DNA from: Candidatus Proelusimicrobium volucris
Lineage (GTDB): Bacteria > Elusimicrobiota > Elusimicrobia > Elusimicrobiales > Elusimicrobiaceae
Reading direction: 5' to 3'
DNA: 64,000 bases
Assembly: GCA_944324665.1 (NCBI GenBank)
Contig: CALUXD010000002.1
Span: 248,001-312,000, forward strand
Below, one piece after another: positions 1 to 64,000 of this stretch. Position numbers and translations under genes: made by a program. The notes beneath the pieces are model-generated. The model had not been told where the DNA came from. It saw only the letters and a list, made by a program, of their open reading frames with translations, and did not search any database. Numbering within the stretch: the stretch's first letter is position 1; every line of letters begins with the position of its first letter.

Positions 1-147
1 ACGATTTGTATCGGGGAAAAACATCTTCCTGAAAAAAGAGGCTATTTCCCTTCTTAGGAAATAACAGGTGGCCGCTATTATGAACAGAGCAAAGCAGCCC
101 AGCGGTATTATCCAAATGAAATGATGGGGGGAAAATAATTCTTGCAT
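1..147 (-). CDS. partial membrane protein, N-terminus only
   Basis: This is an open frame of 49 codons that runs off the left edge. It starts at an ATG at 147 preceded by a strong GGAAGGAG Shine-Dalgarno sequence, 23 bases after the pyrH stop, so it is probably co-transcribed with pyrH. The visible part has one hydrophobic helix at about residues 10-31, followed by a basic, Phe-rich stretch. It does not resemble ribosome recycling factor (Frr), which usually follows pyrH. I do not recognise the family; a single-pass or polytopic inner-membrane protein is the most that can be said. Confidence 0.6.
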   Translation of the reverse strand, partial: MQELFSPHHFIWIIPLGCFALFIIAATCYFLRREIASFFRKMFFPDTNR

Positions 148-170
148 ATAAACTCCTTCCGGAAATTTAA

Positions 171-872
171 TTAGTAAATCGTCGTTCCTATTTTCTTGCC
201 CGATACCGCCAGCTTGATATTGCCTTTCTTATGGAGATTAAATACGCAAAGCGGGAATTTGTTTTCTAAACAAAGCGCCAAAGCTGCCGTATCCATAAAT
301 TTTAGGCCTTTCTTTATGGCGTCTTCGTAGGTTATTTCTTTAATCAGCTTGGCTTTGGGGTTCTTTTTGGGGTCGCTGTCGTAAACGCCGTCAACTTGCG
401 TCGCTTTAAGCACCAAATCCGCCTTAATTTCCGAAGCTCTCAGAGCGGCGGCAGAATCCGTGGTAAAGAACGGATTGCCCGTCCCGCCGGCAAAAATAAC
501 AACTCTGCCCTTTTCCAAATGTCTTATGGCTTTGCGCCTTATGAAAGGCTCGGCCAACTGATAGACGTTTATAGAGGTCAGCACGCGCGTGGGAACGCCG
601 GCGTCCTCAAGAGCAGATTGCAGCGCCAAAGAGTTTATTATAGTAGCCATCATGCCCATATTGTCGGAATTTACTCTGTTTATTATCCCGCCGCCGTCGC
701 GCACTCCGCGCCAAATATTGCCGCCGCCTATTACTATGGCGAGCTGGCATTTTGTCTTTAAAGCGGATTTGATTTCCTGCGCGATGTCTTTCAGCGCTTT
801 GGGGTCGATGCCGCGTTCGCCTTGCTGCGCGAGCGCCTCCCCAGATAGTTTGAGCAATATCCTTTTGGGCAT
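171..872 (-). CDS. pyrH: UMP kinase
   Basis: Uridylate kinase phosphorylates UMP to UDP with ATP in cytosolic pyrimidine synthesis. The 233 residues match the family length and the amino-acid-kinase fold. Visible motifs are KLSGEAL at 8-14, the GGGN glycine loop at 49-52, GGTGNPFFTTD at 129-139 (the UMP/ATP region) and the ATQVDGVYDSDP segment near 157-168. A GGAGAGG Shine-Dalgarno sequence precedes the ATG. In many bacteria pyrH follows rpsB-tsf and precedes frr. Here tsf lies 4 kb upstream beyond three envelope-protein genes, and the next gene downstream is an unidentified membrane protein, so the usual cluster is broken up. Confidence 0.97.
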   Translation of the reverse strand: MPKRILLKLSGEALAQQGERGIDPKALKDIAQEIKSALKTKCQLAIVIGGGNIWRGVRDGGGIINRVNSDNMGMMATIINSLALQSALEDAGVPTRVLTSINVYQLAEPFIRRKAIRHLEKGRVVIFAGGTGNPFFTTDSAAALRASEIKADLVLKATQVDGVYDSDPKKNPKAKLIKEITYEDAIKKGLKFMDTAALALCLENKFPLCVFNLHKKGNIKLAVSGKKIGTTIY

Positions 873-974
873 AAGCTTACCTCTCCGAACATTATTGAAT
901 AGTTTTTTCTATAATACAAAATTTTATTGGGGCGGACATAATAATATCGCCGATATTTTGGGGGAAACGGATTG

Positions 975-2690
975 TTATCGTCCGCCGCCGCCACCTCCGC
1001 CAAAGCCGCCGCCGGAAAATCCTCCGCCGAAGCTTCCTCCTCCGCCTGATGATTTTGATGACGGTTTTATCGACGTGCGCGCCAATCCCCTAGACAAAAT
1101 CGAGCCTGTTATAACCGGGCGGCCGCCGTAATGCATAAGTTTCTCTTCCACAATATCTTTAGAGAGCATTTTGGTGAAACTTTTTATCCACTCGCCCTGT
1201 ACCCCGAAAGCGTAGGCATAAGGCAAATAATCGGCGAATACTTTTAGTTTGTCTTCCGGGTTGGAAAGTTCCGCACGGTGTGTTTCTGCAGTTTCCATAT
1301 ATTTTTTAAAGCCAAGCAAGTCTAAATATAAGTCCCGCCCCGCTTTTGTGGTATTGTCTATTGTGGACATATATACCAAAAAGCCAGCGATAGAGGATAA
1401 AAAGATAAGCTCTTTGCTGTTGAAGAGAATATTCATAGTCGGCAGGAAGAAAATCAGTATTATCAATGTCGGCCAATTGCTGTGAAGCGTATTTTTAACG
1501 CCTATTGAAAACGCGGTCATTGTCAAGATGACATTGATTAAAATTATCTGCGGTTCAAAAGCCGTCTGCATGGCAAGCATTATCAAAATGGGGAAAATGC
1601 CGAATTTATTGTTTTTGTTTATAAAGTGCCGTCCGTCGCTTTTCAATATATTGCGGAAGGTGTTTACGGATTTGGCTATCTCCGGCTGATATGATTTGCC
1701 GATATAGACGACGTCGCTTGAAAAGAAAGTGTCTAAAATAAAAAGTTCATCTTTAGGCAGATTGGGGCCGTATTTGTCTTGGCGTTTGAGTTCGATTAGT
1801 TTGCCGCTTCCGGTTATTTTTATCTTTTCTTTGCCGCATAGGCTTACCAAGGCGGCGGCAAAAAATGACAGCTTAAATTTCCGTTCCAGCAAATAACCCG
1901 CAAAGGCTGGAGAAATGCCCTCTGGCGGCGCGTAAAGGACTCTGCCGTCGTATTTCGGATCGCGTCCGTATTTGTACCAAGTAAACAAAAAATAAATAAG
2001 CAATACGGCAAAAAGCAGCCAAGGCAGATGTTTGCGCGCAAATCGTTTCAGTTTGTTTTGCAGGCTCTCTTTGACGAAGCCCTTTTCAAAAGGAACGGCT
2101 ACGGTAAAACCTTCGCCTGGCCCCAGAATAGAAGTGGTGTAAAAGAATAAATTGCCATCGGTTCGCGCCAAGGATTGCTTTTCGCCGTATCTGCCCGTAT
2201 ATAAGGATATGCCTTTATCAATAACTTTAAGCCCTTTGGGCGCGATAAATTTAAAAGAGGCGCGCTCTATCGGGAATTGCCAATAATTACCGGTAACGTT
2301 CCAATAAATTTCGTCGTATTTTCCGTTGAATATAACGCCGTTTTTCATTATATAAGTAAGGGTGTACTCGTGGGGGCCGCGGGCGATATAATCGTCATTG
2401 CCGAAGTTTATCGTCAAATCGCCGTTGTATCTTTCTGTAAAGTAAGGGTGCGGTTCGCCGTCCATATATAGAGAGAGGGGGATTATGTCGCGGTCGGCTT
2501 CCAGCGGTATTGTTCTATATATGCCGCGGCGTATTTTTTTGTGTTCGGCGTTGACGGTGATTTTTTCCGTAACGGTAAGCTCCGCTTTTTCGTTAAGCGT
2601 GAGGGTGACGTCAAAATTAGTTATCCTTTCCTGAGAAAAGGACAAACCCGCAATAAGCGATAAAACGACTGAAAAGAATAATTTTTTCAT
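975..2690 (-). CDS. DUF2207 family membrane protein, Gly-rich C-terminus
   Basis: The 571-residue protein has a signal peptide (about 1-19), an extracytoplasmic beta-rich domain (about 20-205) typical of DUF2207, a transmembrane helix near 222-240, a cytoplasmic segment, a second hydrophobic region near 365-440 and a long tail. The last 30 residues are almost only Gly, Ser and Phe, a C-terminal signature common in DUF2207 proteins. The function of the family is unknown; it is an envelope protein. There is no Shine-Dalgarno sequence before the ATG; instead a perfect TATAAT sits 7 bases upstream, so the mRNA may be leaderless. It lies 102 bases upstream of pyrH on the same strand. Confidence 0.85.
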   Translation of the reverse strand: MKKLFFSVVLSLIAGLSFSQERITNFDVTLTLNEKAELTVTEKITVNAEHKKIRRGIYRTIPLEADRDIIPLSLYMDGEPHPYFTERYNGDLTINFGNDDYIARGPHEYTLTYIMKNGVIFNGKYDEIYWNVTGNYWQFPIERASFKFIAPKGLKVIDKGISLYTGRYGEKQSLARTDGNLFFYTTSILGPGEGFTVAVPFEKGFVKESLQNKLKRFARKHLPWLLFAVLLIYFLFTWYKYGRDPKYDGRVLYAPPEGISPAFAGYLLERKFKLSFFAAALVSLCGKEKIKITGSGKLIELKRQDKYGPNLPKDELFILDTFFSSDVVYIGKSYQPEIAKSVNTFRNILKSDGRHFINKNNKFGIFPILIMLAMQTAFEPQIILINVILTMTAFSIGVKNTLHSNWPTLIILIFFLPTMNILFNSKELIFLSSIAGFLVYMSTIDNTTKAGRDLYLDLLGFKKYMETAETHRAELSNPEDKLKVFADYLPYAYAFGVQGEWIKSFTKMLSKDIVEEKLMHYGGRPVITGSILSRGLARTSIKPSSKSSGGGGSFGGGFSGGGFGGGGGGGR

Positions 2691-2697
2691 AGCTTAA

Positions 2698-2703
2698 ATT
2701 ATA
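2698..2703 (-). promoter_or_regulatory. -10 box of a probable leaderless promoter
   Basis: A perfect TATAAT (minus strand) ends 7 bases before the ATG of the DUF2207 gene. Transcription normally starts about 7 bases after the -10 box, which would put +1 on or next to the start codon. No ribosome-binding site is present. Confidence 0.55.
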
Positions 2704-2728
2704 AGATAAAAACTGCTCGCACCACAAG

Positions 2729-2759
2729 AAAAAATCCGGCTTTTCAGCCGGATTTTTTT
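2729..2759 (-). terminator. intrinsic terminator
   Basis: The inverted repeat has 11-bp arms 2731-2741 and 2746-2756 around a four-base loop, with a T run on both strands. It lies directly after the stop of the secreted protein at 2769-3686 and before the DUF2207 promoter, separating the two transcription units. Confidence 0.85.
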
Positions 2760-2768
2760 GTATGTTTT

Positions 2769-3686
2769 TCAGTAAGGGTTAAAAGAGTATTTGTTTTTAA
2801 AATCGTCCCAATCCGTCTTTTTTACCAGCTCTTTTATCTCTTGTTTTTTTAGATGCTCTTCCTTTGAAAGGGCAAGTGCCTCTTTAACGGAGTTTGCCGT
2901 TTCTTGCGAAGTCATTAAATTTATTTCCCGTTTAAGAGTAGTGAAGTAATCGTCGTTTTCTCCTATAATATCCGCAGTGAGCCTTTTATTGCTCCCGCTA
3001 AGCTCCAAAGCGGTAAGAGCAAAGAGTTTTGATGAGGACTGTTTTGCCTCTTGTAAGGCGCGTTTAAAAACGGCTCTGTCGTTTGAGACGCTTTTTGCCG
3101 CTGCGCTTTCCTCCGGCAGGAGGCTTAAGCCTATTATCCCGCCAGCCAGCATTAAGGCTATGCCGGCTTTTGAAGAGGAGGGTTTTTTGCGCCTTACTAT
3201 ATTGTCAAATTCCTTTACTAAAGTTTTAAGTTCCTCGTTGCCTTGTGGATATTTAAGTTTTTTTAGAACAAAAACGAAATCGTTTGTAACCATTGAAGGA
3301 AGAGCGTCGTGTTTAAGCGGATTTCGCATATATTCGTAAGTGTACATTGATCTAAGTTCAAAGAATGCCTCGGACAATTTCCTTTTCAGTGCGGGATTTG
3401 CGTCATAAACGGCATTATGCCTTTGCAGATACTGCATTATTTCAAGGATTTTGTTCGTCGCCTGTTCCAAAGTGCTTTTTGGCATTTGGCTTATCATTCC
3501 GGCCGAGGCGGCCATAGCGTATAAAGTGAAGGGTGCGGCCCCGCTCTCTTGCGATAAGCTCTGATATGTAATGGAAGGCTTCTCCAAAAGCATTTGCGCT
3601 TGCTGCGCTCTGCTTAAGTTTTGCGAGAACGCGCTAAATGGCAAGAACTGAATGGAAAGTAATAAAGCCGTAATTTTTTTATGCAT
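2769..3686 (-). CDS. secreted protein of unknown function, tandem paralog 1
   Basis: This 305-residue protein has a signal peptide ending near 21 (hydrophobic core, then AFSQ). I chose the ATG at 3686 because AGGAGGAG lies just upstream; an earlier in-frame ATG at 3743 has no ribosome-binding site and would place 19 charged residues before the signal peptide. The rest is mostly alpha-helical and Lys/Glu/Ala-rich, with one hydrophobic helix near 175-192. It is homologous to the next gene upstream (3764-4759): both share the signal peptide, the central helix beginning GIAL, and a C-terminal block with the pattern [FI]KRAL-x-[EQ]AK followed by L-T-A-L and [IL]-x-x-E-I-[ND]-L-[MI]-T-S. I do not recognise the family. 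Likely periplasmic or membrane-tethered. Confidence 0.75.
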   Translation of the reverse strand: MHKKITALLLSIQFLPFSAFSQNLSRAQQAQMLLEKPSITYQSLSQESGAAPFTLYAMAASAGMISQMPKSTLEQATNKILEIMQYLQRHNAVYDANPALKRKLSEAFFELRSMYTYEYMRNPLKHDALPSMVTNDFVFVLKKLKYPQGNEELKTLVKEFDNIVRRKKPSSSKAGIALMLAGGIIGLSLLPEESAAAKSVSNDRAVFKRALQEAKQSSSKLFALTALELSGSNKRLTADIIGENDDYFTTLKREINLMTSQETANSVKEALALSKEEHLKKQEIKELVKKTDWDDFKNKYSFNPY

Positions 3687-3763
3687 AATTTCTCCTCCTA
3701 AACGTTTATGTCTAAAATATTTAAACCGATATGATAACGGCATAAAGCTCCGGCATAGTAAAA

Positions 3764-4759
3764 TTATCTGGAGGTAGCCGCCTCGCCAAAATTAAGTTCG
3801 ATATTCAGCGGTTCGGCGTTGGCAAGCATATCGATAAAATCTTTTTTAAGAGTTTGAGCTTTATCCTCTTTGATAATATTTTTGATTTCCGCTATGGTGT
3901 TTGGCGAAGTTATTAAATCTATTTCCGCCGATATTATCAAGTAGAGGTTATTGCCTTTTTGTCCGTCTTCAAAAAGGATGTCGGATAGCGCAGGCCCGTT
4001 ATATTCCGATAAAGCCAAAGCCGTCAAAGTTAGGGCTTCCGGCCCATTTTTTTTAGCTTGGATAAGCGCTCTTTTTATTTGCGTTCTTGAAGATGATATT
4101 TTGGCATTTGAAACTTGATTTGGCATCAAAGCCAAAGCTGTTACGGCAATTAGCCCTAAAGCTATGCCCTTTTCAGAAAGTTTCTCCGCGCTTTTCTTTA
4201 GTATCGCGTTTATTGATTTTACGGCAGATTTCATTTCCGGATTGGCTTTTAATAGATTCGCCGGGATGGAATTTAAAGTTTGCTTTATCTTTGGGTGTAA
4301 ATCCGGCGGGATATAGGAAAATCCTCTTTTTTGAGGGAAGGACGCGGCATAATCGGCAAATTCCTGCAGTTGCTTGTTTAGAAGATTTATGTCCTTGCTT
4401 AAAGCGGCGTAATTGCTTTGTCCTTTCACCGCTTTGTTAAAAGTTCTTGTCAGTTGTTCTGATTTTTGGGCCAGAGCGGCGGGGGGATTGGTGCGGGCCA
4501 AAGTTTTATCGTTTATAAAAGTTTTTATTTTGGAAAGTATATCGGCGTTTGCATTCAAGGAGTATCCCGCGGCCATCGCCAGCGATATGTCGGAAAGCCC
4601 CGCCGACAATCCGTTTCTTTTAAAAATATTTTTAGGTTCTTGCAGTTTTAATCTTATATCTTGCGGGGTATAATCAGCCTGTTGAGAGCTTTGCGCGCAA
4701 ATCGGCGCGGAACATATAAAATTAACGGCTACGGCCAAAGAGAGTATCCTTTTAAGCAT
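3764..4759 (-). CDS. secreted protein of unknown function, tandem paralog 2
   Basis: This 331-residue protein starts with a signal peptide (about 1-22, ending ICAQ) and a plausible AAGGA Shine-Dalgarno sequence. It is the tandem paralog of the gene at 2769-3686, 77 bases downstream. Aligned features are a helical N-terminal half, a central hydrophobic helix near 198-213 and a conserved C-terminal block of about 75 residues (IKRALIQAK, LTLTALALS, AEIDLITS). The pair sits between the tsf terminator and the DUF2207 gene, so it probably forms its own two-gene operon. No catalytic motif is visible and no function can be assigned. Confidence 0.75.
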   Translation of the reverse strand: MLKRILSLAVAVNFICSAPICAQSSQQADYTPQDIRLKLQEPKNIFKRNGLSAGLSDISLAMAAGYSLNANADILSKIKTFINDKTLARTNPPAALAQKSEQLTRTFNKAVKGQSNYAALSKDINLLNKQLQEFADYAASFPQKRGFSYIPPDLHPKIKQTLNSIPANLLKANPEMKSAVKSINAILKKSAEKLSEKGIALGLIAVTALALMPNQVSNAKISSSRTQIKRALIQAKKNGPEALTLTALALSEYNGPALSDILFEDGQKGNNLYLIISAEIDLITSPNTIAEIKNIIKEDKAQTLKKDFIDMLANAEPLNIELNFGEAATSR

Positions 4760-4955
4760 AACATTATCCTTCTTAGCGAGTATCGTTTAACTTTTTATAG
4801 TTGTAAACGGAGAGGCTGAATTTAAGGTTCTATTTTGAAGTTCCGCGAAACAGTCCCATATCCACATTTTAATATTGTTGAGATTTTTTTGCAAGAAAAG
4901 TTCTCGCAATAAGCCGTGATTGTTTTTCGCTCAATTCCATGGGCTGGCAAGAAAC

Positions 4956-4987
4956 AAAAAACCCCTTCTTTTTTTGAAGGGGTTTTT
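4956..4987 (-). terminator. intrinsic terminator of rpsB-tsf
   Basis: The arms 4956-4967 and 4976-4987 pair over 12 bp around an eight-T loop, with flanking T runs. It lies 16 bases past the tsf stop on the minus strand and closes the rpsB-tsf unit. The remaining gap up to 4759 shows no gene. Confidence 0.9.
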
Positions 4988-5002
4988 CGGTCTGTTAGGT
5001 TA

Positions 5003-5848
5003 TTAGAATCTTACGAATCTCGTAACTTTCAAGTTTACGCCGAGTTTCTTGCTCTCTTCGTCGATAATCTCCTGTACAGATTTTTTATTGTCCTTTATTG
5101 ACGGCTGGTCAAGCAAGCAAACGTCTTTAAAGAATTTTTTAATTCTGCCGGGGAGCATCTTTTCGATTGCGGCCTCAGGTTTGCCTTCGTTTTTGGCTTG
5201 AGTGATAGCGATATCCTTTTCCTTTTCGATAACTTCGGCGGGGACTTCGCTTTCGTTCAAGTACTGGGCGACCATGCCTACCGCCTGCATAGCGATGGCG
5301 CGGGCAAGTTCTTTAACTTCTTCTTTTTTGCCGCAGCAACCGTCGGTTTTATCGCAAACGAGTTCAACCAGAGCGGCTTTTTTGTTATCGGAGTGCAGGT
5401 AATAGTTGATTACTCCGCAGCCTTCGCCTTTCTTCCAGCATACGGCTTTATTGAAGGAAACATTCTCACCGAATTTGGGGGCGAGTTCGTGGATCATAGC
5501 CGTAATTTTCTCGTCTTTGGTGTAATCGGCAATGTCGGGGTTCTGGAGCATATACTCCGATATTTTGTCTACGAGCCCGATAAAGTCTGCCGTTTTGGCG
5601 ACGAAGTCCGTTTCGCAGCCCAAATAAGCCATGGCTACGGTATTGCCGTCTTCGGATACTTTAATCGAGACTCTTCCTTCTTTAGTTTCGCGGCCGGCGC
5701 GTTTAGCCATATCGGCCAAACCTTTTTTGCGCAGGAAAGTTACTGCGGCTTCAACGTCGTTATTGCATTCGGCCAGAGCCTGTTTGCAAGCGCCGAGCCC
5801 AGCACCGGTTTTTTCTCTTAAAAGTTTAATATTTTCCAAACTTGACAT
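5003..5848 (-). CDS. tsf: translation elongation factor Ts
   Basis: EF-Ts is the guanine-nucleotide exchange factor that recycles EF-Tu during translation. The 281 residues fit the two-subdomain form. The N-terminal UBA-like domain (1-50, with REKTGAGLGACKQAL) and the TDFVAKT motif at 80-86 that contacts EF-Tu are clear. The start has an AGGAG Shine-Dalgarno sequence. It follows rpsB with a 56-base gap, the almost universal bacterial arrangement, and is closed by a strong terminator. Confidence 0.98.
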   Translation of the reverse strand: MSSLENIKLLREKTGAGLGACKQALAECNNDVEAAVTFLRKKGLADMAKRAGRETKEGRVSIKVSEDGNTVAMAYLGCETDFVAKTADFIGLVDKISEYMLQNPDIADYTKDEKITAMIHELAPKFGENVSFNKAVCWKKGEGCGVINYYLHSDNKKAALVELVCDKTDGCCGKKEEVKELARAIAMQAVGMVAQYLNESEVPAEVIEKEKDIAITQAKNEGKPEAAIEKMLPGRIKKFFKDVCLLDQPSIKDNKKSVQEIIDEESKKLGVNLKVTRFVRF

Positions 5849-5904
5849 AAATTCTCCTGTTAAAAATCTTTCCGCCCGCCTATGACGGGCGGAGAAATTA
5901 AAAC

Positions 5905-6936
5905 TTAAGCTGCGGCTTCCTCTGAAGTTTTTTCCGCCTCTTCCTTGGTTTCTTCTTTGGCTTTGGCGGTTTTCTTTACGGTCGTTTTTTTGGCGGCCGG
6001 TTTCTTTGCAGCGGTCGTTTTCTTGGCTGCGGGCTTCTTCGCCGCTTTTACTTCTTTTTCTTCTTCTTTAGTTTCGGCTTCTTCGGCTTTTTCCGCGACT
6101 ACGGCTTCAGCTTCCGCTACTACTTCCTTCTTCGTTTCTTCAACGGCGGCGCTCAAGGCTTCTGCCATTACGGGATTTTCGACCGGCTTTTCTTCCGCGG
6201 CGGGTTCTTGTGCGGCTTCAGCTTCGGCTTTCTGCTCGGCATTTGCGCCGTTGGCTTCGTTTCTGCCTTCGATTATGGAATCGGCTACGGCCATGCAGAA
6301 GAGCTTTATTGATCTGGCGGCGTCATCATTACCGGGCACCGGTACGGTGATGTCGTCGGGATCGGCATTGGTATCGCATACGGCCACTACGGGTATGCCC
6401 AATATTTTAGCTTCTTTTACCGCGCCTTGCGTATCAACGGGATCTATGATGAAAAGTATGTCCGGCAAGGTTTTCATATCTCTTATACCGCTGAGGAGTT
6501 TTCTTAAGCGGTTCATTTCTTTCGTCAGTCTAGAGGCTTCTTTCTTGGAAATGGCTTTAAGTACGCCTTCTTCTTCCCATTTTTCGAGTTCGGCCATTCT
6601 TTCCACTGATTTTCTTACCGTCTGGAAATTGGTTAAAGTACCGCCCAGCCATTTTTCGTGTATGCAGGGGCAGCCCGCTCTCAGCGCTTCGGTTTTGATG
6701 GCTTCTTGGGCTTGTTTTTTTGTTCCTACGAATAAGAATTTCGAACCTTTCTTCGCTTCTTCTTTAATATAAGCGCAGGCTTTCTTCAATTCTTTCGCGG
6801 TTTTCTGCAAGTCTAAGATATGCACGCCGTTTCTTTCGCCGAAGATATAGCGGCTCATTTTAGGGTTCCATCTTGAGGTTTGGTGGCCAAAGTGCACACC
6901 GGCTTCCAACATAGCCTTCATTGATATATTGCTCAT
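5905..6936 (-). CDS. rpsB: 30S ribosomal protein S2 with long charged C-terminal tail
   Basis: Residues 1 to about 225 are a standard S2 core (EAGVHFGHQ near 11-19, WLGGTLTNF, and the P-D-x-x-F-x-I-D motif). The protein continues to 343 residues. The additional roughly 115 residues are low complexity: first Glu/Ala-rich and acidic, then Lys/Ala repeats of the type KPAAKKTT, then Glu/Ala again. This resembles histone-H1-like tails and is much longer than the usual S2 C-terminus. AAGGAG precedes the ATG. It is the first gene of rpsB-tsf and has a structured-looking leader of about 130 bases. Identity of the core is certain; the role of the tail is unknown. Confidence 0.97.
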
Positions 6937-7076
6937 TTAATTATCTCCTTATGTCGGCGCGGGCCAAAATTTGGATAGGGGATATCCATAGCGGCACGCT
7001 GCCAAAGCGTCGTAAACGAGGCATTTGATTTACGGATTTTTTTCGCTTCGTTTATCCGGCTTATAGATATTATACC
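6937..7076 (-). promoter_or_regulatory. rpsB promoter and structured 5' leader
   Basis: On the minus strand TGGTATAAT (7071-7079) is an extended -10 box; the -35 region is poor. The transcript would begin near 7064, leaving about 127 bases of leader before rpsB. The leader contains complementary segments (TAAACGA-x-GC and GC-x-TCGTTTA) plus a second GC-rich hairpin. A leader of this length before rpsB is often an autoregulatory site for S2; that role here is inference. Confidence 0.5.
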
Positions 7077-7149
7077 ATAAATAGGCTTGGCTTATTTTTA
7101 TTTTTGCGGTAGAGGCGGATTATGCGTCTGTGGGAGGTACTTATAAAAA

Positions 7150-7184
7150 AGAAGAGCCGGCTTTTTAAATTCCGCCGGCTCTTT
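7150..7184 (-). terminator. intrinsic terminator
   Basis: The arms 7152-7161 and 7174-7183 form a perfect 10-bp GC-rich stem followed on the minus strand by a T-rich tract. It lies 8 bases after the stop of the gene at 7193-7786 and upstream of the rpsB promoter. Confidence 0.88.
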
Positions 7185-7192
7185 GTTTTGGG

Positions 7193-7786
7193 TTAAAATC
7201 TTCCGTTTACGAATATCATTCCGGGGAACCAACCGCTGTTCTTTATGATGTTGACGAAACCTATTTGCAGGCCTCTGTCTATCACGGTGATATTGTTTAC
7301 GAAACCGAACTGCAATCCTGTAAAGTATTGGCTTTGGTTATAAAAGCCGAACTGTAACCCCGTCATATTCTGCGCGAAGTTCACCGCGCCGATTTGGGCG
7401 CCCAAGGCTTCCATATCATTTACGTTTACGAAGCCCCATTGTACGCCGGTTAAATTATCAGAAACGTTCAAAAGCCCCCATTGTACGCCGATCGCATCTT
7501 TTGACGTGGTGTAAATGGCAGTTTGCAAACCGCGCATTTCATAACTTCTTGCATAAGCAAATGCCGCTTGTAGGCCATGCATTTCTTCAGCTCTTGCGGA
7601 AATGAAGTTCCAATCCAATCCGTGTACGGTTGGCGTATTATTGTCTATTAACCCAAGTGATACATTGGTAGTGCTTGTATTGGGCCAAGCAATGGTATCA
7701 TAAAGGGATAGTTTAACAGGGCTTTGAGCCGAGGCCGCCAATCCCAATGATGCCAGTAAGAGAAAAGACGCTAACAGCTTTCTCAT
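7193..7786 (-). CDS. secreted surface protein with G-x-Q-x-G-x-x-N repeats
   Basis: This 197-residue protein has a signal peptide (1-20, ending SAQ) and a strong AAGGAGG ribosome-binding site. From about residue 70 it consists of 14-20-residue repeats with the core G-[LV]-Q-[FWIT]-[GA]-[FLA]-[VYN]-N, for example GVQWGFVN, GLQFGFYN and GLQIGFVN. Such repeats resemble the LA_2272-type surface repeat family of Leptospira and other diderms, where the strands probably form a beta-solenoid or outer-membrane sheet; that assignment is from memory and is tentative. It is a single-gene transcription unit with its own terminator. Confidence 0.7.
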   Translation of the reverse strand: MRKLLASFLLLASLGLAASAQSPVKLSLYDTIAWPNTSTTNVSLGLIDNNTPTVHGLDWNFISARAEEMHGLQAAFAYARSYEMRGLQTAIYTTSKDAIGVQWGLLNVSDNLTGVQWGFVNVNDMEALGAQIGAVNFAQNMTGLQFGFYNQSQYFTGLQFGFVNNITVIDRGLQIGFVNIIKNSGWFPGMIFVNGRF

Positions 7787-7896
7787 AAGTTTGTGTTACC
7801 TCCTTGAATAATCTATAATTATATTATAAGTTATGACTCAAAAAGTCAAAGCGAGTTTTGATTTCTGTTTTCCTTTAAAGGGGGAAATTGAATTTT

Positions 7897-9069
7897 ATGA
7901 CGGATATATCAAAAAAAACAACCGCTGTTTTAGCCCTCTTGGCGTTAAGCGCTAATTTTTGTTTTGCCCAGAGGAGCCTTAAAGATATGAACCGCGGTAC
8001 TTTCCCCAAGCAGAAACAGCCTGATTTGGAGGAAGAACTCCAAAAGAACAGGCGCCCCGTAAATATAATAAACGCGCCAGGCGTAAGACAAACGACCATA
8101 AACGGCAATACTGTCTATATATATGACAGGCCGACGTCTTCAAATATCCCCGTATACAATCAAGTTACAGTAAGCGGAGGGGGCTATAATCCTTCTTTCG
8201 CCGATCAGGCAAACCCTCAGTTTAAGAATTGGGCGATAAGCGCGATGGGTTTGGATAATACTCCGTATACCGGGGCGGGCATAGTTGCCGCGGTATTGGA
8301 TTCAGGTGTAGTCCAGCACGAGCAATTTTGCGAAGGAGCGGTAGATATTTTAAACATATCCGGCGTTGATTACGACTATGACGCCTATGGCCACGGTACG
8401 GCGATAGCTGGGATACTGGGCGGCTGCGGGCCGGAAGGGAGCGGATTCTCCGGTGTTGCGCCGCGCGTAAAGATGAAGGTCTATAAGATAACGGACAATC
8501 AAGGCAATACTAATAATATAAATATAGGTAAAGCCGTACAGCGTATACTGGACTATAACAGAACGCATCAGAGCAACCCGATAAGCGTTATAAACATAAG
8601 CTACGGTTTGGATAGCGACGATGAAGTTGTTTATAAGGCTTTAAAGGCGGCGTATGATTCCGGTATCGTGATAGTAGCGCCATCTGGCAACGATCATGCC
8701 AACAAATTGTCCTATCCCGCGGCTTACGATTTTGTGATAGCGGTGGGCGGCCTCAGACCGACGAGGCAGATATTTGAAAGATCCAATTACGGCGCAGGCG
8801 TGGCATTTGTGGCGCCTGCCTCTGCGATATATGCGCCGGCCTTGGGCAACAGTTACGGTTGGGTGCAGGGCACGTCTTTTGCCGCGCCGTATATAAGCGG
8901 AATGGCGGTTTTGATAATGGAAGCGTATAAAAAGAAATACGGTTCTTTGCCTTCGCCCGCCAAAGTGCGCGAGATAATGGGCAAGATAAGCGAACCGCAG
9001 CCCAATTTGCTGCCGCAATGGCAGGGGTTGGGATTGCCTAACGCTTCAAAGATAGATAAGGTAATATAA
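7897..9069 (+). CDS. secreted subtilisin-like serine protease (S8)
   Basis: This 390-residue exported peptidase starts at the ATG at 7897, with AAAGGGGG upstream; the TTG at 7888 is too close to that sequence. A signal peptide (about 1-25, ending CFAQ) is followed by a roughly 75-residue linker or pro-region and a compact S8 domain. The triad is visible: Asp in VLDSG (near 135), His in YGHGTAIAG (near 166) and Ser in GTSFAAP (near 327), with the oxyanion Asn in PSGND (near 265). No C-terminal anchor or sorting domain follows. It probably degrades or processes proteins in the periplasm or outside the cell. It lies immediately upstream of yceD, and its stop overlaps a TATAAT sequence before yceD. 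Confidence 0.93.
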   Translation: MTDISKKTTAVLALLALSANFCFAQRSLKDMNRGTFPKQKQPDLEEELQKNRRPVNIINAPGVRQTTINGNTVYIYDRPTSSNIPVYNQVTVSGGGYNPSFADQANPQFKNWAISAMGLDNTPYTGAGIVAAVLDSGVVQHEQFCEGAVDILNISGVDYDYDAYGHGTAIAGILGGCGPEGSGFSGVAPRVKMKVYKITDNQGNTNNINIGKAVQRILDYNRTHQSNPISVINISYGLDSDDEVVYKALKAAYDSGIVIVAPSGNDHANKLSYPAAYDFVIAVGGLRPTRQIFERSNYGAGVAFVAPASAIYAPALGNSYGWVQGTSFAAPYISGMAVLIMEAYKKKYGSLPSPAKVREIMGKISEPQPNLLPQWQGLGLPNASKIDKVI

Positions 9070-9073
9070 TCAT

Positions 9074-9562
9074 ATGAAATACAGCGAATACGAAATACCT
9101 TCCGATTTAGTATTTAAGACTAAAGACATAATCGATATGGGCGGGCTGAAATGTTCCGCTTTGTTAAATCCTTCTGACTTTGCGGACTGCGAGGAATTTG
9201 CGGGGAAAATCAAACGGATAGAAACGAAGCTTAGTTTTTCCGTATTGTCTAAAGACATTATGGTAAACGGCGAAGTCTGCGGGAAAAGCGAGGTGGAATG
9301 TTCCCGCTGTCTGAAGGAATTTGAGAAGAGTTTTAACGAGAAGTTTAGTCAATTATATTCCACTAAATCGGAAATAATTGATATAATGTATTTAATCAGG
9401 CAAACGCTGGCACTGCTTGGCGGGATACAGAATTTGTGTTCGAAGGAGTGCAAGGGTTTGTGTCCGTATTGCGGGTGCGACAGGAACGAGGTCCAGTGCG
9501 ACTGCAAGGAGCCGAGTTTTTCGCAGTTTGCCTGTTTAAAGGAAAAAATTTCAAAAAAGTAA
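9074..9562 (+). CDS. yceD: YceD/DUF177 family 23S rRNA accumulation protein
   Basis: This is a 162-residue YceD-family protein with the family's CSRCLKEF motif near 78-85 and a C-terminal cysteine cluster, C-x3-C-x3-C-x2-C-x-C with a later C-x-C, that probably binds zinc. The family is needed for accumulation of the large rRNA in Escherichia coli and plants, and is nearly always next to rpmF, as here. There is no clear Shine-Dalgarno sequence; a TATAAT lies 3 bases upstream, overlapping the previous stop codon, so a promoter here is possible but may be chance. Confidence 0.88.
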   Translation: MKYSEYEIPSDLVFKTKDIIDMGGLKCSALLNPSDFADCEEFAGKIKRIETKLSFSVLSKDIMVNGEVCGKSEVECSRCLKEFEKSFNEKFSQLYSTKSEIIDIMYLIRQTLALLGGIQNLCSKECKGLCPYCGCDRNEVQCDCKEPSFSQFACLKEKISKK

Positions 9563-9600
9563 AAGGCGTAAAAAGCGCCGATTTAAGTGAGGAAGAAGAA

Positions 9601-9810
9601 ATGCCAAATCCAAAGAGAAAGCACACCAGATCCAGAAGAGATTTGAGGAGATCAGCCAATTCGAAATTGGAAGCGATAAACGTAATACCGTGCACCAATT
9701 GCGGAGAGATGAGACTGCCCCACAATATCTGCCCGAAATGCGGATTTTATGACGGCAAACCGGTGGTAGAAGTAAAAGCTAAGAAAGAAAAAGCCGAAGC
9801 GGCAAAATAA
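9601..9810 (+). CDS. rpmF: 50S ribosomal protein L32
   Basis: This 69-residue L32 begins MPNPKRKHTRSRRD, the normal basic N-terminus. It has a zinc ribbon made of CTNC and CPKC (Zn-binding form) and a short Lys/Ala/Glu tail. The start at 9601 follows GAGGAAGAAG. It lies between yceD and plsX, the widely conserved order that links ribosome and lipid synthesis. Confidence 0.97.
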   Translation: MPNPKRKHTRSRRDLRRSANSKLEAINVIPCTNCGEMRLPHNICPKCGFYDGKPVVEVKAKKEKAEAAK

Positions 9811-9816
9811 AAGAAT

Positions 9817-10842
9817 ATGCGTATAGCACTTGATGCTTTAGGCGGAGATTTCGGCGCGAAACCAAATGTCCTTGGCGCTTTAAAAGCTGTTGAGGATTTT
9901 GGTTTCGACGTGATATTAGTCGGCGACAGCAATTTAATCAAGCGGGAGCTTGACGCCGCGGGCGAATATGACGAGAGTAAAATATCGATAATACACGCGC
10001 CGGAATTTATAGATATGGCGGCCTCGCCCGCACGGGAGTGCCGCAGCAAGAAGAATGCCAGTATAGTGGTATGCGCCGATTTAGTCAAGACGGGCAAAGC
10101 CGACGCCATGATCTCGGCCGGAAATTCCGGCGCGACTATGGTGGCCGGCTTGTTTGGTTTAGGGCGTATAAAAGGTATAGACAGGCCTGCGATAGCTTCT
10201 CCGATGCCTACGCAGAGGGGTGTTTCGTTGGTGGTCGATGCGGGCGCAAACGCGGATTGCAAAGCGATAAATTTGCTTCAATTTGCGGTAATGGGCAGCA
10301 TATACAGCAATATAGCATACGGCGTCGCCAGCCCGCTGGTTGGGCTTCTTTCGATAGGTGAAGAAGAAGGTAAAGGAAACCTGTTGGTGAAAGAAGTAAC
10401 CAAACACATAAAGAATTTGGGTATAAACTATTACGGCAACATAGAAGGCCGGGACGTCCATACTGGAATGATAGACGTAGTTGTATGCGACGGATTTGTC
10501 GGCAATATAGTATTAAAGCTGTCGGAAGGATTGTCCAAATCTCTTTTCGAGATGATAAAGAAAGAGATAAAGAAACGGCCTTTGGCGATGTTGGGCGCCT
10601 TGATGGCGAAACCGGCTTTTAGGGCGATAAAGAACGAAACCAACCCCGACACTTACGGCGGAGCGCCTTTGCTTGGCGTCAACGGGCCGGTGATAATATG
10701 CCACGGCAAATCAAATGAAGTGGCGATATATAATTCGATAAGGGTGGCGGGCCGCCTAGTTCACTCCAACGCGGTAAAAGCGATAAGCGAGGCGGTAAAA
10801 TCGCTGGGCCCCGTGTTTGATAAGATAAAGGAAGAAGAATAA
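9817..10842 (+). CDS. plsX: phosphate acyltransferase PlsX
   Basis: PlsX converts acyl-ACP and phosphate into acyl-phosphate, the acyl donor for PlsY in phospholipid synthesis; it is a peripheral cytosolic enzyme. The 341 residues match the family (IALDALGGDFGAKPNV at the N-terminus, MISAGNSGATM near 97-107, and GGAPLLGVNGPVI near 286). It starts 6 bases after rpmF and its stop overlaps the fabG start by one base (TAATG), so translation is probably coupled. Confidence 0.97.
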   Translation: MRIALDALGGDFGAKPNVLGALKAVEDFGFDVILVGDSNLIKRELDAAGEYDESKISIIHAPEFIDMAASPARECRSKKNASIVVCADLVKTGKADAMISAGNSGATMVAGLFGLGRIKGIDRPAIASPMPTQRGVSLVVDAGANADCKAINLLQFAVMGSIYSNIAYGVASPLVGLLSIGEEEGKGNLLVKEVTKHIKNLGINYYGNIEGRDVHTGMIDVVVCDGFVGNIVLKLSEGLSKSLFEMIKKEIKKRPLAMLGALMAKPAFRAIKNETNPDTYGGAPLLGVNGPVIICHGKSNEVAIYNSIRVAGRLVHSNAVKAISEAVKSLGPVFDKIKEEE

Positions 10843-11588
10843 TGTTATTGGATGGAAAGACAGCCGTAATAACGGGTGCGAGCAGGGGCATAGGCTTAGG
10901 CATTGCTGAGGCTTTTTTGGCGCAAGGCGCTAAAGTTGCGATATGCGGCACCAGCGAGGGCGGGGTAAGCAAGGCCAAAGAACATCTCCAGGGGAAGTAT
11001 CCTAACGGCGAGATATTGGCGCTTGCGGCGGATGTATCAAAGAGCGGCGATTGCGATAATTTTATAGCAGAGGTTATCAAACATTTTGGTAGAATAGACA
11101 TATTGGTAAATAATGCCGGCATAACGCGCGACACTTTGCTTATGAGAATGAGCGAGAGCGATTGGGACGCGGTGCTTTCTGTAAATTTGAAGGGCGCATT
11201 TTTAATGAGCAAAGCTGCTGTTAAGCAGATGATAAAGCAGCGCAGCGGCAGTATAATAAATATGTCGTCGGTAGTTGGGCAAAGCGGCAATGCGGCGCAG
11301 GCCAATTACAGCGCGTCGAAGGCGGGCCTGATAGGCTTGACGAAATCTCTGGCGAAGGAATTGGCATCTAGAAATATAAGGGTAAACGCGATAGCGCCGG
11401 GCTTTGTCAAGACGGAAATGACTGAAGTATTGAAAGAGGAACTGCGGGACGCCATATTGCAGAGCATACCTCTAAAGAGATTTGCAGAAGTAAAAGATAT
11501 CGCCGATGCGGCGGTATTTCTAGCCTCAGAAAATGCAGGCTACATAACCGGACAAGTATTGGCGGTTAACGGCGGATTATACATATAA
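10842..11588 (+). CDS. fabG: 3-oxoacyl-ACP reductase
   Basis: This NADPH-dependent short-chain dehydrogenase reduces 3-oxoacyl-ACP in fatty acid elongation. In its 248 residues the TGASRGIG cofactor loop is at 11-18, NNAG at 90-93, and the catalytic Ser143, Tyr156 and Lys160 are all present with the conserved Asn near 115. It ends in a typical [11 protein letters not shown]. The neighbours plsX and acpP support the fatty-acid role over other SDR functions. In many bacteria fabH and fabD lie between plsX and fabG; they are absent here. Confidence 0.95.
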
Positions 11589-11619
11589 TAAAAGTTTTCT
11601 GTTTAAAACGGAGGAAAAA

Positions 11620-11865
11620 ATGGACGCAAAGAACATAGAAGAAAGAGTAAAAAATATCATTGTAGAGCAGCTTAGGGTTGAGCCGGATCAGGTAAAACCG
11701 GAAGCTCAGTTCGTCAATGACTTGGGTGCGGATTCTTTGGATACGGTAGAACTTATCATGGCGCTTGAAGAGGAGTTTGACATTGAAATTCCCGACGAGC
11801 AGGCCGAGAAGATAAAGACCGTAGGCGAAGCCTTGGAACACATCAAAGCCAAAGCCGCGAAATAA
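11620..11865 (+). CDS. acpP: acyl carrier protein
   Basis: This 81-residue acidic four-helix carrier has the phosphopantetheine attachment serine (Ser39) in [11 protein letters not shown] clear GGAGG precedes the ATG. It carries acyl chains for fatty acid and lipid synthesis. The stop codon is followed directly, with no gap, by the GTG start of rnc. Confidence 0.97.
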
Positions 11866-12549
11866 GTGTTTGTCGATTTAGAGAAAGTATTAGGATATAC
11901 TTTCACGGACAAGAATATTTTAAGGGAAGCGCTCACTCACAAGTCGTACGCGGCCGAATATAGGCATAATAAAGATAACGAACGGCTTGAATTCTTGGGC
12001 GACAGCGTACTAGGCTTGGTAGTAGCGGCCTATTTATACAAATTGCTGGACGCAAAAGAAGAGGGAGTGCTTTCCAAGATAAAGGCCAATTTGGTTTCCA
12101 GGCGTAACTTATACTTTTGGGGTTTAGAGCTTAAGCTGGGCGAATATATGTTTTTGGGCCAAGGCGAAATCGCCAGCGGAGGCAGGGAACGGCAGAGTAT
12201 ATTATCAAACGCGATGGAAGCGGTTGTAGGGGCCGTTTATCTCGACGGGGGATTTGAAGCCGCTAAGGGATTGATACTAAAGTGGCTTAAGACCCAAAAG
12301 ATAGAAGCCGACGGCGGAGATTATAAGAGTATTTTGCAGGAGTATCTGCAAAAGCGAGGCAAAGGCGCGCCCGAATACGAGGTTGTGTCGACCGTCGGGC
12401 CGGAACACGATAAAACTTTTACCGTTATGGTAACTTTACTGGGCCGGGAACTGGGCAGAGGCAAAGGCCATAACAAGAAAGCGGCGCAGCAGGCGGCGGC
12501 GAAAGAGGCTTTGGCATATTATAATGCTTTGGGTAAAAAGCAACAGTAA
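11866..12549 (+). CDS. rnc: ribonuclease III
   Basis: This 227-residue double-strand-specific endoribonuclease processes rRNA precursors and structured mRNA. The start is a GTG immediately after acpP, which implies translational coupling. The catalytic signature NERLEFLGD is at 38-46 (Glu42 and Asp46). In the second catalytic motif the sequence is SNAMEA, so the Asp that aligns with E. coli Asp114 is Asn115 here, while Glu118 is kept. A dsRNA-binding domain covers about 150-222, with the KKAAQQAAAKEAL helix. It is placed after acpP as in many bacteria. Confidence 0.96.
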   Translation: MFVDLEKVLGYTFTDKNILREALTHKSYAAEYRHNKDNERLEFLGDSVLGLVVAAYLYKLLDAKEEGVLSKIKANLVSRRNLYFWGLELKLGEYMFLGQGEIASGGRERQSILSNAMEAVVGAVYLDGGFEAAKGLILKWLKTQKIEADGGDYKSILQEYLQKRGKGAPEYEVVSTVGPEHDKTFTVMVTLLGRELGRGKGHNKKAAQQAAAKEALAYYNALGKKQQ

Positions 12550-12573
12550 GGCCGAGCGACAAAAGGGGAAAAA

Positions 12574-14034
12574 ATGAAGAAGCCTGATTTTAAATTAGTA
12601 CTTAGCGGATTACTCATCTTACCGTTATTACTGCTTACCATATATACCTTTAGGTCGGGGGCTTCCGACAAGAAAGGAAAAATAAAAATTTCGAGTTTAA
12701 AATTATCCTCTCCGCAGGATCTCCCTGACGAAATAGCGTCCTATTTGGAAGAGGGGGATTATGAGACGGCTCTTATCAGGATAGAGGAGGATTTAAGAGA
12801 TCCGGACATACCGACTTCAAAGGGAGTTCCTTTGATAGTTATGGCTACGGAAAAGGACAATTACGAGATAGCCGCCTTGATAGCAAGTTTAGGCGCCGAT
12901 GTTAATATGCGTGATGAGCGCACGAATGAGACAGCGATAATCAAAGCGGCGCGTAACAATAATGCCAATATGATAAGGATGCTTCTTTCTGCCGGTGCCG
13001 ATATAAACGCGCAAAGCCGCAGAGGTGTAAGCGCTTTGAGCGAAAGCATAAATAACAAGAATAAGGATATAATGGAATTTCTTACGGCTAACGGTGCAAG
13101 GACTGGCGCTACTTTCGATAATTTAATGCGTTATGCCTACGAAAAAAACAATGTCGGCGTAAGCGCGATGCTGAGAATAGGCGTAGATCCAAAACAAAAG
13201 GACGCCAACGGCAATACTGCTTTAATGGTAGCCACTTCGCGGGGAGATATGCAAAGTTTTAAAGATTTGGTGGCTTACGGTTCGGATATCAATGCCCAAA
13301 ATAAGCAGGGAATGACTCCTCTTTTGTACGCTTTAAGGGCGAATAACCGAGATATGGTTAAAGAAATAGTAAGTATAGAAAATACCGATGTAAACATTTG
13401 CAATGTATTGGGGCAATGTCCTTTATATTGGGCTGCGTATATGGGGGACGATATCGTAGTAAACGCGCTTTTGACATTGGGTGCGGACTACAATAAGAAA
13501 ACGACAAATAATCAAACGGCATTAGATATAGCGCGTTTGAACAACAGAACGGAAGTAGTGAAGGTAATAGAAGATTTTATCAAGTATAAGAATATGCCTC
13601 GCGACAAATCCGGCAAAGTGATAATAGACAAAAACGCGATAACTCAGGACCTTAGAAAGAAAATGGACGAAGATATGGCCAAGAAGCAGGCCGAAGCGGC
13701 GGCGCAAGCCGCCAAGGCGGGTATGCCGAGCGGAAATACGAAATCCGTTGCCAATCCTCAGACGAGCCAACAATCTACCGCCATTTCAGCCGCGGCCGGC
13801 GCTTTACCGCAAGGTTTTGATATGGACAGCATTACAAAAATGATGCAGCAGCAGGGCGTAAATCCGGCGGCGGTTCAAGCGATGCAGCAGGCTCAGAATG
13901 CTTCTGCGGGAGTATCGGAGCAGGCTTCACAAAGCGGGGATAGTTCCACCCGGTCAAAATTTAAGCCAAAGAGGATAAACCAAAAAAGGGTTATTAAAAC
14001 AAAAATAAATAAACTGGAAACCCATTCACTATAA
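12574..14034 (+). CDS. membrane-anchored ankyrin-repeat protein
   Basis: This 486-residue protein has an N-terminal signal anchor (about 8-27), a linker, then around seven ankyrin repeats from about 85 to 330 (motifs such as ALMVATSRGD and TPLLYALRANNRD). A Lys/Ala/Gln-rich helical segment (about 360-385) and a Gln/Ser/Met-rich disordered tail ending in a basic stretch follow. Ankyrin repeats bind proteins; the partner is unknown. It starts 24 bases after rnc with an AAAGGGG ribosome-binding site and is the last gene before a strong terminator, so it is probably read from the yceD-rnc operon. Confidence 0.85.
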   Translation: MKKPDFKLVLSGLLILPLLLLTIYTFRSGASDKKGKIKISSLKLSSPQDLPDEIASYLEEGDYETALIRIEEDLRDPDIPTSKGVPLIVMATEKDNYEIAALIASLGADVNMRDERTNETAIIKAARNNNANMIRMLLSAGADINAQSRRGVSALSESINNKNKDIMEFLTANGARTGATFDNLMRYAYEKNNVGVSAMLRIGVDPKQKDANGNTALMVATSRGDMQSFKDLVAYGSDINAQNKQGMTPLLYALRANNRDMVKEIVSIENTDVNICNVLGQCPLYWAAYMGDDIVVNALLTLGADYNKKTTNNQTALDIARLNNRTEVVKVIEDFIKYKNMPRDKSGKVIIDKNAITQDLRKKMDEDMAKKQAEAAAQAAKAGMPSGNTKSVANPQTSQQSTAISAAAGALPQGFDMDSITKMMQQQGVNPAAVQAMQQAQNASAGVSEQASQSGDSSTRSKFKPKRINQKRVIKTKINKLETHSL

Positions 14035-14076
14035 AAGATAATATAAACTGCGAAAGATAGGATAAAACATTTAGTC

Positions 14077-14120
14077 AAAATCGGGCCTGCTTTTGGAAAA
14101 GACAAGGCCCGATTTTTTTT
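14077..14120 (+). terminator. intrinsic terminator of the yceD-to-ankyrin unit
   Basis: The 12-bp arms 14077-14088 and 14105-14116 are followed by a run of eight T. It closes the lipid/rnc/ankyrin transcript. The 140 bases after it hold no gene. Confidence 0.9.
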
Positions 14121-14261
14121 GTTTATAATCTTAAGCATTGAACTGAAATTTTTTGGAATCAAATGGACTTAAAATATTTTAGATTTTACGAGACAAATCA
14201 GCCAAGTGATGCTCTAAATGGCAGCGGATAAAATAAACGGGAAATAAGACGTAAAATAATG

Positions 14262-14290
14262 TTGAAAAAAGGGGGTATTTCTTGTATACT
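14262..14290 (+). promoter_or_regulatory. promoter of the giant pilin-fusion gene
   Basis: TTGAAA (14262-14267) and TATACT (14285-14290) are separated by exactly 17 bases. Transcription would start near 14297 and give a leader of about 93 bases before the ATG at 14390, which has a modest AAGAGAG ribosome-binding site. Confidence 0.6.
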
Positions 14291-14389
14291 AATAGTAGGG
14301 TTCTTGTATTCGTATGTCTTTTTTACGGCTGATCTACGTCGTGCAAGGCCCTTTATGCTTTTGTTTATTTTTAATTAAAAGAGAGTTTT

Positions 14390-17300
14390 ATGAATAAATA
14401 TTCAAAGGAATTATATAACTTCTTAAGCAGTATCTGGAAGTCCTTTGCGGTCGGGCTGTGTAGTCAGACCGATAAAGAGAAATCCGTATGGGCTGCAACG
14501 CCCGTACGCGCTTTTGGGCGCGGATTCACGTTGGTTGAACTGCTTGTAGTGGTGCTTGTTATCGGCATATTGGCAGCGATAGCATTGCCCGTCTACAACC
14601 GTTCCGTCCAAAAGAGCAGGATGAGCGATGCTCTTAACGTGCTGGACATAGCGGCGTCTAAGCAGCAGGCAAACTATGTGGCGGGAGAGGGATATGCGTC
14701 TAGCTTCAATGATTTGGATCTACCCGTACAGGGCTTGACCGGCAATATAGAGAGCAGTATGCAAGGTGTAAAAGCGGGTAACTTTACGTATACATTGCAG
14801 AACACCTGCGTAGTGGCGTCTCGTCCTGAAGATGATGTAACTATATACAGGAACTTCAATACGGATGAAACCGGCTGCAGCGGCGAGGGGTGTAAGCTGC
14901 TGGACGGAATAGTTTCGAATGTGCCAATAGGGTGTAGCGAGTATGCCTCGGAAGAGGAAGAGGCGTCCGCGATAACTCCGCCTTCTGTGATAAGCTGTTC
15001 TTTCGACAAATGTTTGAGCGATGCCGGGACTTGTATAAGCACAAACAGTACTTGTATACAAGGCCGCATAATAACGCAGTCCTGCGGTAACGGCGGCGTC
15101 CAAATGAAGAAATGTTTGGAAGGCTGCCCGAACTATTGGAGCGAATGGAGCGATTGTATAAACCAGACTTGTAGGGAGTCAGAGCGTCCCGCTTCCGTAG
15201 ACAGAGCAGGGTGCGGATATTGTGCAAACGGCACTACCTACAAAGGGGTAAGAACCAGAAGCGTAACGTGTAATACCTCCACGGGCCAATGGACAACGGG
15301 TTCGTGGTCTTCTTGCGTAGATGAGAATACTTGCGCGGAAGCGGACTGCAGCGAAACAAATTCGTGCGAATGTTCCCAGGCGTCCAAGCCGAGCGTAACG
15401 GTAGGCTGCGGTACAAAATGCAGCAACGGCCAATATATGGGCATTCAAACCAGGACGGTGACTTGTAACCAGTCTACTGGCGAGTGGTATGTTTCTTCCA
15501 CGGGCGAATGCGCCAGCAACTATTCCTGCTGTCCGGGTGAAACCTCAACGGTTGGTTGCTTGTGGGGTGTTACGAAAACATGTCAGGCCAACGGACAATG
15601 GGGCGAATGTAATTATAAACTCTGTACCGGCAAAGAGCCTGAATCACAGAGAGAATGCGCCGATGCGGATAATGTAAGAACTTGCGGTATGCAAGTGCGC
15701 AGTGTAGATTGCGATTTATCAAAAGGGGAGTATGTAACCGGCGAGTGGACCGGTACTTGTACGGCTCCTAAATATAATAAAGTTCCCGAGACGGTCCAAT
15801 TCTGCGGAACTTGCGGCAGCCAAACGAGAACCTGTCAGAAGACTTGTGACGGGCTTGGTCAATGCGAGAATTGGCTTGCGTGTACGGAAGTTCCAGTACC
15901 GCCTACAAGCCAGCCTAATTCTCAATACTGTTCTTATCACGGAACGAAGAACAGCCCTGAGGTTTGCGACGGAAAACCTACTCCTTCTTACAGTGTAGAT
16001 TTTGAGAACACCGGTACTTGTGACTGTTATACCTATTTCTATGGCCCTACTTGCGGGACGGAGTGTTCTTTGCCGGGTATGTATTGGAATACCGGCAACT
16101 GCGAAACGTGTACTAATAAAACGGTTGGTAAGTATTGGACCGGCAACGGTATCACGTCCGCGATATGCCCCGACGCCACCTGTACCAATAAACCTATAGG
16201 TTACTACTGGACGGGCCACGGCGGTACCGGGTCGACTTGCTCCGTATTGAAATGTACCAATGCGGTGATAGGTCAATACTATACGAGTTTCAGCAAAACC
16301 GCGAAAACGACAGGTTGGATAGAAGGAACTTCCCCGACTGGTTGTTCTGTCGCGGCATGTACCAATAAACCTTACGGTTATTATTGGACCAGCGGCGGTG
16401 GCGTAACCGCTACCAGCTGTGCCAATAGCGCGTGTACAAACAAACCCGTAGGCAAATACTGGAGCGGCCACGGCGGCACTTCGGCTACGTGTCCTACGGC
16501 GGATTGTACCAATGCCGATATTGGCGAATACTATACTTCTTTCAGCCAAAGCGCTAAAGATTCATCTTCGGCAAAAGGGACCTCACCGGTAGGTTGTTCT
16601 GTCGGTACGTGTACCAATACGGTGCCTGGTAAATATTGGACGACCAGCGGTGGTACTTCCTCAACAGGTTGTGCAAATGCCGATTGTACCAATACGGTAG
16701 CCACGGGTAAATACTACAGCGGCCACGGCGGTACTTCCGCCACGGGCTGTGCGGTATCGGATTGTACTAATAAACCTACGGGTTATTACTGGACGGGCAA
16801 AGGCAACCCCGGCGATGCGGATTCCTGCCCTACGGCGCAATGTACCAATACGACAGCCGGTCAATATTGGACTGGTTTTGGTAATACTTCATCGACTTGT
16901 CCGTCTGCTTCCTGCACGAACAAGACGGTCGGCAAATACTGGAACGGCCATGGCGGTACGGTATCGACCGGATGTAGCGAAGCCAACTGTACCAATACGG
17001 TAGCCGTGGGTAAATACTACAGCGGTCACGGAGGTAATTCGGCTACGGGCTGTGCTATATCGTCTTGTACCAATAAACCTACGGGTTATTACTGGACGGG
17101 CAAAGGCAACCCCGGCGATGCGGATTCCTGCCCTACGGCAAAATGTACAAATACGACGGCGGGCAAATATTGGACGAGCCACGGCGGCACTTCCGCTACG
17201 GGCTGTACGAACGCCGATTGTACCAATACGGTAGCTACGGGTAAATACTACAGCGGCCACGGCGGCACTTCCGCTACGGGCTGTGCGGTATCGTCTTGTA

Positions 17301-20300
17301 CCAATAAACCTACGGGTTACTACTGGACGGGTAAAGGCAATCCCGGCGACGCGGATTCCTGCCCTACGGCGAAATGTACTAATACTACGGTCGGACAGTA
17401 TTGGACTGGTTTTGGTAATACTTCATCGACTTGTCCGTCTGCTTCCTGCACGAATAAGACGGTAGGCAAATACTGGACGGGCCACGGCGGCACTTCCGCC
17501 AAGGGATGTGCGGAAAAAGCTTGTACCAATACTACGGCGGGCAAATACTGGACGAGCCACGGCGGCACTTCGGCTACGGGCTGTACGAACGCCGATTGTA
17601 CCAATACGGTAGCTACGGGTAAATATTACAGCGGCCACGGCGGCACTTCCGCCAATGGTTGTGCGGTATCGTCTTGTACCAATAAACCTACGGGTTACTA
17701 CTGGACGGGTAAAGGCAATCCCGGCGATGCGGATTCCTGCCCTACGGCGAAATGTACCAATACGACAGCCGGTCAATACTGGACTGGTTTTGGTAATACA
17801 TCGTCCAGCTGTCCGTCTGCTTCCTGCACGAATAAGACGGTCGGCAAATATTGGACGGGCCACGGCGGCACTTCTGCCACGGGCTGTGCGGAAGCGGCTT
17901 GTACGAGGAAACCTTCCAAGGCTTATTTCAGCGGTCACGGCGGTGCTTCAAACAGCTGTGCGTATACGTGTATCAAAGGTTATACGCGTTCAGGTGATTC
18001 TTGTGTATCCGATACGTCAGTAGCGGCTACCTGCCCGAGCGGTTATTCCGGTTCCGCTACCAAGAGAACGGTTATAACCAGCAGCCTCAGCGGCGATACG
18101 ACGAAAATCACTTACGATTACAGCAAGTGCTATCGTAATGATTCCACGGCGGAAACGAGTTCTGTTTCCTGCCCGAGCGGATATCCCAGCGGCAGCGCTA
18201 CGAAGAGCCTCTATTACAGATATTACTGCACCGATACGGCCCAGACGAAGGCTGGCACCTGCTCTGCCGAGAAAAAAGACGTAGCCTGGAAGACGAACTA
18301 TAATTACTCCAACTGCTACAAGGATACGGGCGGAACGGCTTGCTCGACTTACAGCAGCACATTTAATAAAGGTACGACCACCAAGAGAGAATGGTCGAAT
18401 ACGGAAGGCAATGGCGTAAGACTTACGCAGTGGCCTTCGGTAGCGACGCAATGCTACTATGACACCACTAAGAATTGTTCCGAATACAGCAGCACCTATG
18501 ACTTGGGTACCGCTAACAGGAGATACTATGCGGGCGGAACTAATTCTTGGACGAACGCGACTTCAAGCTGTTACTACTTATCCTATCCGACGACGAGAGG
18601 CCAGGCGTGCCCGAGCGGATACAGCGGCAGCTCGATCAGAAAGGATACGGTAAAAGTATTTGCCAGCGGATCCAAGACTACTACGAGCAGCTCCTATAAT
18701 TTGACGGGCTGTTACAAGAACGTGCTTGGTACAGCGGCGGCGTGTTCGCAGACTGCCAGCTATAAGTCAGGTACTGCCAGCGGCAACTTGGCTGGTACGA
18801 AGTATACGTGTACCAATACGGCTGCCTCGTCGACTTCCAGCTGCAGTACGACCACGAGCACAATAGCTTCAAGTGCGAACTATCAGAATTGTTATTATGA
18901 TACTTCGTCTACGACAAGCGGATATGGGTGCCCGAGCGGATACAGCGGCAGTTCGAAAAAGACGGTTACGACGAGACATTATGCCAATACGGCTGGAACG
19001 GCAGAGAGGAAAACCTCCACTGTGTCCACGACGTATAACTTGACGGGTTGTTATAAAAATGTAGCCGGTACGGCGGCGGCGTGTTCGCAGACTGCCAGCT
19101 ATAAGTCAGGCACTGCCAGCGGTAATTTGACTGGTACTAAGTATACGTGTACCAATACGGCTGCCACATCGACCTCTAGCTGCAGCACGAGCACGAGTTC
19201 AATAGCGTCTACGGCGAATTATCAGAATTGCTACTATGATACTTCGTCAACGGCAAGCAATCAGGCATGCCCGAGCGGTTATACCAACGGCGGCAGTGTA
19301 GCGACAAAGACGACCACGACGAGGCATTATGCCAACACCGCAGGTACGGCGGAAAGGACAACATCCACGGTATCTACGACATATAACTATAACAGCTGCT
19401 ATGCGTACACTACTGGATCTTCCTGCCCGAGCGGATACAGCGGCAGTTCCAAGAAGTACACGTATTATAGCGGCTCGGTATACTATGACTTAAGAGGTTG
19501 TTACAAGAATGTAACCGGCGCGGCGGCATCTTGCTCCAATACGAGGAGTTACAAGTCCGGCTCCGCCAGCGGTAATTTAGCCGGCACGAAGTACACTTGT
19601 ACCGATAGTTGGACGACAAGCTATAGCAGTTGTTCTACCTCTACGAGCACGATAGCGTCTACGGCGAATTATCAGAATTGCTACTATGATACTTCGTCAA
19701 CGGCAAGCAATCAGGCATGCCCGAGCGGTTATACCAACGGCGGCAGTGTAGCGACAAAGACGACCACGACGAGGCATTATGCCAACACCGCAGGTACGGC
19801 GGAAAGGACAACATCCACGGTATCTACGACATATAACTATAACAGCTGCTATGCGTACACTACTGGATCTTCCTGCCCGAGCGGATACAGCGGCAGTTCC
19901 AAGAAGTACACGTATTATAGCGGCTCGGTATACTATGACTTAAGAGGTTGTTACAAGAATGTAACCGGCGCGGCGGCATCTTGCTCCAATACGAGGAGTT
20001 ACAAGTCCGGCTCCGCCAGCGGTAATTTAGCCGGCACGAAGTACACTTGTACCGATAGTTGGACGACAAGCTATAGCAGTTGTTCTACCTCTACGAGCAC
20101 GATAGCGTCTACGGCGAATTATCAGAATTGCTACTATGATACTTCGTCAACGGCAAGCAATCAGGCATGCCCGAGCGGTTATACCAACGGCGGCAGTGTA
20201 GCGACAAAGACGACCACGACGAGGCATTATGCCAACACCGCAGGTACGGCGGAAAGGACAACGTCAACTGTATCAACTAAGTATAACTACTCAAGCTGTT

Positions 20301-21247
20301 ACAAAACTGCTTCGGCAAGCGGACAGGCGTGCCCGAGCGGTTATACGGCAGGCGGCAATTTGGCCGTGAAGAATTATAGGCTCTATTGCGGCAATACGGC
20401 GACGTCAACTTACGGCAGTTGCGGAACCACTACGGATAAGAATATTACTTATAATTATTCCAGCTGCTATAAGACTGCCTCGGCTAGTAGCCAAGCGTGC
20501 CCGAGCGGTTATACCACCGGCGGAAGCGTAGGCGTAAAGAATTACAGACTCTATTGCAGCAATACGGCTACGTCAACTTATGGCAGTTGCGGAAATACGA
20601 CTACAAAGAATATTACTTATAATTATTACAACTGCTATAAGACGGCATCTGCCAGTAGCCAAGCGTGCCCTAGCGGTTATACCAGCGGCGGAAGTGTAGG
20701 CGTAAAGAATTACAGAGTCTACTGCGGAAATACGGCGACGTCAACTTACGGCAGTTGCGGAACGACGAGAACGAGTAATGTAACTTATAATTACTCCAGC
20801 TGCTATAAGACTGCCTCGGCTAGTAACCAAGCGTGCCCTAGCGGTTATACGGCAGGCGGCAATTTGGCCGTGAAGAATTATAGGCTCTATTGCGGCAATA
20901 CGGCGACGTCAACTTACGGCAGCTGTGGAAGTACGACGCAAAAGAATGTGACATATGATTACTCCAGCTGTTTTGATAAAGGGACCTGCAATACTAAGGT
21001 CGGTTCCGGCTATTGCGGTACGGCTACAAAGAAATATGGCGCTAGTTCTTACAGCGGTTGTTCGACTTGTTTATGTTCGATAGGAACGGTTGTTTATGAC
21101 ACCAATACACAGGGAACGGCTTGTACGGCACCTAAATATAAGGCAAAACGCTTCTGTTGGGACGGTTCTTGGACAAGGTGGAGTTCTTGTTCCAGTTCTC
21201 CCAGTGCTCCGATTTGCCCGAAGTTAGCTATATCAGCAGTATTATAG
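14390..21247 (+). CDS. giant type IV prepilin fused to cysteine-rich repeats
   Basis: This is a single open frame of 2285 residues. Residues 1-45 are an unusually long, positively charged leader. RG|FTLVELLVVV follows, with the prepilin peptidase site after Gly45 and Glu50 at position +5, then a pilin helix and short globular part up to about 165, similar in layout to the pilin at 24796-25263. Residues about 200-560 hold cysteine-rich modules with thrombospondin-type-1-like motifs (YWSEWSDC, TRSVTCNTSTGQW, TGSWSSC). Residues 574-1195 are 24 modules of 23-35 residues beginning C-T-[NR], each with two Cys and a G-x-Y-[WY] core. Residues about 1210-2200 contain 13 CPSGY modules rich in Ser, Thr and Tyr with NCY/GCY motifs. 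The C-terminus (2200-2285) returns to a WTRWSSC motif. No C-terminal anchor is seen. It is probably assembled by, or displayed on, a type IV pilus/type II secretion-like machine; adhesin or fibre function is inference. It has its own promoter and terminator. Confidence 0.9.
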   Translation: MNKYSKELYNFLSSIWKSFAVGLCSQTDKEKSVWAATPVRAFGRGFTLVELLVVVLVIGILAAIALPVYNRSVQKSRMSDALNVLDIAASKQQANYVAGEGYASSFNDLDLPVQGLTGNIESSMQGVKAGNFTYTLQNTCVVASRPEDDVTIYRNFNTDETGCSGEGCKLLDGIVSNVPIGCSEYASEEEEASAITPPSVISCSFDKCLSDAGTCISTNSTCIQGRIITQSCGNGGVQMKKCLEGCPNYWSEWSDCINQTCRESERPASVDRAGCGYCANGTTYKGVRTRSVTCNTSTGQWTTGSWSSCVDENTCAEADCSETNSCECSQASKPSVTVGCGTKCSNGQYMGIQTRTVTCNQSTGEWYVSSTGECASNYSCCPGETSTVGCLWGVTKTCQANGQWGECNYKLCTGKEPESQRECADADNVRTCGMQVRSVDCDLSKGEYVTGEWTGTCTAPKYNKVPETVQFCGTCGSQTRTCQKTCDGLGQCENWLACTEVPVPPTSQPNSQYCSYHGTKNSPEVCDGKPTPSYSVDFENTGTCDCYTYFYGPTCGTECSLPGMYWNTGNCETCTNKTVGKYWTGNGITSAICPDATCTNKPIGYYWTGHGGTGSTCSVLKCTNAVIGQYYTSFSKTAKTTGWIEGTSPTGCSVAACTNKPYGYYWTSGGGVTATSCANSACTNKPVGKYWSGHGGTSATCPTADCTNADIGEYYTSFSQSAKDSSSAKGTSPVGCSVGTCTNTVPGKYWTTSGGTSSTGCANADCTNTVATGKYYSGHGGTSATGCAVSDCTNKPTGYYWTGKGNPGDADSCPTAQCTNTTAGQYWTGFGNTSSTCPSASCTNKTVGKYWNGHGGTVSTGCSEANCTNTVAVGKYYSGHGGNSATGCAISSCTNKPTGYYWTGKGNPGDADSCPTAKCTNTTAGKYWTSHGGTSATGCTNADCTNTVATGKYYSGHGGTSATGCAVSSCTNKPTGYYWTGKGNPGDADSCPTAKCTNTTVGQYWTGFGNTSSTCPSASCTNKTVGKYWTGHGGTSAKGCAEKACTNTTAGKYWTSHGGTSATGCTNADCTNTVATGKYYSGHGGTSANGCAVSSCTNKPTGYYWTGKGNPGDADSCPTAKCTNTTAGQYWTGFGNTSSSCPSASCTNKTVGKYWTGHGGTSATGCAEAACTRKPSKAYFSGHGGASNSCAYTCIKGYTRSGDSCVSDTSVAATCPSGYSGSATKRTVITSSLSGDTTKITYDYSKCYRNDSTAETSSVSCPSGYPSGSATKSLYYRYYCTDTAQTKAGTCSAEKKDVAWKTNYNYSNCYKDTGGTACSTYSSTFNKGTTTKREWSNTEGNGVRLTQWPSVATQCYYDTTKNCSEYSSTYDLGTANRRYYAGGTNSWTNATSSCYYLSYPTTRGQACPSGYSGSSIRKDTVKVFASGSKTTTSSSYNLTGCYKNVLGTAAACSQTASYKSGTASGNLAGTKYTCTNTAASSTSSCSTTTSTIASSANYQNCYYDTSSTTSGYGCPSGYSGSSKKTVTTRHYANTAGTAERKTSTVSTTYNLTGCYKNVAGTAAACSQTASYKSGTASGNLTGTKYTCTNTAATSTSSCSTSTSSIASTANYQNCYYDTSSTASNQACPSGYTNGGSVATKTTTTRHYANTAGTAERTTSTVSTTYNYNSCYAYTTGSSCPSGYSGSSKKYTYYSGSVYYDLRGCYKNVTGAAASCSNTRSYKSGSASGNLAGTKYTCTDSWTTSYSSCSTSTSTIASTANYQNCYYDTSSTASNQACPSGYTNGGSVATKTTTTRHYANTAGTAERTTSTVSTTYNYNSCYAYTTGSSCPSGYSGSSKKYTYYSGSVYYDLRGCYKNVTGAAASCSNTRSYKSGSASGNLAGTKYTCTDSWTTSYSSCSTSTSTIASTANYQNCYYDTSSTASNQACPSGYTNGGSVATKTTTTRHYANTAGTAERTTSTVSTKYNYSSCYKTASASGQACPSGYTAGGNLAVKNYRLYCGNTATSTYGSCGTTTDKNITYNYSSCYKTASASSQACPSGYTTGGSVGVKNYRLYCSNTATSTYGSCGNTTTKNITYNYYNCYKTASASSQACPSGYTSGGSVGVKNYRVYCGNTATSTYGSCGTTRTSNVTYNYSSCYKTASASNQACPSGYTAGGNLAVKNYRLYCGNTATSTYGSCGSTTQKNVTYDYSSCFDKGTCNTKVGSGYCGTATKKYGASSYSGCSTCLCSIGTVVYDTNTQGTACTAPKYKAKRFCWDGSWTRWSSCSSSPSAPICPKLAISAVL
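16109..17970 (+). repeat. 24 degenerate CTN modules inside the giant gene
   Basis: The modules begin with Cys-Thr-Asn (Arg in the last) and carry G-[KYQE]-Y-[WYF]-[TSN], a Gly-rich turn such as GHGGTSATG and a second Cys. Higher-order blocks recur at DNA level: near-identical segments start at 16679, 17213 and 17591, the last two 378 bases (126 codons) apart. The spacing of two Cys per module resembles eukaryotic GCC2/GCC3 or TNFR-type repeats, which is only a structural analogy. Confidence 0.9.
19202..20262 (+). repeat. perfect 450-bp tandem repeat, 2.36 copies
   Basis: Copy 1 (19202-19651), copy 2 (19652-20101) and the first 161 bases of a third (20102-20262) are identical by base-by-base comparison of the printed sequence. 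The unit is 150 codons, so gain or loss of a copy keeps the reading frame. It encodes the SSCPSGYSG and QACPSGYTNGG modules. A separate 83-bp exact repeat occurs at 20336-20418 and 20840-20922 in the same gene. Confidence 0.95.
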
Positions 21248-21254
21248 AATTAAA

Positions 21255-21288
21255 AAATGGGCGGGATTTAATCCCGCTCATTTTTTTA
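21255..21288 (+). terminator. intrinsic terminator of the giant gene
   Basis: The GGGCGGGAT and ATCCCGCTC arms (about 21258-21279) form a stem followed by seven T, starting 8 bases after the stop codon. Confidence 0.88.
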
Positions 21289-21778
21289 TATTTTCAAAGA
21301 TAACAAGATAAAAACTATTTATTTTTCTGTTAAAAATATTCCTCTCACATAATTAAAAATATTACCTTTAGGTATTTCTCTTAGGTTTGATTGGAATCTC
21401 ATTTCCTTTAATTTATTAAAATCTTATTCAATATTATTAAGAATTACTTTAGCCATAACATAATGTAATATCCCTAAACTTGTTTATATTTGGCGTAGAT
21501 TGTTAGTTGCCTGAATAATCTAAAATCCCTGTAAATAAGGATAGATGCGTTTCTTCACTCCAGCCCAATAAAAATATATATATTTCTTTAAATCCTTCAA
21601 AATAAGGCAATATAGAGAAAAGAAGAAGGGGAAAAGGATTATGGAAGAAAGATATTAAAGCAGTCAAATCAAATTAAGTTGACAATCTTATTGCAATAGA
21701 AACTTTTCAAAATCGCGGGGCGGCGGTATATAGTTGGGAATTTATTTTTGAGGCAATGAGTAAAAGAAATCCGATAAT
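21289..21778. other. AT-rich intergenic region, no gene seen
   Basis: The 490 bases lie between two convergent transcription units. I see no open frame with a ribosome-binding site, no strong hairpin and no repeat shared with the rest of the window. A TTGACA occurs near 21679 but lacks a -10 partner. Confidence 0.5.
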
Positions 21779-23830
21779 TTATTTCTGACGTATGTCTTTT
21801 AATTCCGTACCGGTGTAATAGTGTTTGAGTATTTGCTCGTAATCTTGCCCTGCTTCGGCCCGTCCGCCGCTGCCAGTTTGGCAGAGCCCGACGCCGTGTC
21901 CCCAGCCTCCGCCATAAAAGATAAAGGATTTTACTTTGCCCTTTTCATAATTGGGCTGCACCATAAAATAGGTGCTTCTTAATAATCCTAAAGCCAAATA
22001 TTTCTTTATTTCGTGTTCTTTGGTAAGGGTAAGAGTGCCTTTGGTACCGATAATTTTTACTCCGTTGACATAGCCGGAACGCCCCCTGTTTAAAGGTACA
22101 ATAGCTTTTATAGAACCAATTTTCTTTTTTCGGTTGATTATGATTCTAAGGCGTGATTCGTCTATATATCTTGTCCAGCGGAAGGCCGCGGGGCTTACAT
22201 TGTTGAAATATCGGCTGTATGCTTGATGCGGCTGCTGCAATAGCTCCTTAAAGTGATACGGCTGCAGGTTATCTTCATTGAAGTCTTTATAGTCCGATAC
22301 CGGCTGGAGATAATCGTGCGGGAACCAGCCCGCCTCCTTGCTGCTTTGAGTATATCCTCCGCAATTTGACGAAAATACCGCTTCTATGGGTTTGCCTTTG
22401 TACGTAATTACTTTGCCCATAGTCGCTTCTACCGCGGCGTTTGTGCGCTCTCTTTCCGCTTTTACGCCGCCGTATACTTGGCAGTTCTGAGTATCGCATA
22501 CGTCATAGCCCCAGCGTTTGTGCTTGCCTAAGGCTTTTATCGCGTAAGTTCTGGCTATTACGGCTTGGACTTTTAGGGCTTCTATGGGGAAGGTGCTGGG
22601 CATTTCCGAGGCTATTACCCCAAATACGTATTCTTCTATATTGACATGGTTAATTATTATAAAGCCGTTTATCGATTTATTATATACAAACTCTATATAG
22701 CCGCGGTATTCCTTTGTTTCCCGCCCGGCCCATGTGGTGCCGTGCCCTACAAGCATATTCTTGAGTATGGTGGTATGGCCGGCTTCGTTGGTGGAATCCT
22801 GCATGATTTTTATTCTGTCGCCTTGAAAAGCAGTCTTTTGTCCACTTGGCGATATTAAATAGGCCTTGCCGTTTATTATCTCTACCGTCCAAAATTTATT
22901 GTTAGTGCCTCTTTTTATCACTTTTCCGTTTTTATTTTCGGCCCGGAATCTGTGCGAAGTGGAAAATTGCACCCGCTTTACTGGTGCGGGTGCGCCATTT
23001 ATCTTAGCGCCCAATCCTACCCGTATTTCTGGAATGTTCCCGTGGAATGAAGCTGGTTTTTTTACTATCGTGTGTGCTTTTGGCGTTTCGGGAATGCTTA
23101 AAATATTGATATGTTCTTTTGGGGCGAAATCCTTAAGTTTCTCCAGAGATTCTTTTACTTTATCGTCGGAAGAGTCCGCCGCCTGTACACTTGAATAATT
23201 GCTGTAAGCCTCTTTATAACGTTTAAGCTTTACCATCATATCGCCGTAGCGTTCTTTGGCTTCTATAAATTGCGAATCGTATTTTATTACTTTTTTGTAA
23301 TGATCCGCCGCTTTGCGGTATTGCTTCTTTTGGGAATATAATTCGCCCAACATAAAATTCGCCAAGGCCGTATGCTGATCGCCTGCGGCGGCTTGTTTTA
23401 AATTGATTTCGGCCAAATCATATTGCCCCATACCCATCTGCGCACGCGCCAAACTGATGTAATAAAATGCCGTTTTATTATTATTTTCATTAAGGCGCGC
23501 AAATACATTTTCCGCGTTAAGATAATAGCCCGCGGCCAAATAGGCTTCGCCGGCGAACTCTAAAACTTCGCTGTCGAGCGGGAATTTTTTCAGCGCTATG
23601 CTTACGGTGTCTACGGCCAATCTGGTTTCGCCCAGTTCCAAGGCTATATATACGGCGTTAAGGAAAGAATCCCTATCCCCGGTTTCTTTGGATATTTTTA
23701 TGAACTTTTCCAGGGCTTCTTCCTGCTTGAAGTTAAAATACAAATCCGCCGCTTCTTTTATGTCTTGCTGATTGGCTTTGAGCGGTATCGTCAGAAACAA
23801 AATTAACAGTAGTGTAATAAATCTTTGCAT
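21779..23830 (-). CDS. SpoIID/LytB-domain protein with TPR repeats
   Basis: This 683-residue exported protein has a signal peptide (about 1-19), TPR-like helical repeats (about 25-235), a linker, and a SpoIID/LytB domain (about 345-683). In sporulating bacteria SpoIID is a lytic transglycosylase acting on denuded peptidoglycan. The motif IASEMPSTFPIEALKVQ contains the conserved Glu of the family, and QVYGG, SSNCGGYTQ and GGGWGHGVGLCQTG are further signatures. In non-sporulating diderms such proteins act in cell-wall remodelling; the TPR part may recruit partners. There is no Shine-Dalgarno sequence; a TATAAT lies 8 bases before the ATG. It is divergent from lipA with only 19 bases between the starts. 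Confidence 0.9.
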   Translation of the reverse strand: MQRFITLLLILFLTIPLKANQQDIKEAADLYFNFKQEEALEKFIKISKETGDRDSFLNAVYIALELGETRLAVDTVSIALKKFPLDSEVLEFAGEAYLAAGYYLNAENVFARLNENNNKTAFYYISLARAQMGMGQYDLAEINLKQAAAGDQHTALANFMLGELYSQKKQYRKAADHYKKVIKYDSQFIEAKERYGDMMVKLKRYKEAYSNYSSVQAADSSDDKVKESLEKLKDFAPKEHINILSIPETPKAHTIVKKPASFHGNIPEIRVGLGAKINGAPAPVKRVQFSTSHRFRAENKNGKVIKRGTNNKFWTVEIINGKAYLISPSGQKTAFQGDRIKIMQDSTNEAGHTTILKNMLVGHGTTWAGRETKEYRGYIEFVYNKSINGFIIINHVNIEEYVFGVIASEMPSTFPIEALKVQAVIARTYAIKALGKHKRWGYDVCDTQNCQVYGGVKAERERTNAAVEATMGKVITYKGKPIEAVFSSNCGGYTQSSKEAGWFPHDYLQPVSDYKDFNEDNLQPYHFKELLQQPHQAYSRYFNNVSPAAFRWTRYIDESRLRIIINRKKKIGSIKAIVPLNRGRSGYVNGVKIIGTKGTLTLTKEHEIKKYLALGLLRSTYFMVQPNYEKGKVKSFIFYGGGWGHGVGLCQTGSGGRAEAGQDYEQILKHYYTGTELKDIRQK

Positions 23831-23832
23831 TT

Positions 23833-23846
23833 ATTATAATTATACT
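23833..23846. promoter_or_regulatory. overlapping divergent -10 boxes, spoIID-like gene and lipA
   Basis: Only 19 bases separate the two divergent start codons. On the plus strand TATAAT (23835-23840) lies 9 bases before the lipA ATG, with TATACT immediately after it. On the minus strand TATAAT (23844-23839) lies 8 bases before the SpoIID-type gene. Neither gene has a ribosome-binding site, so both transcripts are probably leaderless or nearly so. Confidence 0.55.
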
Positions 23847-23849
23847 ATT

Positions 23850-24722
23850 ATGAGAGAGATACCTAAATGGCTAAAAGATATGGTGGCTAAAAATAAAGCC
23901 GCTTATCATACTTCAGCCGCTAGAATAATAGAGAAAAGTTTAAACTTGAATTTACTGCCAACCGTCTGCCAAGAAGCGCGTTGCCCGAACAGGGGGGAAT
24001 GTTTCTGCCATGGCGAGGCTACCATAATGATACTGGGCAGTTTATGCACTCGTGCATGTAAATATTGCGCTGTAAGCAAAGCAAAGCCGCTGCCGCCTTC
24101 GAAAGAAGAGCCTTTGCGTGCGGCGGAACTTGTAAAAATGCAGAAAATTAAATATTTGGTTCTCACTATGCCTACCCGCGACGATTTGCCCGATGGCGGG
24201 GCGCAGCATATAGCCGCCGTAGTCGGAGAAATAAAAAAACAAAATCCACTTTGCCTGGTGGAGCCGCTTATCTCGGATTTGGGGGGGAAGTTTGAGTTCC
24301 TGCCCGTGATAATAGAAAGCGGTTTGGACGTTTTGGGGCATAATATTGAAACGGTTCCTTCTCTATTTAAAGAGGTTCGGCCGGGGGCTTCTTACGAAAG
24401 GTCTTTGGCTTTGCTTAAAAAAGCGAAAGAGATTAAACCCTCCTTGATAACGAAAAGCGGCCTTATGGTCGGCCTCGGCGAAAGCGACGAAGAACTGAAA
24501 AGAGTTTTTAAAGACTTGCGCGGCGTCGGTGTAGATTTGTTGACTTTGGGGCAGTATCTTGCCCCAAGCGCGGAGCATTATCCCGTACAAACCTATCCGG
24601 AGAAATCTTGGTACGACGCTATGAAAGATTATTGCCTTTCAATAGGATTCAAGGGTGTTATGGCTGGCCCGTTGGTAAGGAGTTCTTTCAGAGCGGCATC
24701 TTTGTATGAGGAATGTAGATAA
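23850..24722 (+). CDS. lipA: lipoyl synthase
   Basis: This radical-SAM enzyme inserts two sulfurs into octanoyl-protein to make lipoyl cofactor. The 290 residues begin MREIPKWLK, aligning with the family N-terminus, so the ATG at 23850 is preferred over an in-frame upstream start inside the neighbouring gene. The auxiliary cluster cysteines are Cys40, Cys45 and Cys51; the radical-SAM motif CTRACKYC gives Cys66, Cys70 and Cys73; the RSS motif with the serine ligand is near the C-terminus. Lipoyl-dependent complexes (for example glycine cleavage or 2-oxoacid dehydrogenase) must lie elsewhere. There is no Shine-Dalgarno sequence. Confidence 0.95.
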   Translation: MREIPKWLKDMVAKNKAAYHTSAARIIEKSLNLNLLPTVCQEARCPNRGECFCHGEATIMILGSLCTRACKYCAVSKAKPLPPSKEEPLRAAELVKMQKIKYLVLTMPTRDDLPDGGAQHIAAVVGEIKKQNPLCLVEPLISDLGGKFEFLPVIIESGLDVLGHNIETVPSLFKEVRPGASYERSLALLKKAKEIKPSLITKSGLMVGLGESDEELKRVFKDLRGVGVDLLTLGQYLAPSAEHYPVQTYPEKSWYDAMKDYCLSIGFKGVMAGPLVRSSFRAASLYEECR

Positions 24723-24740
24723 AACGATATCGATAAAATA

Positions 24741-24772
24741 AAAACCCGTCTGCTTAAGACGGGTTTTTTGTT
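24741..24772. terminator. bidirectional terminator between lipA and pilin
   Basis: The 10-bp arms 24741-24750 and 24759-24768 have an A run before and a T run after, so the hairpin works for lipA (plus) and for the glyQ-glyS-pilin unit (minus). Confidence 0.88.
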
Positions 24773-24795
24773 TTTTCTTAAATTCTTCAAGAATT

Positions 24796-25263
24796 TTATT
24801 CCACGATATATATGCTGTCGGTATTTTGTTTGCCCAAGGTGGAACATATCTTCTTGTCGTTTTTGGCGTCTGTGCCTATGGTGCATAGAATGTGGTCTTC
24901 GGTATAATTGCCGGATATTGTATATGTGTAGGATGAACCCGAAGTATGCGTAGCGGATACTGAAGAACCGCCAAGTACGTAAGAGAAGTTATCCGTAGTT
25001 GCCGCCGCGCCGCTTACGTTTACGTTTCTGCCGGAAATATCAAAGTCCAAATCTGTAAACGAAGTAGCATAAGAACCATTATTTTCATAATACTGTTGCT
25101 GTGCGGCTACCGTATTGGATATTATCCTTATCGCTTCCAGCGCTTTTCCCTTTTCCACGGAGGTTAAATACGACGGATACGCCATCGCCGCTAAACCCGC
25201 TATCAATAGAACTACGACCATCACTTCCAAAAGCGACATTCCTTTTTTGTTTAATTTTTTCAT
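24796..25263 (-). CDS. type IV pilin / pseudopilin
   Basis: This 155-residue prepilin has the short leader MKKLNKKG, cleavage after Gly8, Met as residue +1 and Glu13 at +5 in SLLEVMVVVLLIAG. A helix and a small beta domain follow, with two Cys (in HILCTIG and KKICSTLG) that may form the usual C-terminal disulfide. The mature protein would be inserted in the inner membrane and assembled into a pilus or pseudopilus. It starts one base after the glyS stop with GAGAGGG inside the end of glyS, so translation is coupled to the glycyl-tRNA synthetase operon. Its fold plan matches the N-terminal domain of the giant protein at 14390. Confidence 0.92.
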   Translation of the reverse strand: MKKLNKKGMSLLEVMVVVLLIAGLAAMAYPSYLTSVEKGKALEAIRIISNTVAAQQQYYENNGSYATSFTDLDFDISGRNVNVSGAAATTDNFSYVLGGSSVSATHTSGSSYTYTISGNYTEDHILCTIGTDAKNDKKICSTLGKQNTDSIYIVE

Positions 25264-25264
25264 A

Positions 25265-27349
25265 TTACCCTCTCTTTTGCAATTTGCTTATGTCGGCTAC
25301 GGTTCCAGTCAATATCCCGTTTATCCTGCCAAGCATATTTATTCTGTTATGTCTGATTTTTTCATCTTCCGCGTTTACCATAACTTTATCAAAGAAGTTG
25401 TTTAAAGGCAACTCGAACGCGGCCAAAGCCTTTAATATGGCGCAATAGCCTTCAGTGGTATCCAAGCCCAATTTGGGGGCTATTTGCGCTTCTATTTCAG
25501 TTAAGGCCTTAAATAGATTTTCTTCTTCTTCACATTCAAAAAGGGAGGCGTCTATTTCGCCCGTTTGCGCCAACTGCCCTTTCTTTAGGATATTTCCAAC
25601 TCTTTTGGCCGATTGTCCGACGCTTGCCAGACTTTCGCTGTTGCGGTATTGCTTTAACGCTTCCGCGGCCGCCAAAAGGCTTGTGGGCGATTTGTCCGTA
25701 TTGCGCAATGCCGCTATTTCGTCTTGTGTGGAGCCTTGCGCCTCAAGTATATTGGCCAAACGCTGCCATAGGAAATCTTCCAACTCCGCCGCGTGTTCGT
25801 TGGCGCGGGGGAGAAGTTCGTCGGCCATAGCCACTATTTCCTTAATGGAAATATCAAAATTATTTTCCGCTATTATCCTTACCGCACCCATGGCTTGTCT
25901 TCTTAAGGCGTAAGGATCCTCGCTTCCGCTCGGTATTTGTCCCATGGCGAAATTAGCCGCCAAAGAATCCATCTTACCCGCCAAAGATACCACGGAGCCT
26001 TCTATCGTAAAGGGCAAGGCAGAGGAAGCCGTCAGCGGATAGTAGAACTCTCCCATCGCTTTGGCAGAGTGCTTGTTCTTACCCGTTTTTTCGGCGTATA
26101 CGCCGCCCATATATCCTTGCAGTTCGCTAAATTCGTAAACGACGCCGCCGGTCAAATCGGCATAGGCGTAATGGGCCGCTTCCTTTATGGCGGCTTTCTC
26201 TTCCTGCTTGAGGTTTAACTTATCGGCTATTTTGCAGGCCAGTTTTTCCACCCGTTCGCTCTTTTCGAGCATATTGCCCATACCGTCTATAAAGTTGACG
26301 CCGGCAAGTTTATTGCGCATGGCGTCAAGCCCGGTTTTGAGGTCATTCTCGTAAAAGAATACTGCATCGGTAAATCTGGCAGTCATTACGTTCTTAAAAC
26401 CAGTTCTGACCTCGTTCTGATTGTCGCTTACTCCGTCGCGCACCGCGATAAAATGCGGTTGCAGTTCACCGTCCTCGTTTACCACGGGGAACATTCTTAA
26501 CTGCGTCTTTAATACGGTGGTAATCAATTCGCGCGGCAAGGTTAAAAAGCGTATATCCATATCGCCGCTTAAAGCTACGGGGTGTTCCGTAAAAGAAAGC
26601 GTTTCGGTAATTAAAGACTCGTCCAAATCCGCCTTATAGCCCAAAGCCGCCGCGCAGGCCTCGACGGTTTTTATCAAAGCGTGTCTGCGTTCTTCTATAT
26701 CGGCCAATATCGGCTGGGGCTGATTTTTCAAAGTTTCCGTATAGTCTTGCGGGGTGTTTATGCGAATGGGTTTTCTGCCGAAAGATATTAAAGGATAGGT
26801 GTTTCTTCCGGATTTGACGCCCGCCAGCTCGAACTTTACCACTTTATCGCCGTATAAAGCCAATAGGCTTCTTATCGGCCTTGCGAAATGAAATCCGCTC
26901 TCCTCCCAAACCATATTCTTGGGGAAGTTTAGGCTCTTTATTATTTCCGTGAATACCGCAGGCAAAAGTTTTTGGGTTTTCTCGCCTTTTATTTTCACCT
27001 TTGCGAAAATGAAAGGCCCCTTATCCGTCTCTACTGTTACGAGTTGGGAGGGCTTTAAGCCGTTCTTGGCCGCGAATCCCGCCGCTTGGGGGGTATAATT
27101 GCCGCTTTCGTCTTTAAGCAACTTCGCGGGCGGCCCTTTGACTTCTTTTTGTATATCTTCGGCAACGGAAGCCAAATCGGTAATTTCCAATACAAGTTTA
27201 CGATAGGTTCCGAAAGTCCTCAAGGATACATATTTGAGGCGATGTTCCCGTAAAATGGCCGCGGCATTGTTCTTTAACTGTTCCAAAGTCGGCAACAGAA
27301 AGCGCGCCGGCAGATGTTCCGTTCCTATTTCTAAAAGTGCATTGTTCAT
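25265..27349 (-). CDS. glyS: glycyl-tRNA synthetase beta subunit
   Basis: This 694-residue beta chain of the heterotetrameric (alpha2-beta2) bacterial GlyRS begins with the family motif LLEIGTEHLPARF. It contains an HD-like region (around 370-400) and a C-terminal anticodon-binding-like domain with the NRINMLGRINGI ending. The start overlaps the glyQ stop by four bases (ATGA). It charges tRNA-Gly together with GlyQ. Confidence 0.97.
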   Translation of the reverse strand: MNNALLEIGTEHLPARFLLPTLEQLKNNAAAILREHRLKYVSLRTFGTYRKLVLEITDLASVAEDIQKEVKGPPAKLLKDESGNYTPQAAGFAAKNGLKPSQLVTVETDKGPFIFAKVKIKGEKTQKLLPAVFTEIIKSLNFPKNMVWEESGFHFARPIRSLLALYGDKVVKFELAGVKSGRNTYPLISFGRKPIRINTPQDYTETLKNQPQPILADIEERRHALIKTVEACAAALGYKADLDESLITETLSFTEHPVALSGDMDIRFLTLPRELITTVLKTQLRMFPVVNEDGELQPHFIAVRDGVSDNQNEVRTGFKNVMTARFTDAVFFYENDLKTGLDAMRNKLAGVNFIDGMGNMLEKSERVEKLACKIADKLNLKQEEKAAIKEAAHYAYADLTGGVVYEFSELQGYMGGVYAEKTGKNKHSAKAMGEFYYPLTASSALPFTIEGSVVSLAGKMDSLAANFAMGQIPSGSEDPYALRRQAMGAVRIIAENNFDISIKEIVAMADELLPRANEHAAELEDFLWQRLANILEAQGSTQDEIAALRNTDKSPTSLLAAAEALKQYRNSESLASVGQSAKRVGNILKKGQLAQTGEIDASLFECEEEENLFKALTEIEAQIAPKLGLDTTEGYCAILKALAAFELPLNNFFDKVMVNAEDEKIRHNRINMLGRINGILTGTVADISKLQKRG

Positions 27350-28206
27350 AAATTTTCTTCCTTCCCTTCTGCGGCTTTTATGTATTGTGCCACGCAGAGT
27401 TTGGCCAAACCTCTGATTTTGGCGATAATGTTAGTCCTGTCCGAAACGGAAATCGCTCCGCGCGCTTCCAAAGTATTAAAGTAATGCGATACCTTCATCG
27501 CGCAGTCATATGCGGGCAGGTATAATCCCTTTTTGCAGAGTTTTTTACATTCTTCTTCGTTTTCCAAGACATAACGCCTTAAATTTTCTACGTCCGCTTC
27601 CTCAAAATTGTAGTGGGAGAACTGCCTTTCGCTCTCTTTTACCAATTCGCCGTAGGTGGTATCGTCGTTCCACATAATGTCGAATATGGTATCCTTTTTC
27701 TGGCAGTACATCGCGATACGCTCAAGACCGTAGGTTATTTCCGCCGTGATGGGCTTTAAAGTGTAGCCCGCCATAATTTGGAAATAGGTAAATTGAGTAA
27801 TTTCCATACCGTCGAGCCATATCTCCCAGCCGACGCCGCTGGCACCCAAAGTGGGGGACTGCCAATCGTCCTCTATCCAGCGTACGTCGTGCAGTTTTGG
27901 GTCAAGGCCGAGGACTTTAAGGGAATTTAAATATAATTCCTGTACATTTTCCGGCGCGGGTTTTAAAATTACCTGAAATTGATAATATTTGCCCAGCCTG
28001 TTCGGATTTTCGCCGTATCTGCCGTCGGCCGGCCTTCTGCACGGTTCCACGTAACAAGCTTTAGTCGGCTTGCTCGTAAGCGAGCCGAAAAAGGTCGCGG
28101 GGTTAAAAGTGCCGGCGCCCTTTTCAACATCATAAGGTTGTACGACTATACAGCCTTGCTTCTTCCAATAGGTCTGAAGTTCATGTATTATATCTTGGAA
28201 ATTCAT
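27346..28206 (-). CDS. glyQ: glycyl-tRNA synthetase alpha subunit
   Basis: This 286-residue catalytic class II synthetase subunit has the family motifs QPYDVEKGAGTFNP, EPCRRPADGRYGENPNR and LGASGVGWEIW, all typical of GlyQ. First gene of glyQ-glyS-pilin. The start has no Shine-Dalgarno sequence; TATAAT ends 7 bases before the ATG, and a purine-rich AGGAGAAAGG lies upstream of that -10 box, where it cannot be in the mRNA. Confidence 0.97.
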   Translation of the reverse strand: MNFQDIIHELQTYWKKQGCIVVQPYDVEKGAGTFNPATFFGSLTSKPTKACYVEPCRRPADGRYGENPNRLGKYYQFQVILKPAPENVQELYLNSLKVLGLDPKLHDVRWIEDDWQSPTLGASGVGWEIWLDGMEITQFTYFQIMAGYTLKPITAEITYGLERIAMYCQKKDTIFDIMWNDDTTYGELVKESERQFSHYNFEEADVENLRRYVLENEEECKKLCKKGLYLPAYDCAMKVSHYFNTLEARGAISVSDRTNIIAKIRGLAKLCVAQYIKAAEGKEENL

Positions 28207-28213
28207 ATATACA

Positions 28214-28219
28214 ATTATA
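28214..28219 (-). promoter_or_regulatory. -10 box of probable leaderless glyQ promoter
   Basis: TATAAT on the minus strand is 7 bases from the glyQ ATG, so the predicted +1 falls on the start codon. Bases 28220-28412 hold no gene. Confidence 0.6.
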
Positions 28220-28412
28220 GTAAATTTGCCTTTCTCCTGCTTGTTTGCCGCTAAAACCCTAAAAGCTCTTTTAAAGCCCGGTGCTTTTTAAAAATAACTA
28301 TTGCTATATCGCTGTTTTTTAGGATTGGCAAACTATTTTTTAACCAAGTTTTAGCTTTTTTAATAGATAAAAATTTTCGTAGAACAAAAAATATCGTCGA
28401 TATATTAAAAGT

Positions 28413-28464
28413 TTGTTGTTTTTGCCTTTTTATGCTATAATAAATTATGTTAGCTTTAGCTAAC
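28413..28464 (+). promoter_or_regulatory. promoter with overlapping palindromic operator candidate
   Basis: TTGTTG (28413-28418), a 17-base spacer and an extended -10 box TGCTATAAT (28433-28441) form a good promoter. A perfect 6-4-6 palindrome GTTAGC-TTTA-GCTAAC (28449-28464) begins where transcription should start, the classic place for a repressor site. The gene follows at 28500 with a GGAGG ribosome-binding site. Confidence 0.55.
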
Positions 28465-28499
28465 TTTTAAATCAGATTATAAACTGTTTGGAGGTTTCA

Positions 28500-29108
28500 A
28501 TGAAAGTAAAGACGTTTTTTGTAGCGCTATGCTGCTTGGCTGCGGCGGGTGCGGCTTATTGCGCGGATATGGCGGCATTATATAAAAAGGCTTCAGCCTC
28601 TTTGAAGGGCGAAGAAAATTTTTTTGGCAGTGAGTTAGCCTCAGCTAACTTTATGGATAAACTTAATAATCTATATTATGCTTCCGATTATGTTAATTCT
28701 TCGGAATATTCAGAATTGGCATCTTTGAGAGCTGAGGAACTGAACGGAAGAATAATCAAGGAATTAAAGTCGGTGGATTTTGAAGAAGCTATTAAAACTG
28801 TTAAAGCCGATACGGAAGTAGCGCCTTTGCCCAAGACGATAGGGGGCGGCAAATTGGTCGGCATAAAAGTAAGGCGCTGGTTTGAGACTTCACGCAAAGC
28901 CGAATCTGAAATTAAAGCCAAACGTGCAATATTAAATGAACTAAAGAAAGATTTTTACGGATACGAGAAACGTTTTTCCTATTTAAATAAGGATTTAAAG
29001 ATTAAATTTTATATATCCCTTAGGCGTATGATTAAGCACATAAATGACGGCGGCTATTCTTCCGCGAAGAAGGTTGGCGATTATATAAACAGATATATTA
29101 TAAGGTAG
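28500..29108 (+). CDS. small secreted protein of unknown function
   Basis: This 202-residue protein has a signal peptide (about 1-21, ending AAYCAD). I chose the ATG at 28500 because GGAGG lies 5 bases upstream. The mature part is Lys/Glu-rich and predicted helical, with a Gly-Gly-Gly turn near 118 and a basic C-terminus. No motif I recognise. It forms a single-gene unit with its own promoter, operator candidate and terminator, suggesting regulated expression of a periplasmic protein. Confidence 0.75.
   Translation: MKVKTFFVALCCLAAAGAAYCADMAALYKKASASLKGEENFFGSELASANFMDKLNNLYYASDYVNSSEYSELASLRAEELNGRIIKELKSVDFEEAIKTVKADTEVAPLPKTIGGGKLVGIKVRRWFETSRKAESEIKAKRAILNELKKDFYGYEKRFSYLNKDLKIKFYISLRRMIKHINDGGYSSAKKVGDYINRYIIR
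28634..28649. repeat. second GTTAGC-N4-GCTAAC palindrome, inside the gene
   Basis: The same 6-4-6 palindrome as at 28449-28464 with a different spacer (CTCA) occurs 185 bases downstream, in the coding region for residues SELASAN. The pair could bind one repressor with looping; it could also be chance constrained by codons. Confidence 0.4.
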
Positions 29109-29139
29109 ATAAAAATTTCTCCTTGTAAGTTCCTCAGTT

Positions 29140-29172
29140 GAGGCGGAGAGTAAGCCCTCCGCCTCTTTTTTA
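29140..29172 (+). terminator. intrinsic terminator
   Basis: The 9-bp arms 29140-29148 and 29157-29165 are followed by a T run. It closes the gene at 28500-29108. Between here and 29426 I see no gene on either strand; a frame of about 98 codons there lacks a ribosome-binding site and runs through the next terminator. Confidence 0.85.
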
Positions 29173-29426
29173 TTTTAACTATATACCACTCTTGCAAATA
29201 AATTGTGGAATAAATATTTCCGCAGAGGTCTCTTCGCAAGGTTTCGTATTGTTGTTTGGGGTATTATGGCGGCAATTTGCGGAAAGGGGGGATTTTTTAT
29301 TTCTTCTTTTAATTTCAACTGTTTGCCAAAGCAATATGTTTGTGTTTTGATTGCTTGGCCTTGTTTAACAAAAGGGGAAATTCCCGCGTTTGGCAGTTAT
29401 TTGTTTTTGTTTACGCTAACGGAGAA

Positions 29427-29458
29427 TAAAAAAGCCCGCTCTTTTGGAGCGGGCTTTA
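29427..29458 (-). terminator. intrinsic terminator of rpsO-pnp
   Basis: The 11-bp arms 29431-29441 and 29447-29457 are followed by a T run on the minus strand. It starts 17 bases after the pnp stop. Confidence 0.9.
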
Positions 29459-29475
29459 AACTTATTTGCTTTAGT

Positions 29476-31575
29476 TTATTTAAGCAAGGCCTTTCTTGAA
29501 AGTCTTACTTTGCCGTTATTGTCGATTTCTACTACTTTTACTTCGACAATATCGCCTAAAGCGAGCACATCTTCCACTTTGTTGATTCTCTTCTTGTCAA
29601 TTTCGGAAATGTGCAGCAATCCGTCTTTACCGGGCAAGAGCTCGACGAAAGCGCCGAAGGGCTGTATCGATACTACTTTGCCTTTATAGATCTGATTGAC
29701 TTCCACGTCTTTTGTCAAGAGTTCTATTTCAGCCTTAGCCTGCTGCAATTTGGCGTCATTGGCGGCGGCTATCATTACTTTGCCGTCGTCGTCGATGTCG
29801 ATTTTGGTGTCGGTAGCTTCGGTGATTCTCTTGATGTTCTTGCCGCCCGGGCCGATTAAAGCGCCGATTTTATCCTGCGGTATCGTCATCGTATAGATTA
29901 CCGGCGCGTTCTTGGATATATTCGGTCTGGGTTCTTTAAGCGTAGATTCCATATGGTCCATAATGAAAAGCCTGCCGCGAGTCGCCTGCGCGATAGCCTT
30001 TCTCAATATGTCCAAGGATATGCCGCTGGCCAATTTGAGGTCCATCTGGAAAGCGGTGATACCTTTTCTGGAACCGGTAAGTTTAAAGTCCATATCGCCG
30101 AGGTGGTCTTCAAGGCCCATAATATCGGAAAGAACGGCGTATTTGTCGCCTTGCGTGATTAAGCCCATCGCTATGCCCGAGCAGGTGCCTTTCATCGGGA
30201 CGCCCGCATCAAACAACGCCAAGGAGCCGCCGCATACGCTCGCCATGGAGGAGGATCCGTTTGATTCCATAATATCGGATACCACCCTTATCGTGTAAGG
30301 GAATTCTTCCTCGCTGGGTAAAAGCGGCATTAAAGCCCTTCTGGCAAGTTCGCCGTGGCCGATTTCTCTGCGGCCGGGCGATCTGTCGGGTTTGCATTCG
30401 CCCGTGGCAAACCCAGGGAAGTTATAGTGAAGCATAAACTTCTCGTCATAGGTTTCTTCCAGGCCTTCTATCATTTGGGCATCGTCGGCAGTACCTAAAG
30501 TGGCTACCGCCAAGGATTGCGTCTGTCCTCTGGTAAACAAAGCAGAGCCGTGCGCGCAGGGAAGCAAGCCCACCATGGAGCTTAAAGGCCTGATTTCGTC
30601 GGTCTTTCTGCCGTCTACGCGGACGCCTTCGTTAAGCACCATCGCTCTGGATTCCTCGTAAGCGAGCATTTCCATAGCGAAGTCGGCATAAGCCTGCCCC
30701 TGTTCCGGATAGGCTTCCAAAAGTTCGTTTTTAAAGGCTTCTTTGAGCTGGGCGATTTTCGTATCCCTGGTCTGTTTGTCGTAGAAACCGTGCAAGATGT
30801 TCTTTACTTCGGCTCTGTATTTATTGTTGGCCGTATCAAGAACGTCCTGCGGTAAGGTTTCGGCCGCGAACTCAAACTTGGGCTTGCCCACTTTTTCTCT
30901 CAAATCAAGCTGCGCTTGGCAGAGTTTCTTGATTTCGGGCTGGGCGATTTCTATCGCCTTTACAAGCGCTTCTTCCTCAACTTCGTGAGCGCCGCCTTCT
31001 ACCATCATAATGCCGTCTAAAGTGCCGGCTATTACAAGGTCCATATCGGCGGTTTTGCGCTCTTCTATCGTCGGGTTGATTACGTATTGCCCGTTAATCC
31101 TGTCTACCCTGACGCCCGCTACCGGGGTGGTGAACGGTATGGAAGATATTACCGTCGCCGCGCTGGAAGCGGCTATGCTGAGTACGTCGCTGTCGTTTAT
31201 CCCGTCGGCCGAAATTACCATCGCCGTTATATTTACTTCGCAGGCGAAGCCTTCGGGGAAAAGCGGCCTCATGGAGCGGTCTATCAAGCGGGAGGACAAA
31301 GTCTCTTTCTTGCTCGGCCTTGATTCCCTCTTGAAGAACCCGCCCGGTATTTTGCCGGCCGCGTAAGTTCTTTCTTTATAGTTTACCGTAAGCGGTACGA
31401 AATCCTGAAGACCGGGTTTCTGATTCTTGTCGGAAACCGCGGCGGCGAGCACCATCGTGTCGCCAAGCCTCGCCACTACGGAGCCGTCGGATTGTTTCGC
31501 GATAAGACCGGTTTCGAACGTAATGGTCTTGCCGCCTATTTCAACGCTCAGGCTGGTTTTTGTTGTATTGGTCAT
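29476..31575 (-). CDS. pnp: polynucleotide phosphorylase
   Basis: This 3'-5' phosphorolytic exoribonuclease acts in mRNA decay and in the degradosome. The 699 residues have the full domain order: first RNase PH domain (about 10-145), helical linker, second RNase PH domain (about 310-540, with FMLHYNFPGFATGE and the catalytic SDIMESNGSSSMASVCGG region), a KH domain (about 555-615, with IGPGGKNIKRI) and an S1 domain (about 620-690). It follows rpsO after a 3-base gap, the standard gene pair. Confidence 0.98.
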   Translation of the reverse strand: MTNTTKTSLSVEIGGKTITFETGLIAKQSDGSVVARLGDTMVLAAAVSDKNQKPGLQDFVPLTVNYKERTYAAGKIPGGFFKRESRPSKKETLSSRLIDRSMRPLFPEGFACEVNITAMVISADGINDSDVLSIAASSAATVISSIPFTTPVAGVRVDRINGQYVINPTIEERKTADMDLVIAGTLDGIMMVEGGAHEVEEEALVKAIEIAQPEIKKLCQAQLDLREKVGKPKFEFAAETLPQDVLDTANNKYRAEVKNILHGFYDKQTRDTKIAQLKEAFKNELLEAYPEQGQAYADFAMEMLAYEESRAMVLNEGVRVDGRKTDEIRPLSSMVGLLPCAHGSALFTRGQTQSLAVATLGTADDAQMIEGLEETYDEKFMLHYNFPGFATGECKPDRSPGRREIGHGELARRALMPLLPSEEEFPYTIRVVSDIMESNGSSSMASVCGGSLALFDAGVPMKGTCSGIAMGLITQGDKYAVLSDIMGLEDHLGDMDFKLTGSRKGITAFQMDLKLASGISLDILRKAIAQATRGRLFIMDHMESTLKEPRPNISKNAPVIYTMTIPQDKIGALIGPGGKNIKRITEATDTKIDIDDDGKVMIAAANDAKLQQAKAEIELLTKDVEVNQIYKGKVVSIQPFGAFVELLPGKDGLLHISEIDKKRINKVEDVLALGDIVEVKVVEIDNNGKVRLSRKALLK

Positions 31576-31578
31576 CTA

Positions 31579-31848
31579 TTATTTCCTTATTTTCAATTCT
31601 TTGGTCAACTGTTGATATTTGGCGAAATCTTTCTTCTTGAGATAGGCTAAAAGTCTTTTCCTTTGGCCTACGAGTTTTACCAAGCCTCTTTCACCGGCGA
31701 AATCCTTCGGATTGGCTTTGAGGTGGTTGGTAAGATACTGTATCCTTTCGGTTATCAACGCTATTTGTACCGACGCGCTGCCGGTATCGTTCGCGCTCTG
31801 CTGGAATTTGGAAATGATATCTTTTCTGTCTTTTACTGTTAATGCCAT
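31579..31848 (-). CDS. rpsO: 30S ribosomal protein S15
   Basis: This 89-residue S15 begins MALTVKDRKDII. I chose the ATG at 31848; an upstream in-frame start at 31860 would add MYKI, which the family lacks. The TGSASVQIALITERI and KDFAGERGLVKLVGQRK segments are conserved 16S-binding regions. No ribosome-binding site is obvious directly before the ATG, which fits a start controlled by leader structure. Confidence 0.97.
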   Translation of the reverse strand: MALTVKDRKDIISKFQQSANDTGSASVQIALITERIQYLTNHLKANPKDFAGERGLVKLVGQRKRLLAYLKKKDFAKYQQLTKELKIRK

Positions 31849-31995
31849 TATTTTGTACACTTAGATTAACGACTTCATACCGAGTGCGGGCCCGCGTTGC
31901 TTTGCCTGTTGTCTTGCTTTAAGCCCGTACCAAGCCAGAGTCTAATCTTCTCCTTTTTTTTATTATATCTTTACAGATACGCATATATTATATCA
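31849..31995 (-). promoter_or_regulatory. rpsO promoter and structured leader, S15 autoregulation candidate
   Basis: An extended -10 box TGATATAAT lies at 31987-31995 (minus strand), about 140 bases before the start codon. The leader starts with a purine run and AGATTA, ends with TAATCT just before the start, and contains a GC-rich core near the middle. The terminal segments can pair, closing the whole leader into one domain. Many S15 mRNAs carry leaders that bind S15; this one is proposed by position and pairing only. Confidence 0.45.
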
Positions 31996-32156
31996 TATAG
32001 AGCCGAGCTTTAAAAGCCGCCGCGTCGATTTGCCTTGGCAGAAGTTCTTTTCCCAGCACGATTGGGAATATATTTGGCTGCCTTTGTTTTCCTGTTTTGT
32101 TTTTATTCTGTAAAGACGCGCTAGATGAAAACGCTTTCCCGCATAATCCGAGAATT

Positions 32157-32190
32157 AAAAAGCGGCGCTCTTAACTGAGTGCCGCTTTTT
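32157..32190 (-). terminator. intrinsic terminator of the peptide transporter
   Basis: The 14-base arms 32157-32170 and 32177-32190 pair with one G-T wobble and carry T runs. It starts 21 bases past the transporter stop. The 32000-32156 stretch shows no gene. Confidence 0.85.
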
Positions 32191-32211
32191 TAAACCCTTT
32201 GTCCGAAAAAT

Positions 32212-33534
32212 TTATTTTACGCCGTGCATCCACCTGTTTATCGGTTTGATGAGTAGCAGCAAAAGCAAAGAGGCCGCAATCGGCATAAGCGTCGGCCAAG
32301 TGAAGAATTGGCTTAAAGTCATTTTCTCCAAAAGGCCGGAGTAGAAACCCGCCAATTTGCCCGCCGCCGCGTTTGCCAAGAACCAGGCGCCCATCAACAA
32401 TGATATAAATTTAGGCGGAGATAGTTTTGTCACCATTGAAAGCCCTACCGGCGAAAGACATAATTCGCCCATCGTAAACAGCAGGTAAGCCCCTATCAGC
32501 CATAACATGCCTATTTTATCGGCCCCGCTTAATCCTATCGAGGCTATAAGCATAAGTCCGTAGCCCAAAGCTATAAACCAAAACGCTATCATAAATTTGG
32601 CCGGTATGCTTGGGTCTTTGCCTATTCTGCCAAGCATTACCCATATCTTGGAAAACAACGGCGCCAAAAGTATTATGAAAAACGGGTTTACGGATTGGAA
32701 CCAAGTAGCCGGTATTTCGAAGTTATGCCCGAAAATCGTTATGACTCTGTCCAAGTTTTCTTTCGCGATTAGGTTGAGCGCCGCGCCCTTTTGTTCAAAT
32801 ACCGTCCAAAAGAATATCGAGAAAAACGCCATAATAAATATTACGGCTATGCGCTGTTTTTCGTCTTTGGTTAGAGGCTCGTCGTTTTTTTGTTTCTCGG
32901 CCCCTTTATCGGCGGCGTATCTTTTAGGCGCGAGGCCTTTGCCTTGCAGATATTTGTTTTGCCCCCAAATAAATATCAGCAGGCCTATTATCATACCTAT
33001 GCCCGCGGAAGCGAAGCCCCAGCCCCAGCCTACCTTTTCGGCCAGAGTGCCAGCTATAAAGCCCGCCATTAAAGAACCTAAATTGATGCCCATGTAAAAT
33101 ATCGTAAAACCGCCGTCGCGGCGAGGGTCATTTTTCTCGTATAGTTCGCCCACTATGCTGGATATGTTCGGCTTGAAAAAACCGTTGCCCGCCACTATAA
33201 GACCCATGGCGATAAAGACATAGGTCATACTGCCGCCGCCCATGGCAAACTGTCCCGCGGCCATAAGTATGCCGCCTAATATGATAGCGGCTCTTTGCCC
33301 TATCCAGCGGTCGGCTATGTATCCGCCGATTAAAGGCGACAAGAAAATCAAGCTCATTAAAGTGCCGAAATGCGCGCTGGCTTGTTGTTTGTCCAACATC
33401 AGCACGCCCGTCAAATATAAAACGAATAACGCTTTTAAAGAATAGAAACTGAAACGTTCCCACATCTCCGTGGCGAAAAGCAGGTATAATCCCGCCGGAT
33501 GGCCTTTTTTGGTTTCACTGCCGTTTTGGGTCAT
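32212..33534 (-). CDS. POT/PTR2 family proton-coupled peptide transporter
   Basis: This 440-residue inner-membrane transporter of the proton-dependent oligopeptide family (major facilitator superfamily) imports di- and tripeptides. The signature FATEMWERFSFYS (ExxER motif, near 22-34) that couples protons is intact, as is the second family signature FTIFYMGINLGSL near 143-155. About 12-14 membrane helices can be counted. A GGAGG ribosome-binding site precedes the ATG. Peptide import suits a fermenter that uses amino acids, together with the secreted peptidases in this window. Confidence 0.93.
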   Translation of the reverse strand: MTQNGSETKKGHPAGLYLLFATEMWERFSFYSLKALFVLYLTGVLMLDKQQASAHFGTLMSLIFLSPLIGGYIADRWIGQRAAIILGGILMAAGQFAMGGGSMTYVFIAMGLIVAGNGFFKPNISSIVGELYEKNDPRRDGGFTIFYMGINLGSLMAGFIAGTLAEKVGWGWGFASAGIGMIIGLLIFIWGQNKYLQGKGLAPKRYAADKGAEKQKNDEPLTKDEKQRIAVIFIMAFFSIFFWTVFEQKGAALNLIAKENLDRVITIFGHNFEIPATWFQSVNPFFIILLAPLFSKIWVMLGRIGKDPSIPAKFMIAFWFIALGYGLMLIASIGLSGADKIGMLWLIGAYLLFTMGELCLSPVGLSMVTKLSPPKFISLLMGAWFLANAAAGKLAGFYSGLLEKMTLSQFFTWPTLMPIAASLLLLLLIKPINRWMHGVK

Positions 33535-33612
33535 CTGTCCTCCATATATGTCTATTATGTGTTAAAGGTCTATGATACTAAATTTTATGATTTATTGTTT
33601 CTTATAAAGGGA

Positions 33613-33640
33613 AAGGCAGCCTAGGGGTAAAGGCTGCCTT
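33613..33640. repeat. inverted repeat upstream of the transporter
   Basis: The perfect 10-bp arms 33613-33622 and 33631-33640 surround an 8-base loop without a clean T tract on either side. It may be a weak terminator for the minus-strand gene ending at 33811 or a regulatory hairpin. Confidence 0.5.
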
Positions 33641-33652
33641 GGAGGGTAAATT

Positions 33653-33724
33653 ATGTTTTTTCGTCTTTTTCTATTTATACTTTATCTTTTTGTCGCCCTT
33701 TTTCGAAAGGGTCAAAGGTCCTAA
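33653..33724 (+). CDS. possible 23-residue membrane peptide
   Basis: A GGAGGG sequence 6 bases before an ATG starts a 23-codon frame, very Phe/Leu-rich with one hydrophobic segment and a basic end (RKGQRS). It follows the inverted repeat at 33613-33640. The ribosome-binding site is good, but a frame this short in AT-rich DNA can be chance. Confidence 0.2.
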   Translation: MFFRLFLFILYLFVALFRKGQRS

Positions 33725-33810
33725 TCTTTATCGTTTTTTGGGCCTAGATCTTTTTAGGCCTTTGGTACCTGCTTTTTCCGCGTTGCGCCGTTCGTCATTG
33801 ACATTGTCGC

Positions 33811-34815
33811 TTAGAAATTTAAATTTAAGCCGTATTTCTCCATTAGGCGAATGTATTCCGTTTTGCCTATTCTGAAGTCTTTTTTCAGCTTGGCCAAATC
33901 TTCCTCGGACATTTTTGAAGTCCCTTGCGGAGGAATAAAACGTCCGTTTTTTATGATTCCGGGCAAATTATCCAAAGGACGGAAAGTCCGCTCCTTGCCT
34001 TTGGCTTTGTCCATTAGAACTATAAGGCCGGTAATATCGTCGGGCAGTATATCGCACCAGTTGTTCATTATGCCGTCGCCTCTGTATGGAGAGGAATATT
34101 CGCGGCTGTGATTATTCTCTCCGGAATATTCGTCGGCCAGCCCCAAAGCGTGGCCCGTTTCGTGCAGAACGATGCAAAAGGGGAAAGGGACATTGTCGAT
34201 ATTTGGGGATAGAGGGGAAATATTTTCTTGTTTTAAATTCTCCAAATATTTTATTCCTTTGGCAAAACGCCTTTTGCTTATCTTTGAGAGCGGTATTTCA
34301 AAGCCGAGCAAATCCGCCGATATATTGGTGCGCATATCCTTTTGCTTCTTGGTCAGGCAGATGGACAGGCCGCTTTTAAAAGCCGTTTTATCGTGCGAAA
34401 AATAGGAATGGCCGTCGTAAGAATCGCAAAAATCTTCGTCGGATATTATTTCAATATCCGCTTTGACTGTTCCTTTTTTGCCGCAGCGGCCTAGATAATT
34501 GAGTTTAAACGGCTTTTTTAAAGTGAGTATTATGTCTTTAAACTCGTCTTTTCGGGAGGAGTTTTCCAGCCATTGGGCGGAGCCCAAAGTCCAATAACGG
34601 AAAGATGCCTCAAAGAAAAGCGACAGATAATTATCTTCCATCATCGGTTCCACGCCGTAGGTGCAGTAGGAAATTTCCTCTGAGAATAAGAACTTTTCCA
34701 TCAGGAATTTTTTTGCGTAAGAAGAATGCACCGCCGTTTGTGCCAGCCCCCAAGTGGAGCAGAAGGCGTAAAACGGGGTAAAAGTTAAAAACAGCAATAT
34801 TATCGCTTTCTTCAT
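33811..34815 (-). CDS. secreted zinc metallopeptidase (HExxH, M64-like)
   Basis: This 334-residue exported protein starts at the ATG at 34815, directly before the signal peptide (about 1-18, ending AFC); a start 28 codons earlier has no ribosome-binding site. The motif HETGHALGLADEY near 218-230 provides the two zinc His and catalytic Glu; the G-L-A-D-E-Y ending is characteristic of IgA-peptidase (M64)-like metallopeptidases. The substrate is unknown; six to eight Cys suggest disulfides. No Shine-Dalgarno sequence: a CATAAT -10 candidate lies 6 bases before the ATG. Confidence 0.8.
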   Translation of the reverse strand: MKKAIILLFLTFTPFYAFCSTWGLAQTAVHSSYAKKFLMEKFLFSEEISYCTYGVEPMMEDNYLSLFFEASFRYWTLGSAQWLENSSRKDEFKDIILTLKKPFKLNYLGRCGKKGTVKADIEIISDEDFCDSYDGHSYFSHDKTAFKSGLSICLTKKQKDMRTNISADLLGFEIPLSKISKRRFAKGIKYLENLKQENISPLSPNIDNVPFPFCIVLHETGHALGLADEYSGENNHSREYSSPYRGDGIMNNWCDILPDDITGLIVLMDKAKGKERTFRPLDNLPGIIKNGRFIPPQGTSKMSEEDLAKLKKDFRIGKTEYIRLMEKYGLNLNF

Positions 34816-34821
34816 ATATAA

Positions 34822-34827
34822 ATTATG
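34822..34827 (-). promoter_or_regulatory. -10 candidate of a leaderless transcript
   Basis: CATAAT (5 of 6 consensus) on the minus strand ends 6 bases before the metallopeptidase ATG and no ribosome-binding site is present. Confidence 0.4.
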
Positions 34828-35026
34828 ATATATCGCTTGATAGTCCGCAAGGTACAAAAGGCCTATTATATTTTGAAAAAAGACCCAGATGAAAGGCAAA
34901 ATAGCGATTGCCTGCGTTTTGTTGCTTTATTTGGGGCAATTTAATAGAATATCAATGTAATATAAAGATTCGCGCGACGCGGGAATTAAAATATTTCCGC
35001 GCGTTATTTCGTTTATGGAGAATTCT

Positions 35027-37831
35027 ATGGCAGCTAAAAAGATTGTAAAAGCCGCTAAGAAGGTTTGTGCCAAAGCGGCTTGCAAGAAGACTACAAAAAC
35101 AAACAAAAAAGGATTTGTATACCATTTCGGCGCCGGCAAAGCCGATGGGAACGGAGCGATGAAAGAGCTTCTTGGCGGAAAGGGCGCCAACTTGGCGGAA
35201 ATGGCGGGACATCCAAAACTCAAATTGCCCGTACCTCCCGGCTTTACAATCACCACGGAAGTATGCACCTACTACTGGAACAATAAAAGAACCTATCCCA
35301 AAACTTTGAAAGCGGAAGTTGAAACAAATCTTAAAAAAGTGGAAAAAGAAACGGGCAAAGTATTCGGCTCGGTAGAGAATCCTTTGTTGGTGTCGGTAAG
35401 ATCTGGCGCCAGGAGCTCCATGCCCGGTATGATGGAAACGATATTGAACGTCGGTCTTACTTTAAAGACCATTCCCGGTATGATAAAGATGACCGGTGAC
35501 GAAAGATTTGTTTATGACGCTTACCGCAGGCTTATTATGATGTATTCCGACGTCGTTATGGAAAAAGCGGCCGGCATAGAGCCTAAGGACGATAAAGGTA
35601 TACGCAAAATTTTGGACGAGAAACTTTGCGACGTGAAAGAGCAAAGAGGCTATAAATCCGACACGGAACTTACTGCCGAGGAATTAAAAGCCTTGTGTGA
35701 AGATTTTAAAAAGACCGTAAAAAAAGTTTTGGGCAGCGATTTCCCCGATGACCCCATGCAGCAGCTTTGGGGCGCGATCGGCGCGGTATTTGCCTCTTGG
35801 AACGGCAAGAGAGCGGTAGCTTACAGAAATATCGAAAAGATCCCGCACGATTGGGGTACTGCTGTAAACGTGCAGTCGATGGTATTTGGCAATATGGGCA
35901 ATACGAGCGCTACGGGCGTAGCTTTTACCAGGAACCCCGGTAACGGCGACAGCCACTTCTACGGCGAATATTTGGTAAACGCGCAGGGCGAGGACGTCGT
36001 CGCGGGTATCAGAACACCGTGCCCGATAAACGAATGGTCGACTTCAGGCCACGGCAACGACAGCGAATCTTTGAAGAAAGTAATGCCCAAAGCCTATAAG
36101 GAATTGGACAGCATACAGAAACGTCTGGAAAAGCATTACAAAGATATGTTGGATATCGAGTTTACGATAGAAAACGGCAGGCTTTGGCTTTTGCAGTGCC
36201 GCGTCGGCAAACGCAACGGCATAGCGGCCGTACAGATAGCCTTGGATATGTTGAAAGAAAAACTTATCAACAAAGTGGAAGCGGTGCTCCGCGTTTCGCC
36301 TTCCCAGCTTGACGAACTTTTGCACCCGATAGTGGATCCCAAAGCGGAAGCCGCGGCCAAACCTTTGGCCAAAGGCCTTCCCGCGGGTCCGGGCGGAGCA
36401 TGCGGTTTTATAGTATTTGATTCGGCCTCGGCGATAGAAGCCAAAAAAGCGGGCAAAGAGTGCATAATCGTCCGCGAGGAAACCAACCCCGAAGACGTGG
36501 AAGGTATGCGCGCGGCGCAGGCCATTTTGACTGCGCGCGGCGGTATGACTTCCCACGCCGCTTTGGTAGCCCGCGGCTGGGGCAAATGCTGCATAGTAGG
36601 CTGCAGCGAAATTACGGTAGACGCGGCCAATAAGGTAATGACGGTAAACGGCAAGAAATTTAAAGAGGGCGATTTCCTTACGCTCAACGGTACGCGCGGC
36701 ATCGTTTATGAAGGAAAACTCGCGATGTTGGACGCCGGCGAAAAGAACGCCAATTTAATTAATTTCTTAAAGGTGTGCGACGCGGTAAAACGCCTTAAAG
36801 TACGCGCCAACGCCGATACGGCGGCCGACGCGGAAAAAGCGAGAGCTTTCGGTGCGCAGGGCATCGGATTGTTCCGCATAGAGCATATGTTCTACGGTGC
36901 CAACTCCGAAAAACCTTTGTTCGCTTTAAGAAAGATGATACTTTCGGGCACGACCGAAGAACGCGTAAAGGCTTTAGATGAAATCTTCCCGTATATGAAG
37001 AAAGATATTAAAGCTACTTTAAAAGCGATGGCCGGCTTCCCCGTTACGATCCGTCTTATGGATCCGCCGTTGCACGAGTTTATACCGCACAGCAAAGACG
37101 CGGTAGAAGCTATTTGCAAAGCTTTAAATATTACCACCGAGCAGTTTGAGAAGCGCGCGGACGCTCTGAAGGAAAGCAACCCGATGATGGGCCACCGCGG
37201 TATCCGCTTGGGCGTAACCTATCCCGAGATAACTGAAATGCAGGCCAGAGCGATATTCGAGGCCGCTTCCGAGCTCGTCAAGGAAGGGCTGAAGATTACC
37301 CCCGAGATTATGATACCGGTAGTCTGCGACGAAAAAGAAATCGTCAATCAGAAACCTATCATAGAGAAAGTACACAAAGAAGTCTGCGCCAAGTTCGGTA
37401 AGAAAATAGCCTATACTGTGGGTACGATGATAGAAATACCCAGGGCGGCTATAACTTCGGCCGATATCGCGCAGGTTGCGGATTTCTATTCTTTCGGCAC
37501 CAACGACCTTACGCAGATGACATTCGGCTTCTCCCGCGACGATATCGGCGCATTCGTGCCCGATTATATCGGCAAGGGTATCTTGAAGAACGATCCGTTC
37601 CAAATATTGGATCAGCACGGAGTCGGCTTCTTGATTCGCCATGCGGTAAAAGCGGGCCGCGGCGTAAAGCCCAACTTGAAAATTGGTATCTGCGGTGAGC
37701 ACGGCGGCGAACCTTCCAGCGTGGAATTCTGCCACAGGGAAGGTTTTGACTATGTTTCCTGCTCGCCTTTCCGCGTGCCAATAGCAAGATTGGCTGCTGC
37801 CCAAGCCAGCGCGAAGGAACTTAAAAAGTAA
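35027..37831 (+). CDS. ppdK: pyruvate, phosphate dikinase
   Basis: This cytosolic enzyme interconverts pyruvate + ATP + Pi and phosphoenolpyruvate + AMP + PPi. In fermenters it often runs toward pyruvate in PPi-based glycolysis. The 934 residues contain the ATP-grasp part, the phosphohistidine domain (His510 in GGMTSHAAL) and the C-terminal PEP-binding TIM barrel (Cys889 in CGEHGGEP). I chose the ATG at 35027, since the GGAG next to the earlier ATG is its ribosome-binding site. Residues 1-28 are an extra Lys/Ala/Cys-rich tail (MAAKKIVKAAKK, then KAACKKTTKTNKK) not usual in the family. A single-gene unit with a terminator. Confidence 0.97.
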   Translation: MAAKKIVKAAKKVCAKAACKKTTKTNKKGFVYHFGAGKADGNGAMKELLGGKGANLAEMAGHPKLKLPVPPGFTITTEVCTYYWNNKRTYPKTLKAEVETNLKKVEKETGKVFGSVENPLLVSVRSGARSSMPGMMETILNVGLTLKTIPGMIKMTGDERFVYDAYRRLIMMYSDVVMEKAAGIEPKDDKGIRKILDEKLCDVKEQRGYKSDTELTAEELKALCEDFKKTVKKVLGSDFPDDPMQQLWGAIGAVFASWNGKRAVAYRNIEKIPHDWGTAVNVQSMVFGNMGNTSATGVAFTRNPGNGDSHFYGEYLVNAQGEDVVAGIRTPCPINEWSTSGHGNDSESLKKVMPKAYKELDSIQKRLEKHYKDMLDIEFTIENGRLWLLQCRVGKRNGIAAVQIALDMLKEKLINKVEAVLRVSPSQLDELLHPIVDPKAEAAAKPLAKGLPAGPGGACGFIVFDSASAIEAKKAGKECIIVREETNPEDVEGMRAAQAILTARGGMTSHAALVARGWGKCCIVGCSEITVDAANKVMTVNGKKFKEGDFLTLNGTRGIVYEGKLAMLDAGEKNANLINFLKVCDAVKRLKVRANADTAADAEKARAFGAQGIGLFRIEHMFYGANSEKPLFALRKMILSGTTEERVKALDEIFPYMKKDIKATLKAMAGFPVTIRLMDPPLHEFIPHSKDAVEAICKALNITTEQFEKRADALKESNPMMGHRGIRLGVTYPEITEMQARAIFEAASELVKEGLKITPEIMIPVVCDEKEIVNQKPIIEKVHKEVCAKFGKKIAYTVGTMIEIPRAAITSADIAQVADFYSFGTNDLTQMTFGFSRDDIGAFVPDYIGKGILKNDPFQILDQHGVGFLIRHAVKAGRGVKPNLKIGICGEHGGEPSSVEFCHREGFDYVSCSPFRVPIARLAAAQASAKELKK

Positions 37832-37852
37832 ATAAAGGCAGTTTGTTTTATT

Positions 37853-37886
37853 AAAGCCTCCCGTTTAAAAGCGGGAGGCTTTTGTA
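37853..37886 (+). terminator. intrinsic terminator of ppdK
   Basis: The 11-bp arms 37853-37863 and 37872-37882 form a GC-rich stem ending in TTTT. It follows the ppdK stop by 21 bases. Confidence 0.88.
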
Positions 37887-38218
37887 TTTATAAGTGTATA
37901 TCGGGTAAAAATCAAATTATCTCTTACGGGGCGCTTGTATTATGAGGGAGTTTATCAAAGAAAAAACTTTAAACCCGCGGAAAATATAGTATTACAAATA
38001 AAACTATATCTTAAAATCCGTTGCTATTAATATATATATTTGTATTACGTTGTATGAGGGTTCCTTTCCAAATCAAAGTGTCAGATACTAAATCTTAATC
38101 ATCATCAATAGAAGGCAATTTGTTTGCTAATATTAAAAGCAAAAGGGAAAATATCCTCAAAAATATTTATCCCTTTATTATATTGTTGTAAATTATAAAA
38201 AGGTTAGTACTAGGGGAG
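37887..38218. other. AT-rich intergenic region
   Basis: This holds no convincing gene. The longest frames are under 20 codons and lack ribosome-binding sites. The promoter for the following cysteine-rich pseudogene must lie in its right end, but no good -35/-10 pair stands out. Confidence 0.4.
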
Positions 38219-39007
38219 ATGTTCTATTAATATTATAAGGAGAATTACTGCTTTACTGGCAATAACTACCTTGTTTATTGCCTTAGGGCCTATTGCTAAT
38301 TCGGGTACAATACCGTGCTGTGTAGGTTCGGTATTATCAGAATGCGCGGAACTGTCCAATAGTTTGCAATATGATATAAGCGCCTGTACGGGAGCGGCTC
38401 TAGTTGACGATGAAGATGAATCTCTTACGTTTACACCGATACAAGCTTGCACTACGGCTGGCGTGAAAGAATATAAACAAGACCCCGATGATGTATGTAA
38501 ATCAATAAGTAGAACATGTTGCGAGGGAACTTTGCGCAACTCATGGAGTGATTGGGGAAAAGCGTGTACAAGCGGTGGCGGAGGTTCTATTAGCTGTTCC
38601 TATTCGACAAAGCCTATATCCAGTCAGTCGTGTAGACTCTCCAACGGTGGAACTGGTACCCAAACAAGAACGGTAACCTGTAATACCAGTACAGGTACAT
38701 GGACGTAGGTTCTTGGAGTACTTGCAAATGCAATAAGACTTGCTCCGGCGGACAAGTTTTTGAGGAGAGTTCCTGTCAATGTTGCTCATACGGATGTTAT
38801 TGGTTTTCCGGTGGTTCCAATGTCCCATATTGCAACTGTTCGGCTAATTATCTTTCATTTTCCGCTTGGTCAGAGTGTTGTACTATGTCCAATGGAGATG
38901 AATATAAGTTGCCTTCCGCTTATAGTTCGTGTTCGTCTTTTGCCAGCGCTATGGGGCTTTCCTTAAGTCCAACAAATATTAATCGCCATGCCTGCGCAAG
39001 GATATAA
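38219..39007 (+). pseudogene. cysteine-rich secreted protein, two frameshifts
   Basis: An AGGGGAG sequence precedes ATG TTC and then a frame that ends at once. Skipping one T at 38225 restores MFINIIRRITALLA..., a normal signal peptide continuous with the long frame from 38226. That frame stops at 38708 (TAG). The next frame from 38699 continues the protein, and comparison with the intact paralog at 40385 shows one G missing near 38702. Repaired, the product would be about 262 residues with about 30 Cys, the WSDWGKAC and TQTRTVTCNTST motifs and a C-terminal CC-rich part ending ACARI. With both frameshifts no full product is made, unless they are sequencing errors. A TTG start at 38271 would cut the signal peptide. 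Confidence 0.75.
38701..38814 (+). repeat. 114-bp exact repeat shared with 40714-40827
   Basis: All 114 bases match between the pseudogene and the intact paralog, whereas the DNA on both sides is diverged. This points to recent gene conversion or duplication. Confidence 0.9.
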
Positions 39008-39047
39008 ATTGAGTGTTTTTATAGTTAAAAGTCGCTTTAAAACAGAG
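39004..39047 (+). repeat. 44-bp exact repeat spanning the stop, shared with 41011-41054
   Basis: Both copies begin in the last codon before the stop and continue 40 bases into non-coding DNA, so the similarity is not kept by protein selection. At 41054 the shared sequence ends abruptly next to a truncated gene. Confidence 0.9.
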
Positions 39048-39137
39048 CCGGGGTGTATTTCTAAGCTTTAATTTTGTTTAAAATTAAGGTATACTTATAT
39101 TAATATCTTTATATTTTTATTGATGGGGAGGGCGTTT

Positions 39138-39977
39138 ATGTGTTGGGCATTATTAAGAAAAATGTTTAATAAAACACTTTTTTTATGTGTGCTGTTGATT
39201 TCTTCGTCTACATATGTTTTTGCTGCTGTTGCCTCCTGTAATGGCGTTACAGACAGGCAAACACATTACGGTACAATAAATGGTACTTGCTATGCTTACT
39301 ACTGTGACGATGGAATCATTCGTCAATTGGGGGCGGTGAAGTCGACTTATTGCGGAATAGAGCAATGTAAAGAGGGCGCTCTCAAATATAATGTTTCCGG
39401 GGACTGTTCTTATGATACTTTCACCTGCTGCGCCGACGGCTCTTGGAGTGAGGCAAATAAAGATTGTCCAAAACCGTGTGAGGGCGCGGAATGTTGCACT
39501 TCCGATCAATGTTGGACGGGATCTTTCTGCCAAAATAAAAGTACGAAGGGCTATAACGGTAAATGCTACTATACTTGTTCAAACTGGCAGTGTAAAGCAA
39601 ATAGAGGCTGGTTCTGCAATGAATCTGACAGAAGATATGAAAAAAAACGCAAACAAGGCGGTAAATGGTTAGTTTGGGGCGACCTTGAATATTCGCATAG
39701 CAAACCTAGGACTACATGCAGCACAAAAGTCAAGGATTATCTCCATGGAGGCGGAAGCGACGCTTTAAAAGCCTGTTCAATTCAAGTGGCCTCGATGACA
39801 GGAACCCCTGAAGGTACAACGGTAGAGCCGGCAAAATGTGAAGTAGTTGGAAATTGTTGGTGTATAAACTACGGCGGTTCGATTTTGGGCGATGGCAATG
39901 CCTATTGCAGCACTAATTTATATAAGTGCCAAGTACGTAAACTTGAATGCACAGTTGATACTGTTCCATGTAAATAA
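39138..39977 (+). CDS. cysteine-rich secreted protein, array member B
   Basis: This 279-residue protein starts at ATG 39138, five bases after GGGGAGGG. The signal peptide covers about 1-30 (ending YVFAAV). The mature protein has more than 25 Cys. Its N-terminal half resembles the member at 41769: a C-x-AYYC motif, then the shared module C-x2-G-x2-[KQ]-Y-x3-G-[DE]-C ending in T-C-C and W-S-E. The C-terminal half is different, with a basic patch (RRYEKKRKQGGKW) and several C-x-C motifs. There is no pilin domain or anchor. Likely secreted and disulfide-stabilised; function unknown. It ends at a terminator copy used twice more in the array. Confidence 0.8.
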   Translation: MCWALLRKMFNKTLFLCVLLISSSTYVFAAVASCNGVTDRQTHYGTINGTCYAYYCDDGIIRQLGAVKSTYCGIEQCKEGALKYNVSGDCSYDTFTCCADGSWSEANKDCPKPCEGAECCTSDQCWTGSFCQNKSTKGYNGKCYYTCSNWQCKANRGWFCNESDRRYEKKRKQGGKWLVWGDLEYSHSKPRTTCSTKVKDYLHGGGSDALKACSIQVASMTGTPEGTTVEPAKCEVVGNCWCINYGGSILGDGNAYCSTNLYKCQVRKLECTVDTVPCK

Positions 39978-40001
39978 TTTTGTTGATGTTTTTTTTACTT
40001 T

Positions 40002-40030
40002 CCCCGCCGCTAAAACGGCGGGGTTTTTTT
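40002..40030 (+). terminator. terminator copy 1 of the array
   Basis: The hairpin CCCCGCCG-CTAAAA-CGGCGGGG is followed by eight T. The same 22-base hairpin occurs at 41556 and 42602. Bases 40031-40236 are AT-rich with no gene. Confidence 0.92.
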
Positions 40031-40236
40031 TGTCTTAAAGAATAGAATGTTTACATTTACTAAACTCTGCCATTAAGTATTTTTAAAAATCGGATAAAAA
40101 GTACGCTTATTTTATAGCGCAGATTTTTTCCCGGCTATTCTTGCGCCATTACTTTAAAGACATTTTTGTTCGTTGCTTTTTATTTTTTTGCTTGTCACTG
40201 CCTCTTGATAGTTTTTTCTTATTTATAATTTTTCCC

Positions 40237-40284
40237 AAAAATTAAAAAGCGCTTGACTGTTTTTTTTTTTTTGATAAATTTCTT
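40237..40284 (+). promoter_or_regulatory. promoter cassette 1 of the array
   Basis: CGCTTGACTG, a long T tract and TGATAAATTTCT are almost the same as at 41625-41672. TTGACT (40253-40258) as -35 and TGA-TAAATT (extended -10, 40272-40280) are 16 bases apart. It stands about 100 bases before the gene at 40385. Confidence 0.5.
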
Positions 40285-40384
40285 CTATATTTTAACCAGT
40301 CTGATTTAAACGGGTATGTATTTGTAGATATTTGCTCGTATTTGTGCTTTTTGAAACTGCGAAGTGTTGAAAAGGAGGAAAATG

Positions 40385-41014
40385 ATGAAGAAAACAAAAA
40401 TCTATTTGATGGGATTTTTATTCTTTCTCGTAAGCGTAAATATTTCTGCTTTAGAATTAAAACCAATTCAGACATGTACGCCTGGAACTGTGGAGTATAA
40501 GCCTGAGGGGAGTTGCGATACGACTAGCAGAAAATGCTGTGGCGGAAGTGGCCTGTTGGGCTTTTGGAGCGAATGGGGAGAAGAATGTGAAGAGTATACG
40601 CCAACCTCATGTCCTTTGCCTAAACCAAGTACGAGCCAAACTTGTAAATTGAAAAATGGCGTCGAAGGAACTCAAACTAGAACCGTAACTTGTAATACAA
40701 GTACTTGGGAGTGGGACGTAGGTTCTTGGAGTACTTGCAAATGCAATAAGACTTGCTCCGGCGGACAAGTTTTTGAGGAGAGTTCCTGTCAATGTTGCTC
40801 ATACGGATGTTATTGGTTTTCCGGTGGAACCAATCGCCCCTATTGTAATTGTGCAACATCAACTTTGCCTATAATGAACGAATGTTGTACTATGACTAAT
40901 GGTGATGAATATAGACTGCCTACGGCTTACAGTAGTTGTTCAGCGTTCGCAAGTGCAGTGGGGCTTTCCTTAAGTCCAACAAATATTGGTCGCCATTTCT
41001 GCGCAAGGACATAA
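40385..41014 (+). CDS. cysteine-rich secreted protein, array member C
   Basis: This 209-residue protein is the intact paralog of the pseudogene at 38219. The start at 40385 lies 6 bases after AGGAGG (a neighbouring ATG at 40382 is too close). The signal peptide covers about 1-23. Modules in order: C-T-P-G-T-V-E-Y with K-C-C, FWSEWGEEC, TQTRTVTCNTST, VGSWSTCKC, then a Cys-dense C-terminal half ending FCART. The WSEW and TRTVTCNTST motifs are also in the giant pilin fusion at 14390, so the same module family is used free and pilin-linked. Function unknown. Confidence 0.82.
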   Translation: MKKTKIYLMGFLFFLVSVNISALELKPIQTCTPGTVEYKPEGSCDTTSRKCCGGSGLLGFWSEWGEECEEYTPTSCPLPKPSTSQTCKLKNGVEGTQTRTVTCNTSTWEWDVGSWSTCKCNKTCSGGQVFEESSCQCCSYGCYWFSGGTNRPYCNCATSTLPIMNECCTMTNGDEYRLPTAYSSCSAFASAVGLSLSPTNIGRHFCART

Positions 41015-41054
41015 ATTGAGTGTTTTTATAGTTAAAAGTCGCTTTAAAACAGAG

Positions 41055-41499
41055 TTGGAAGATGAGTAATGCCTTCCAAGTTAGCTATACCTGCAAGATA
41101 GGTACAGGGTGGCAGAAAAAAGAGGTTTGCACGTGTAAAACAGGATATAAGAAAAGCCCTTATACGGGGCAATGCGTGCATGCAAGCTGTTTGGAGAGTT
41201 GTTCTTCCGGTTCATACAGAAGACAGAAATGGAACAGCGATCAATGCGAATGTTGTTTTGCGTCCTGCAGTTTGTATCATAACGGCGTATGTCAGTTCGT
41301 AACCGGGGCGTGTAATTGTATGGATTTTTCTACGGGAGGGAATTCCGATCCTATGTTTAGTACATGTTGCAGGAGAGGCTCTGCCGGGTATATATATAAA
41401 TTGCCTTCTACGTTTTCTTCTTGTGTTCAATTTGGCCAAGCTGCTTATGGTGAGAGCAATTGGTATAAAGTTACTTGTCCCGGACCTCGGCCATGTTGA
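41055..41499 (+). pseudogene. 5'-truncated cysteine-rich gene remnant
   Basis: The frame from 41062 encodes 145 residues with 24 Cys but no signal peptide. Its beginning (SYTCKIGTGWQKKE then CTCKTGY) aligns with the middle of array member D (YTCNTGTGWTYKD then CKCNSGY), so about 140 N-terminal residues are missing. The break lies exactly at the end of the 44-bp repeat at 41011-41054. An ATG at 41062 has a GGAAG upstream, so a cytosolic fragment could be made, but a reducing cytosol would not suit it. Confidence 0.65.
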
Positions 41500-41555
41500 A
41501 AAATCTAAAATTGAATACTTTCTAAGAGGGCATTTAAACCTCTCTAAACTAACCG

Positions 41556-41584
41556 CCCCGCCGCTAAAACGGCGGGGTTTTTTA
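41556..41584 (+). terminator. terminator copy 2 of the array
   Basis: Same CCCCGCCG-CTAAAA-CGGCGGGG hairpin with T run as at 40002 and 42602; about 18 further bases upstream also match copy 3. Confidence 0.92.
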
Positions 41585-41624
41585 TTGTTTTGGGTAACAA
41601 TTAGGTCGTACGTAGAGGTTATCC

Positions 41625-41672
41625 TAAAAATCAAAAAACGCTTGACTGGTTTTTTTTTTTTGATAAATTTCT
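41625..41672 (+). promoter_or_regulatory. promoter cassette 2 of the array
   Basis: Nearly identical to 40237-40284: TTGACT (41642-41647), T tract, and TGA-TAAATT with 16 bases between -35 and -10. It drives array member D. Confidence 0.5.
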
Positions 41673-41768
41673 GTATGTTATTGGAGGGAATATTTTTATT
41701 CGTGTTTGCTTCTTCAAAATTCGCGTATTTCCGATAAATAACTAAATTTGTATTTTGTGAGGCAAAAA

Positions 41769-42578
41769 ATGAAGAAATTTAAAATTAAAGCGGTTTTAAG
41801 GAGTTTTCTTTTTGTCTTTTTTGTTTCTACGGCAAGTCTGCCATTGTTTGCCTACTGTGAAAGCGGAAAGGACAATAGCGTACATTACGCTGTTCATGAC
41901 GGAAGATGTATGGCGTACTATTGTAAGGATTATAATGACCCATATTGGCTTGGCGGCGGCGGAGATAACTGCGGCGACCAAGAGTGCGAGGTCGGTACTA
42001 ACCAATATAAAGCTTCTGGCGAGTGTGATACTTTGAAAAGAACTTGTTGCAAAAACGGTTTTTTTTCGGAATGGGGCAAAGAGTGTGATCCCTCAAGCAA
42101 TTGTTCTTCAACCCAGTGTTGGAACGGTTCGTCGTGTGTAAGCAAGCCTACTCAGCAGTGCAGTTGTTCTAACGGGACGTGTACTCGTACTTATACTTGT
42201 AACACCGGGACCGGGTGGACTTATAAGGACAGCACGTGCAAGTGCAACAGCGGTTATAGCTACGTAAACGGTTCATGTGAGAACTGCATTCGGGGCGAAT
42301 CACCGACTTTTACGGTCAGAAATTGTATGGAATGTTGGAATAAGGCTTTGGAAATGACATATAGACAGTGTACTTCCGATAATGACGTAAATTGTTATTT
42401 GAAGGTACACAGCTATGTTACAAGCGGTACTCCGTATAATTGCACATCTTCAAATACTAAATACGGTGTGCAGACTGGCGGCGCCACACCGATATTATAT
42501 ATGCGATATTCTGAAGGAGTGGGGGGGACTAATAGATTTTGCATTATGGAGCATATGCAATATAGATGGTGCCGTTAA
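41769..42578 (+). CDS. cysteine-rich secreted protein, array member D
   Basis: This 269-residue protein starts at ATG 41769 (GTGAGG upstream). The signal peptide covers about 1-29. About 28 Cys follow. N-terminal modules match member B (C-MAYYC, C-E-V-G-T-N-Q-Y, R-T-C-C, FFSEWGKEC), then SSTQCWNGSSC, a CNTGTGWTYKD and CKCNSGYSY pair that recalls EGF-like spacing, and a C-terminal part with fewer Cys ending in YRWCR. No anchor or enzymatic motif. Probably an extracellular protein; the array context suggests diversification. Confidence 0.8.
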   Translation: MKKFKIKAVLRSFLFVFFVSTASLPLFAYCESGKDNSVHYAVHDGRCMAYYCKDYNDPYWLGGGGDNCGDQECEVGTNQYKASGECDTLKRTCCKNGFFSEWGKECDPSSNCSSTQCWNGSSCVSKPTQQCSCSNGTCTRTYTCNTGTGWTYKDSTCKCNSGYSYVNGSCENCIRGESPTFTVRNCMECWNKALEMTYRQCTSDNDVNCYLKVHSYVTSGTPYNCTSSNTKYGVQTGGATPILYMRYSEGVGGTNRFCIMEHMQYRWCR

Positions 42579-42601
42579 GGCATTAGTCCCTAAACTAACC
42601 G

Positions 42602-42630
42602 CCCCGCCGCTAAAACGGCGGGGTTTTTTA
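42602..42630 (+). terminator. terminator copy 3 of the array
   Basis: Third copy of the CCCCGCCG hairpin with T run, 24 bases after the stop of member D. Confidence 0.92.
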
Positions 42631-42738
42631 TTGGGTAAAATCTAGAAGATATTGCGGGTAGTTTAGCTTTGAGTTTTCTATAACAGGTTTTATCTTTATC
42701 AGCATGATTATTGGAAATTGGGATAGTTCTCATCAAAA

Positions 42739-42767
42739 AAAACGAGGATAAATTGTATCCTCGTTTT
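42739..42767 (-). terminator. intrinsic terminator of the ACD gene
   Basis: The 12-bp arms 42739-42750 and 42756-42767 are followed on the minus strand by a long T run. It lies 19 bases past the stop at 42786. Confidence 0.88.
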
Positions 42768-42785
42768 GTAGAGTTGAAGATGTTT

Positions 42786-44993
42786 TTATTTGTTTTGCAG
42801 TATTTTTTCTATTATTCTGACGGCTTTATCGGCGTGGTCAAAAACGGCCAGGCCGTTTTCTTGCCCGCTTGCGCGGTAATAGTCAAACCTGCCGCCGGCT
42901 GATACGCTGGCAAATATCGGCGTTTGATATTTTGTCGAAAGTTCTGCCAGCTTTATCAAGAAGTCCGCTTTTTCCTCTTTCAAAGTTTTTATCGCGGGGC
43001 TTACCGGTATAGTGGAAAATAATACACTGCCGTAAAGCCCGCTTTTAAGTACGCTTTCTATAATCTCATAGGCGGCGGCGTCGGGGCACATAGGCGTAAC
43101 GTCAAAGGGATTGCGAACGTCAACTATGCCGCTTAAACCGTACTTGTCGAGTATTGAGCAAAGCTCTTTTTTTAGAACGCCCTGAGGTACTTCTGCATCA
43201 ATAGGGGAGCCTGGCTTGATATTATCCGCCATACCGCTGGTTTCAAATCCGCCGTTGCTTAGCATAAATACCTTATTGTTTTTTATCCGTTTGCAGGCGC
43301 AGGAACTTAAAGTTTGGCATAGGTCTTCAAACTCTTCAAAGCTGTCGGCCATAAATGCGCCAGCGTCTTGCAAAATCTTTTTCGCCGTAAGATAATTCCC
43401 AGCTATCGAAGCCGTATGCCCCATTACCGCTTTTTGGCCGCTGGGCGTGCGCCCCGCCATATAAATGACGGTTTTTATTCCTTTTTGCTTGGCTTTAATC
43501 AGGCTTTGGCGCAGGATTTGGCCTTCGTATTCCTTCAGGCCTTCTATATAGAGCATTAAGAGCTTTACTTTGTCTTCCTCAATCAAATATCTGGCGTAAT
43601 CCGTTACGGTCGCATCCTGCTGATTACCCGTCATAACGCAGTATAGCGGTTTTAAATGTTCCATTTTGCCCAAAGAAGCAAGCATAAAAGCGCCGCTTTG
43701 GCTTATGAAAGCCGAAGGCGCGAGATTGGGGTTTAAGCCCAATGGGGGGGTAAATTTTTCTTTCGGTATAAAAAGGCTGTTGAATTTTGATGGATTGGAT
43801 ACTAACCCAAGGGAGTTGCTTCCGTTAAGAGTAAAGCCCGGATTAAGGCTTTTGCCTTCTTTTATTACGTTTTCCACTTGGCAGCTTAAATCGGCCGAGC
43901 CTTCCTTTTCCCCGATGCCGCCGGTTATTAAGACTACTCCGTTCACCTTTCCGCTTTTGGCGCATTTTGACAAGGTTTGAGCCGCGGAATCGGCCGGCAC
44001 CGATAGAACCAAAGCATCTATTTTACGTGGCAGACTTTCAAAATCAGCTACGCATTTTACACCGTCTATTTCGTCCTCGCCCTCTTTGATTACAAATAAA
44101 TTGCTTCTGTCAAAACCGGCCTGTATTATGTTGTTTAGGATTATGCGCCCCATATTTATCTTTTTTGCACTTACGCCTATAACAGCCGCGCTTTTGGGGT
44201 TTAACAGGCTTTCCAGGCCTTCTTTGGAAACATTGGGCCGTGCGGGTTTAAAAGCGGCTCTTTTAAAACGGAGTACGCCGTCCAGCGCGGTAATCGCTCC
44301 GCCGCCTGCACAGAGCGGGTTTATTTCAAATTCTTCTATAAAGAATTCCGTTTTTTCGTTTAGTGGGCTGAACTCTATCATTAACTCGGCGAGCTTCTTT
44401 GCCGCGGATACCAGAAGTTCTTTTGAAACTTGCGCTTTTGATCCTCTTGCTTTACCGCCGCAATAGCGCCAGATGAGTGAATTTTCGACAAAGGCGTCGA
44501 AATCCGCGTTTAAAGCTGTTGTTAAAGCAGTTCTGTTTTCCTCTTTTATGTTCTTGGCGAAGTATTCCGCGTCAGTGCCGCCAAAGCCCAGGGTCATTAT
44601 CGGGCCGAAGGCGCTGTCAAAGCGCGCGCCGAGCAGTATTTCCCGTCCTAGGGTAAAAGGTGGGCAGTTTACAAACTGAACCAACATAAAATTTTCGACT
44701 TCGGGGAAATCTTTAATCATTTGTCCGAATACATCTCCGCCTTCGCTTTTTTTGAAAATTCTTACTCCGCCTTTATCGGTTTTATGGAGGGTTTCTTCCG
44801 AAAGGATTTTTAGTACGGCTTTATCGCCGGGGAATTGTGTCAGGACTGAAGATATGTCGTCTGTTTTGCTTAAAGTTGCAGTTTTAGGGGTATTTATCCC
44901 TAAATAATCGAGGATTTTATAGCAATCGGCTTCGTTTAAGGCTTTTTTGCCGTTTTGAGCGGCGCGTTTTAAAATATCATTTATAAATTCCAT
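42786..44993 (-). CDS. acetate--CoA ligase (ADP-forming), fused beta-alpha
   Basis: This 735-residue cytosolic enzyme conserves energy by acetyl-CoA (or acyl-CoA) + ADP + Pi to acid + ATP + CoA. The ATG at 44993 has a GGAG ribosome-binding site. Residues about 1-235 are an ATP-grasp (beta) domain (KILSEETLHKTDKGGVR, IEEFEINPL), and about 250-735 are the CoA-binding and ligase (alpha) domains (NPKSAAVIGVSA, FISQSGAF, and GHTASIAG, which holds the phospho-His). Fused bacterial enzymes usually place the CoA-binding part first, so the order here is reversed. It suits a fermenter excreting acetate or amino-acid-derived acids. Confidence 0.9.
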   Translation of the reverse strand: MEFINDILKRAAQNGKKALNEADCYKILDYLGINTPKTATLSKTDDISSVLTQFPGDKAVLKILSEETLHKTDKGGVRIFKKSEGGDVFGQMIKDFPEVENFMLVQFVNCPPFTLGREILLGARFDSAFGPIMTLGFGGTDAEYFAKNIKEENRTALTTALNADFDAFVENSLIWRYCGGKARGSKAQVSKELLVSAAKKLAELMIEFSPLNEKTEFFIEEFEINPLCAGGGAITALDGVLRFKRAAFKPARPNVSKEGLESLLNPKSAAVIGVSAKKINMGRIILNNIIQAGFDRSNLFVIKEGEDEIDGVKCVADFESLPRKIDALVLSVPADSAAQTLSKCAKSGKVNGVVLITGGIGEKEGSADLSCQVENVIKEGKSLNPGFTLNGSNSLGLVSNPSKFNSLFIPKEKFTPPLGLNPNLAPSAFISQSGAFMLASLGKMEHLKPLYCVMTGNQQDATVTDYARYLIEEDKVKLLMLYIEGLKEYEGQILRQSLIKAKQKGIKTVIYMAGRTPSGQKAVMGHTASIAGNYLTAKKILQDAGAFMADSFEEFEDLCQTLSSCACKRIKNNKVFMLSNGGFETSGMADNIKPGSPIDAEVPQGVLKKELCSILDKYGLSGIVDVRNPFDVTPMCPDAAAYEIIESVLKSGLYGSVLFSTIPVSPAIKTLKEEKADFLIKLAELSTKYQTPIFASVSAGGRFDYYRASGQENGLAVFDHADKAVRIIEKILQNK

Positions 44994-45030
44994 TCTGGTT
45001 TCTCCGAAAACATTGTTATCCAAATATATG

Positions 45031-45045
45031 ATTATATTATATAAT
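45031..45045. promoter_or_regulatory. divergent -10 boxes, ACD gene and Na/Pi symporter
   Basis: TATAAT occurs on the plus strand at 45040-45045 and on the minus strand at 45031-45036 and 45036-45041. Both genes have short leaders with good ribosome-binding sites, so the promoters overlap. -35 boxes are not clear. Confidence 0.4.
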
Positions 45046-45083
45046 GATATTAACAATATTTATAACGATAGTGCGGAGGATTG

Positions 45084-46829
45084 ATGGAAGGTATATTGCT
45101 TTTCTTTAACTTGCTTGGCGGATTGGGAGTATTTCTTCTTGGTATTAAGATGATGAGCGACGGTTTGCAGAAAGCCGCGGGTAATCGTCTGAGAAAAATA
45201 ATATCTGGTGCTACCGGCAACAGGTTTACCGCCACATTTTCGGGAATATTGGTAACTTCCATAATACAGTCTTCTTCCGCTACGACGGTAATGGTAGTCG
45301 GTTTCGTGAGCGCGGGCCTTTTGACTTTGACGCAGTCTTTGGGTGTAATATTCGGCGCGAACATCGGTACTACTACTACCGCTTGGATTATCAGCTTACT
45401 CGGCTTTAAGGTGGACATCGCCTTGTTTGCTATGCCGATGATAGGCTTAGGCTTCTTTTCGCAATTTGTAAGCAAATGGCCGATAGTGCGCCGTATAGGC
45501 GAGGCTATGTTGGGTTTTGGTTTGTTGTTTTTGGGCTTATCCTTAATAAAATCCGCTATACCTGATGTGCAGTCTTCTTCCGCAACGATAGAGTGGATTA
45601 CCAAATTCCGCCCCGATACGCTTTGGTCGCTTTTGGCCGTAGTTGGGGTAGGCACGGGGTTGACGGTTATATTTCAATCTTCCAGTGCGGTTATGGCGGT
45701 TACCCTTACCTGTGCGGCAAAAGGTTTGATAGATTATCCTACGGCGTGTGCTTTGGTATTGGGCGAAAATATCGGCACCACGATTACCGCCAATATCGCG
45801 GCGATCGGCGCGCCCAGGGCAGCCAAACGCGCGGCTTTGGGGCATATGATGTTCAATATTTTGGGCGTGATATGGGCCATCGCATTATTTCACCCGCTGC
45901 TCTCTTTGGTGGATTGGATTGTGCCGGGCACTACGGAGGGCACCGGCTCTGAAGTACTGTTGGTAAGTATACCCTATCACCTTTCGGCTTTCCACACTAC
46001 GTTTAATATAATCAACACTTGCGTGATGCTGGTATTCATCAAACAGTTCGAGAAGCTTATAATGATGATTATGCCCTTAAAACGCAGCGAAGAAGATCAA
46101 ACTGATTTGGTCTATTTAAAAGCGGGCGTTACTGCTACGCCGGAATTGTTTATTGAGGCGGCTAGAAGGGAAGTCGACAGAATGGCGGGGCTGGTGGAAT
46201 CAATAATAAGCAAGGATTTGCACGCGATAAAGACGGATTCGCCCAAGTTATTTGAACGCTCCGTGGAAGACGTGCACGCCAAGGAGAAAGCCAGCGACGT
46301 TTTGGAATATAAGATAAACGATTTCTTAAAGAACTTGACGCACGACCAGCTTTCACGCGATATGATAACCGACGTTATGGCGATGTTCGATTTGACAAAC
46401 TATTTGGAAAAGATGGCGGATCACGGCGATAAAATAGCGATATTATTGAACAAGGCTCGCTCGATAAACGCTTTTGAGCAGCAGGACTATGATAAGCTGG
46501 AAACCATAGGATTGCGAGTGAAGAAGATTTTAAAGGATACTCGCGCTACCATACTTAACTACGATATGGATAAAGAACGCGTAATGCAGTTGGCTTTGGA
46601 AAGAGAACGCGAACTTAACGAAATGCGCCATTCTTTCAGAGACGATAAAACGTCGCGCGATTTTACTCAGCAGCAGCTTTCGCCCGTAGCGATAACTTTG
46701 TATACGGATATACTTACCAGTTTTGAGAAGATAGGCGATTATGCCCTTAACATAGTGGAAACGACTACCGGCGTAAGAGATAAGATGCGCAAAGAAGACA
46801 AGTCGTCCTCCGGCGGAGTGAAGAAGTAA
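45084..46829 (+). CDS. Na/Pi cotransporter family protein with PhoU-like domain
   Basis: This 581-residue inner-membrane symporter of the NptA/YjbB type probably moves phosphate with sodium. GGAGG precedes the ATG at 45084. The N-terminal half (about 1-330) has two inverted membrane repeats, each with a QSSSA motif (SIIQSSSATT and FQSSSAVM) and GANIGTT or GENIGTT. The C-terminal part (about 345-560) is a helical PhoU-like domain. It is the first of a run of co-oriented, closely spaced genes ending in groEL. Confidence 0.92.
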   Translation: MEGILLFFNLLGGLGVFLLGIKMMSDGLQKAAGNRLRKIISGATGNRFTATFSGILVTSIIQSSSATTVMVVGFVSAGLLTLTQSLGVIFGANIGTTTTAWIISLLGFKVDIALFAMPMIGLGFFSQFVSKWPIVRRIGEAMLGFGLLFLGLSLIKSAIPDVQSSSATIEWITKFRPDTLWSLLAVVGVGTGLTVIFQSSSAVMAVTLTCAAKGLIDYPTACALVLGENIGTTITANIAAIGAPRAAKRAALGHMMFNILGVIWAIALFHPLLSLVDWIVPGTTEGTGSEVLLVSIPYHLSAFHTTFNIINTCVMLVFIKQFEKLIMMIMPLKRSEEDQTDLVYLKAGVTATPELFIEAARREVDRMAGLVESIISKDLHAIKTDSPKLFERSVEDVHAKEKASDVLEYKINDFLKNLTHDQLSRDMITDVMAMFDLTNYLEKMADHGDKIAILLNKARSINAFEQQDYDKLETIGLRVKKILKDTRATILNYDMDKERVMQLALERERELNEMRHSFRDDKTSRDFTQQQLSPVAITLYTDILTSFEKIGDYALNIVETTTGVRDKMRKEDKSSSGGVKK

Positions 46830-46845
46830 GAGAAAAGGAGCAACA

Positions 46846-47166
46846 ATGGCCGAACAAAAGCCAGATTTTACCGTTAATCCCGCGGTTTTGTTTAGGGATA
46901 TAAAAGATGCGGGCGGAATGTTTTGGGCGGTTATAAGAAGACGTTACCCTATGCCGTGGCGAAGCGTAATATGGGGCGGATTGTTTTTGCTTTATTTGGC
47001 TTTGCCGCTGGATACGATACCCGAAGCATTGTTTTTAATGTTGGGCTTTAGCGATGATTTATTGTTTTTGGTTTTTGTAATAAATAAAATGCGGCCTGAT
47101 ATAGACAGATACCGCGCTTTTAGAGATGGTAAGAGGGGGAAGATAAATAATGAAGAAACTTATTAA
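46846..47166 (+). CDS. DUF1232 (YkvA-like) small membrane protein
   Basis: This 106-residue protein has a membrane segment near 42-70 with the family pattern Y-[LF]-x-[LS]-P-[LI]-D-x-I-P-E and G-F-S-D-D. The function of DUF1232 proteins is unknown. GGAG is placed 7 bases before the ATG. Its 3' end overlaps the AsmA gene by 17 bases. Confidence 0.85.
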   Translation: MAEQKPDFTVNPAVLFRDIKDAGGMFWAVIRRRYPMPWRSVIWGGLFLLYLALPLDTIPEALFLMLGFSDDLLFLVFVINKMRPDIDRYRAFRDGKRGKINNEETY

Positions 47167-49264
47167 GGTACTTGTGATTTTAATCGTCATAGCGATAGTC
47201 TTGCTTGGCGGCGCGGCAGTAGCGCTGAAGCTGATGTTTCCCTTGGCGAAATTAAAATCTATGGCGCAGGAATATGTGGCGCAGAACTATAACAGGGATA
47301 TAGATTTCAGCGATGTATCGCTAAACCTTATCGGGGTGACGATAGAGTCGTTTAAATTATCCGACGAAGGCGGTTTTGAGGCGGGTAATTTTATATCGGC
47401 CGACAGCGCGGTAGTCAAAGTGGAATTGATGCCGCTTTTCAAGAAGCAGATAAAAATAAGAACGATAGGTTTTGACGGCGTTGAGCTAAATGTTATAAAG
47501 AATACCGACGGCAAGTTTAATTTTGATAATTTGATACCTGCTTCCGCAGATGAGGTCTCGCCTCAGCCGGAAGAGGAACAACTTTCTTCCACGCCGTTGG
47601 CGATGGATTTGACGGCCAAAGACATATATATCAGAAATTCGGACATAACGTATAAAGATTTGCAGAGCGGAATGGATTTCGCGGTAGAAGACGTCAATTT
47701 TGAGATAAAGGATTTCGATTACAATAATCCGTTTTCTTTTGAACTTTCATTCAACACATCGATTGATACGGGCGATATAAAGATAAGCCCGGTCAAGATT
47801 TTGGCCAAAGGCGTTGTAAACATCGCCGGGCTGGAATTAGAAAAGGCCTCTGCGGAAATAACGGATTTTGCCGTAGAATACAAAGGCTTCAAAGTTAATA
47901 TGACTGGCGGAATATCCAATTTGCAAATACCGGATTTGTCCCTTAAAGGGGAGATAAGCGGGATAGACGACAAATTGGCTTCAGAGTTTGTTTCCGGCGA
48001 TATTCCGGCTTTTGCTCTTCCCGTAATAAACTTGGAAGCCAAGGCTTCGGCCGATTTGGAAAATTCCAAAGCCGAGGTAAGCAAATTTGATGTCAGTTTG
48101 GGCAAATCTTACATTAAGAACACGGCCGCGGTCGATTTTTCCAAGCCGGAAATATCTTATGCGGAAAGCACCTCCCTGAACGTAAACCTTTCTGAAGTTT
48201 CCGACATATCAAAAGAACTTTTGGCGGCGTTTAAGCTGAAAGGGAGTATTACGGGTGACATAAAAGCGGTATCGGCGGGATCCGATAAACCTTTGGTAAC
48301 GGGTTCGGTGGTTTTGAAGGATATAGGTGCGGCGGCGATGGGGAAGATATTGTCCGCTCTTAACGGTGAGATAAAGATAAATTCGCTTGACGATATTAAA
48401 ACCAACACGATAAAAGGCGTGTTTGACGGATCTGACTTTAAGACGTCTTTGGCGTATAAGAATAATAGAAAAATGTCGGTCGATTTTATGTTCAATATGG
48501 ACAAATTTACTTTAGAAGACATAGACTTTGATGAACTTCTTGCATCTGCCAAGAGCGGATCTGAAGATGTGGAGGCATCGCCAGAGTCTGCGACTTCCGG
48601 CGGGGCTTCCAATTTGCAGATGGCCCCTATGGATGTTAAAGCTGATATAATAATAAAAAGGGTTGAAAATAATGTCTTTTCTACGGACGATTTAACTTTT
48701 AAAGCCGATGTAAAGGATCTGGATTTGACGATGAAAAAGGCAAGCGGGACGGTATATTTTTCGTCTTCCGCGGGCGAAATACGGGATTTGGATAAGCTGA
48801 TAAACAGCTCCGTATTTTTGAAAGTGGCGCTGACGACTGTAAAAATAGCGCAGAAAGCTTTAAAAGCGACGCAGATAATATCCGGCGCGGAAATCAATAC
48901 CGACAGCGTAAGTTATAAAAGCATAATCGGCGATTACAGACTGGGCGGCGGAAAGGCGACGATAAACAAATCGGATTTAAATTCGGATTTAGCTACGGTA
49001 AATACCAGCGGGAGCATCAATTTTGTAACGCAGCAGCTTGATATGACGGTAAAGGTCGGCTTGGGCAAGAACGCGAGCGGTTCGGCCAATATCAAAGTTG
49101 GGGGCAGCATAGAGGATCCGTCTTTCAAGTTGGACGTTGCCTCGACCGTAAGTTCCCTTTTAAACTCGGATCAGAAAGAGACGGCAAAACAAGCGGTGGA
49201 CAATGTTAAGAACACCGTAAAAGACGTGACTAGCGGTATAAAAAATTTATTTAAAAAGAAGTAA
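47150..49264 (+). CDS. AsmA-family outer-envelope biogenesis protein
   Basis: This 704-residue protein has an N-terminal membrane helix (about 5-27) and a long periplasmic beta-rich region. The start (K-x-x-A-Q-E-Y-V-A, then R-D-I-D-F-S-D-V-S-L-N-L-I-G-V) is typical of AsmA/YhdP-like proteins, and the C-terminal third (about 500-680) has the repeated K-A-x-G-x-V-x-F and N-T-S-G-S-I-N-F patterns of the AsmA C-terminal domain. In proteobacteria these proteins help move phospholipids to the outer membrane, so this gene supports a diderm envelope. Confidence 0.88.
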   Translation: MKKLIKVLVILIVIAIVLLGGAAVALKLMFPLAKLKSMAQEYVAQNYNRDIDFSDVSLNLIGVTIESFKLSDEGGFEAGNFISADSAVVKVELMPLFKKQIKIRTIGFDGVELNVIKNTDGKFNFDNLIPASADEVSPQPEEEQLSSTPLAMDLTAKDIYIRNSDITYKDLQSGMDFAVEDVNFEIKDFDYNNPFSFELSFNTSIDTGDIKISPVKILAKGVVNIAGLELEKASAEITDFAVEYKGFKVNMTGGISNLQIPDLSLKGEISGIDDKLASEFVSGDIPAFALPVINLEAKASADLENSKAEVSKFDVSLGKSYIKNTAAVDFSKPEISYAESTSLNVNLSEVSDISKELLAAFKLKGSITGDIKAVSAGSDKPLVTGSVVLKDIGAAAMGKILSALNGEIKINSLDDIKTNTIKGVFDGSDFKTSLAYKNNRKMSVDFMFNMDKFTLEDIDFDELLASAKSGSEDVEASPESATSGGASNLQMAPMDVKADIIIKRVENNVFSTDDLTFKADVKDLDLTMKKASGTVYFSSSAGEIRDLDKLINSSVFLKVALTTVKIAQKALKATQIISGAEINTDSVSYKSIIGDYRLGGGKATINKSDLNSDLATVNTSGSINFVTQQLDMTVKVGLGKNASGSANIKVGGSIEDPSFKLDVASTVSSLLNSDQKETAKQAVDNVKNTVKDVTSGIKNLFKKK

Positions 49265-49279
49265 AATCGGAGGATTTAT

Positions 49280-49738
49280 ATGGCGGAATCAACCTTTTCG
49301 GTAATTAGTTTAATCGGGGCTTTGACCTCGGAAGACGGCAGCGAGATAAAATTCTCGATAGACTCTTATAAAGGGTACAAATACGTATCAATAAGAAAAT
49401 ATCTTAAATCGGAAACATACAGCGGCCCCACCAAGGCGGGGATAACGCTTTCGCCCGAGATAGTGGGCAAGATAAGCGACGCTTTGGCCGCTTTGCCTGA
49501 AGATTATAAAACAATAGAGGACGGAGAACTTGGCAAATACGCCAAGAAGCAAGGCTTGTCTATAGTCCTTAGGATAAGTTCTTATATGGGGAGCAAGGGT
49601 ATAGATTTAAGGCAGTGGCAGGAAGACGAAAGTTATACGGGCTGGACCAAGAAGGGAATAAGGCTTCCGATAGAGAAGTTAAAAGAGGTAAAGGAGCTGT
49701 TTGCCAAGACGGCAAAGTATTTTGAAGAGAATAAATAA
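49280..49738 (+). CDS. tandem PC4/p15-like ssDNA-binding domains
   Basis: This 152-residue protein consists of two PC4-like domains. The first (about 20-70) has YKYVSIRKYL and YSGPTKAGITLS; the second (about 93-140) has GSKGIDLRQW and YTGWTKKGIRLP. Eukaryotic PC4 and bacterial YdbC bind single-stranded DNA as dimers; a single-chain tandem would be an internal dimer. It begins 15 bases after the AsmA gene with a GGAGG site. It lies next to a Ser/Thr kinase and its phosphatase; eukaryotic PC4 is controlled by phosphorylation, but a link here is inference. Confidence 0.8.
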   Translation: MAESTFSVISLIGALTSEDGSEIKFSIDSYKGYKYVSIRKYLKSETYSGPTKAGITLSPEIVGKISDALAALPEDYKTIEDGELGKYAKKQGLSIVLRISSYMGSKGIDLRQWQEDESYTGWTKKGIRLPIEKLKEVKELFAKTAKYFEENK

Positions 49739-49759
49739 AAAGGGAAGGCCGGTGTATTT

Positions 49760-52258
49760 ATGTCAGAAGATAACAAAAAAAATCCTTTAAAACAGGAAGA
49801 GATACCTCCTATGGCGGCTAAGGCGGCATCGCAGGTGCCTTCTTCCGTACAAGCGAAGAATCAGCCTCATCAAAGACCGGAGATGGAACTTATAGGGCAG
49901 GAGATATCCGGCTGCGTGATACTTGAAAAGGTCAGCGAAGGCGGTATGGGTACGGTGTTCAGAGCCAAGCACAAGGCTCTGGACAGGATAGTCTGCGTAA
50001 AGATATTGAGCCCCGCATTGGCAAACGACAAAAAGGCAGTGGGACTGTTCTTGACGGAAGCGCGCGCCATCGCGGAGATAGACCACCCCAACATTGTATC
50101 GGTATACAATGTAGGCAAGGAAAAGGGATTTTATTTTATCGTCATGACGTTTATAGAGGGCGAGAGTTTATCTTCCATAGTAAGAAAGCGCCCCAATTTG
50201 CCGATTTCTTTTGTGATAGACACTTTTATCGGCATACTTAAAGGCCTTGAAGCGGCCCATCAAAAGGGTATAATACACCGCGATATAAAGCCGTCGAACA
50301 TACTTATCAATAAGAAACTTGAAGCGAAAATAGTGGACTTTGGTATCGCCAAGAAGGTGGATAAGGAAAAAGGTTGCACAAAAACGACGGAATTGGCTGG
50401 CACTGCGTACTTTTTATCGCCGGAACAGGCTTTGGGCAGACCGATAGACATAAGGGCTGATTTGTATTCTGTTGGCGCCAGTTTGTTTTACGTGTTAACT
50501 GGCAAGTACCCGTTTACCGGCAAGAACTCGATGGACATAATTCAAAAGCACATAAACGAGCCTGTGCCGGATGTTTCTAAATATAGGAAGGGCGTTCCGC
50601 CGTGGCTGTCTTTGGCGGTAAGCAAGTTGATGAGCAAGCGCCCGGACGACAGGTTCCAAAGCGCGACGGATACTTTAATGTTCTTCCAAAAGCAGCGCGC
50701 GGACGATCAACTGAAATTAAATCAAGGTTTGAACATAACCGACGAAGTGGGATTAAGGGTTAGAAGTTCGGATATGAATGCTTCGCCTGTCGTAGGCAAA
50801 GATACGGAGCGCCATGTTACGGCAAGCGGCAGCCAAATAAGGCAGAGCATGCCGGCTGCGTCTAATAATTCTTTTAGGGCGGCGGATATCCCTGTAATAG
50901 CATTAGGTGACGATGGAGAACCTGCAAAACAGCAGGCGGTGCCGGATAAAAAATTCCAGATGGATACCTTGGATTCCGTTACGAAAGAAGTCGCCAAGAC
51001 TCAAAAGATAATGGAAGAACGCAAAAAGCGTTTGGCGGCAAGCAAGAATCCTTATTCAACGTTCTCCGCGGCCAAGAAGAAATTTATGCTGAAAGGATTC
51101 GGCTGGACTCTGATAACCGCGGCCGCCGCGTTTATGGCGATGTCTTTATTTTTGAAGCTGGGCTTTTTGTGTTCGGCTTACAATACCGGCGCTACCTCCG
51201 TAATTTCGGCATTGATCAAGCCTTGGATTTCCGGTTCTTACGCGGAAGGCCAGATGATATTGGGGGCGGTATGTTTTGTATTTCTGCTCGTAATATTTGC
51301 ATTGTTCTTCTTTGATTTGATAAAGAAGGCGGTGCCATGTATATTGGTAATAGCGGTGCTTTCGTACATATTCGCGTTTTATGGATTTGTCCAACCCGAT
51401 TCGATATTGCAGCCGCTTTCGACAAACAGCTATTTACTGATATATTCGGTAATAGTCGGCGGATTGGCCCTGAAGATAGACAATATTGAGGATTTGCCTT
51501 TTTATTATAGGGTAGTATCAATAGTATTGTTTGTCTTTTCATTCTATCTGTTCTATCAATTTGTGCGGCCGGACATTTCTGCTGAAGGCGAATTGATGAA
51601 AACTTTGCGATATACGGCTTTTGGGGCCTCTGCGGTTACGTGTATTATGACTTTATTTAGGCACGGGTTTATATACAGAATGTTGACGCTGTTGCTTTTT
51701 GTCGCGTCATTTGGCGGGATATGGCTGTATCAATCTGGCGGAGAAGCTTATGCTCTATATGATGAAGTTAGAGCCAAGACTCAGGCGAAAACGGCGGAAC
51801 AGCCTGCCGATTATGCGGCCGTGCCGCACAAGATAGTGGAGCTAATGCACAGCTATGCGGATTTGGAGAGCGAGCCTGAATATTATGGTTTGGAAGGCGG
51901 CGCTTGGGATTTAGACGCTATGCCTGCGGAGAGAAACGTTCCCGCGGCGCAAGCGTCAGCGGAAAAGGCTTTGCCGAAAGGTGATAAAGCGGCAAGGGCT
52001 GAAGAGAGGGTTTCTCCCGCTCAGATCAGGGAAACGTTTATAAATTCGATAGTTAAATTAAATACGGCGGCAAACCAAGAAGCGGTGGAGCAGTATATAT
52101 GGATATTTGCTCTGAAAGGACCGTATGAAAAAGTAAAATATACTTGGAGTGAAGACAATATTCCGCTGTTAATACTGTATGTATTGGCAGTCTATGCGAT
52201 AGCGGGTTTTATAGTTGACGTGTTTGCTGCGGGGGAAGACAGATGGAATTTGATATAG
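49760..52258 (+). CDS. transmembrane Ser/Thr protein kinase
   Basis: This 832-residue Hanks-type kinase has its kinase domain at about 50-315: the glycine loop SEGGMGTV near 59-66, ATP-binding Lys81, HRDIKPSN near 173-180, DFGIAKK near 193 and SPEQALG, all intact. A linker (315-430) precedes about six membrane helices (430-650), a low-complexity segment and a final membrane helix near 800-822. No PASTA or known sensor domain is seen; the membrane part may sense the envelope state. The stop overlaps the PP2C gene start by 16 bases, so the kinase and phosphatase are a translationally coupled pair. Confidence 0.95.
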   Translation: MSEDNKKNPLKQEEIPPMAAKAASQVPSSVQAKNQPHQRPEMELIGQEISGCVILEKVSEGGMGTVFRAKHKALDRIVCVKILSPALANDKKAVGLFLTEARAIAEIDHPNIVSVYNVGKEKGFYFIVMTFIEGESLSSIVRKRPNLPISFVIDTFIGILKGLEAAHQKGIIHRDIKPSNILINKKLEAKIVDFGIAKKVDKEKGCTKTTELAGTAYFLSPEQALGRPIDIRADLYSVGASLFYVLTGKYPFTGKNSMDIIQKHINEPVPDVSKYRKGVPPWLSLAVSKLMSKRPDDRFQSATDTLMFFQKQRADDQLKLNQGLNITDEVGLRVRSSDMNASPVVGKDTERHVTASGSQIRQSMPAASNNSFRAADIPVIALGDDGEPAKQQAVPDKKFQMDTLDSVTKEVAKTQKIMEERKKRLAASKNPYSTFSAAKKKFMLKGFGWTLITAAAAFMAMSLFLKLGFLCSAYNTGATSVISALIKPWISGSYAEGQMILGAVCFVFLLVIFALFFFDLIKKAVPCILVIAVLSYIFAFYGFVQPDSILQPLSTNSYLLIYSVIVGGLALKIDNIEDLPFYYRVVSIVLFVFSFYLFYQFVRPDISAEGELMKTLRYTAFGASAVTCIMTLFRHGFIYRMLTLLLFVASFGGIWLYQSGGEAYALYDEVRAKTQAKTAEQPADYAAVPHKIVELMHSYADLESEPEYYGLEGGAWDLDAMPAERNVPAAQASAEKALPKGDKAARAEERVSPAQIRETFINSIVKLNTAANQEAVEQYIWIFALKGPYEKVKYTWSEDNIPLLILYVLAVYAIAGFIVDVFAAGEDRWNLI

Positions 52259-53058
52259 AGTTGGCCTCATACACCGACATAGGCAAGATAAGGGAAAAGA
52301 ACGAAGACAGCGTATTGATAGCGCCGGAATTGTGCCTTGGCGCGGTGGCCGACGGTATGGGCGGGCACAATGCGGGCGAAGTGGCGAGCAATTTGGCAGT
52401 ATCGATATTGAGGCAGACCTTATCCGATTTAAAGTCCAAAAAGATAAGCATACCGCAGGATTTCGAACCAAAGCTCGACCCCATAGCCAGGAAGTTATTA
52501 TACGCTTCGGGCTTGGCCAATTTAAGGATATACACTTTGTCTTCCGAAAATTACCGCCGCCGCGGCATGGGTACGACTTTAAGCGCTGTATATATAGAGC
52601 CGAACGCCAGCGCGGCCGTACACATAGGCGACAGTAGGATATACCGTCTTAGGGACGGCGTATTAAAACAGATTTCTAAAGACCACTCTTACGTACAGGA
52701 ACAGGTGGCGCGAGGGCTTATCAGCAAGGAACAGGCGGAGAAATCCAGAATACAGAACATTCTGACAAAAGCCTTGGGCCTTAAGAAAGATATGCGCTGC
52801 GACGTCATCAAACTTAACCCTCAGCCGGGCGACGTATATATGCTTTGCTCCGACGGGGTAAACAAGGGCATAAAAGACAGCGAGATAGAAGAGATCTTAA
52901 AGAAACCTCTCAGCGCGGGACGTTTATGCCAAGAAATCGTCAAGTTTTCCGCACACAACGACGGTAAAGACAATGTATCGTGCGTTGTATTCAAAATGCT
53001 TCCCAAAAAGGAAAAATCCATATTTAAAAAGCTGACGGGTTTTCTTAAAAATAATTAG
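52243..53058 (+). CDS. PP2C-type protein phosphatase
   Basis: This 271-residue cytosolic Mg/Mn-dependent phosphatase has the PP2C motifs: G-x-x-R-x-x-N-E-D near 12-22, ADGMGGHNAGE near 35, MGTT near 109, IGDSRIYRL near 127, and CSDGV and DNVSC near the C-terminus. A GGGGGAAGAC site precedes the ATG. It overlaps the Ser/Thr kinase gene and presumably reverses its phosphorylation. The last 15 residues are basic. Confidence 0.95.
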   Translation: MEFDIELASYTDIGKIREKNEDSVLIAPELCLGAVADGMGGHNAGEVASNLAVSILRQTLSDLKSKKISIPQDFEPKLDPIARKLLYASGLANLRIYTLSSENYRRRGMGTTLSAVYIEPNASAAVHIGDSRIYRLRDGVLKQISKDHSYVQEQVARGLISKEQAEKSRIQNILTKALGLKKDMRCDVIKLNPQPGDVYMLCSDGVNKGIKDSEIEEILKKPLSAGRLCQEIVKFSAHNDGKDNVSCVVFKMLPKKEKSIFKKLTGFLKNN

Positions 53059-53074
53059 CAATCCCAAAGGGGGA

Positions 53075-53108
53075 TTGACAAAAATAAAAAATAATGCTAA
53101 ATTTAGCA
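53075..53108 (+). promoter_or_regulatory. groESL promoter with palindrome over the -10 box
   Basis: TTGACA (53075-53080), a 17-base spacer and TGC-TAAATT (extended -10, 53095-53103) form a strong promoter. The -10 lies within a perfect 14-base palindrome TGCTAAATTTAGCA (53095-53108), which could be a repressor site. It is not the CIRCE element (TTAGCACTC-N9-GAGTGCTAA). The leader to 53183 has a hairpin (TTGCGGC and GCCGCAA) and ends with AGGAGG. Confidence 0.6.
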
Positions 53109-53183
53109 GTGTAGGGTTGCGGCTGCCAAAAAAGGCCGCAAGTTCAGACGCGAAGAATTTAAAAATTTTTTAGGAGGCAGAGA

Positions 53184-53477
53184 ATGTCAATAAAAATAAA
53201 ACCGCTCGGGGACAGAGTAATAATCAGCCCCATAGAGCCCAAAGAGGTTGTAAAAGGGGGGATAATAATCCCCGACAGCGCGAAAGAAAAACCGATGCAG
53301 GGCAAAGTGGTAGCCGCGGGCCCCGGCGCGGTAAACAAGAAGGGTGAAAGATTACCGATGGACGTAAAAGAAGGCGACACGGTATTATACGGCAAGTATT
53401 CCGGTACGGAAATCAAACTGGAAGACGAAAAATACATAATTATGCATCAAGAAGAAATTCTTGGCGTTATAGAGTAA
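53184..53477 (+). CDS. groS: co-chaperonin GroES
   Basis: The 97-residue GroES caps GroEL during protein folding. It begins IKPLGDRV, has the mobile-loop stretch E-V-V-K-G-G-I-I-I-P-D (about 20-30) and ends in EEILGVIE. AGGAGG precedes the ATG. It is followed by groEL after 21 bases. Confidence 0.98.
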   Translation: MSIKIKPLGDRVIISPIEPKEVVKGGIIIPDSAKEKPMQGKVVAAGPGAVNKKGERLPMDVKEGDTVLYGKYSGTEIKLEDEKYIIMHQEEILGVIE

Positions 53478-55130
<1,653 letters not shown>

Positions 55131-55179
55131 TTTGCCGATTAAACAATTGAGCAAATAAAAAATCGTATCGTTATGATTT

Positions 55180-55213
55180 AAAAAGCCGCGTTGGAAAAAA
55201 GCGCGGCTTTTTG
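55180..55213 (+). terminator. intrinsic terminator of groESL
   Basis: The 11-bp arms 55180-55190 and 55202-55212 surround an A-rich loop and end in five T. Confidence 0.88.
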
Positions 55214-55300
55214 TAAACTTGTAAACAAAAATGGAATTTACCGGCGGAAGGCTTATTGACAGTAATGGTTTCCGCCGTAAATCTCCGAGGAGAAACTGTT

Positions 55301-55468
55301 ATGGAAAAAGACTTTATGACTTGGTGCAGAGAATATGCCGATGCGCGCATGAGAGAGGAGTACGGCAGTGCGGATCAGTGTCCCGATGATGACGCATACG
55401 ACGCTTTCCTGTACGAAGCTGGAGAAGAATACTTTTTGAGATTCGGTTCCGAAGAAAATAAGAAATAG
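55301..55468 (+). CDS. small acidic protein of unknown function
   Basis: This 55-residue, Asp/Glu/Tyr-rich protein (MEKDFMTWCREYADAR at the start) has a good GAGGAG site 8 bases before the ATG at 55301. An upstream in-frame start at 55256 lacks one. No motif is recognised. It lies alone between groEL and a bidirectional terminator. The 55469-55651 stretch holds no further gene. Confidence 0.55.
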   Translation: MEKDFMTWCREYADARMREEYGSADQCPDDDAYDAFLYEAGEEYFLRFGSEENKK

Positions 55469-55651
55469 ACTAAACATCATATCCATTTTTTGGTATATTG
55501 CCATATGGATAGATATTTTGGTCTTATGATAAAAGTCGTATTTCAGATTTATTGTTATATAGTAAAACCGACAGTTCGCGATCATAATTTGCTGTTTTTA
55601 TTATGAGTCGCAATCTCCGTAAATTAAGGATAAATGAGAAATCGATATGCC

Positions 55652-55682
55652 AAAACACCCCGTTTAAAGCGGGGTGTTTTTA
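55652..55682. terminator. bidirectional intrinsic terminator
   Basis: The 11-bp arms 55652-55662 and 55670-55680 form a perfect stem with A and T runs. It serves the small acidic gene (plus) and the helicase gene (minus). Confidence 0.85.
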
Positions 55683-55738
55683 TTTTGCGGAGATAAGGGG
55701 CTAATTCGGACGGGTAAAAAACAAAGATTTTTGAAGCG

Positions 55739-57034
55739 TTATAAGGCGCTATAATTTTGATTAAAAAAGGATAACACCCGTTTATCGGTTTTAATATCGC
55801 TTATGCTCAGCGGTTTTTTTAGATATACGCCGCCAAGGGTTCTGGCTCTGCTAAGGGCGACATAAGTCTGCCCCGCGGCGAAAGCGCCTCTTCCGATATC
55901 CAGGCAAATTGAATCGAAGGTAAGGCCTTGGCTTTTGTGTATGGTAATGGCCCAAGCCAATTTTAAGGGATATTGAGTGAAAGTTCCTTTTACTACGGGT
56001 ATCAGTTTATTGCCTGCGGGGAGAGGTTCGTATTTTATTTCCTGCCAGGTATGGGGCTCTACGGAGTATACCGCGCCTCTTATGTTGACGCGGATATAAG
56101 AGGGCCCCAAATCTTCCACTGTGCCGATATCGCCGTTTACCCAATATTTATCGTTGGCGAGCATCATAATTTTGGCGCCTTTTTTTAAGGTAAGGAGCGG
56201 TTCGGCGGGGATAGTTTTTTTATTGAAATTTTCGCTTATTTCCGCTTGATACGAAAAACTTTCTCCAGATAATTGCGCCAGCATTAGTGCGTTTCTGTGT
56301 TGGGCGGTATAATTGGTGGCGGTGAGAGTGATGGCGGCTTGGCTTTGCGGAGCGCTAAGCGCATGCGTGGTATTTAGTTTTTCGTCCAGTTCGCTTTGCG
56401 TTATAGTTCCGGTGCGTATTTTATTGAGCAGTTCGGCGAAGTCTTCATCTTGGCTTTGGCGGAAATTATGTTTAAGTTCGATAACTTTCAGAGCGGTTTG
56501 CCCAAAGCAAAGCGCGTCAAAGAAATAAGGGCTTTTGTACAGCATATTGAAATAATTTAAGAAATTGGGGTCCTGCTCTTCAAGTACGGGCGGCAGTTGG
56601 CAGAGGTCGCCGCAGAGTATTATTTTTTTACCGCCGAAAGGGCGGGGATTGTCCGTAGATTTTTTAAGGATTAAATCTATTGCGTCCAATAGGTCAGCCC
56701 TGAGCATTGATGCTTCGTCGATAATAAGGATATCGAAAGCATTGGCCGTTTTTGCGGGCAGTTTTTTCAGCAGTTGCGGGTCAAGAAGATCATTCGGTTT
56801 TATTCTGAAGAAGGAGTGTATAGTCTGCCCGCCGAGGTTAAGCGCGGCTATGCCCGTAGGCGCGCAAAGCACGCAGCGCGCGGCGGTATGTTCCGCAAAG
56901 TATTTTAAGAGCGTAGTTTTGCCCGTACCCGCGCGCCCGGTGAGGAAAATACAGCTTTCCTTAGGGTCGTTTAAGGCGTTAAAGGTTTTTATAAAGGTAT
57001 CGTCAATGATATGATTTTCGTTTGATACGGGCAT
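55739..57034 (-). CDS. Pif1-like/RecD-type DNA helicase
   Basis: This 431-residue superfamily 1B helicase has Walker A GRAGTGKTT (33-41), Walker B LIIDEASML (about 103-111), motif III GDLCQLPP, and the C-terminal motifs WAITIHKSQGLTFD and YVALSRAR. It is short, without a nuclease or extra domains. Pif1-type enzymes unwind DNA 5' to 3' and clear G-quadruplexes and R-loops. No Shine-Dalgarno sequence; an extended -10 TGATATAAT lies 5 bases before the ATG. It is divergent from zupT. Confidence 0.93.
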   Translation of the reverse strand: MPVSNENHIIDDTFIKTFNALNDPKESCIFLTGRAGTGKTTLLKYFAEHTAARCVLCAPTGIAALNLGGQTIHSFFRIKPNDLLDPQLLKKLPAKTANAFDILIIDEASMLRADLLDAIDLILKKSTDNPRPFGGKKIILCGDLCQLPPVLEEQDPNFLNYFNMLYKSPYFFDALCFGQTALKVIELKHNFRQSQDEDFAELLNKIRTGTITQSELDEKLNTTHALSAPQSQAAITLTATNYTAQHRNALMLAQLSGESFSYQAEISENFNKKTIPAEPLLTLKKGAKIMMLANDKYWVNGDIGTVEDLGPSYIRVNIRGAVYSVEPHTWQEIKYEPLPAGNKLIPVVKGTFTQYPLKLAWAITIHKSQGLTFDSICLDIGRGAFAAGQTYVALSRARTLGGVYLKKPLSISDIKTDKRVLSFFNQNYSAL

Positions 57035-57039
57035 ATAAA

Positions 57040-57060
57040 ATTATATCAATTTGCTATTAT
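57040..57060. promoter_or_regulatory. divergent -10 boxes of two leaderless genes
   Basis: On the minus strand TGATATAAT (57048-57040) ends 5 bases before the helicase ATG. On the plus strand TGCTATTAT (57052-57060) ends 6 bases before the zupT ATG. Both are extended -10 boxes and neither gene has a ribosome-binding site. Only 32 bases separate the starts. Confidence 0.6.
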
Positions 57061-57066
57061 ATTAGT

Positions 57067-57840
57067 ATGAACGGCAATATATTATCGGCTTTGGGATTAA
57101 GTTTTCTTGCGGGCGCGGCGACGAGTATCGGCGCGCTTTTGGCTTTTTTTGTCAAGAAAGACAATTTCAAGTTTTTGGCGCTGGGCTTGGGTTTTTCCGC
57201 GGGCGTAATGATTTACGTTTCCTTTATGGAGATACTGCCCCAAGCACAGATTTCGCTTACGGGCGTTGTGGGATACAAGGCTGCGGGCTGGGCGGCGATA
57301 GGCGCGTTTTTTTGCGGGATAGTGATAGCCTCTTTGATAGACACCTGCCTGCCGGATCATCATTTGGACAACAATTCCCTGTCGAAGGAAAACAAACTTA
57401 AGCATTTGGGCATTTTTACGGCTTTGGCTTTGGCTTTGCATAATTTCCCCGAGGGTCTGGCCACGTTTATGGCGGCGATGGAAAGCCCCGCTTTGGGCAT
57501 ATCGATAGCGATAGCGGTGGCGGTACACAATATTCCCGAAGGCATAGCGGTGGCTTTGCCGGTATACCACGCCACGGGCAGCAGAAAGATGGCGTTTTGG
57601 TATTCTACTCTTTCCGGTATGGCGGAGCCTTTGGGCGCGATAGTGGGATTTATATTTTTGAGGGCTTTGCTTCATGAGGCGGCCTTCGGCGTGCTGTTTG
57701 CGTTGATAGCGGGTATAATGGTATACATTTCTTTGGACGAGCTTCTTCCCACGGCACACGAGTATGGCGAGCCGCATAAGGTTATTTGGGGCGTAGTCGG
57801 CGGAATGATGATAATGGCCATAAGCCTGCAAATGCTTTAA
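57067..57840 (+). CDS. zupT: ZupT-type ZIP zinc transporter
   Basis: This 257-residue inner-membrane ZIP-family importer (zinc, possibly iron or manganese) has eight membrane segments and the two metal-site motifs HNFPEG (near 125) and HNIPEG (near 154). I chose the ATG at 57067; the frame is open further upstream, but that part lies inside the divergent helicase gene. It is followed after 25 bases by the sensory hydrogenase gene, so zupT probably leads that operon. Confidence 0.92.
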   Translation: MNGNILSALGLSFLAGAATSIGALLAFFVKKDNFKFLALGLGFSAGVMIYVSFMEILPQAQISLTGVVGYKAAGWAAIGAFFCGIVIASLIDTCLPDHHLDNNSLSKENKLKHLGIFTALALALHNFPEGLATFMAAMESPALGISIAIAVAVHNIPEGIAVALPVYHATGSRKMAFWYSTLSGMAEPLGAIVGFIFLRALLHEAAFGVLFALIAGIMVYISLDELLPTAHEYGEPHKVIWGVVGGMMIMAISLQML

Positions 57841-57865
57841 AATTTTATTTACGGCGGGTTTGGAA

Positions 57866-59569
57866 ATGAAAAAGAATTATCCGATTTATACGATAAAGCA
57901 GGAATGTCAGGATTGTTATAAATGCGTACGGGCCTGCCCCGTTAAGGCTATACGGGTGGAAGAAGGTCACGCGGCGGTAATAGCGGAAAATTGCGTCGCC
58001 TGCGGTATGTGCTATACCGTCTGCCCGACGCACGCCAAACACGTAAGGAGCGATATAGAGAAAGCCAAGAGTTTGATAGGCTCTGGCGCTAAGGTATATG
58101 CCTCGGTGGCGCCGAGCTGGGCGGGCATATTGGATTGCAGCGTCAGCAGATTGGTGGGAATGTTAAAGAAGCTGGGCTTTGCCGGGGTGAGCGAAACGGC
58201 TTTGGGCGCACAGCAAGTATCTGCGGTGACGGCCGAGTTTTTAAATCAAGCCGAGCCGGGGGTATATTTTTCTTCGGCCTGCCCAGTCTGCGTGGACTAT
58301 ATCAGCCGCTATACGCCGGAGCTTAAAAAATACATAGTGCCTTATTCTTCGCCCGCATTGACGCATGCCGAACTCTTGAAAAAGACTTTTGGCGAAGATA
58401 TAAAAGTCGTATTTATAGGCCCTTGCATAGCCAAGAAGAACGAATCGGACACGCAAGAAGATTTGATAGCCGCGGCAATAACTTTCGAGGAACTTAAAAA
58501 ATGGCTTTTTGAGGAAGGCATTGATTTGCTTAATTCGCCGCAAAGCAGTGAGGGCTTTGTGCCTGAAAAATCGTCTGACGGCGCGGTCTATCCGCTTGAA
58601 GGTGGCATGCTCCGCTCCATAAGGCGCAACGGCCTTAAAGATGGCGTAAAGCTAATTACGGTAACGGGCTTAAAGAATTTCTGCAAGACTTTGCAAGCTC
58701 TCAAGGAGCAGAATATAGACAGAGTCTGTTTTGTGGAATGTCTGGCCTGCGAGGGTGGCTGCATAAAAGGGCCTTGCCCGGGCGGGGAGGTATCAACGCT
58801 TAACGCTTTCTTGGGTGTGGAAAAGCAATTTGACGAAAGTATCCCGCCCGTCAAGCAGGCCAAGTATAAAGTGCCGCTTGTTTTCGGCGGGGCAGTTGCG
58901 CCGGAAAAGAAATTTACGGAAGAGGAAATTTTATCTGCTTTGGCCAAAGTCGGCAAGTTTACGGCCGACGACGAGATAAACTGCGACGGCTGCGGTTACA
59001 ATACCTGCCGCAATTTCGCGCACGCTCTATTGGAGGGCAAGGCCGAACCGGCGATGTGCGTATCTTATATGCGCAAGCGAGCCAGCCGCAAAGCCAATGC
59101 CATTTTAAGGTGCATACCTTCGGGCGTGGTTATATTCGATAATAATTTGGAAATTATAGAATCCAATCAGCCCTTTGCCAAAATAGCGGGCGCCGACATT
59201 GAAGAACTTTTTGAGCAAATCCCCGGCCTTAAAGGTGCGGCTTTGGGTAAAATTCTGCCTTTTGAGATGATATTCAAACGCATCTTTAAAGACGGCAAAG
59301 AGATACATAAAGAACGTATCCCGTTTGGCAAGAAACTGCTGGATATGACGATATTCCCGATAGAGGAAGGGCAAACTGCGGGGCTTATAGTGCAGGACGT
59401 TACCAAGAGTGAGCTGCATAGGGAAATTATCGCTCAAAAAGCGCAGGAAGTTCTGCGCAAGAATATTTTGGCCGTTCAAGAAGTCGCGGGCAGGCTGGGC
59501 GAGAACATAGCCGAGACCGAAATAATCTTGAATTATATTACCGAAGGCTTTGGCCCGGAGAAGAAATAA
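57866..59569 (+). CDS. sensory [FeFe] hydrogenase (HydS-like) with PAS domain
   Basis: This 567-residue cytosolic protein carries two [4Fe-4S] ferredoxin motifs (Cys14-17-20-24 and Cys43-46-49-53), then the H-cluster domain. L1 is FSSACPVC with Cys139; L2 is IGPCIAKK with Cys187; L3 is ECLACEGGC with Cys295 and Cys299. The proton-transfer Cys of catalytic enzymes (TSCCP) is Ala138 here and the L2 Met is Gly, changes known from sensory (group C) hydrogenases. A further Fe-S segment (CDGCGYNTC, then C in PAMC) near 375-405 and a PAS domain (about 415-520) follow. It probably senses H2 or redox state and signals to the SpoIIE phosphatase encoded 2 bases downstream. Confidence 0.93.
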   Translation: MKKNYPIYTIKQECQDCYKCVRACPVKAIRVEEGHAAVIAENCVACGMCYTVCPTHAKHVRSDIEKAKSLIGSGAKVYASVAPSWAGILDCSVSRLVGMLKKLGFAGVSETALGAQQVSAVTAEFLNQAEPGVYFSSACPVCVDYISRYTPELKKYIVPYSSPALTHAELLKKTFGEDIKVVFIGPCIAKKNESDTQEDLIAAAITFEELKKWLFEEGIDLLNSPQSSEGFVPEKSSDGAVYPLEGGMLRSIRRNGLKDGVKLITVTGLKNFCKTLQALKEQNIDRVCFVECLACEGGCIKGPCPGGEVSTLNAFLGVEKQFDESIPPVKQAKYKVPLVFGGAVAPEKKFTEEEILSALAKVGKFTADDEINCDGCGYNTCRNFAHALLEGKAEPAMCVSYMRKRASRKANAILRCIPSGVVIFDNNLEIIESNQPFAKIAGADIEELFEQIPGLKGAALGKILPFEMIFKRIFKDGKEIHKERIPFGKKLLDMTIFPIEEGQTAGLIVQDVTKSELHREIIAQKAQEVLRKNILAVQEVAGRLGENIAETEIILNYITEGFGPEKK

Positions 59570-59571
59570 TT

Positions 59572-60738
59572 ATGCCGCCATTCGCTTTTGATATAGATTA
59601 CTATCAAGTTTTTAAGAACGGGCAGCACGTCTGCGGCGATACTTTTATGACCGCGCGCGGCGCCGACGGCAGGATAATAGCGGTTCTTTCCGACGGGCTT
59701 GGCAGCGGGGTAAAGGCCAATATTCTTTCTACGATGACGGCGAAAATGGCCTTAAAATTCGTTGACGCCAATTGGGACGTAAAAAAATACTGCGAGGTAA
59801 TTTCCAGCGTATTGCCTATATGCAAGGAGCGCGGGCTTAATTATTCCACCTTCACCATTTTGGATTTGTCGCCCGAAGGGCAGGTTCGTATTTTTGAACA
59901 GGGCAATCCTTCTTTTCTCTTTATAAGAAACGGCCGCCTGATAGAACCTGACGCGAGAAGAGTATCGGAAGAATACCATAATCTGCCTATAAGCACAACC
60001 ACGCTTGACCTGATGAGAGAGGATAGAATAATATTTTTCTCGGACGGAATCAGCCAAGCGGGCACCGGTACGCCCGAATATCCTAACGGGTGGGGGCGTT
60101 CGGGCGCGGCGGATTTGGCTTTAAAAGTTATAGGCAGGAACCCGCAGGTATCAAGCCTGAAAATTTGCGAAACGATTATCCGCGAAGCACGCATAAAAGA
60201 CGGGCCGATAAACCCAAAAGACGACGTTACCTGCGCGGCGGTCTATCTAAGAACGCCAAGGCGCGTTATGGTGTTTTCGGGGCCGCCGTTTAATAAGAGT
60301 TTGGACGGCAAATACGCCAAGGAACTTGCCGCTTTTGACGGGCAGAAGGTAATTTGCGGCGGCACTACGGCAAAGATAGTGGCCAGGGAATTGGGGCTGG
60401 AAGTAAGGCCCGATTTGAATTCTTCTTCCCGTTTCGGCCCGCCGACAAGCCTGCTCGAAGGCATAGACTTGGTGACGGAAGGCGTTTTGACTTTAAGCCA
60501 AGTGCTTTTGGCTTTGCAAAGCCACAAAGCGCCGCAAAGCGAGAGCGGGGCCTATAAATTGTATTATACCTTGCTTGAGAACGACTATATCGATATTGTG
60601 GCCGGTACCAGAATAAACGACGCTTATCAAGATCCGAACTTCCCCAATCAGTTTGTTTTGAGGCGTTCCGTACTTGAGGGTATCGTAAAGATTTTAAGGG
60701 AAAAGTACTTCAAGGAAGTCAATTTAAAACTTGTTTGA
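59572..60738 (+). CDS. SpoIIE-type serine phosphatase, partner of the sensory hydrogenase
   Basis: This 388-residue protein has a SpoIIE/PP2C catalytic domain in its first 225 residues: GDTFMTAR near 22, LSDGLGSG near 39-46, FSDGI near 150 and PKDDVTCAAV near 217. The C-terminal 150 residues (GGTTAKIVARELGLEV, GIDLVTEGVLTL) form a second domain common in hydrogenase-linked SpoIIE proteins, function unclear. It has no membrane segment. Linked genes for group C hydrogenases and such phosphatases are known; the output target here is not visible. It ends the zupT operon. Confidence 0.9.
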   Translation: MPPFAFDIDYYQVFKNGQHVCGDTFMTARGADGRIIAVLSDGLGSGVKANILSTMTAKMALKFVDANWDVKKYCEVISSVLPICKERGLNYSTFTILDLSPEGQVRIFEQGNPSFLFIRNGRLIEPDARRVSEEYHNLPISTTTLDLMREDRIIFFSDGISQAGTGTPEYPNGWGRSGAADLALKVIGRNPQVSSLKICETIIREARIKDGPINPKDDVTCAAVYLRTPRRVMVFSGPPFNKSLDGKYAKELAAFDGQKVICGGTTAKIVARELGLEVRPDLNSSSRFGPPTSLLEGIDLVTEGVLTLSQVLLALQSHKAPQSESGAYKLYYTLLENDYIDIVAGTRINDAYQDPNFPNQFVLRRSVLEGIVKILREKYFKEVNLKLV

Positions 60739-60770
60739 GCTTTATCTCTTTGCTTTTCTAAAACAGTTTT

Positions 60771-60801
60771 AACCGTACGATTAATTTTCGTACGGTTTTT
60801 C
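60771..60801 (+). terminator. intrinsic terminator
   Basis: The 10-bp arms 60771-60780 and 60788-60797 are followed by five T. It follows the SpoIIE gene by 32 bases. Confidence 0.88.
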
Positions 60802-60889
60802 TGTGCGGATCAGAAAAAAGTTTTAATACTCATTGCCATTTCTTAGGCTGTGGAGGGGCGAAATGTGTATATAAAATGGCTTTATAATA

Positions 60890-60898
60890 TGCTAAAAT
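60890..60898 (+). promoter_or_regulatory. extended -10 promoter of yajC-secDF
   Basis: TGC-TAAAAT (60890-60898) is an extended -10 box 30 bases before yajC; a TATAAT also lies at 60883-60888. No clear -35. The short leader has a GGAGGAG ribosome-binding site. Confidence 0.45.
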
Positions 60899-60928
60899 CA
60901 GTATATATATAACATTTATGGAGGAGCA

Positions 60929-61270
60929 ATGGAACCTACAACAGCGGCCGCAGCCACAACCGCAGCAGCGGGGCAGGGCATGGGCTTTAACGGCATGTTC
61001 TTGATAATAATAGTGTTTTTCGTCGTATTCATGTTCTTAACGAGCAGAAGCCAAAAGAAACGTGAAGAAGAACAGAAAAAGGCTATCAGCAGCCTGGAAA
61101 AGGGCGATAAAGTGATTTTAATGGGCGGTATAGTCGGCACGGTGGCCGGCTTTAACGACCAAATTATAGAAGTAAAAGTGGCGGAAAACGTTAAATTTTC
61201 CGTCTTACCAAGCGGTATAGTTTCTATTTTTAAGAACCAACCTCTTGACAACGGAGCCAAATCTAAATGA
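60929..61270 (+). CDS. yajC: preprotein translocase subunit YajC
   Basis: This 113-residue protein has an Ala/Thr-rich N-terminus, one membrane helix (about 23-42), then a small cytosolic domain with the family stretch KGDKVILMGGIVGTV. YajC binds SecD and SecF in the Sec translocon. Its stop overlaps the secD start (ATGA). Confidence 0.95.
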   Translation: MEPTTAAAATTAAAGQGMGFNGMFLIIIVFFVVFMFLTSRSQKKREEEQKKAISSLEKGDKVILMGGIVGTVAGFNDQIIEVKVAENVKFSVLPSGIVSIFKNQPLDNGAKSK

Positions 61271-62673
61271 ACAAGCTTGCCATTAAATGGACAATAATAT
61301 TAGCAGCATTATTTGGCGCCGTGGCTTTGCTTTGGCCCAGCTATGAGTGGTATTCCAAAACTCCTCAGGAAAGGGAAAAGCTCGAAGCCAGCGGCGACAG
61401 GCCAAAGAGAATACTTAATCTTGGTCTTGATTTGAGGGGCGGATCCTCGCTTCTGTTGGAGCTTGACGTATCGAAATTAAGCGGTAAGGAAAGCCTTAAC
61501 GAAGCGATGCAGCGCGCCATAGAAATCGTACGCAACAGGATTGACCAATACGGCGTAGGGGAAATACCAATAACCCGCCAAGGCGAGAAATGGATTTCCG
61601 TCCAGCTGCCCGGTATAGCCAACCCCGAACAGGCCGAGGCTTTAATAGGCAAGACGGCGATGTTGGAGTTTAGGATAGTCAAAGACGACGCCGCCGCGCA
61701 GGAGGCGATAAACAAGTTAAACGAGCTTGACGAGCCTTTCAATCCCGACGGTACTTTGACGGAAGAAGCCGCGAAGCTCGTTCCCGCCGGTATTTCGGTA
61801 ATGCGCGACAAGCAGGGCTTTTTGGTAGCTTTGACCGATACCGCCGCAGTTACCGGCGCCGACCTTGAAGACGCCAGAGTAACCACCGGTGAATACGGCT
61901 ATCCCGCGGTAAGCTTCCAGTTTAACGGCGAAGGCGCGAAGAAGTTCGGCAATCTTACGGGCGCGAACTTAAACAAAAATTTGGCCATAATCTTGGATAA
62001 TACGGTACAGTCTGCGCCGTCGATAAAGGCCAGAATCACGAGAGACGGGCAAATAACGGGCCAATTCACTATGGAAGAAGCCAGACAGCTTGCCATCGTG
62101 CTTAGAGCGGGCGCGCTTCCCGCACCGGTGAACATTATAGAAAAACGCACCATCGGCCCCAGCTTGGGCGAAGACTCCATTAAGAGCGGTATCAAAGCGT
62201 CTTTGGTGGGTTTCATATTTATCGTATTGTTCATGAGCATTTATTACAGGTTCTCGGGTATCATTTCCAGCGTGGCTTTGTTCTTGAACTTGGTATTCTT
62301 GTTGGCGTTGATGGCGTATTTCTCCGCCACTTTGACCTTGCCCGGCATAGCGGGTATCATACTCTCGCTGGCTATGGCCGTAGACGCGAACGTTCTTATT
62401 CTTGAACGTATGAGAGAGGAAAAAGACAAAGGCGAACCTTTGCCGATTATCATTAAGGAAGGTTACGAAAAGGCTTGGAGCGCTATTTTCGACTCCAACC
62501 TTACCACCTGGATCGCGTCTATATTGTTGTTCCAATTCGGCACCGGCCCGGTAAAAGGTTTCGCTTTGACGCTGACCTTGGGTTTATTCGTCGGTGTGTT
62601 TACCTCGGTATTCGTGACGAGAGCCATCTACGAGTTGCTGCTTACGGCCAACCCGAAGGAGATTAGTATATGA
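61267..62673 (+). CDS. secD: protein translocase subunit SecD
   Basis: This 468-residue membrane protein uses the proton-motive force to help pull secreted proteins across the inner membrane. The LGLDLRGGSSLLLE motif near 51-64, a periplasmic P1 domain (about 65-275) and five C-terminal helices with AMAVDANVLILERMREE are visible. The stop overlaps the secF start (ATGA). Confidence 0.98.
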   Translation: MNKLAIKWTIILAALFGAVALLWPSYEWYSKTPQEREKLEASGDRPKRILNLGLDLRGGSSLLLELDVSKLSGKESLNEAMQRAIEIVRNRIDQYGVGEIPITRQGEKWISVQLPGIANPEQAEALIGKTAMLEFRIVKDDAAAQEAINKLNELDEPFNPDGTLTEEAAKLVPAGISVMRDKQGFLVALTDTAAVTGADLEDARVTTGEYGYPAVSFQFNGEGAKKFGNLTGANLNKNLAIILDNTVQSAPSIKARITRDGQITGQFTMEEARQLAIVLRAGALPAPVNIIEKRTIGPSLGEDSIKSGIKASLVGFIFIVLFMSIYYRFSGIISSVALFLNLVFLLALMAYFSATLTLPGIAGIILSLAMAVDANVLILERMREEKDKGEPLPIIIKEGYEKAWSAIFDSNLTTWIASILLFQFGTGPVKGFALTLTLGLFVGVFTSVFVTRAIYELLLTANPKEISI

Positions 62674-63665
62674 AATATTTTAAAATGCTTCCAAAAACAA
62701 ATATAGACTTCGTCGGAATAAGGAAGATATTCTTCGTAATTTCGGGTTTGCTGATGGCGGCGTGTCTGCTTTCGGTAATATTTAAAGGCCTTAACTACGG
62801 TATAGATTTCACCGGCGGAACGGTTATGCAGGTGGGATTTGAAAAGAGCGTGGACATTAAAGATCTGCGCGCGGCCTTAACCGAAAAAGACATCAAAGCC
62901 GACATACAAACGTTCGTCGACAGAAACGCCTTCTCCATTAAAGTAAAAGGCAGTCAGGAAGACGTCAACGCTGTATCAAACAACATAGAGGCGGCTTTGA
63001 ACACGCTTAATACGCCTTTCGTGGTTGAACAGAAGGATTTCGTCGGGCCGACAGTGGGCAATCACTTGGCCAAGAAAGCGATAATGGCTTTCATTCTGGC
63101 GATGGCGGCTATGGTGATATACATAGGTTTCCGCTTCCAGAATATCATATGGGGCGCCATGGCGGTTGTGGCCTTGTTCCACGATGTGCTTTTAACAGTG
63201 GGCGTATTTTCCATACTCCAGTTGGAGGTTGACTTGGTAATCGTGGCAGCTTTGCTGACCATTGCGGGTTTCTCCGTCAATGATACCATAGTCATCTTTG
63301 ACAGAGTGAGGGAAAATATCGGTCTTCACCCCAAATGGAGCATAAAAGAATTGCTTAACGTCAGCGTAAATGACACGCTTTCCAGAACGGTAATCACTTC
63401 TCTTACGGTAATAGCGGCCGCGGCCATACTATATTTTATGGGCGGCGAAGTGCTTAACAACTTCTCTTTCGCGATACTTATCGGGCTGATCTCCGGTACT
63501 TATTCCACGATGGTATTGGTGCCGGGGTTGGTGTATCAGTGGACGAAAGAGGGCAATTACAGCGTAGGAGCGCCTTCAGACGTGAAAGCGCCAGCCGTAG
63601 AACCTAAGAAAAACGAAGTAAAAAAGAAATCTTCTTATAAAAGGAAATCCAAAGCCGGTAAATAA
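62670..63665 (+). CDS. secF: protein translocase subunit SecF
   Basis: This 331-residue partner of SecD has the NYGIDFTGGTVMQ motif near 47-59, six membrane segments and FSVNDTIVIFDRVREN near 199-214. The C-terminus is a basic Lys/Ser-rich tail. Together with yajC and secD it serves the many exported proteins of this region. Confidence 0.98.
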   Translation: MKYFKMLPKTNIDFVGIRKIFFVISGLLMAACLLSVIFKGLNYGIDFTGGTVMQVGFEKSVDIKDLRAALTEKDIKADIQTFVDRNAFSIKVKGSQEDVNAVSNNIEAALNTLNTPFVVEQKDFVGPTVGNHLAKKAIMAFILAMAAMVIYIGFRFQNIIWGAMAVVALFHDVLLTVGVFSILQLEVDLVIVAALLTIAGFSVNDTIVIFDRVRENIGLHPKWSIKELLNVSVNDTLSRTVITSLTVIAAAAILYFMGGEVLNNFSFAILIGLISGTYSTMVLVPGLVYQWTKEGNYSVGAPSDVKAPAVEPKKNEVKKKSSYKRKSKAGK

Positions 63666-63671
63666 AAGCCG

Positions 63672-64000
63672 ATGAGGAAAATTAAGAAGTTTAAAGTAGC
63701 TATACATTTAAAGGAGATACTCCGCCGCGTAAAATTAGCCAATATAGATATGGCCGCGGCGGGGTTTCCCCTTGAAAGCGATCTGGCGGTATTTATAGCC
63801 TCTTTGCACGAGGCTTTGCGGCCGGGTGTCGTTTATGAATTTGTAGAAGGACAGTGTTTGGAACTATCTTCCGCGGGGATAAAGCAGGAAGAGCGGTTTT
63901 CTTTGTGTGTAATAACTTTGGGCGGCGAGATAGAAAAAGCGGCCGCCATTGATAATATGCAGGCTGCGGCGACGGCAAATATAGTTATATACGATTTCCT
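63672..64000 (+). CDS. partial gene, possible methionine synthase activation-domain protein
   Basis: An open frame of 109 codons runs off the right edge, starting 6 bases after secF. It begins with a basic segment (MRKIKKFKVAIHLKEILRR). The stretch CVITLGGEIEKAAA followed by NMQAAATAN recalls the T-L-G-x-E motif and helix of vitamin-B12-dependent methionine synthase activation-domain proteins, but the match is partial and the C-terminal part is missing. No clear ribosome-binding site. Confidence 0.5.
   Translation, partial: MRKIKKFKVAIHLKEILRRVKLANIDMAAAGFPLESDLAVFIASLHEALRPGVVYEFVEGQCLELSSAGIKQEERFSLCVITLGGEIEKAAAIDNMQAAATANIVIYDF

What the first reader, a model, noticed from the sequence alone, without database searches (positions are those of the whole stretch)
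28413..28649. Twin GTTAGC-N4-GCTAAC palindromes at a secreted-protein gene
A perfect 16-base palindrome lies at the predicted transcription start, and the same half-sites in the same geometry recur 185 bases downstream inside the gene. One 12-base specified palindrome is expected far less than once in 64 kb by chance, so two so close are notable. This would fit a dimeric repressor acting at two operators, possibly through a loop.
Basis: partly seen in the sequence, partly recalled or inferred. Interest (0 to 1): 0.5.

Follow-up and report, generated by a model that had tools for sequence, protein, structure and literature searches.

The report
Metal-repressor operators at secreted-protein gene
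The twin palindromes are most likely binding sites for a metal-sensing repressor of the DtxR/MntR family that also controls the feoB metal-importer gene in these bacteria, so the gene they flank probably makes a secreted protein when iron (or manganese) runs short.

Summary
GTTAGC-N4-GCTAAC occurs at 28449-28464, 7 nt after a perfect TATAAT, and at 28634-28649 inside the gene; these are the only exact copies in the 1.5 Mb genome (0.12 expected). The 20 exact GTTAGY-N4-RCTAAC sites in 16 of 18 genus genomes lie at a promoter (16) or inside the same gene (4).

Best explanation: operators of a short DtxR/MntR-family metal-dependent repressor. The genome's only other site within 1 mismatch is at the feoA-feoB promoter; such sites recur at feoB in 11 of 15 genus genomes with feoB. 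The regulator gene lies beside the site in three genomes. In a second family the site precedes the regulator gene in 17 of 20 loci examined, with feoB following in 18. The geometry, TTAG-N6-CTAA, is that of the published IdeR single-dimer site. In genus g6 the site lies upstream of the -10, arguing against an RNA hairpin.

The in-gene site is exact in 4 of 5 close homologues, beyond codon chance. A loop is neither shown nor excluded. The metal is unsettled (Fe or Mn). The protein has no known family; relatives carry apparently unrelated secreted proteins at this operator. Binding is untested.

The parts
28413..28418 (+). weak -35-like hexamer TTGTTG, 17 nt before the -10
   Evidence: read by eye; not measured
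28436..28441 (+). -10 box TATAAT
   Evidence: read; a perfect TATAAT starts 12-13 nt before the palindrome in 5 of 5 clade-A homologues
28449..28464 (.). operator 1, GTTAGCTTTAGCTAAC, at the predicted transcription start
   Evidence: conserved at the promoter in relatives
28490..28494 (+). ribosome-binding site GGAGG
   Evidence: read by eye
28500..29108 (+). gene for a 202-aa protein of unknown family with a signal-peptide-like N-terminus (ATG start; one search lists the same frame from an upstream TTG)
   Evidence: no Pfam match, no NCBIfam match; profile matches in 8 of 235 genomes, all in the genus; hydrophobic N-terminus
28634..28649 (.). operator 2, GTTAGCCTCAGCTAAC, inside the coding sequence
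   Evidence: exact in own, G011, G017 and G004, absent in G007; codon-shuffle P 0.005-0.008 in the three testable genes that have it
29140..29172 (+). likely intrinsic terminator (GC-rich hairpin then T run)
   Evidence: read by eye; not scanned with a tool

Best explanation
Each palindrome is an operator for one dimer of a short (about 120-150 aa) DtxR/MntR-family repressor; in this genome the regulator gene is at G000:C2 near 54.5 kb, outside the window. When its metal, more likely Fe(II) than Mn(II), is plentiful, the metal-loaded dimer binds operator 1 over the start region and blocks RNA polymerase. The same repressor acts at the feoA-feoB promoter, so both units are switched on together when the metal is short. 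Operator 2, 185 bp further on inside the gene, probably strengthens repression by stopping elongating polymerase or by raising local repressor occupancy; a loop is possible but unsupported. Shown here: conservation, promoter position, co-occurrence and co-location with the regulator and feoB, and identity of geometry with the published IdeR single-dimer site. Inferred: actual binding, the metal, the direction of control, and the role of operator 2.
For: (1) The own genome has 3 sites at 1 mismatch or fewer: the two here and one starting 59 nt before the feoA-feoB ORF (FeoA and FeoB domains). (2) Sites at 1 mismatch or fewer lie just before feoB in 11 of 15 genus genomes with a FeoB match (coordinates; sequence); 2-mismatch sites do in 3 more. 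(3) PF02742 regulators are in 16 of 18 genus genomes, and the 2 without are the 2 without an exact motif. (4) The regulator gene is next to the motif in G005, G006 and G013. (5) In family f2, exact TTAG-N6-CTAA lies near the regulator start in 17 of 20 loci fetched, and feoB follows in 18 of 20; the 2 loci with no site (even at 1 mismatch) are the 2 without feoB. G117 has site, regulator and feoB in a row. (6) The geometry equals the proposed IdeR single-dimer consensus TTAGGNNNNCCTAA (PMC8464063, passages); IdeR boxes overlap the start and/or -10 (PMC10317159, passages). (7) In G018 (probably E. minutum) the site lies between a flavodoxin gene and ABC-transporter genes. (8) G019 and G021, which lack a PF02742 match, show no site at the feoB examined.
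Against: No binding or expression data. The metal is not settled, and a regulator with the same ligand set answers to Mn (see rival). G008 has no site of 2 mismatches or fewer at its feoB or regulator gene. Sites without a detected regulator gene: G009 (2 mismatches, at feoB; 88% complete), G056 and G096 (91% and 72% complete), at the secreted-protein promoter. In g6, 62 of 66 genomes have PF02742 but only 23 of 66 have an exact motif, against 10 of 66 for the reversed control. The own regulator gene has only a TTAG-N5-CTAA near its start, one base short. In the search with a -10 box, 16 of 235 class genomes matched, only 2 of them outside the family.
Confidence: 0.82

Rival explanations
1. 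The palindrome acts as RNA: a 5'-end hairpin that stabilises the mRNA, with a similar hairpin inside the message.
For: In the window the predicted start is at the first base of the palindrome, and some half-site differences (T against G) would still pair in RNA.
Against: In 19 of 19 g6 secreted-protein genes with the site, the palindrome starts 21-22 nt before the -10, so it is not transcribed from that promoter. In G005, G006 and G013 the -10 abuts the palindrome, so the start would fall inside it. Sites at feoB and regulator genes share the DNA sequence in other contexts.
Confidence: 0.04
2. It is the operator of some other dimeric regulator that happens to co-regulate feoB, not of the DtxR/MntR-type protein.
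For: No binding shown; G009, G056 and G096 have a site without a detected regulator gene.
Against: Physical linkage to the regulator gene in two families, co-occurrence in the genus, and match to the published IdeR single-dimer geometry.
Confidence: 0.08
3. The operator reading is right but the signal is manganese (or both metals), so the gene belongs to a Mn response.
For: The own regulator has the MntR-type Asp together with the DtxR-type Cys. P. gingivalis PgMntR has the same ligand set; in vitro Mn(II) increased its DNA binding while Fe(II) destabilised it, and it bound the promoter of the manganese transporter FB2 and not that of the iron transporter FB1 (PMC4805248, abstract; passages). 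So a FeoB-type gene can be a Mn transporter gene (that FB2 is a FeoB protein is recalled). The best solved relative of the own regulator is E. coli MntR.
Against: Targets are FeoA-FeoB, ferrous transporters by family name, and in G018 a flavodoxin, a usual substitute for ferredoxin in iron shortage (recalled). The site geometry is that of the iron sensor IdeR.
Confidence: 0.35
4. Operator 1 is real, but the in-gene copy is a by-product of the coding sequence.
For: G007 (60% identical protein) lacks it; three more distant homologues have only a 2-mismatch version there. The other cargo families show no exact in-gene site.
Against: Given each protein and codon usage, an exact site arises with P 0.006 (own), 0.0049 (G011, close to own) and 0.0076 (G004). 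In G004 (33% identical) both half-sites changed together, C to T and G to A, with amino-acid changes, keeping the symmetry.
Confidence: 0.22

Closest known systems
IdeR/DtxR box and its single-dimer half site TTAGGNNNNCCTAA (PMC8464063; PMC10317159, passages of both)
   Same: TTAG-N6-CTAA geometry; overlap with the start and/or -10; a metal-uptake target
   Different: Fifth base of the half-site is T or C rather than G; extra outer G and C; no overlapping second dimer site (the full box is 19 bp for two dimers); the regulator is only about 120-150 aa, too short for the SH3-like third domain
MntR (B. subtilis, E. coli) regulator and operators
   Same: Protein of similar length; best solved-structure matches; Asp, Glu, His, Glu, His ligands in the own regulator
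   Different: Cys in place of MntR Glu99; target is feoAB and a secreted protein; MntR operator sequences were not compared (recalled only)
P. gingivalis PgMntR with the FB2 gene (PMC4805248, abstract and passages)
   Same: The same hybrid Asp/Cys/Glu/His ligand set and a FeoB-type target (that FB2 is a FeoB protein is recalled)
   Different: PgMntR carries two C-terminal FeoA domains, which the short Elusimicrobia protein lacks

Membership tests
DtxR/MntR-family regulator (for the proposed regulator) | N-terminal DNA-binding domain PF01325 and metal-binding/dimerisation domain PF02742 above the curated cut-off | tested here: met
   Own regulator: PF02742 60.4 bits (cut-off 27), PF01325 42.5 bits (cut-off 26)
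DtxR/MntR-family regulator (for the proposed regulator) | Conserved metal ligands | tested here: met
   Own regulator against MntR: Asp, Glu, His, (Glu to Cys), Glu, His. In the genus the Asp is kept in 7 of 16 regulators and is Asn in 9 of 16 (by eye), so the set varies
NCBIfam equivalogs 'MntR' and actinobacterial 'DtxR' | Score above the curated cut-off | tested here: not met
   97.5 bits against 153, 75.5 against 138, 50.7 against 350, 44.2 against 290; so not filed as MntR or DtxR proper
DtxR/IdeR single-dimer operator | TTAG-N6-CTAA dyad | tested here: met
   Both window sites
DtxR/IdeR single-dimer operator | Exact TTAGGNNNNCCTAA | tested here: not met
   The fifth base is C at both window sites and C or T in the genus
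DtxR/IdeR single-dimer operator | Overlap with the start or -10 of metal-uptake genes | tested here: met
   feoB promoters, positions inferred from -10-like boxes; regulator-feoB units
DtxR/IdeR single-dimer operator | Metal-dependent binding by the regulator | not testable with these tools
   needs a gel shift
Two-operator DNA-loop repression | Second operator with helical phase kept | tested here: inconclusive
   Four homologues with two sites: 17.6, 18.6, 18.2, 18.2 turns
5' mRNA hairpin | Palindrome transcribed in the related units | tested here: not met
   Upstream of the -10 in 19 of 19 g6 units; starts not measured

The most novel reading that the evidence does not exclude
A conserved metal-starvation operator defines a regulatory slot for a secreted protein whose identity turns over between species. 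In the genus and its sister g6, this operator, besides feoB, drives at least five apparently unrelated secreted proteins: the all-helical family of the window, a second small family, a third pair, an ankyrin-repeat protein, and an HtrA-like fold in g6. These would be lineage-specific metal-starvation exoproteins, perhaps for scavenging or competition in the gut.
Probability: 0.45. Interest if true: 0.62.

Novelty: new member of a known kind. Interest (0 to 1): 0.45.

Why it matters
It predicts an iron (or manganese) regulon for a phylum on whose DtxR-type regulation two library searches listed no paper of relevance (listings only). It gives a short operator consensus that finds targets in unannotated genomes, and attaches a testable condition, metal shortage, to an uncharacterised secreted protein. 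It also fits the published suggestion that single-dimer DtxR/IdeR sites may turn up in other species (PMC8464063, passage), here as the main operator type of a lineage.

Tried and rejected
RNA hairpin: rejected because in g6 the palindrome is upstream of the -10. Chance: rejected. Scattered repeat motif: rejected, since genus genomes hold 0-2 exact copies, all at promoters or in the same gene. Function by family search: no Pfam or NCBIfam match for the window protein. Structure: all-helical model, mean pLDDT 76.2; best Foldseek PDB hit E 0.94, so no fold match. Homology between cargo families: hhalign of the window family (A3) against A1, A2 and A4 found only the signal-peptide region, probabilities 3.2, 0.5 and 2.8; the alignments are shallow (7, 6, 2 and 13 sequences), so very distant homology is not excluded. 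The search for related loci in genome contigs gave one relative only. One search missed most f2 regulator genes with a faulty pattern and was redone.

Limits of the counts: of the 23 of 66 g6 genomes with an exact site I looked at one locus each; 19 of 23 were at a secreted-protein promoter and 4 (G067, G074, G076, G090) were not; 6 further second matches in g6 were not looked at. G020's exact site is inside a coding frame. For the f2 regulator loci I looked at the 20 fetched plus G117, out of 38 f2 genomes with a PF02742 match. Of the 66 g6 genomes I scanned 18 feoB loci (17 of 18 had a 2-mismatch GTAAGG-N4-RCTAAC site next to the start codon); a nineteenth fetched locus (G054) I left out. 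G019 has two FeoB matches, of which one was looked at. For G019 and G021 a separate feoA upstream could hide the true promoter. The script printed no row for G001, G003, G010 and G014; their sites were counted from coordinates and seen. In G012 the longest frame of the dehydrogenase gene begins upstream of the site; I take a later start.

Full report
OBSERVATION. The spacer of the first is not self-complementary, so it is a 12-of-16-base dyad, not a perfect 16-mer. The exact motif has no other copy in the 1,496,100-base genome, where 0.117 are expected. The window's genome belongs with Elusimicrobiales: the contig of the nearest relative (91% identical protein, G011:C13, 26,203 bases, apparently the same record as L008) is titled uncultured Elusimicrobiales bacterium.

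CONSERVATION IN THE GENUS. By protein search, 5 of 40 genomes, the own one included, had the gene; by profile, 8 of 235 genomes of the class, all in the genus. All 8 have the palindrome at the promoter, 7 exact and G017 with 1 mismatch. Relaxing the motif to GTTAGY-N4-RCTAAC gives 20 exact sites in 16 of 18 genus genomes, with the reversed-pattern control at 3 sites in 18 genomes. I looked at all 20: 16 are at a promoter with a -10-like box, and 4 are inside the gene (own, G011, G017, G004). At 1 mismatch the excess over the control vanishes overall, so weaker sites count only where their position is informative. Of the 16 promoters, 15 precede a gene whose product starts with a basic, then hydrophobic, signal-peptide-like stretch (judged by eye and by a simple hydropathy count; no signal-peptide program was run), and one (G012) precedes an opine-type dehydrogenase gene.

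DNA, NOT RNA. The gap from the -10-like box to the palindrome varies from 0 to 7 nt in the genus. In 19 of 19 g6 secreted-protein genes with the site, the palindrome starts 21-22 nt before the -10, in the -35/spacer region. All these positions would occlude RNA polymerase, but the g6 ones are not transcribed from that promoter.

WHO BINDS. A search of 235 class genomes for the site behind a -10 box matched 16 genomes; the two outside the family (G117, G150) have it at DtxR/MntR-type genes. PF02742 is present in 16 of 18 genus genomes, and the two without it (G009, G016; 88% and 64% complete) are the two without an exact motif. The regulator gene is adjacent to the site and the secreted-protein gene in G005, G006 and G013. 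In family f2, 18 of 20 fetched regulator genes are followed by feoB, and 17 of 20 have an exact TTAG-N6-CTAA between 160 nt before and 20 nt after the regulator start (start codon chosen by the script), while only 18 exact copies exist in all 47,989 positions of those loci; the two loci with no site even at 1 mismatch are the two without feoB. The own regulator matches MntR structures best (E. coli MntR, E 6.9e-13) and passes both Pfam cut-offs, but falls well below the NCBIfam MntR and DtxR equivalog cut-offs.

WHAT ELSE IT CONTROLS. The only other site with at most 1 mismatch in the own genome starts 59 nt before the feoA-feoB fusion ORF. Fifteen of 18 genus genomes have a FeoB match; in 11 of the 15 a site with at most 1 mismatch lies just upstream, in 3 (G004, G009, G015) one with 2 mismatches, and in G008 none. 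In g6, 17 of 18 scanned feoB genes have GTAAGG-N4-RCTAAC next to the start codon; G019 and G021, without a PF02742 match, have no site at the feoB looked at. Of four feoB loci from G018, G020, G023 and G105, three carry 2-mismatch GTTAGG-N4-RCTTAC sites and G020 only a one-mismatch TTAG-N6-CTAA. In G018 (its contig length is the one I recall for E. minutum) the exact site lies between a flavodoxin gene and two ABC-transporter genes followed by an opine-type dehydrogenase gene.

MATCH TO KNOWN OPERATORS. The IdeR box is TTAGGTTAGSCTAACCTAA, bound by two dimers, and a single dimer binds a half site for which the authors propose TTAGGNNNNCCTAA (PMC8464063 and PMC10317159, passages read). The window sites have the same TTAG-N6-CTAA frame with C instead of G at the fifth base (C or T in the genus), so they look like a single-dimer DtxR/IdeR site without being an exact instance.

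METAL. The own regulator pairs the MntR-type Asp with the DtxR-type Cys; in 9 of 16 genus regulators that Asp is Asn (by eye). P. gingivalis PgMntR has the Asp/Cys set and binds both metals, but Mn(II) strengthened and Fe(II) destabilised its DNA binding, and its target is a manganese transporter gene, not the iron transporter gene FB1 (PMC4805248, abstract and passages). That speaks for Mn; the feoB and flavodoxin targets and the IdeR-like site speak for Fe(II). I put Fe(II) somewhat ahead; sequence alone does not decide.

OPERATOR 2. It is exact in 4 of 5 clade-A homologues and absent in G007; the three more distant homologues (G005, G006, G013) have a 2-mismatch version at the aligned place. 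Given protein and codon usage, an exact site anywhere in the coding sequence has P 0.006 (own), 0.0049 (G011, not independent of own) and 0.0076 (G004); G017 was not tested because its frame is interrupted. G004 (33% identical protein) changed both half-sites symmetrically along with the amino acids. Spacings do not share one helical phase. I read it as a second operator acting by roadblock or added occupancy, with about 0.75 confidence that it is functional.

CARGO. The protein has no recognised family, and a moderately confident all-helical model without a fold match. Other species carry other families at the operator: blastp at E 0.01 with single linkage splits 35 cargo proteins (one, G017, a 44-aa fragment) into 5 groups; hhalign finds no link between the window family and three others beyond the signal peptide; and the g6 family models as an HtrA-like fold (DegP, E 1e-5, TM-score 0.42), unlike the helical one. 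What these proteins do is unknown; my best guess is lineage-specific exoproteins used in metal shortage.

LITERATURE. Two searches of the held library, Elusimicrobi + DtxR (3 papers) and Elusimicrobi + iron + FeoB (9 papers), listed nothing on this regulon (listings only). Three further searches listed nothing on it either, though their lists were cut at 15 of 16, 8 of 9 and 6 of 78 papers.

Noticed in passing
L162:3186-8001 (G018) and L164:1572-5151 (G012): The same operator lies before opine-type dehydrogenase genes with a transporter nearby (ABC pair in G018, MFS in G012) and, in G012, a CbiX-like chelatase gene; this could be a metal-regulated opine metallophore or related pathway.
   Followed up: partly
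L006:1500-1520 (G017): The G017 copy of the window gene has its reading frame interrupted at a T-tract just before the in-gene operator; a draft-assembly error and slippage cannot be told apart.
   Followed up: no
L157:4172-4943 (G013 C26): One genome has the operator at two promoters; the second drives an ankyrin-repeat protein with a signal-peptide-like start.
   Followed up: partly
L176-L179, L183, L184 (f2, g10): In 6 of 20 regulator promoters looked at, two TTAG-N6-CTAA-like sites (one exact, one with 1 mismatch) lie 19 bp apart.
   Followed up: no
L094:4033-4560 (own regulator gene): Near the likely start of the own regulator gene is TTAG-N5-CTAA, one base short of the operator; a weak autoregulatory site or chance.
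   Followed up: partly
window 24796-25263 (-): Type IV pilin-like gene with weak ComP_DUS/Pilin_GH similarity, below the curated cut-offs.
   Followed up: no

What the first reader, a model, noticed from the sequence alone, without database searches (positions are those of the whole stretch)
57067..60738. Operon of zinc importer, sensory [FeFe] hydrogenase and SpoIIE phosphatase
The hydrogenase has a PAS domain, and Ala replaces the proton-transfer Cys next to Cys139, as in the sensory (group C) enzymes. The phosphatase starts 2 bases after it. This looks like an H2- or redox-sensing switch acting by protein dephosphorylation. The zupT gene 25 bases upstream is an unusual partner; a metal uptake gene could be co-regulated for enzyme maturation or stress. 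No kinase or anti-sigma target is adjacent.
Basis: partly seen in the sequence, partly recalled or inferred. Interest (0 to 1): 0.6.

Follow-up and report, generated by a model that had tools for sequence, protein, structure and literature searches.

The report
Hydrogen-sensor and phosphatase gene pair
A gut bacterium carries a protein that probably senses hydrogen gas and controls a partner enzyme that removes phosphates; this pair is a known kind that passes between unrelated gut bacteria, and here it has lost its usual hydrogenase neighbours and sits behind a metal-uptake gene that none of the 79 relatives from outside its genus has.

Summary
The hydrogenase-phosphatase pair is a member of a described kind: HydDB group C3 'phosphatase-linked', the hfsBC part of the clostridial hfsABCD operon. 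spoIIE directly follows hydS in 79 of 80 homologous loci (the 80th is cut by its contig end), while zupT occurs only in this genus. The sequence clusters with gut Gastranaerophilales, Desulfovibrio and rumen Proteobacteria, not with its own family, so it was acquired horizontally. It lacks the [2Fe-2S] protein (HfsA) and hydrogenase (HfsD) usually beside it; an adhE-rex-group-B-hydrogenase operon lies about 120 kb away. The nearly complete genome has no detectable STAS protein and no convincing RsbW, so the textbook anti-sigma output is unlikely. HydS and Rex co-occur (10/10 HydS+ versus 5/21 HydS- genomes), pointing to fermentation/redox control. New details: a C-terminal helix motif QxIAxxLGE in 85/85 phosphatase-linked sensors and 0/29 other hydrogenases examined, and an uncharacterised phosphatase C-terminal domain. 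H2 sensing, the phosphorylated target and any role of zupT are unproven.

The parts
55739..57034 (-). PIF1/RecD-like helicase, divergent neighbour; stays beside zupT in all four genomes with hydS and in one congener without it
57067..57840 (+). zupT, ZIP-family metal importer (NF003243); same strand, 25 bp before hydS
57866..59569 (+). hydS (hfsB-like): PAS-containing sensory [FeFe] hydrogenase, 567 aa (ATG start; the ORF list gives a TTG at 57860)
57905..58024 (+). N-terminal two-[4Fe-4S] ferredoxin domain (C14,C17,C20,C24,C43,C46,C49,C53)
58091..58774 (+). H-domain (Fe_hyd_lg_C); H-cluster Cys139, 187, 295, 299 invariant in 45 homologues; Gly185 at the Met353 position
58277..58282 (+). Ala138-Cys139: Ala in place of the proton-transfer Cys (Ala in 35/45 homologues, Cys in 7/45)
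58982..59059 (+). C-terminal cluster motif Cx2Cx4Cx16C (C373-C398), mark of the sensory groups C/D
   Evidence: motif described in PMC8163306
59099..59398 (+). PAS domain (about residues 412-511)
59402..59548 (+). C-terminal helical tail (helices 513-543 and 548-561) with motif QxIAxxLGE (Q538-E546, 59477-59503), proposed phosphatase-coupling element
59572..60738 (+). SpoIIE-type PP2C serine/threonine phosphatase, 388 aa (hfsC-like)
59572..60255 (+). PP2C catalytic domain, residues 1-228; acidic motif residues D23, D41, D158, D217, D218 conserved; no N-terminal regulatory linker
60256..60735 (+). C-terminal alpha/beta domain of the phosphatase, residues 229-388: conserved in the family, no Pfam or PDB relative found
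60771..60797 (+). intrinsic terminator (10-bp stem, T tail) ending the operon before yajC

Best explanation
This is a horizontally acquired, stand-alone copy of the phosphatase-linked (group C3, hfsBC) H2/redox sensor. Shown by sequence: a sensory-type [FeFe] hydrogenase with H-cluster ligands, N- and C-terminal Fe-S clusters, a PAS domain and a conserved C-terminal helix, stably paired with a PP2C phosphatase that keeps its catalytic acids. Inferred: H2 or the redox state changes the H-cluster or relay clusters; the PAS domain passes this to the C-terminal helix; the helix acts in trans on the phosphatase, which lacks a regulatory linker of its own, much as coiled-coil linkers do in cis in RsbP and RsbU. 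The phosphatase then dephosphorylates a Ser/Thr-phosphoprotein that is not a STAS anti-anti-sigma factor, and the outcome is adjustment of fermentative H2/ethanol metabolism, most likely through the adhE-rex-group-B-hydrogenase operon elsewhere in the genome, alongside Rex. zupT is most likely an older resident gene behind which the pair was placed.
For: Domain and motif content. Tree: inside the phosphatase-linked sensory set, apart from catalytic groups A+B (support 100) and from HisKA-fused C1 enzymes (100). spoIIE directly downstream in 79/80 loci found with hydS alone, the exception being cut by its contig end; mirror-tree r = 0.87 against a shuffled maximum of 0.29. Tail motif in 85/85 phosphatase-linked, 0/9 C1, 0/10 A and 0/10 B sequences. 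Relatives place hydS-spoIIE in one operon with rex, adhE and a group B hydrogenase. The own genome has adhE-rex-group B as one cluster at about C2:182-187 kb. HydS+ genomes all have Rex (10/10 against 5/21 of HydS-; Fisher 7e-5, phylogeny not corrected), while AdhE shows no such association. HydF maturase present. Literature: deletion of hfsB, or hfsA, in T. saccharolyticum raises adhE transcript and ethanol (PMC5707799); the R. albus hydS-adhE-hydA cluster is 111-fold lower in co-culture, a change the authors attribute to H2 level (PMC6776011); coiled-coil linker control of PPM phosphatases (PMC12143880).
Against: No phosphorylated substrate or cognate kinase was identified. The HfsA-like [2Fe-2S] protein usually upstream is missing here, so the electron or signal route may differ. 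No Rex-like sites were found at either locus with a clostridial consensus. The resident group B hydrogenase is most similar to family members, not to the donor operons, so the two loci were not simply one imported operon later split. Rex/HydS co-occurrence is partly shared ancestry or operon linkage. In the group D enzyme TamHydS the C-terminal cluster is not reduced by H2 (PMC13104023), so the internal relay is uncertain.
Confidence: 0.6

Rival explanations
1. Classical partner switching: the phosphatase dephosphorylates a STAS anti-anti-sigma factor held by an RsbW-type kinase, releasing an alternative sigma factor when H2 is sensed.
For: The catalytic domain is closest to SpoIIE/RsbU/RsbX structures, and the known substrates of that family are STAS proteins (PMC11418112).
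Against: No STAS or STAS_2 match in the 99.7%-complete genome or in G007 and G011, while the same searches ring in controls and in G074. HATPase_c_2 matches are only sub-cut-off hits in 371- and 628-codon frames. This is the only SpoIIE phosphatase of the genome.
Confidence: 0.1
2. zupT-hydS-spoIIE is a functional operon: ZupT supplies Fe/Zn/Mn for the metal-rich sensor and the Mn/Mg-dependent phosphatase, or metal uptake is itself the regulated output.
For: 25-bp gap with no terminator between them; zupT stays with hydS-spoIIE in four species, including G017, whose downstream flank differs (gapA-pgk instead of yajC-secD).
Against: zupT is near hydS in no locus outside the genus; the divergent helicase is retained just as faithfully; a congener without hydS has the helicase/zupT pair alone, and zupT occurs in other congeners without hydS.
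Confidence: 0.15
3. The hydrogenase is a low-rate catalytic enzyme in redox balancing and the phosphatase pairing is incidental.
For: H-cluster ligands are complete and characterised sensory enzymes do turn over H2 (PMC10055695, PMC8163306).
Against: Phylogeny apart from groups A and B; PAS and tail; near-universal phosphatase adjacency; loss of the proton-transfer Cys and both Met positions. Separate catalytic group A and group B enzymes exist in the genome.
Confidence: 0.1
4. An orphaned, decaying leftover of an hfs operon with no present function.
For: hfsA and hfsD are missing from the locus.
Against: Intact ORFs in four species, 90-99% identical proteins, all cofactor and catalytic residues kept, terminator present.
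Confidence: 0.07

Closest known systems
[FeFe] hydrogenase group C3 'phosphatase-linked (putative)' of HydDB (PMC5037454)
   Same: H-domain with altered pocket, extra C-terminal cluster motif, PAS domain, serine/threonine phosphatase next to it
   Different: Placed here by own tree, motifs and gene context; the HydDB classifier could not be run
hfsABCD operon of Thermoanaerobacterium (PMC5707799, PMC11837493)
   Same: HfsB = PAS-containing sensor, HfsC = serine phosphatase, in that order
   Different: No hfsA-like [2Fe-2S] gene and no hfsD hydrogenase in the locus; zupT upstream; adhE-rex-group-B-hydrogenase operon separate
Ruminococcus albus hydS/hydA2/adhE cluster (PMC6776011)
   Same: Group C sensor with PAS and a Ser/Thr phosphatase, thought to regulate adhE and a ferredoxin hydrogenase
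   Different: There the sensor lies in the same cluster as its presumed targets
TmHydS of Thermotoga maritima (PMC10055695)
   Same: Ala at the C299 position, Gly at the M353 position, PAS domain
   Different: That paper treats the enzyme's chemistry; phosphatase coupling is not tested there
RsbP/RsbU PPM phosphatases (PMC12143880, PMC3183031)
   Same: PAS/helical-linker signal controlling a PPM phosphatase domain
   Different: Linker and sensor are on a separate polypeptide here, no STAS substrate, extra C-terminal phosphatase domain

Membership tests
Group C (sensory) [FeFe] hydrogenase | Four H-cluster cysteines in the H-domain | tested here: met
   C139, C187, C295, C299 invariant in 45 homologues
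Group C (sensory) [FeFe] hydrogenase | Proton-transfer Cys and pocket Met residues replaced | tested here: met
   Ala138, Gly185, Leu at the M497 position
Group C (sensory) [FeFe] hydrogenase | C-terminal Cx2Cx4Cx16C cluster followed by PAS | tested here: met
   C373-C398 and FeS domain PF04060; PAS by homologues and model
Group C (sensory) [FeFe] hydrogenase | Phylogenetic place outside catalytic groups A and B | tested here: met
   A+B form a clade with support 100 that excludes it, apart from two long-branch group A rows
HydDB subgroup C3 (phosphatase-linked) | Ser/Thr phosphatase gene directly linked | tested here: met
   2-bp gap here; 79/80 homologous loci
HydDB subgroup C3 (phosphatase-linked) | Assignment by the HydDB classifier itself | not testable with these tools
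   no access
HydDB subgroup C3 (phosphatase-linked) | Actual H2 sensing | not testable with these tools
   biochemistry needed
hfsABCD operon | hfsB and hfsC adjacent in that order | tested here: met
hfsABCD operon | small [2Fe-2S] protein (hfsA) upstream | tested here: not met
   absent from the locus; only the NuoE and NuoF-type subunits match elsewhere in the genome, although at least 55/75 relatives have it
hfsABCD operon | catalytic hydrogenase (hfsD) downstream | tested here: not met
   terminator and yajC follow; hydrogenases at C2:182 kb and C2:198 kb
SpoIIE/RsbU partner-switching system | PP2C fold with catalytic acids | tested here: met
SpoIIE/RsbU partner-switching system | STAS anti-anti-sigma substrate in the genome | tested here: not met
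SpoIIE/RsbU partner-switching system | RsbW/SpoIIAB-type kinase | tested here: not met
   only sub-cut-off HATPase_c_2 hits
ZupT zinc transporter | NCBIfam equivalog NF003243 above cut-off | tested here: met
   341 against 252 bits; metal specificity not tested

The most novel reading that the evidence does not exclude
A detachable-linker mechanism: the PAS domain and conserved C-terminal helix (QxIAxxLGE) of a hydrogen-sensing hydrogenase act in trans as the regulatory linker of a PP2C phosphatase that lacks one, and the phosphatase, through its uncharacterised C-terminal domain, acts on a non-STAS phosphoprotein to set fermentative H2/ethanol output together with Rex. That would give an anti-sigma-free branch of SpoIIE-type signalling.
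Probability: 0.3. Interest if true: 0.6.

Novelty: new member of a known kind. Interest (0 to 1): 0.3.

Why it matters
How group C [FeFe] hydrogenases pass on an H2 signal is open: PAS is assumed, the C-terminal cluster has been questioned, and no substrate of the linked phosphatase was found in the papers read. This copy is a minimal natural version (sensor and phosphatase only) in a small genome without detectable STAS proteins, which narrows the search for the substrate and makes one short conserved helix a concrete mutational target. It also shows the pair spreading between gut phyla as a two-gene unit. As a find it is otherwise ordinary.

Tried and rejected
(1) Tail helix as a degenerate histidine-kinase DHp helix, suggested by eye from Q..A...HE versus Q..A...GE: hhalign of the tail profile with the HisKA region of the C1 enzymes scored 6.4, at the bottom of 30 column-shuffled controls (6.4-15.3); only 2 C1 sequences went into that profile. 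Rejected. (2) HydS-SpoIIE fusion in L138 (946-aa ORF): a frame artefact; tblastn shows two separate genes. (3) Apparent lack of spoIIE in several loci: caused by longer antisense ORFs in the gene picker; tblastn restored it. (4) adhE-rex-group-B as the split-off other half of the imported operon: the resident group B enzyme is most similar to family members (72% G015, 59% E. minutum-like) and only 46-48% to donor-type operons. (5) Rex-type operators at the zupT or adhE loci: nothing above chance. (6) A homologue of the E. minutum-like APH/RIO kinase as counter-kinase: not found in 30 relatives or the own genome, though the search had no positive control. (7) Fold or sequence relatives of the phosphatase C-terminal domain: only PP2C matches for the whole model, and insignificant LpoB matches (E about 0.1) for the domain profile.
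Full report
What is there. Three same-strand genes, zupT (57067-57840), hydS (57866-59569) and spoIIE (59572-60738), lie between a divergent PIF1-like helicase and the yajC-secD-secF cluster. Gaps are 25 and 2 bp. A terminator hairpin (60771-60797, z = -4.3) closes the unit. Between zupT and hydS there are only chance-level promoter matches, so co-transcription is plausible but not shown.

The hydrogenase. It carries two N-terminal [4Fe-4S] motifs, an H-domain with all four H-cluster cysteines, Ala138 before Cys139, Gly185 where catalytic enzymes have Met353, the sensory Cx2Cx4Cx16C motif, a PAS domain and a C-terminal helical tail. In the literature Ala is the commonest residue (about 43%) and Cys occurs in 17% at this position in sensory enzymes, with Gly at the Met353 position in about 51% (PMC10055695). 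In the tree of 114 sequences it lies with PAS/phosphatase-linked enzymes. The catalytic groups A and B form their own clade (100), except two long-branch group A rows that fall at the root, and the HisKA-fused C1 enzymes form another (100).

The pair. Searching with hydS alone gave 80 named loci from many phyla. spoIIE follows hydS in 79, and in the other the contig ends about 210 bp after hydS. The two proteins' distance matrices correlate at r = 0.87. Typical neighbours are a 75-100-aa thioredoxin-like [2Fe-2S] protein upstream (at least 55/75; PF01257), a similar one downstream (36/75), a group B hydrogenase (34/75), a bifurcating trimer (17/75), Rex (19/75) and AdhE (11/75) (lower bounds because contigs end). 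Only the congener's own locus has zupT. This is HydDB C3 and hfsABC(D) (PMC5037454, PMC11837493).

Origin. The closest sequences from outside the genus are about 50% identical and come from Gastranaerophilales and rumen MAGs. Other Elusimicrobia carry two different, more distant types (32-37% identity): one behind rex-nuoE-nuoF-hydA, and one in the E. minutum-like genome in the order rex-adhE-kinase-hfsA-hydS-spoIIE-group B. The window type occurs in four congeners (90-99% identical) and is absent from the others searched. A congener without hydS keeps helicase/zupT at the corresponding place. Transfer into the genus, behind zupT, is the simplest reading. The identification of G018 as E. minutum rests on its single 1,643,562-bp contig and my memory of that genome's size.

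Output. The own genome (99.7% complete) has one SpoIIE phosphatase, no STAS and no STAS_2. Its HATPase_c_2 matches are all below the cut-off. The search is profile-based, so a very divergent STAS protein could be missed. The four window-type genomes all have an adhE-rex-group-B-hydrogenase cluster elsewhere. Across 31 family genomes Rex is in 10/10 with HydS and 5/21 without (p = 7e-5), while AdhE shows no association (p = 0.69). These p-values ignore phylogeny, and for the other two HydS types Rex lies close to hydS, so linkage explains part of it. Genetic work on hfs points the same way: deleting hfsA or hfsB raises adhE transcript two- to threefold (PMC5707799).

Coupling. The PAS-to-C-terminus helix contains QxIAxxLGE in all 85 phosphatase-linked sensors and in none of 29 catalytic or kinase-fused enzymes. 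Its columns are as conserved (0.65) as the C-terminal cluster domain (0.68) and more than PAS (0.44). The loci were picked with an alignment that includes the tail, which favours sequences that have it. The phosphatase begins directly with its PP2C domain. In RsbP and RsbU a PAS or other sensor drives the phosphatase through a helical linker in the same chain (PMC12143880); here the equivalent helix would be on the sensor. This is inference. The AF2 tail has low confidence (pLDDT 56-70), as expected for a segment that needs a partner, which does not prove one. The phosphatase also has a well-modelled C-terminal domain with no known relative.

Verdict. The zupT link is local, and the anti-sigma expectation is not met in this genome. 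The remaining interest is the minimal, STAS-free setting and the two uncharacterised elements (tail helix and phosphatase C-terminal domain).

Noticed in passing
window 49760-53058: An 832-aa Hanks-type Ser/Thr kinase with a hydrophobic C-terminal half overlaps a PP2C phosphatase gene, same strand, about 4 kb upstream of zupT and before groES/groEL; a possible but untested source of Ser/Thr phosphorylation for the SpoIIE phosphatase.
   Followed up: partly
L082:10017-10766 (-): In the E. minutum-like genome an APH/RIO-like kinase gene sits between adhE and the hfsA-hydS-spoIIE set; candidate counter-kinase, with no homologue found in 30 relatives.
   Followed up: partly
window 60256-60735: The C-terminal domain of hydrogenase-linked SpoIIE phosphatases (motifs GPP and CGGTT...EG) has no Pfam family and no PDB sequence relative.
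   Followed up: partly
L142:7986-15545: A Riflebacteria MAG carries two divergent hydS-spoIIE pairs in one cluster with a bifurcating-type and a group B hydrogenase.
   Followed up: no
L078:7889-8482: zupT of congener G004, beside the same divergent helicase, is cut to 197 aa, apparently by a frameshift or truncation.
   Followed up: no
L015, L033 and related loci: In the sister family of the order the sensor is instead a hydrogenase fused directly to HisKA-HATPase without PAS, behind a group A hydrogenase and before response regulators.
   Followed up: partly
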